Assembly: GCA_030637775.1 (NCBI GenBank)
Contig: DAOWFY010000123.1
Coordinates: 1-12,935 of the forward strand
Length of the DNA: 12,935 nt
Source of the DNA: DAOVGU01 sp030637775 [NCBI: bacterium]
GTDB lineage: Bacteria; Ratteibacteria; UBA8468
Direction of reading: 5' to 3'
Each line of letters opens with the position of its first letter. Positions within the stretch are counted from its first letter, which is position 1. This document shows, one piece after another, positions 1 to 12,935 of this stretch. The position numbers were made by a program, and so were the translations under genes. The notes under the pieces were generated by a model, which did no database searches, was not told where the DNA came from, and saw only the letters and a program-made list of their open reading frames with translations.

Positions 1-540
1 CTTTGTAAAATTCCCCGAGGAAGGGTCTATCGAGGAAGTTTTGTAGGTAATATTACCATTAACTTCCGGTGTCCCAGCACTCGTAGCAATAATGTCTGCA
101 TACACCGCATGCTTATTAAAGGCTTCGGCAATGCCATCTCCAGGATTACCATCAGCGGCAACAGGATTGTTACCTCTAACATTTACCCTTATTTTCCTTA
201 TTCTTCCCTTGCATTTACCCTCTGATTCTAACCATAAAGTATTATTACCGACAACATCATTGAATGTAACTGTATAGGTTCCTCCACCAAATGGTACGTC
301 AGTTAAAGTTCCATCTGAATACTGTTCAGTTGCAGAAGCATATTCCAGATAATTCATCCGATAAAGGGCATCGGCGAGGCCGGCTTCGGCAAGATTTAAG
401 GCGATGGCCCGATCCTTATAGAAATGGGCTCTTTTGTAGGCAGAGGTAGAGAGAACGCTCACCGTTAAAACAAGCATCAAAAAGATAAAGGCCATCAGAA
501 GGGCCACAATCATCGCCACCCCTTTATTATTAGTTTTCAT
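1..540 (-). CDS. PilX/GspK-like minor pilin, 3' end beyond the window
   Basis: An open frame of 180 codons reads leftwards from an ATG at 540 and leaves the window without a stop, so the C-terminus is missing. The protein starts MKTNNKGVAMIVALLMAF: a short basic leader ending in Gly followed by one hydrophobic helix (about residues 8-30), then a helical stretch rich in Ala and Glu (NLAEAGLADALYRM). This is the N-terminal pattern of PilX/GspK-type minor pilins, which lack the Glu5 of major pilins. The remainder (80-180) looks like an extracellular beta-rich pilin body. It is the last visible gene of the pseudopilin cluster, 52 bp after the GspG-like gene. An in-frame ATG at 558 is an alternative start; I chose 540 because GGGA lies about 9 nt upstream and the leader length then fits. 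Family assignment is by pattern; the exact role is unknown. Confidence 0.7.
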   Translation of the reverse strand, partial: MKTNNKGVAMIVALLMAFIFLMLVLTVSVLSTSAYKRAHFYKDRAIALNLAEAGLADALYRMNYLEYASATEQYSDGTLTDVPFGGGTYTVTFNDVVGNNTLWLESEGKCKGRIRKIRVNVRGNNPVAADGNPGDGIAEAFNKHAVYADIIATSAGTPEVNGNITYKTSSIDPSSGNFTK

Positions 541-592
541 TTTACTAAATCCCGGCATTGAAGTTAAAAAGGTTACTATAAAAATTTAGTTC

Positions 593-1174
593 TTATTTAA
601 ATTTATAGAGCAGGTCATCATCACTAGCGGCAGGGGTCGGCGGATCAGGGTCTATTGCAGCCGCTATATTGGTGCTGAAATTTCCATCTGGACCAGCAGA
701 ATAGATAACCATAACTTCCCTAACACTATTGTAACCTAACCAATAAAATTTGTTCCAAGGGTCTAAAGGTGCATTATATTGAGCGTCAGTTGCAGCTCCC
801 CCAGTATAGGTTGTGTCAGGTTGATAAGTAGTGTAAGGACCATCCCAAACATCGCTAGTAATAGGATCAGGAGTAGTAACTGTACCATCATACTCTCTAA
901 TATTACCCGCTACATCAGCATCTGCATCAGTCTTCTCATAATCTCCCAACCTCACATAATTTGCGGTATCCAAATAAATCATCCCACCGGTGGAGGCGAG
1001 GGAGGCGAGTTCGGCCTGGGCTTTGTTGACGGCGGCTTTCTTGCGGGCACGATTGACCGCGGGAACCAGCATCGCAGCCAAAATGGCAACTATTGCCATC
1101 ACCACCACCAACTCTATCATCGTAAATCCCTGCTTACTACATGCAGGGACAGGCCCTTTATTTCTCTCATCCAT
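593..1174 (-). CDS. GspG-like type II secretion pseudopilin (prepilin-type N-terminal domain)
   Basis: A 193-residue prepilin. The leader of 16 residues ends SKQG, followed by FTMIELVVVMAIVAILAAML: the prepilin peptidase site (cleavage after Gly16), the conserved Glu at mature position 5 (Glu21) and the hydrophobic assembly helix. The C-terminal part (about 135-165) has a DPWNKFYW block followed by a SAGPDGN loop, which resembles the Asp-rich calcium loop of GspG major pseudopilins (DPWGNPY...SxGxDG). It would be cleaved and N-methylated by PilD, then assembled into a periplasmic pseudopilus or pilus-like fibre. A good AAGGAG ribosome site lies 5 nt before the ATG at 1174. No secretion ATPase or outer-membrane secretin is visible in the window, so whether this is a true T2SS or a dedicated surface system is open. 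Confidence 0.88.
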   Translation of the reverse strand: MDERNKGPVPACSKQGFTMIELVVVMAIVAILAAMLVPAVNRARKKAAVNKAQAELASLASTGGMIYLDTANYVRLGDYEKTDADADVAGNIREYDGTVTTPDPITSDVWDGPYTTYQPDTTYTGGAATDAQYNAPLDPWNKFYWLGYNSVREVMVIYSAGPDGNFSTNIAAAIDPDPPTPAASDDDLLYKFK

Positions 1175-1219
1175 TTCGTCTCCTTTTCTTGTGAATACTT
1201 TGCGGGAAAGGTCTCCAGC

Positions 1220-1243
1220 GGGTTCGATAAATCGAACCCCTAC
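1220..1243 (-). repeat. GTAG-tagged hairpin, copy 1
   Basis: On the plus strand GGGTTCGA-TAAA-TCGAACCC is a perfect 8-bp stem with a 4-nt loop, followed at once by CTAC (read on the minus strand: GTAG then hairpin). It lies 46 bp upstream of the GspG-like start, in the 176-bp gap between two prepilin genes. It shares its layout but not its stem sequence with the hairpins at 3120-3141, 3147-3168 and 9755-9778. Confidence 0.75.
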
Positions 1244-1297
1244 TCACCCCCACCTATCTCCTCCCCCCTTGAGGGGGAGGATTAAGGAGAGGGGGAG
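1243..1297. repeat. C-rich/G-rich long imperfect hairpin (REP-like)
   Basis: An inner perfect 9-bp stem (TCCTCCCCC at 1259-1267 with GGGGGAGGA at 1273-1281, loop CTTGA) sits inside an outer imperfect pairing of the CTCACCCCCACCT block (1243-1255) with the AAGGAGAGGGGGAG block (1284-1297). It directly abuts the GTAG-tagged hairpin. No U-run follows on either strand, so it is not a standard terminator. It looks like an interspersed intergenic repeat. A further small stem, AGATGT with ACATCT, overlaps its end at 1296-1312. Confidence 0.6.
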
Positions 1298-1350
1298 ATG
1301 TTTCCCACATCTTCTTGATAAACCAAGCAACTAAAAACTATTGCCAGTCA

Positions 1351-1926
1351 CTACCAGCCGCTGGAGATAATGACTGAATTACCACTAGTATCGTATGCTA
1401 CATTGCCTGGAATTGTAGGACTAGATTTTTTAATATCATTCTTTCTAACCCAGTGGCTGCTGCCATCAAGATAGAAAACATTAATTCCGGTTTTGTGATT
1501 ATCAATTTTATTATCACTTACTACCGGGTCGGTGTCTTTATAGCCTACCTTTAATTTATAGACATAGGCATAACTATCTTCAATGGTAGTTGTATCTAAA
1601 TCTGATGGCTGCGGTTTTTTAGATGGGCACCAGAAGGTCTCGGGGGCATCCTTTTTGATATAGTAAGAATAGAGATGTCCTTTCTTATCGGCATCAGTAT
1701 AAGTGGTGGAGCTATATAACGCCTCTTTGCAGTCAGGATAAGATTGAGACCAATCATCGGCATACATCTGAAAGGCAAGTCCAATCTGCCTCAGATTATT
1801 AAAGCATATATGACGCCTTGCATTTCTTCTGGCGGCAGAAAGAGCGGGCAAGAGAATGGCGGTCAAAACAGCCACAATGCCAATGACAATGAGCAATTCC
1901 AAAAGGGTGAACCCTCTATTTTTCAT
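1351..1926 (-). CDS. H-X9-DG type prepilin-like protein
   Basis: 191 residues beginning [26 protein letters not shown]: class III prepilin leader cut after Gly5, Glu at mature position 5, then the assembly helix. Near the C-terminus is [12 protein letters not shown], which is exactly His, nine residues, Asp-Gly: the motif that names the prepilin-type processing-associated H-X9-DG family. After the helix the sequence has the usual [19 protein letters not shown] segment of that family. These proteins are common in multiple copies in PVC and related bacteria and their function is not settled; surface or extracellular-matrix roles are assumed. The start at 1926 is preceded by GAGGAA at a long spacing of about 12 nt. 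It is 19 bp downstream of the DUF2283 gene and probably co-transcribed with it. Confidence 0.9.
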
Positions 1927-1945
1927 TATTTTTCTATGTTCCTCA

Positions 1946-2155
1946 TCAACGAAGACTGACAGAGAGAGGTTTCTCTTTCTTCCCCCTTAGGGCACTGACT
2001 TTCAGAATAGAGAATCCGATGACACCGCCTTGCTTATCAACCTTTTCCATTACGGCGTCGTTCTCTGTCTCTCGGAAATATCCAACCTTCCGTTTAAAGA
2101 GGACCTCAAGATAATCCCCCTCGGGGTCATACCAGACCTTTATCCCTTTTCCCAT
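1946..2155 (-). CDS. DUF2283 family protein
   Basis: A 69-residue protein with the DUF2283 pattern: [15 protein letters not shown] near the N-terminus (the family's YDxExDxLyI strand), then an acidic strand, then [18 protein letters not shown] (family: ld.dG.ivGieIl..s). The C-terminus is basic. A strong purine-rich ribosome site (GGGGGAGAG) precedes the ATG by 3-4 nt. DUF2283 proteins are small and often sit beside a small toxin-like gene, so an antitoxin-type role is suspected, but the biochemistry is not established. Here the upstream partner is stunted (see 2140-2271) and overlaps it by 16 nt. Finding this pair between two prepilin genes is odd and may reflect insertion of a small two-gene module. 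Confidence 0.8.
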
Positions 2156-2271
2156 AATCTCTCCCCCTTTTTAATCTGCCCAGACATTTCTGGATGGTCA
2201 TCCTCAATATGGGACTCACGTTCAGATTCGAGATGAATAGTATAACCATAGAGATCCTTAAATCTTTTCAT
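2140..2271 (-). pseudogene. Short toxin-like frame, probably truncated partner of the DUF2283 gene
   Basis: A 43-codon frame running from ATG 2271 to TAA 2140, in another phase from the DUF2283 gene and overlapping its start by 16 nt. The peptide contains DLYGYTIHLESER and HIEDDHPEM. This matches the N-terminal signature (D.yG..I.L..ER..HI...HPEM) of small proteins commonly encoded next to DUF2283 genes, which I recall as about 90 residues or more. The match ends after the HPEM motif and the frame stops soon after, so the C-terminal half is missing. No good ribosome site is visible. It may be a decayed toxin, or a leader peptide coupling translation to the DUF2283 gene. The assignment is from memory of the motif, not a search. 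Confidence 0.5.
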
Positions 2272-2290
2272 TCAATTCTTATTATGCATT

Positions 2291-3109
2291 TTATGGTCTG
2301 CCGGCCCGATAACGTTTCTTGATCTCGCCAGCCGAAAGGGCAACGTCAAAGATTGCCACCTCGTCGATGAGGCCGTTAAAATAATTTTCACTTAGATCTC
2401 CACCTGAACAAAATCTATCTATCTGGGAAAGAGGAGTAAAACCTGTGGCGGAATTTTCAAAGACACCATTGATATATACTTTTGCCGTGGTTCCTTCTTG
2501 CGTAAATACAACATGTTGCCAATTGCCAACATCAATGTTAGACAAAGAAGATAAAACAGCGAATGGAGTAACATGTTCGCGCATTCTCCAAACACTATTT
2601 CCTGTATAAACACTTCCATAATTGTAAGCGCTGCCAGCGTGGTCTGTAATCTGCATCTCTGCATCCACATTTGGTTTAGCCCAAAATTCAATTGTATAAT
2701 CTCCTCCTAAAACTATTTGTGAAACATCAATATAATCATTGCCATCAAAACTCAAACAGGGTTTGGCAACAAATCTGCCATTTTCAACCAAGGTAGGTTC
2801 ATTTGCTGCTGTGCCGCCGCCAAGTTCCCCATCACAATCCTCAGCAGTATGGCCGATGAGGTCACCTGTATAGGCATAGGCAAGGTTGGCTACCCAGTTA
2901 TCATTATCGCTATCTTCATAAGTTTCTTCAAATGTCCAGTAGGCAACGCAATTTGGGTCATTTTTGTTAGATTGCTTTAATCCACACCAACTGGCATAAT
3001 GAGCTCTTCTTCTGGCGACTTGAAGAGCCGGGAGAAGAAGGGCGGCAAGAGCGGAAATAATGGCAATGACAACGAGCAACTCCAACAGCGTAAAACCTTT
3101 ATTTTTCAT
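2291..3109 (-). CDS. Prepilin-type protein with C-terminal LamG/concanavalin A-like domain
   Basis: 272 residues. The N-terminus [25 protein letters not shown] is a prepilin leader with Gly5 cleavage site and Glu at mature position 5. From about residue 55 to 265 there is a LamG/laminin-G-like jelly roll: AYWTFEE, CLSFDGNDYIDVS, DYTIEFWAKPN, WQHVVFTQEGTTAKVYINGV and FNGLIDEVAIFDVALSAGEI are its typical strands. This domain usually binds glycans or protein surfaces, so a pilin anchor carrying an adhesive or carbohydrate-binding head is the natural reading (inference). The start has the strongest ribosome site of the cluster, AGGAGG, 3-4 nt before ATG 3109. Two GTAG-tagged hairpins lie immediately upstream. 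Downstream it is followed within 20 bp by the DUF2283 module. Confidence 0.87.
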   Translation of the reverse strand: MKNKGFTLLELLVVIAIISALAALLLPALQVARRRAHYASWCGLKQSNKNDPNCVAYWTFEETYEDSDNDNWVANLAYAYTGDLIGHTAEDCDGELGGGTAANEPTLVENGRFVAKPCLSFDGNDYIDVSQIVLGGDYTIEFWAKPNVDAEMQITDHAGSAYNYGSVYTGNSVWRMREHVTPFAVLSSLSNIDVGNWQHVVFTQEGTTAKVYINGVFENSATGFTPLSQIDRFCSGGDLSENYFNGLIDEVAIFDVALSAGEIKKRYRAGRP

Positions 3110-3119
3110 TTTCCTCCTT

Positions 3120-3141
3120 GCAGAGTAAACTCTGCCACTAC
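3120..3141 (-). repeat. GTAG-tagged hairpin, copy 2
   Basis: GCAGAG-TAAA-CTCTGC is a perfect 6-bp stem with a 4-nt loop on the plus strand, followed by CACTAC (minus strand: GTAGTG then the hairpin). It is 11 bp upstream of the LamG prepilin start, adjoining its ribosome site. Confidence 0.7.
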
Positions 3142-3146
3142 AAACA

Positions 3147-3168
3147 GCAAAGCAAGCTTTGCCACTAC
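3147..3168 (-). repeat. GTAG-tagged hairpin, copy 3
   Basis: GCAAAG-CAAG-CTTTGC, a perfect 6-bp stem with a 4-nt loop, followed by CACTAC. It is a tandem neighbour of copy 2 with a different stem but the same tag. The next bases repeat ACTAC, and the stop codon of the membrane protein gene (TAG, complement of 3170-3172) falls inside that extra tag. Confidence 0.7.
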
Positions 3169-3169
3169 A

Positions 3170-3628
3170 CTACAGTTTACAGATAAGAAAGGCAATAAGA
3201 ATAAAGTATAACCCTTGAAGTCTAAATAAAATTCTTTCCTGAAAAAGTGTTGCTATCGTTCCTTTGTTCAGCAACCTCCCAATGAGCCTTCTATCTATCC
3301 TGCTCATTAAGTCCGGGTTAAAGATAAAAAGAGTGCCCATAATAAAGGAGAGAGCGAGAGAAACTACTTTAGTTATATTCAGAAGGGAATCAGAAGTGAA
3401 GGAGAAAAGACGGATTAGAGCGAAGAGAACCAATAATGACAGGGTAAACTCTGAGAATTGTAAAAGAGGAGATTGCCTCGCTATCGCTCGCAATGACGGA
3501 CGCCAGGAGGGAGCTGCGCTACCTTCCAGAATTTTCAGGGTAGAATGAATAAGGGGAGTAAATGAAGCTTCTTTTCTAAACTCCTTCCCTAAACCGATAA
3601 GCTCTGCCTCTAACTCTTCTTCTTTCAT
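3170..3628 (-). CDS. Small membrane protein in an anti-sigma position, with a repeat-derived insert
   Basis: 152 residues, no recognised family. The N-terminal 58 residues are soluble and charged (MKEEELEAELIGLGKEF). Three hydrophobic segments follow at about 61-77, 88-103 and 137-152, so the N-terminus is likely cytoplasmic. No zinc-finger Cys/His motif of classical anti-sigma factors is present. Its gene starts just after the point where the sigma-factor frame (3812-3905) would have ended, the usual place of an anti-sigma or sigma-regulating membrane protein. Residues about 36-55 (SAAPSWRPSLRAIARQSPLL) are encoded by an interspersed DNA repeat (3469-3522) and are probably not ancestral. The ATG at 3628 has only a weak TAGAG ribosome site, consistent with former translational coupling to the sigma gene. 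Function unproven. Confidence 0.6.
   Translation of the reverse strand: MKEEELEAELIGLGKEFRKEASFTPLIHSTLKILEGSAAPSWRPSLRAIARQSPLLQFSEFTLSLLVLFALIRLFSFTSDSLLNITKVVSLALSFIMGTLFIFNPDLMSRIDRRLIGRLLNKGTIATLFQERILFRLQGLYFILIAFLICKL
3469..3522. repeat. Interspersed repeat inserted in frame in a coding sequence
   Basis: The plus-strand stretch from 3469 to 3497 (GAGATTGCCTCGCTATCGCT...GCAATGAC) is a relative of the widespread bacterial dispersed repeat that reads GTCATTGCGAG...GCAATCTC on the other strand; its ends ATTGC and GCAAT are inverted. It continues into CGCCAG-GAGGGAG-CTGCG followed by CTAC (3501-3522), an imperfect version of the GTAG-tagged hairpin. Both lie inside the membrane protein gene, keep its frame, and encode the RPSLRAIARQS-like peptide typical of such repeats. 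Confidence 0.65.
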
Positions 3629-3675
3629 CTCTATATATTTAGTACCATTTTTGATTGAAAAGGTTCATTCGAGAG

Positions 3676-3811
3676 AAGGGGTCAGGTCTCAACATTTGAC
3701 AATTTATTTTAGATGAAGACTATTTTTAAATTAGACAGGTATAGGAGATAATGGCAAACTAATACAATTAAGTTTATAAACGTTTTGTCAAATGTTGAGA
3801 CCTGACCCCTT
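3676..3811. mobile_element. 136-bp MITE-like element with perfect 27-bp terminal inverted repeats
   Basis: The left end 3676-3702 begins AAGGGGTCAGGTCTCAACAT and the right end 3785-3811 is its exact reverse complement over all 27 bases. The 82-bp interior is AT-rich and has no gene. The GGGGTCAGGTCT...TTTGACA end resembles ends I associate with small elements mobilised by Y1/REP-type transposases (from memory). AGAG occurs on both sides (3672-3675 and 3813-3816), a possible 4-bp target duplication in a low-complexity setting. It sits inside the 3' end of the sigma-factor remnant; removing the element with one AGAG copy gives a frame that ends two bases before the membrane protein start. Confidence 0.8.
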
Positions 3812-3905
3812 AAGAGTCTCTTTGCCTTAAAGAGCCGGGACTTAACTGTTCCTTCCTTTATCCGCAAATGCTTGGCAATTTCAGAATAGGTAAGCTCCTC
3901 TAAAT
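3812..3905 (-). pseudogene. ECF sigma factor remnant (region 4 only)
   Basis: Read on the minus strand, this stretch encodes LEELTYSEIAKHLRIKEGTV followed by KSRLFKAKRLL. That is the helix-turn-helix of sigma-70 region 4 in ECF-type sigma factors (pattern: G.sy.EIA..L.i..GTVKSRL.rAr..L). Region 2 and everything upstream are missing: the frame is cut at 3905/3906 by the end of the IS66-like element, and downstream it runs into the MITE-like element after the final Leu codons. No start codon is left. The neighbouring membrane protein gene (3170-3628) would be its co-transcribed partner. The sigma gene is therefore inactive as it stands. Confidence 0.85.
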
Positions 3906-4099
3906 GTAATATATTAGCGTCAAAAAGTAATTCCTGCCAAACTCCTCAAACCCCCATCAACTGAAGCATACCACAAATTATTGGAAAAATCAAAAAACGT
4001 TCTTTGCTGTCAAAGCAAGTAGCAATCAACAATTTCAATTTTTGCCATAAGAGATTGTAAATAGTGTATCACCCCCCCCAACCTTGTCAAATTTCTAAT

Positions 4100-4128
4100 T
4101 TGACTTTTTATTTTCTTTATGTTATCCT
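4100..4128 (+). promoter_or_regulatory. Promoter of the IS genes, -35 overlapped by a palindrome
   Basis: TTGACT (4100-4105), a 17-bp spacer and TATCCT (4123-4128) form a plausible sigma-70 promoter 22 bp before the ATG at 4151. The -35 hexamer lies in the right arm of GTCAAATT-TCT-AATTTGAC (4086-4104), a perfect 8-bp inverted repeat that could be an operator or a small hairpin damping read-through from outside. Confidence 0.5.
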
Positions 4129-4150
4129 ATCAATTAAAATTAAAAGGATA

Positions 4151-4468
4151 ATGAGTAAATACTTAAGAGAACGGCAAAAAGAGTTAATAAAAGAGGTCCC
4201 TTCCCTAAAGGGAGTTATTCGGGGAACCTTGAGAGAAGTTTACGCTCCCTGTGGAAAAAGAAACTGCAGGTGTAAGAAAGGATTCCTCCATGGTCCTTAC
4301 TATTACCTTGCGGTCAGAACTAAAGGGAAAACCAAGATGTACTATTTGCCTCACCCTTCTTTAGGAAAGAAAGCAAAAAAGGCAATAGCCCAATACAACA
4401 AACTCTGGAATCTCTTTTGTAAGATCTCCGAAATCAACATTAAGTTATTAAAAGAAGAAAAGAGATGA
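4151..4468 (+). CDS. IS-associated DUF6788 family protein
   Basis: 105 residues from the ATG at 4151, which has AAAGGATA just upstream; an in-frame upstream start at 4064 would add a hydrophobic stretch lying over the promoter and is unlikely. The core is CGKRNCRC (Cys34, Cys39, Cys41) followed by HGPYYYL and a basic MYYLP strand, the pattern of DUF6788 proteins. These are small cysteine-containing proteins found upstream of IS66-type transposases and probably bind zinc or DNA. The stop overlaps the transposase start in an ATGA arrangement (4465-4468), so the two are translationally coupled. Its role in transposition is not known. Confidence 0.85.
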   Translation: MSKYLRERQKELIKEVPSLKGVIRGTLREVYAPCGKRNCRCKKGFLHGPYYYLAVRTKGKTKMYYLPHPSLGKKAKKAIAQYNKLWNLFCKISEINIKLLKEEKR

Positions 4469-5937
4469 ACCAAAAAGATACTTTTGAAATCAGATCTAAA
4501 ATTTGCCCAAATAAAGAGGCCTGTCCTTACCTTAACTTTGAAAATCCAGAAAAGGTATTAGCCGAGAGAGATTATCTTAGAGGAAGGGTAGATGAAATGG
4601 AGATCACTTTTAACCTTGCTACTGGAAAGATTAAGTTGTTGTATAAAGAAATTGCTTCCTTAAAAGAAGAAAACACCGCCCTTAAAGCCGAGGCAAAAGA
4701 AGAAAGGAAAAAGATTTATAAACCAGCAAAGAAGGAAAAGGAATCCGGGAAGCCTGGTGCTCCCTTTGGCCATCCAGGAATTACCAGAGAAAAACCGAAA
4801 GAGCCTGATAGGAAAGTATCAGTCCATCTTAAAAATTGCCCTCACTGTAAAGGCAAAGTAAAGAGAATCTACGGAAAAGGCGCTTTTTCTGATCACACCC
4901 AGGAGGATATCGTGATTATAAAAGAAACTATTCTTTTCCGGCATTACAAGTACTGGTGTCCGAAATGTAAAAAAATAGTTGCTGGAATAGGAAAAGGAGA
5001 AATCCCCAGAAGTTATATTGGACCTAATGCTGTCGTAATCAGTAATCTCGCTCACTATGATATTGGTATTCCCTATGAGAAATTGAAGAGATTCTATACC
5101 GACATCTTCAGCCTACCTCTTACTACCGGCGCTCTTATTGGAATGGATAAAAAAGTTGCAGAAAAAGGTATTCCTCTCTACACAGAGTTAGAAAAAAGGA
5201 TAAAGGACTCTTCGGTCAGTTACACCGATGAAACCGGTTGGCCTATCAATGGAGAGCTCCACTGGCTATGGCATGCCGGCAATAAAGAAGTTTCTCTCTA
5301 TACCATAGATAAGCATCGTAGTCATAATGTTGCGGAAAGAATCCTGGGGAAGAATTACAAAGGGATAATTGTCTCTGATTGTCTTGGTGCCTATAATTTA
5401 GTGAAGGCAGGTGCCAAACAGAAATGTATCGCCCATATCTTGCGGGACTTAGATAACTTAACTATCCTCTATCCTGACAATCTTGAAGTTATCGCCTTCT
5501 CCGTCAATTTAGAAAATATCCTGCACGAAGGGTTGGATTTAAAGAAAGATTATGAGAAGAATCAATGTACACTTGATGACCTAAAGGCAAGTAGAGAAGA
5601 TTTAGAGAAGAAACTTGAGGCTTTAACTAGGGTAAAGATTACAAATAAAAAAGCCGAGGCTTTAAGAAAAAGGTTAATCCGGCATAAAAATGAACTCTTC
5701 ACTTTTCTTTCTTATCCAGAGGTGGAACCCACAAATAACTTTGCGGAAAGGCAACTACGCTCCAGTGTAATCTCAAGAAAACTTTCCTTTGGCAATAAAA
5801 CAAAGGCAGGAGCAGATAGACATAGCATAATGATGAGCTTAATTCAGACCGCTAAACTTCGAGATAAGAGTCCAAAAGATTTACTTTTCTCTTTTATCTT
5901 GGCTTCTCCAGAAATAAGAGCACCTACCTTCTGGTAA
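4465..5937 (+). CDS. tnpC: IS66 family transposase
   Basis: 490 residues, near the usual IS66 transposase length. In order: a CPNKEACPYLNFENP N-terminus and a coiled-coil-like charged helix (about 30-90); a GKPGAPFGHPGITRE linker typical of the family; a zinc-binding module with CPHC (125-128) and CPKC (165-168); and the DDE nuclease core. The catalytic triad is readable as Asp255 (YTDETGW), Asp305 (VSDCLGAY) and Glu428 (NNFAERQLR), followed by the KLSFGNKTKAGADRH segment found in IS66 enzymes. The helical insertion between the second Asp and the Glu is intact. No frameshift or internal stop is seen, so the enzyme could be active. It starts by ATGA overlap with the DUF6788 gene. Confidence 0.95.
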   Translation: MNQKDTFEIRSKICPNKEACPYLNFENPEKVLAERDYLRGRVDEMEITFNLATGKIKLLYKEIASLKEENTALKAEAKEERKKIYKPAKKEKESGKPGAPFGHPGITREKPKEPDRKVSVHLKNCPHCKGKVKRIYGKGAFSDHTQEDIVIIKETILFRHYKYWCPKCKKIVAGIGKGEIPRSYIGPNAVVISNLAHYDIGIPYEKLKRFYTDIFSLPLTTGALIGMDKKVAEKGIPLYTELEKRIKDSSVSYTDETGWPINGELHWLWHAGNKEVSLYTIDKHRSHNVAERILGKNYKGIIVSDCLGAYNLVKAGAKQKCIAHILRDLDNLTILYPDNLEVIAFSVNLENILHEGLDLKKDYEKNQCTLDDLKASREDLEKKLEALTRVKITNKKAEALRKRLIRHKNELFTFLSYPEVEPTNNFAERQLRSSVISRKLSFGNKTKAGADRHSIMMSLIQTAKLRDKSPKDLLFSFILASPEIRAPTFW

Positions 5938-5962
5938 GAATTTCTGGTATAATAATAAAGGT

Positions 5963-6223
5963 GTGGATATCCAGATAGAAAACCTTTCCCTAAAAGAGCT
6001 GGTTGAACTTCACGATAAGATTGCCCGCCGGATATGGGAATTGCAAAGAACAAAACTCTCCGAGAAATTAGGTGAATTTCAGATAGGGGATCAGATTAGT
6101 TTTCAGTCGGAAGGCGAAACAATCACAGGCATCGTAATCAGAGTTAACCGGAAAACCTTAAGCATCAGAAGTCAAAAAGGTCATTGGTATGTGGCTCCCT
6201 GGGCTGTGACAAAAGTTTCTTAA
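5963..6223 (+). CDS. SH3-like small protein carried inside the IS (passenger gene)
   Basis: 86 residues from a GTG at 5963, the first in-frame start after the transposase. The N-terminal third is helical (SLKELVELHDKIARRIWELQRT, about 9-30). The C-terminal part (39-86) reads FQIGDQISFQSEGETITGIV, then IRVNRKTLSIRS and HWYVAPW, a small SH3/KOW-like beta barrel (GDxVsF...tGtVxRvNxKTvsV...W.VsP). I know this layout from hypothetical proteins in many bacteria; such folds often bind nucleic acid or protein. It is 25 bp after the transposase and inside the terminal repeats, so it moves with the element. No good ribosome site is visible (AAAGG is only 1-2 nt before GTG), so expression may depend on coupling. 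Function unknown. Confidence 0.7.
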   Translation: MDIQIENLSLKELVELHDKIARRIWELQRTKLSEKLGEFQIGDQISFQSEGETITGIVIRVNRKTLSIRSQKGHWYVAPWAVTKVS

Positions 6224-6259
6224 TTTCTGACGGTTTAATAGATGCTGAGGAATAGACCT

Positions 6260-6280
6260 GGTAAAGCTTTACCGATTTTT
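6260..6280 (+). terminator. Possible weak terminator at the IS right end
   Basis: GGTAAAGCTTTACC (6260-6273) is a perfect 14-bp palindrome that can fold as a 5-bp stem with an AGCT loop. It is followed by GATTTTT. It is placed after the last IS gene and just before the right terminal repeat, which itself begins with CTTTTT. The stem is AT-rich, so efficiency is doubtful. Confidence 0.35.
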
Positions 6281-6331
6281 GGGCTTTTTGACGCTAATAT
6301 ATTACTGTCACTAAGGACAAGAAATTGCAGA

Positions 6332-6426
6332 AGATGACTGGAGTTTGTAAGCGAGTTGGTGGTTATGTCGCAGATACGATAGTATCGAGGAATAAGAAAG
6401 CCCGAGCGAACAAATTCCAGCCATCT
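6332..6426. repeat. 95-bp imperfect inverted repeat of unknown nature
   Basis: Two 17-nt arms, AGATGACTGGAGTTTGT (6332-6348) and ACAAATTCCAGCCATCT (6410-6426), pair at 15 of 17 positions plus one G-U. Inside is a small stem GATAC-GATA-GTATC (6373-6386). It lies in the 181-bp gene-free gap between the IS right end (6305) and the kinase stop (6487). It could be a MITE-like remnant, a structured RNA, or a fragment of another element's end. The rest of the gap holds only a short TAATAG-AAAA-CTATTA stem (6450-6465). Confidence 0.5.
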
Positions 6427-6486
6427 CTTAATGTGGTTTACTGAGGATTTAATAGAAAACTATTATAGATGATGAGGAAAGTTCTG

Positions 6487-7995
6487 TCAAAATATCTTTT
6501 TGAATTTTTTTACTGCTTTCTTCCAGGCAAGAATATCTTTGGGTTTATAATGGGCAAGAGGGAAAGAACCTTTAACCAATCTTCTGCCTTCTTCTATAGA
6601 CTTTATTGTGCCAAGGGTTTTTGCCTGAATGAGGATATTTCCTATTGCGGTGGCCTCAATGGGACCGGCAATAACCGGAAGGCCGGTTGCCTCAGCCGTA
6701 AACTGATTAAGAAGAGGATTATTTGCCCCACCTCCGATAACATATACCCTGCTATTTTTCTTCTCGGTAATCTCCTCGATCATTTCATTTGTACGACGGT
6801 ATTTAAGCGCCAAAGATTCATAGACGATTCTTAGGGTTGTTTCTCTGTTCCGGGGAATTTTCTGTCCGGTCTTTTTACAAAAATCCTTGATTGCTTTTTC
6901 CATATTCTCGGGATTGTAGAAGATATTGTTATCCGGGTCGATAATCGCAGAAAATCTTTCTCCCTTTTTGGCCATTTTTACAATCTCATCCCAGGAAAGT
7001 TCTCTTTTATCCCTTTCTTTCCAGCTCCGACGTAACTCCTGAATAATCCAGGCTCCCATTACATTTTTGAGAAAACGGATATTTCCAATACCACCTTCAT
7101 TGGTAAAATGGTTCTGATATATCTTTTCATTAATGAGGGGAGAGGGAATTAATTTTCCCACCAGGGACCAGGTGCCGGAACTGATAATCAAGGAATTCTC
7201 TTCCTTTTCGATGGGCGCGGCGGCATAGGCACAGGCCGTATCGTGGGCCGCGGTGGCGATGATTGAACATTGATTTAGCCCAACTTCTTTGGCTATCTCC
7301 TGATGAAGAGAGCCGATTTTTGTTCCCGGGGTAGTAACCGGAGGCATAATAGAGAGAGGGATCTTAAGTTTTTCAAAAACTTTTTTGCACCAATCCTTCT
7401 TAAAAGGGTCTAAAAGTTGCGTGGTGGTAGCCCAGGTATATTCACAGATACGAGCGCCGGAAAGATAATAGTAAAAGATGCTTGTAATCGGAAGAAAGAT
7501 GTCGACCATTTTTAAAATATCCGGACGATGCTTTACCAGCCAGAAGAGTTGATTCACTTCATTGAATGGGTAACTGGGAACTCCGGTCAGTTCAAAAAGT
7601 TTTCTTTCGGGGATAATTTTAAATAACTCGTCCCTGATTTTATCCAGCCGGTGGTCCCGGTAATTATGCACCCTTCCGATGAGCTCTCCCTCTTTGGTGA
7701 AACACTCCCCGTCCGTTCCCCAGGTGTCTATTCCCAATGAATCTAAATGCTCTATCCCAAAATCCTTTAGTTTCTTTAATCCAGTAATTATCTCATCATA
7801 AATGGATAAATCGTTCCAATATATTTTATGAACAGTTTTATCCTTCTTTTGCCTTAAATAGAGGTTTATCGGTTTATTTATAAAGCGATAGACCTCTTTA
7901 GTAGAAAATTTACCTTCATCAAAGATGCCAACAATAAATTTGCCACCGGAAGCACCAATATCGAATGCCCCAATTATTTTATTTTTTGCTTTCAT
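6487..7995 (-). CDS. Rhamnulokinase-family (FGGY) sugar kinase, probable L-fuculokinase
   Basis: 502 residues, normal for the family. The N-terminal FGGY domain has the phosphate-binding loop FDIGASGGKF (11-20) and the GIDTWGTDG and HNYRDHR blocks of the rhamnulokinase branch. The catalytic base is Asp252 in AAHDTA, and the C-terminal ATPase half has SSGTWSLVG (272-280), VIGGGANNPLLNQ (419-431) and GPIEATAIGN (444-453). It would transfer phosphate from ATP to a ketose in the cytoplasm. Sequence blocks point to the RhaB group, while the neighbouring fucI suggests that the substrate is L-fuculose (inference). No downstream aldolase is in the window. The gene is cut off from the rest of the fucose operon by an opposite-strand gene and has its own promoter (8003-8032). 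Its AGGAG is 13 nt from the ATG, so translation may be leaderless. Confidence 0.9.
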   Translation of the reverse strand: MKAKNKIIGAFDIGASGGKFIVGIFDEGKFSTKEVYRFINKPINLYLRQKKDKTVHKIYWNDLSIYDEIITGLKKLKDFGIEHLDSLGIDTWGTDGECFTKEGELIGRVHNYRDHRLDKIRDELFKIIPERKLFELTGVPSYPFNEVNQLFWLVKHRPDILKMVDIFLPITSIFYYYLSGARICEYTWATTTQLLDPFKKDWCKKVFEKLKIPLSIMPPVTTPGTKIGSLHQEIAKEVGLNQCSIIATAAHDTACAYAAAPIEKEENSLIISSGTWSLVGKLIPSPLINEKIYQNHFTNEGGIGNIRFLKNVMGAWIIQELRRSWKERDKRELSWDEIVKMAKKGERFSAIIDPDNNIFYNPENMEKAIKDFCKKTGQKIPRNRETTLRIVYESLALKYRRTNEMIEEITEKKNSRVYVIGGGANNPLLNQFTAEATGLPVIAGPIEATAIGNILIQAKTLGTIKSIEEGRRLVKGSFPLAHYKPKDILAWKKAVKKFKKIF

Positions 7996-8002
7996 CTGGT
8001 AA

Positions 8003-8032
8003 ATTATACTCCTTTCGTAAATATTCAGTCAA
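8003..8032 (-). promoter_or_regulatory. Strong sigma-70-like promoter of the sugar kinase, leaderless layout
   Basis: On the minus strand TTGACT (8032-8027), an 18-bp spacer and a perfect TATAAT (8008-8003). Only 7 nt separate the -10 box from the kinase ATG at 7995, so the transcript would begin at or next to the start codon. A Shine-Dalgarno-like AGGAG lies directly before the -10 box and would not be in that transcript. Confidence 0.65.
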
Positions 8033-8057
8033 CCACGTTTAGATAATAATGCAAAAA

Positions 8058-8087
8058 TTGACAGTTCAGTAGGAAGAAGATTACAAT
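8058..8087 (+). promoter_or_regulatory. Sigma-70-like promoter of the MntA-HepT fusion gene
   Basis: A perfect TTGACA (8058-8063), an 18-bp spacer and TACAAT (8082-8087), 15 bp before the ATG at 8103. With the kinase promoter it forms a divergent pair in a 107-bp intergenic region, the two -35 boxes being 25 bp apart. Confidence 0.65.
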
Positions 8088-8102
8088 AAAGTACAAAGAG
8101 AA

Positions 8103-8936
8103 ATGGATAAAAGGATTAAACTTTTGAAAGAATATTTTGAAAAACAACCATCTGTGATTTTAGCTTTTCTATTTGGTTCAAGAGTAAAAGGTCTTGATAG
8201 AAAAATTTCTGACTGGGATATAGCTGTTTATTTTAAACCAGAAAAACACTTGGAATTAGAGGCAGAGAGAGGGTATCAAGAAGAACACAAAATCTGGTCT
8301 GATTTGGTGGATATTTTGAAGACAGATGATGTCGATTTTTTAGCCCTGAACAGAACGGCTCCTGAATTGGTTTTCAGTATTTTGAATTCAGGAGTTCCTT
8401 TGCTCATAAAAGATAGAGATTTATACATAGAACTTCTTTGCAAGACTCATTATGAGGCAATTGACTTTAGAGAATTTGCCTTTGACTTTTGGGAAATTGC
8501 TGAGAGGTCTAAATCTTTGACCAGGGAAGATAAATTCAGAATTTTAAAGAGATTGAAATTTCTGGAAAAGGAATGGGAAGAATTTGATAAATTTAAAAAA
8601 TTAACCTGGCTTGAATATCGAAGTGAACCTGATAAAAGAAGAAATGTGGAAAGATGGATAGAGAATTTGGTGATCGCTGCTTTAGATATTGCAAAAATTA
8701 TTTTGGCGGCAAAAAAGGAATTGCTCCCTGAAAGCTACAAACAAACTTTAATGTATTTTGGAGCTAAATACTTCAATGAGAGTTTTGGACGGAGCTTTTC
8801 AGAATTTGCAGAATTCAGAAATATCTTAGCTCATGAATACTCAGATATCAAATGGAGGCAAATCAAGAACTTTATCAAAGAAGCAGAAAAATTGTATCCT
8901 CAATTTGTAGAAAAAGTTAAAAAGATATCGATTTGA
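8103..8936 (+). CDS. MntA-HepT fusion: nucleotidyltransferase plus HEPN/DUF86 domain in one protein
   Basis: 277 residues. The N-terminal half is a minimal nucleotidyltransferase: LFGSRVKGL with Gly25-Ser26, ten residues, then Asp37-Trp-Asp39 (the GSx10DxD motif), and a third acidic residue Asp78 in DDVDFLALN. The C-terminal half (about 140-270) is helical and matches HepT/DUF86: NVERWIENLVIAALDIAKIILA, LPESYKQ, and the nuclease motif RNILAHEY (Arg239, His244, Tyr246; RX4HXY). In two-gene MntA-HepT systems MntA adenylylates the Tyr of that motif and silences the HepT RNase. Here both parts are one chain, so silencing could occur in cis (inference). The gene is opposite to and between fucose genes, is visibly lower in GC (about one third in a sampled line against nearly half in fucI), and has its own promoter, suggesting acquisition. 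AAAGAGAA serves as a weak ribosome site. Confidence 0.85.
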   Translation: MDKRIKLLKEYFEKQPSVILAFLFGSRVKGLDRKISDWDIAVYFKPEKHLELEAERGYQEEHKIWSDLVDILKTDDVDFLALNRTAPELVFSILNSGVPLLIKDRDLYIELLCKTHYEAIDFREFAFDFWEIAERSKSLTREDKFRILKRLKFLEKEWEEFDKFKKLTWLEYRSEPDKRRNVERWIENLVIAALDIAKIILAAKKELLPESYKQTLMYFGAKYFNESFGRSFSEFAEFRNILAHEYSDIKWRQIKNFIKEAEKLYPQFVEKVKKISI

Positions 8937-8966
8937 AGGGAAAAGAAAAGTAACAGGTAAACTTTC

Positions 8967-9743
8967 CTAAATAAAAAAAGTCCAGGGTCTGGGACAGGAG
9001 AAGAAAATTATCTTTAATTTAGGGAATCTCTTCTTTAACATTTTAGCAAAATGGGATAGCCCGGGATTTTCACTTTCGGTATGGCTGGTTTCGATTAAAG
9101 CCACATTACTATCGGCAGCGGCCATCATTGAATATTCATCCGTTTCTCCGGCAATAAGGGCATCGACTCCATAGTCAAGCATCCAGGAGATAAAACCGGC
9201 ATTGATGCTTAGACCTAATCCTCCCCAGGGAAGGCCAATTTTAGAGACCTTTTTATTCAAATCCCCGGTTACCCTCATTGCATCCAATCGCATCGCTCTT
9301 TTTACTTTTTTGGCTAAATCCTTTACCTTAATTGGTTCTATTTCAAAGATGCAGTAAAATCCTTCCTTAATTATTGGCTTGGGAAAACCCAAAACTTTCC
9401 AGAAATCGTCAAGGATGCAAAGCCTATCCAGACTTCCATGAGCGCGAAAAACGGTTATTCTGTATTGGGAAAGAAGTTCTGTCCGGGCCCGGTTGACCCG
9501 ATTGGAAAGATATTTCTCAATGGCTATATTATGGGCGTAGGAGGGAGGAAAGAATGGGTCTTCATGGACAATCATTAAATTGCAGTTTTCCTTTGCTGCT
9601 TTTTTGATTGCTGCGGTTGTTGCCATCCAGGAGATAAGAATTCCTTTCAGTTCTTCCTCGGTATTGCCAAAAAGAAATCCCTCCTCCTCTCCCAATTTTC
9701 CTGTTTTCTCTTTGAGAAATTTTTCAATCTCTTTTATCTTCAT
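8967..9743 (-). CDS. Nif3-like dinuclear metal-centre protein
   Basis: 258 residues, near the usual length of single-domain Nif3/DUF34 proteins. The pattern is readable: GILISWMATTAAIKKAA (strand and helix 1), NLMIVHEDPFF (Nif3: isHHPl.f), FRAHGSLDR (H102 and D106; Nif3: R.H...D), DALIAGETDEY, and a C-terminal ETSHTESENPG (H221 and a following Glu; Nif3: GH..sE). These supply most metal ligands, but the first His-His is His60-Glu61 here. Nif3 proteins form hexameric rings and their general biochemical role is unsettled. This one lies 37 bp downstream of fucI, separated by a tagged hairpin, so it is probably co-transcribed and may act in sugar or sugar-phosphate metabolism (inference). No ribosome site is evident at the ATG. 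It converges with the MntA-HepT gene (30-bp gap) and no clear terminator is seen there. Confidence 0.85.
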   Translation of the reverse strand: MKIKEIEKFLKEKTGKLGEEEGFLFGNTEEELKGILISWMATTAAIKKAAKENCNLMIVHEDPFFPPSYAHNIAIEKYLSNRVNRARTELLSQYRITVFRAHGSLDRLCILDDFWKVLGFPKPIIKEGFYCIFEIEPIKVKDLAKKVKRAMRLDAMRVTGDLNKKVSKIGLPWGGLGLSINAGFISWMLDYGVDALIAGETDEYSMMAAADSNVALIETSHTESENPGLSHFAKMLKKRFPKLKIIFFSCPRPWTFFI

Positions 9744-9754
9744 TTTTTACCATA

Positions 9755-9778
9755 TTGCTCAATGAATTGAGCAACTAC
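9755..9778 (-). repeat. GTAG-tagged hairpin, copy 4
   Basis: TTGCTCAA-TGAA-TTGAGCAA, a perfect 8-bp stem with a 4-nt loop on the plus strand, followed directly by CTAC. It fills almost the whole 37-bp gap between the fucI stop and the Nif3-like start, ending 11 bp before that ATG, where a ribosome site would normally be. Confidence 0.75.
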
Positions 9779-9780
9779 AA

Positions 9781-11595
9781 TTAAACACCATATAATGGAC
9801 CAAAATTGCTACAGGCTCTGAAGTCTGCTCCTTCTAAATCCATACCCAGAGCATTCCAGGCACTTGGTCTAAAAATCCTTTCCCCGGGGACATTGTGCAT
9901 ACATACCGGTATCCGAAGCATAGAGGCAAGGGTAATCAAATCCGCCCCAATATGTCCATAACTGACAGCTCCATGGTTGGCACCCCAGTTATTCATCACC
10001 GAGTAGACATCCTTAAAAGGACCTTTTCCGGTCAATATCGGCACAAACCAGGTGGTTGGCCAGGTAGGGTCGGTTCGCTCATCTAGGATTCTATGTACTT
10101 CCTTCGGCAAATCCACCGTCCATCCCTCGGCAATTTGAAGTACTGGGCCAACTCCTTTAATGAGATTTATCCTGGACATCGTTACGGACATATCCCCTTT
10201 TGTAAGAAAGTTAGAGGAGAAACCACCGCCTCTAAAGTATTCAACATTTGCCGGCCTCCAACTTGTGGCGTCAAGACACTTTCCAACTTCTTCCGGAGTA
10301 ATCTCCCAGAAAGGCTTCATCGCCGGTTTTCCGTTAATTGATTGTTGTCCGGTTCCGTCCAGGGTAGTTGAGCCGGAGTTTATTAGATGGAGAACACCAT
10401 TTTTGGCTGCTCCGGTTAATTTCTTTCCGGTGACCCGTTTTACAGATTCAGGACCCCAGTAGGTTCTGACATCGGAAAAGATCTGGGCGGTTCCGGTTAG
10501 AAGATGACCAAACAGCATTGAAACAGCATTGAGACAATCATTTTCTGTAGCAACAATAAATGGTTCTCTGATGCCATTCCAGTCAAAGGACGAATTGAGG
10601 ATGGTTTCCATAAAGTCACCGTTGGGGAAATGGTCGGTCCATTGTCTTTGTCCCTGGAACCCGGCGGCGATGGCATTGTGCCCCTCCGCTTCTTCACCAA
10701 ATCCAAGCTCGGCAAGTTTAGGATTTTCGATCATTAAATCCCTTGCGATGAGGGTCATCTTTACCACTATTTCCCAATCCTTCTCTTTTTGCTCTCTTGT
10801 CCTTTGCATTTTTACCGGATTGTTGTCTTGGCCCTCGATGCAATTCCCTCTTGTCCACTTTAGAGCTTTTTTATACTCTTCCTGGTCATAAATCTTCTCA
10901 TCTATTCTCCGGACAAACTCGCTCATATCAATGAACTCATTCCTCATCCCGAGATAGTTTTGAAAAAAGTCAGGCTCAACAATAGAGCCGGAGATACCCA
11001 TGGAGACTCCGCCCATCGCCAGGTACGATTTTCCCCGCATCGTAGCTACAGCTAAACCGCTCTTGGCAAACCGAAGAACTTTTTCCTGGACATCTTTGGG
11101 AATGGTTATATCCCCGATATCCTGAACATCCTTTCCATAGATACCGAAGGCAGGGAGCCCTCTTTGGCTATGTCCGGCGAGGACCGCGGCAAGGTAAACC
11201 GCCCCCGGACGCTCCGTTCCATTAAATCCCCAGATCGCCTTGGGCATAAAAGGGTCCATATCCATCGTTTCGCTACCGTAGCACCAGCAGGGAGTAACTG
11301 TCAAAGAGACGCCTACACCCTCTCGGGCAAATTTCTCTGCAGTTCTTGCCGCCTCACTCACACCACCGATGCAGGTATCAGCAATCACACATTCAACCGG
11401 CATCCCGTTGCTATGGCTTAGACTTTTTGTTAAAAATTTCGCCGCAGATTTTGCCATATTCATCGTTTGCTTTTCCAGGGATTCTCTTACCCCCTTTCTT
11501 CGTCCATCGATTGTCGGACGAATACCAATCTTTGGCAGACCACCACACAATCTATTTTGCGGCCGATTTCTCTTCATCCCCTTTAAATTAGCCAT
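9781..11595 (-). CDS. fucI: L-fucose isomerase
   Basis: 604 residues, full length for FucI (about 590-600). It converts L-fucose to L-fuculose in the cytoplasm with a divalent metal, normally Mn2+. The N-terminal domain begins [20 protein letters not shown], as in known FucI. Metal ligands can be aligned with those of the E. coli enzyme (Glu337, Asp361, His528): Glu351 in VATENDCL, Asp375 in [10 protein letters not shown] and His541 in [11 protein letters not shown], all offset by 13-14 residues. The active-site [13 protein letters not shown] and [12 protein letters not shown] blocks are intact. AAGGGGAAAA gives a good ribosome site before ATG 11595, 17 bp after the UroD-like gene. It is the pathway anchor of the locus. 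Confidence 0.97.
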
Positions 11596-11612
11596 TTTTC
11601 CCCTTTTCTATT

Positions 11613-12677
11613 TTACCTTCGTGAAAGTTTCAGATAGGCCTCATTATAATATAAAGCATTATCAACCGGAGTATTAGGAGGGATATGATTGCCCACCGCC
11701 ATAATAAATCCCGGATATTCCTTTCCGATATCCATACAGCGCTTCACCTCTTTATAGATATCTTCCTTAGTTCCAGAAAGAAGAATCCGGGTATCGGCAT
11801 TACCGACAAACCCATGCGTTTTACCGTATTTATCGGCAAAACTCTTCATATCATTTCCCGGCTCCATTACCAGCATCTGAGCCCCAGCTTCCACAATATC
11901 GTCAAAGAAGATATCATATTTACCATCGGAGGTAAAGATTAATTTTTTCCCCGCAGAAAGAATTGGCTCCCATAATTTCTTATAGTAAGGGAATATTGAT
12001 TCTCTATACCAGGCAGGATGAGCAACCGGACCGGAAGTCCAGCAGATATCATCATGGCTCATAAAAACTTTACAATCTGTCCTTGCCCAGGCGTCAAAAT
12101 ATTGTTTAATCCAGCGATAGTAACTCTCGATAACCCTGTTGAATCTCTTGGGCTCTTTCCCCATTGCCAGAAGCAGCATCTCCCAGCCAAAGATTTCAAT
12201 CAGTCCGGAAAAGATTGTCGGGTAAACCCCGCCCATAGTTAAAGTAATATTGTCCCAATAATCTTTCCGCTGATGGTATCGTTTGTTAAGTTCCTTAACC
12301 AATTCTTCTTGATTTCTTTCTCCGTATTCCTTACAGGCATCAAAATTATATACTTCTTCTAATGTTTTAAAAGGGCACTCTCTATGGGTATCAAAGTCGG
12401 TTCCTCCAGCGGCATATTCAGCATGCCCCATTTTTGTAGTTCTTCCTCCGCTATCGCGTATATCACCTTCACCGACAAGAGTCATCCACATAAAGGCATA
12501 ATCCCATTTTTTCATAAATTCTCTTGTTGCTTTCTCTCGATTTGCCTCGATAGAGGTATCAATTCCGGTCACCGCTTGCACCAATGGCCAGTGGTAACTT
12601 TGTGCGGAATATTCCGTTCGGGGGACCCTCTCGCTAAATTCCAGGTTTATTGCCTTCCAGCCGCTCTGGTAACTCAC
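11613..12677 (-). CDS. UroD/MtaA-superfamily protein of the sugar operon
   Basis: 354 residues from a GTG at 12677. The fold family is uroporphyrinogen decarboxylase/cobamide methyltransferase-like: ERVPRTEYS near the N-terminus (family: drvP...), LLLAMGKEPKRFNRVIES (ll..dPe.v...ie), MSHDDICWTSGP (H208-D210), FTSDGKYDIFFDDIVEAGAQ (HsdGni...l.d.ieaG), GFVGNADTRILLSGTKEDIYKEV (GniD...ll..gt.eeI..eV), GNHIPPNTPVDN near the end. The zinc-type HxC of methylcobamide:CoM methyltransferases is not seen, and no haem genes are nearby, so haem synthesis is unlikely. Such stand-alone UroD-like proteins occur in sugar loci of PVC-type bacteria, substrate unknown. The start is 7 nt after the fucosidase stop, with AGGA overlapping that stop, so translation is probably coupled. 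ATG downstream starts would remove the conserved N-terminus. Confidence 0.85.
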   Translation of the reverse strand: MSYQSGWKAINLEFSERVPRTEYSAQSYHWPLVQAVTGIDTSIEANREKATREFMKKWDYAFMWMTLVGEGDIRDSGGRTTKMGHAEYAAGGTDFDTHRECPFKTLEEVYNFDACKEYGERNQEELVKELNKRYHQRKDYWDNITLTMGGVYPTIFSGLIEIFGWEMLLLAMGKEPKRFNRVIESYYRWIKQYFDAWARTDCKVFMSHDDICWTSGPVAHPAWYRESIFPYYKKLWEPILSAGKKLIFTSDGKYDIFFDDIVEAGAQMLVMEPGNDMKSFADKYGKTHGFVGNADTRILLSGTKEDIYKEVKRCMDIGKEYPGFIMAVGNHIPPNTPVDNALYYNEAYLKLSRR

Positions 12678-12684
12678 TTCTAAT

Positions 12685-12935
12685 TCATCCTAATTTCAGC
12701 ACAATGACTGTATTAATGGGGTCAGGTGCTTTTTTGGGTAAGTTTCTAATAAAAAGCCGGTCATTTCTCTGGAGAACAGAGACCTTTTCCTTGCTCGCCA
12801 AAAGATAACCTGATTTTATCTTGTTCTTCACTCCGTCAAGACAAATCTCTTCCCCTGGCCAGCGGAAGGTATGCAGATAGACCTTATCATTCTTTGCTGT
12901 GGTTAAACCAACCATACCTCCACCGAAGGAAGCTC
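12685..12935 (-). CDS. C-terminus of an alpha-L-fucosidase-like (GH29) protein, 5' end beyond the window
   Basis: The frame is open to the right edge of the window; the ATG at 12915 is internal, with coding residues before it and no ribosome site. The visible end reads GLTTAKNDKVYLHTFRWPGE, then a sugar-protein-like DGVKNKIKSGYLLAS strand, RNDRLFIRNLPKKAPDPINT and VIVLKLG-stop. This matches the C-terminal beta-sandwich of GH29 fucosidases (T.KgdtlYLHvf.WPg...l...v.sa.lL...l.....lP...pdp..tVi.l). The catalytic barrel is outside the window, so active-site residues cannot be checked. Released fucose would feed FucI downstream. TGA at 12685-12687 overlaps the ribosome site of the next gene. Confidence 0.75.
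   Translation of the reverse strand, partial: ASFGGGMVGLTTAKNDKVYLHTFRWPGEEICLDGVKNKIKSGYLLASKEKVSVLQRNDRLFIRNLPKKAPDPINTVIVLKLG

What the first reader, a model, noticed from the sequence alone, without database searches (positions are those of the whole stretch)
1220..9778. A family of intergenic hairpins with unrelated stems but a constant tag: (GTAG)-stem-4 nt loop-stem
Four intergenic sites (1220-1243, 3120-3141, 3147-3168, 9755-9778) share an architecture rather than a sequence. Each is a perfect stem of 6-8 bp (GGGTTCGA, GCAGAG, GCAAAG, TTGCTCAA), a 4-nt loop (TAAA, TAAA, CAAG, TGAA on the plus strand), then CTAC or CACTAC. All four have the tag on the same side relative to the surrounding minus-strand genes, so each RNA would read GTAG-hairpin. 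Two are tandem, and two lie 11 bp from a start codon. Different stems with a fixed tag and loop size imply that structure is maintained or copied by a mechanism, rather than one repeat decaying.
Basis: partly seen in the sequence, partly recalled or inferred. Interest (0 to 1): 0.62.

Follow-up and report, generated by a model that had tools for sequence, protein, structure and literature searches.

The report
GTAG-tagged REP repeats with transposase
The small tagged hairpins are real and recur through this uncultured bacterium's genome, but they belong to a known kind of tiny mobile repeat (REP elements) probably copied by a tamed transposase that reads their shape; it is a new and informative example, not a new system.

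Summary
The four hairpins exist as described and exceed chance: 4 against 0.09 per resampled window. They are copies of genome-wide GTAG-tagged REP repeats (repetitive extragenic palindromes). In 61 stretches (497,633 bases, window included) 34 hairpins have GTAG ending exactly 8 nt before the loop, against 5 for four control tetramers pooled. Loops are Y-T-Y-R and their outer bases pair in 32 of 34, so the true loop is 2 nt. Stems covary. A REP-associated transposase (RAYT) gene lies in the same genome on contig C119, between lepA and a signal peptidase gene, flanked by the same repeats. Relatives without the insert at the same place in uvrC and apbE show that inverted REP dimers insert. So "copied by a mechanism" is right. 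The reading as RNA elements with fixed orientation is not: outside the window, REPs between co-directional genes are 5 same, 6 opposite. GTAG REPs, short TY loops, complementary stem changes, constant tag-plus-stem length, RAYT association and REPs inside RAYT genes are in print (PMC3733652, PMC6006769, PMC8266576). Verdict: new member of a known kind, in or near Candidatus Ratteibacteria.

The parts
1220..1243 (-). REP unit GTAG-GGGTTCGA-TTTA-TCGAACCC (8-bp stem directly after the tag; GGG-foot type), 45 nt from the start of the pilin-like gene 593-1174 and 107 nt from the stop of 1351-1926
   Evidence: pattern with 31 matches in the genome, 0 for the reversed control
3118..3141 (-). REP unit GTAG-TG-GCAGAG-TTTA-CTCTGC (short-stem type; the stem itself is 3120-3135); tandem with the next unit
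   Evidence: pattern with 25 matches in the genome, 0 for the reversed control
3145..3168 (-). REP unit GTAG-TG-GCAAAG-CTTG-CTTTGC (short-stem type), 1 nt behind the stop codon of ORF 3170-3628
9755..9778 (-). REP unit GTAG-TTGCTCAA-TTCA-TTGAGCAA (8-bp stem), 2 nt behind the stop codon of the L-fucose isomerase gene and 11 nt before the start of the NIF3-like gene

Best explanation
The hairpins are REP units of the GTAG superfamily: short non-autonomous mobile repeats that a Y1 (HuH) RAYT/TnpA-REP enzyme recognises as folded single-stranded DNA. Recognition most likely rests on GTAG at the 5' foot, a fixed 8-nt distance to the loop, and a loop 5'-Y-T-Y-R whose outer bases pair. The stem may change as long as it pairs, which gives many stem subfamilies. 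Shown here: architecture, spacing, loop rule, compensatory changes, genome-wide copies, inverted dimers, a RAYT gene flanked by REPs in the same genome, and related genes with and without the insert. Inferred from experiments on other RAYTs (PMC8266576): single-strand recognition, GTAG as the active strand, cleavage at CT or CA beside the hairpin. Not shown: that this RAYT acts on these units, or any effect of the window copies on their genes; sitting mostly behind stop codons, they are probably tolerated rather than regulatory.
For: 34 of the hairpins scanned have GTAG at exactly 8 nt against at most 5 at any other distance from 4 to 16, and 5 for four control tetramers pooled at 8. Loop ends complementary in 32 of 34 and T at loop position 2 in 33 of 34, against 146 and 137 of 502 other hairpins, which include the opposite strands of the same units. 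On 37 units (30 distinct) 91.5% of cells pair against 62.3% in shuffles; 93 cells changed on both sides against 28.7. RAYT at G000:C119:7788-8219, E 5.3e-54, best NCBIfam match REP-associated tyrosine transposase at 64.2 bits, with REPs at 7753-7776, 8222-8245 and 8259-8282. Similar REP-flanked RAYTs in G001 and G003. The uvrC of G000 and G001 has the insert and that of G002 lacks it; apbE of G003, G005, G006, G007 and G008 lacks it. Near 80 RAYT relatives 145 tagged hairpins against a mean of 16.5 for control tetramers. Loop match to the Marinomonas REP, which needs T, T, any, A (PMC8266576).
Against: No activity was tested. The C119 enzyme scores below NCBIfam's curated cut-off (64.2 against 80 bits), as does the G001 enzyme (62.6), while that of G003 passes (86.2). 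In this genome the RAYT is flanked by the GGG-foot type; no RAYT flanked by the short-stem type was found here, though one is in G003. G002 has REPs of both patterns but no close RAYT in its 77% complete assembly, and G008, rich in REPs, shows only RAYT pieces. In the Marinomonas enzyme single changes of the loop-closing bases impaired cleavage, and C-G there was not reported in the sections read. Two of the structure measures do not exceed shuffles clearly: pairs with changes on both sides (9 against 7.9) and further pair types (21 against 21.1).
Confidence: 0.93

Rival explanations
1. RNA elements: the hairpins act in transcripts of the surrounding genes as attenuators, processing sites or stabilisers and are kept for that.
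For: All four window units read in the direction of their genes and sit in short gaps, two of them 10-11 nt before a start codon. REPs of other species are often transcribed and can affect mRNA (PMC3733652).
Against: Orientation outside the window is 5 with and 6 against. No terminator-like site overlaps the hairpins; no Rfam family reaches its threshold in the window. Loop rule and tag fit a DNA enzyme's needs. Copies also lie inside protein-coding genes.
Confidence: 0.05
2. Ends of an IS200/IS605-type insertion sequence, or debris of the IS66 element in the window.
For: IS200/IS605 ends also carry subterminal hairpins with a tetranucleotide 5' to the foot (PMC6006769, passages); an IS66-family transposase gene lies at 4465-5937.
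Against: The IS66 element is bounded by other 22-bp inverted repeats. Units occur singly or as 50-nt dimers, not at the ends of a gene-sized element. The nearest NCBIfam model is the REP transposase, with IS200 far weaker.
Confidence: 0.01
3. Chance hairpins next to a common tetranucleotide.
For: A few members of the set are probably chance, such as the one with a TCTT loop at L049:1447-1470.
Against: Excess in the window, the sharp peak at 8 nt, and pattern controls of zero.
Confidence: 0.005

Closest known systems
GTAG-tagged REP superfamily (Di Nocera et al. 2013, PMC3733652; abstract, part 1 of 4 of Results and two further sections read)
   Same: GTAG foot, stems mostly 6-9 bp, very short loops many of which fit TY, complementary stem changes within families, two unpaired bases after the tag in some families, dimers, copies behind stop codons and inside genes including uvrA
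   Different: Different stems; a phylum not named in the parts read; two architectures in one genome that share one tag-to-loop distance
TnpA-REP subclasses 2.4 and 2.5 with their REPs (PMC6006769; one section and passages read)
   Same: 2.4: REPs whose foot is three G-C pairs, and REPs inside the RAYT gene without breaking its frame. 2.5: short REPs with the tag 1-2 nt off the stem and tag-plus-stem length in a narrow range
   Different: Here the G003 and G001 enzymes, lying next to the two different REP types, are 63% identical; I did not place them on a tree with labelled references
Marinomonas REPtron Mb (PMC8266576; five sections and part of the discussion read)
   Same: GTAG, two spacer bases, short perfect stem, loop TTTA with paired outer bases and an essential second T
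   Different: Stem 5 bp there against 6-8 bp here, so the tag-to-loop distance is 7 nt there (my sum) and 8 nt here; CTTG loops occur here
SMAG repeats and REPtron Sm of Stenotrophomonas maltophilia (PMC8266576, PMC3733652)
   Same: GTAG directly at the foot of an 8-bp perfect stem; several stem families in one genome
   Different: 3-nt loop with an essential G there

Membership tests
GTAG REP superfamily | Tetranucleotide GTAG at the 5' foot of a short palindrome | tested here: met
   Peak of 34 at 8 nt; paired against unpaired groups from tag-only seeds: 19 of 85 and 11 of 41 fully paired
GTAG REP superfamily | Many dispersed copies, often as inverted dimers | tested here: met
   25 and 31 pattern matches in the genome; 12 close pairs in the sample, 11 inverted
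GTAG REP superfamily | Mostly extragenic | tested here: inconclusive
   15 of 34 fall inside crude frames; of the eight such frames searched all had Pfam domains, five of them with the REP well inside the gene by position
REPtron (REPs with their own RAYT) | RAYT gene in the genome flanked by the same REPs | tested here: met
   C119 locus for the GGG-foot type; for the short-stem type only in the relative G003
REPtron (REPs with their own RAYT) | Enzyme cuts and joins the GTAG strand | not testable with these tools
   Needs purified protein
TnpA-REP subclass 2.4 | GGG/CCC foot and REPs inside the RAYT gene | tested here: met
   GGG-foot family; internal REPs in G003 and in 29 of 80 relatives, not in the middle of the C119 gene
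TnpA-REP subclass 2.4 or 2.5 | Place of the enzyme in the published tree | not tested
   No labelled reference set was at hand
Intrinsic terminator | G+C-rich hairpin followed by a T run | tested here: not met
   No listed site overlaps the four hairpins
Known Rfam RNA | Match at the gathering score | tested here: not met
   0 matches in the window

The most novel reading that the evidence does not exclude
In this lineage one clade of RAYTs reads a pure shape code (GTAG, an 8-nt ruler, loop Y-T-Y-R whose closing pair may be T-A or C-G) and is nearly blind to the stem sequence. One enzyme could then mobilise every stem family in the genome, and new families would arise by compensated drift without a new enzyme. 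Inverted dimers of the GGG-foot type also settle in frame in excision repair genes (uvrA and uvrC here), as reported from other phyla, which would hint at a link between REP processing and repair.
Probability: 0.2. Interest if true: 0.5.

Novelty: new member of a known kind. Interest (0 to 1): 0.3.

Why it matters
It brings the REP/RAYT system, enzyme and substrates together, into or near Candidatus Ratteibacteria and shows both described REP architectures beside closely related enzymes. The natural variation (ten stems, one ruler, one loop rule) is a ready-made test of how these enzymes recognise DNA; a confirmed shape code would explain why REP stems diversify. For this window it also warns against reading the hairpins as regulators.

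Tried and rejected
1. 'No cognate RAYT in this genome' was my first reading of the Pfam Y1_Tnp searches, which listed two genes of another type. A profile of close RAYTs found the cognate gene; scanned directly, that gene does match Y1_Tnp at 28.1 bits, so the first look of the genome search had missed it.

2. REPs inside RAYT genes looked new; they are described for subclass 2.4 (PMC6006769).

3. Fixed orientation to genes: rejected. Terminator or known RNA family: nothing found.

4. Comparing the fucose isomerase-NIF3 site in relatives: the best NIF3 matches outside this genome are 35% identical; I did not compare the gap further.

5. The idea that such loops form special compact DNA hairpins rests on recall; two literature searches did not bear on it.

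6. The gap at apbE residues 152-176 in G001 and G003 is not a REP insertion; four of the six other genomes' homologues have residues there.

7. A first covariation count used 24 units typed by hand: it left out several distinct units and one carried a wrong letter at position 23. I discarded it and repeated it with all 34 units and three near-perfect ones by reference. The percentage paired fell from 93.5 to 91.5.

Limits: the sample is 60 of 177 contigs (two cut at 20,000 bases) plus the window. Frames are crude (at least 100 aa, longest first). The rows were mostly chosen for six inner pairs, so only the loop pair and the outer two pairs are free of that choice.
Full report
What was checked. 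Resampled windows hold 0.09 such hairpins on average, at most 1 in 100 runs, against 4. The window is the whole of contig C101 of a 1.397-Mb assembly in 177 contigs, 83.5% complete.

Genome-wide family. A pattern built on the short-stem units had 15 matches in the genome and none for its reversed control. Contigs C1-C60 taken as stretches make, with the window, 61 stretches and 497,633 bases, about 36% of the genome. Among all hairpins with a 4-nt loop and at least six perfect pairs, both strands, GTAG ends exactly 8 nt before the loop in 34, and in at most 5 at any other distance from 4 to 16; four control tetramers pooled give 5 at that distance. Seen from the loop, 40 hairpins have a Y-T-Y-R loop with pairing ends; 32 of them have GTAG at that place and 2 GGAG. 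Loop ends pair in 32 of 34 tagged hairpins and position 2 is T in 33 of 34. So the loop is 2 nt, closed by T-A or C-G. Stems of 8 bp follow the tag directly; those of 6 bp come after two mostly unpaired bases; the distance stays 8 nt.

Stems. The 37 units show ten different stems if the longer and shorter forms of GCAAAG are counted once and one probable chance hairpin and three imperfect units are left aside. Seeds chosen without regard to pairing (GTAGT[GT]G, GTAGGGG) fall into a paired and an unpaired group: 19 of 85 pair 6/6 and 11 of 41 pair 8/8, with one at 5/6 and two at 7/8. Over 37 units (30 distinct) 91.5% of cells pair against 62.3% in shuffles, 93 cells are changed on both sides against 28.7, and sliding the partners removes the signal. 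The loop-closing pair, which did not enter the choice of rows, is U-A in 20, C-G in 8 and neither in 2. Two measures do not stand out: pairs with changes on both sides, 9 against 7.9, and further pair types, 21 against 21.1.

Position and orientation. Of 34 units, 15 fall inside crude frames, 15 between co-directional genes, 2 between divergent genes and 2 at contig edges. Between co-directional genes 9 read with the genes and 6 against; four of the nine are the window's. Close pairs: 7 with tags outside, 4 with tags inside, 1 tandem (the window's). Closeness to stop codons is described for REPs elsewhere (PMC3733652).

Enzyme. The first Pfam search listed two Y1 transposases with long C-termini, without GTAG hairpins within about 1.5 kb; they go with a second repeat family, see the notes. 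In G003, of the same family, a 152-aa RAYT holds two short-stem REPs inside its frame and one just outside. A profile of 13 RAYTs then found a 167-aa frame in the window's own genome at C119:7788-8219, with REPs at 7753-7776, 8222-8245 and 8259-8282, lepA on one side and a signal peptidase I gene on the other. G001:C214 has one REP on one side and three on the other. The two patterns occur in 7 and 6 of 41 genomes; all are in families f1 and f2 except one match in G019. Copy number and enzyme do not always go together: G008 has 44 and 123 matches and only RAYT pieces, G002 14 and 7 and no close RAYT.

Wider RAYT loci. Of the 80 best relatives of the G003 enzyme in named genomes, 43 hold at least one tagged hairpin and 34 at least two, 145 in all against 16.5 for the mean of four control tetramers. 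In 29 of 80 at least one lies inside the RAYT frame. In 14 of 80 a plus-strand unit stands before the HuH motif and a minus-strand unit after it, tags outward; in one of the 80 no HuH motif was found. [quoted passage not shown] The bracketing of HuH is a detail I did not see in the passages read; its supplement was not read.

Mobility. In uvrC, G000 and G001 carry a stretch coding the inverted dimer, and G002, 74% identical, lacks it; more distant homologues align poorly there. In apbE, G000 has a dimer where G003, G005, G006, G007 and G008 have none and G001 has an unrelated insert. So units insert, sometimes in frame.

How it most likely works. By analogy with tested enzymes, RAYT binds the folded GTAG strand when DNA is single-stranded, uses GTAG as a guide and cuts at CT or CA near the hairpin (PMC8266576). 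The Marinomonas REP is closest in shape; its loop needs T, T, any, A, and the authors suggest that the first and last pair. The invariant second T and the pairing ends agree. The natural C-G form suggests that for this enzyme pairing may suffice, although single changes of those bases impaired the Marinomonas enzyme. This last step is inference.

Known or new. GTAG foot, TY loops, complementary stem variants, dimers, narrow tag-plus-stem length, RAYT link and intragenic copies are in print. The word Ratteibacteria gave five papers with one mention each, and no paper held both 'repetitive extragenic palindromic' and 'Elusimicrobia'; the library is partial, so this is weak evidence that the phylum is new for REPs. 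I file it as a new member of a known kind.

Noticed in passing
window 3676-3702 and 3785-3811: A second repeat family: 27-bp perfect inverted arms (GGGGTCAGGTCTCAACATTTGACAA), 82 nt apart. A 24-nt core has 46 matches in this genome, 50 in G001, 31 in G002 and 2 in G003 with up to 2 mismatches, none in the other 7 of 11 genomes. The arms bracket the Y1 transposase gene on C119 (L001) and related arms the one in L002. Fits the TIR-flanked RAYTs of PMC3733652, whose TIRs share GGGGWSAS.
   Followed up: partly
L005:609-658, L042:12233-12282, L009:4255-4304, L066:3868-3917, L070:3101-3156: Inverted dimers of the GGG-foot type inside frames with UvrA, UvrC, class I tRNA synthetase, Mur ligase and ApbE domains (second units of L066 and L070). 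Two of the five are excision repair genes, as PMC3733652 reports for other species. Related genes without the insert were checked for uvrC and apbE only.
   Followed up: partly
L112-L114, L117, L119, L120, L130, L133, L144, L147-L150, L153: In these 14 of 80 RAYT loci an inverted REP pair brackets the HuH motif inside the RAYT gene; the plus-strand unit is always read in the same frame (GTA G..).
   Followed up: partly
L013:4904-4945: Two overlapping inverted hairpins with CTTG loops carry GGAG in place of GTAG at the same 8-nt distance, perhaps a tag variant.
   Followed up: no
window 3906-6305: IS66-family element: transposase gene 4465-5937 between perfect 22-bp inverted ends. The flanking 8-bp stretches are not duplicated, read by eye.
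   Followed up: no
window 6329-6424: Similar to the first 44 residues of the apbE frame at L070, a stretch with several further matches in G000, G001 and G003: another dispersed repeat.
   Followed up: no
G001 apbE (L238): At the site where G000 has a REP dimer, G001 has a different insert of about 30 residues.
   Followed up: no
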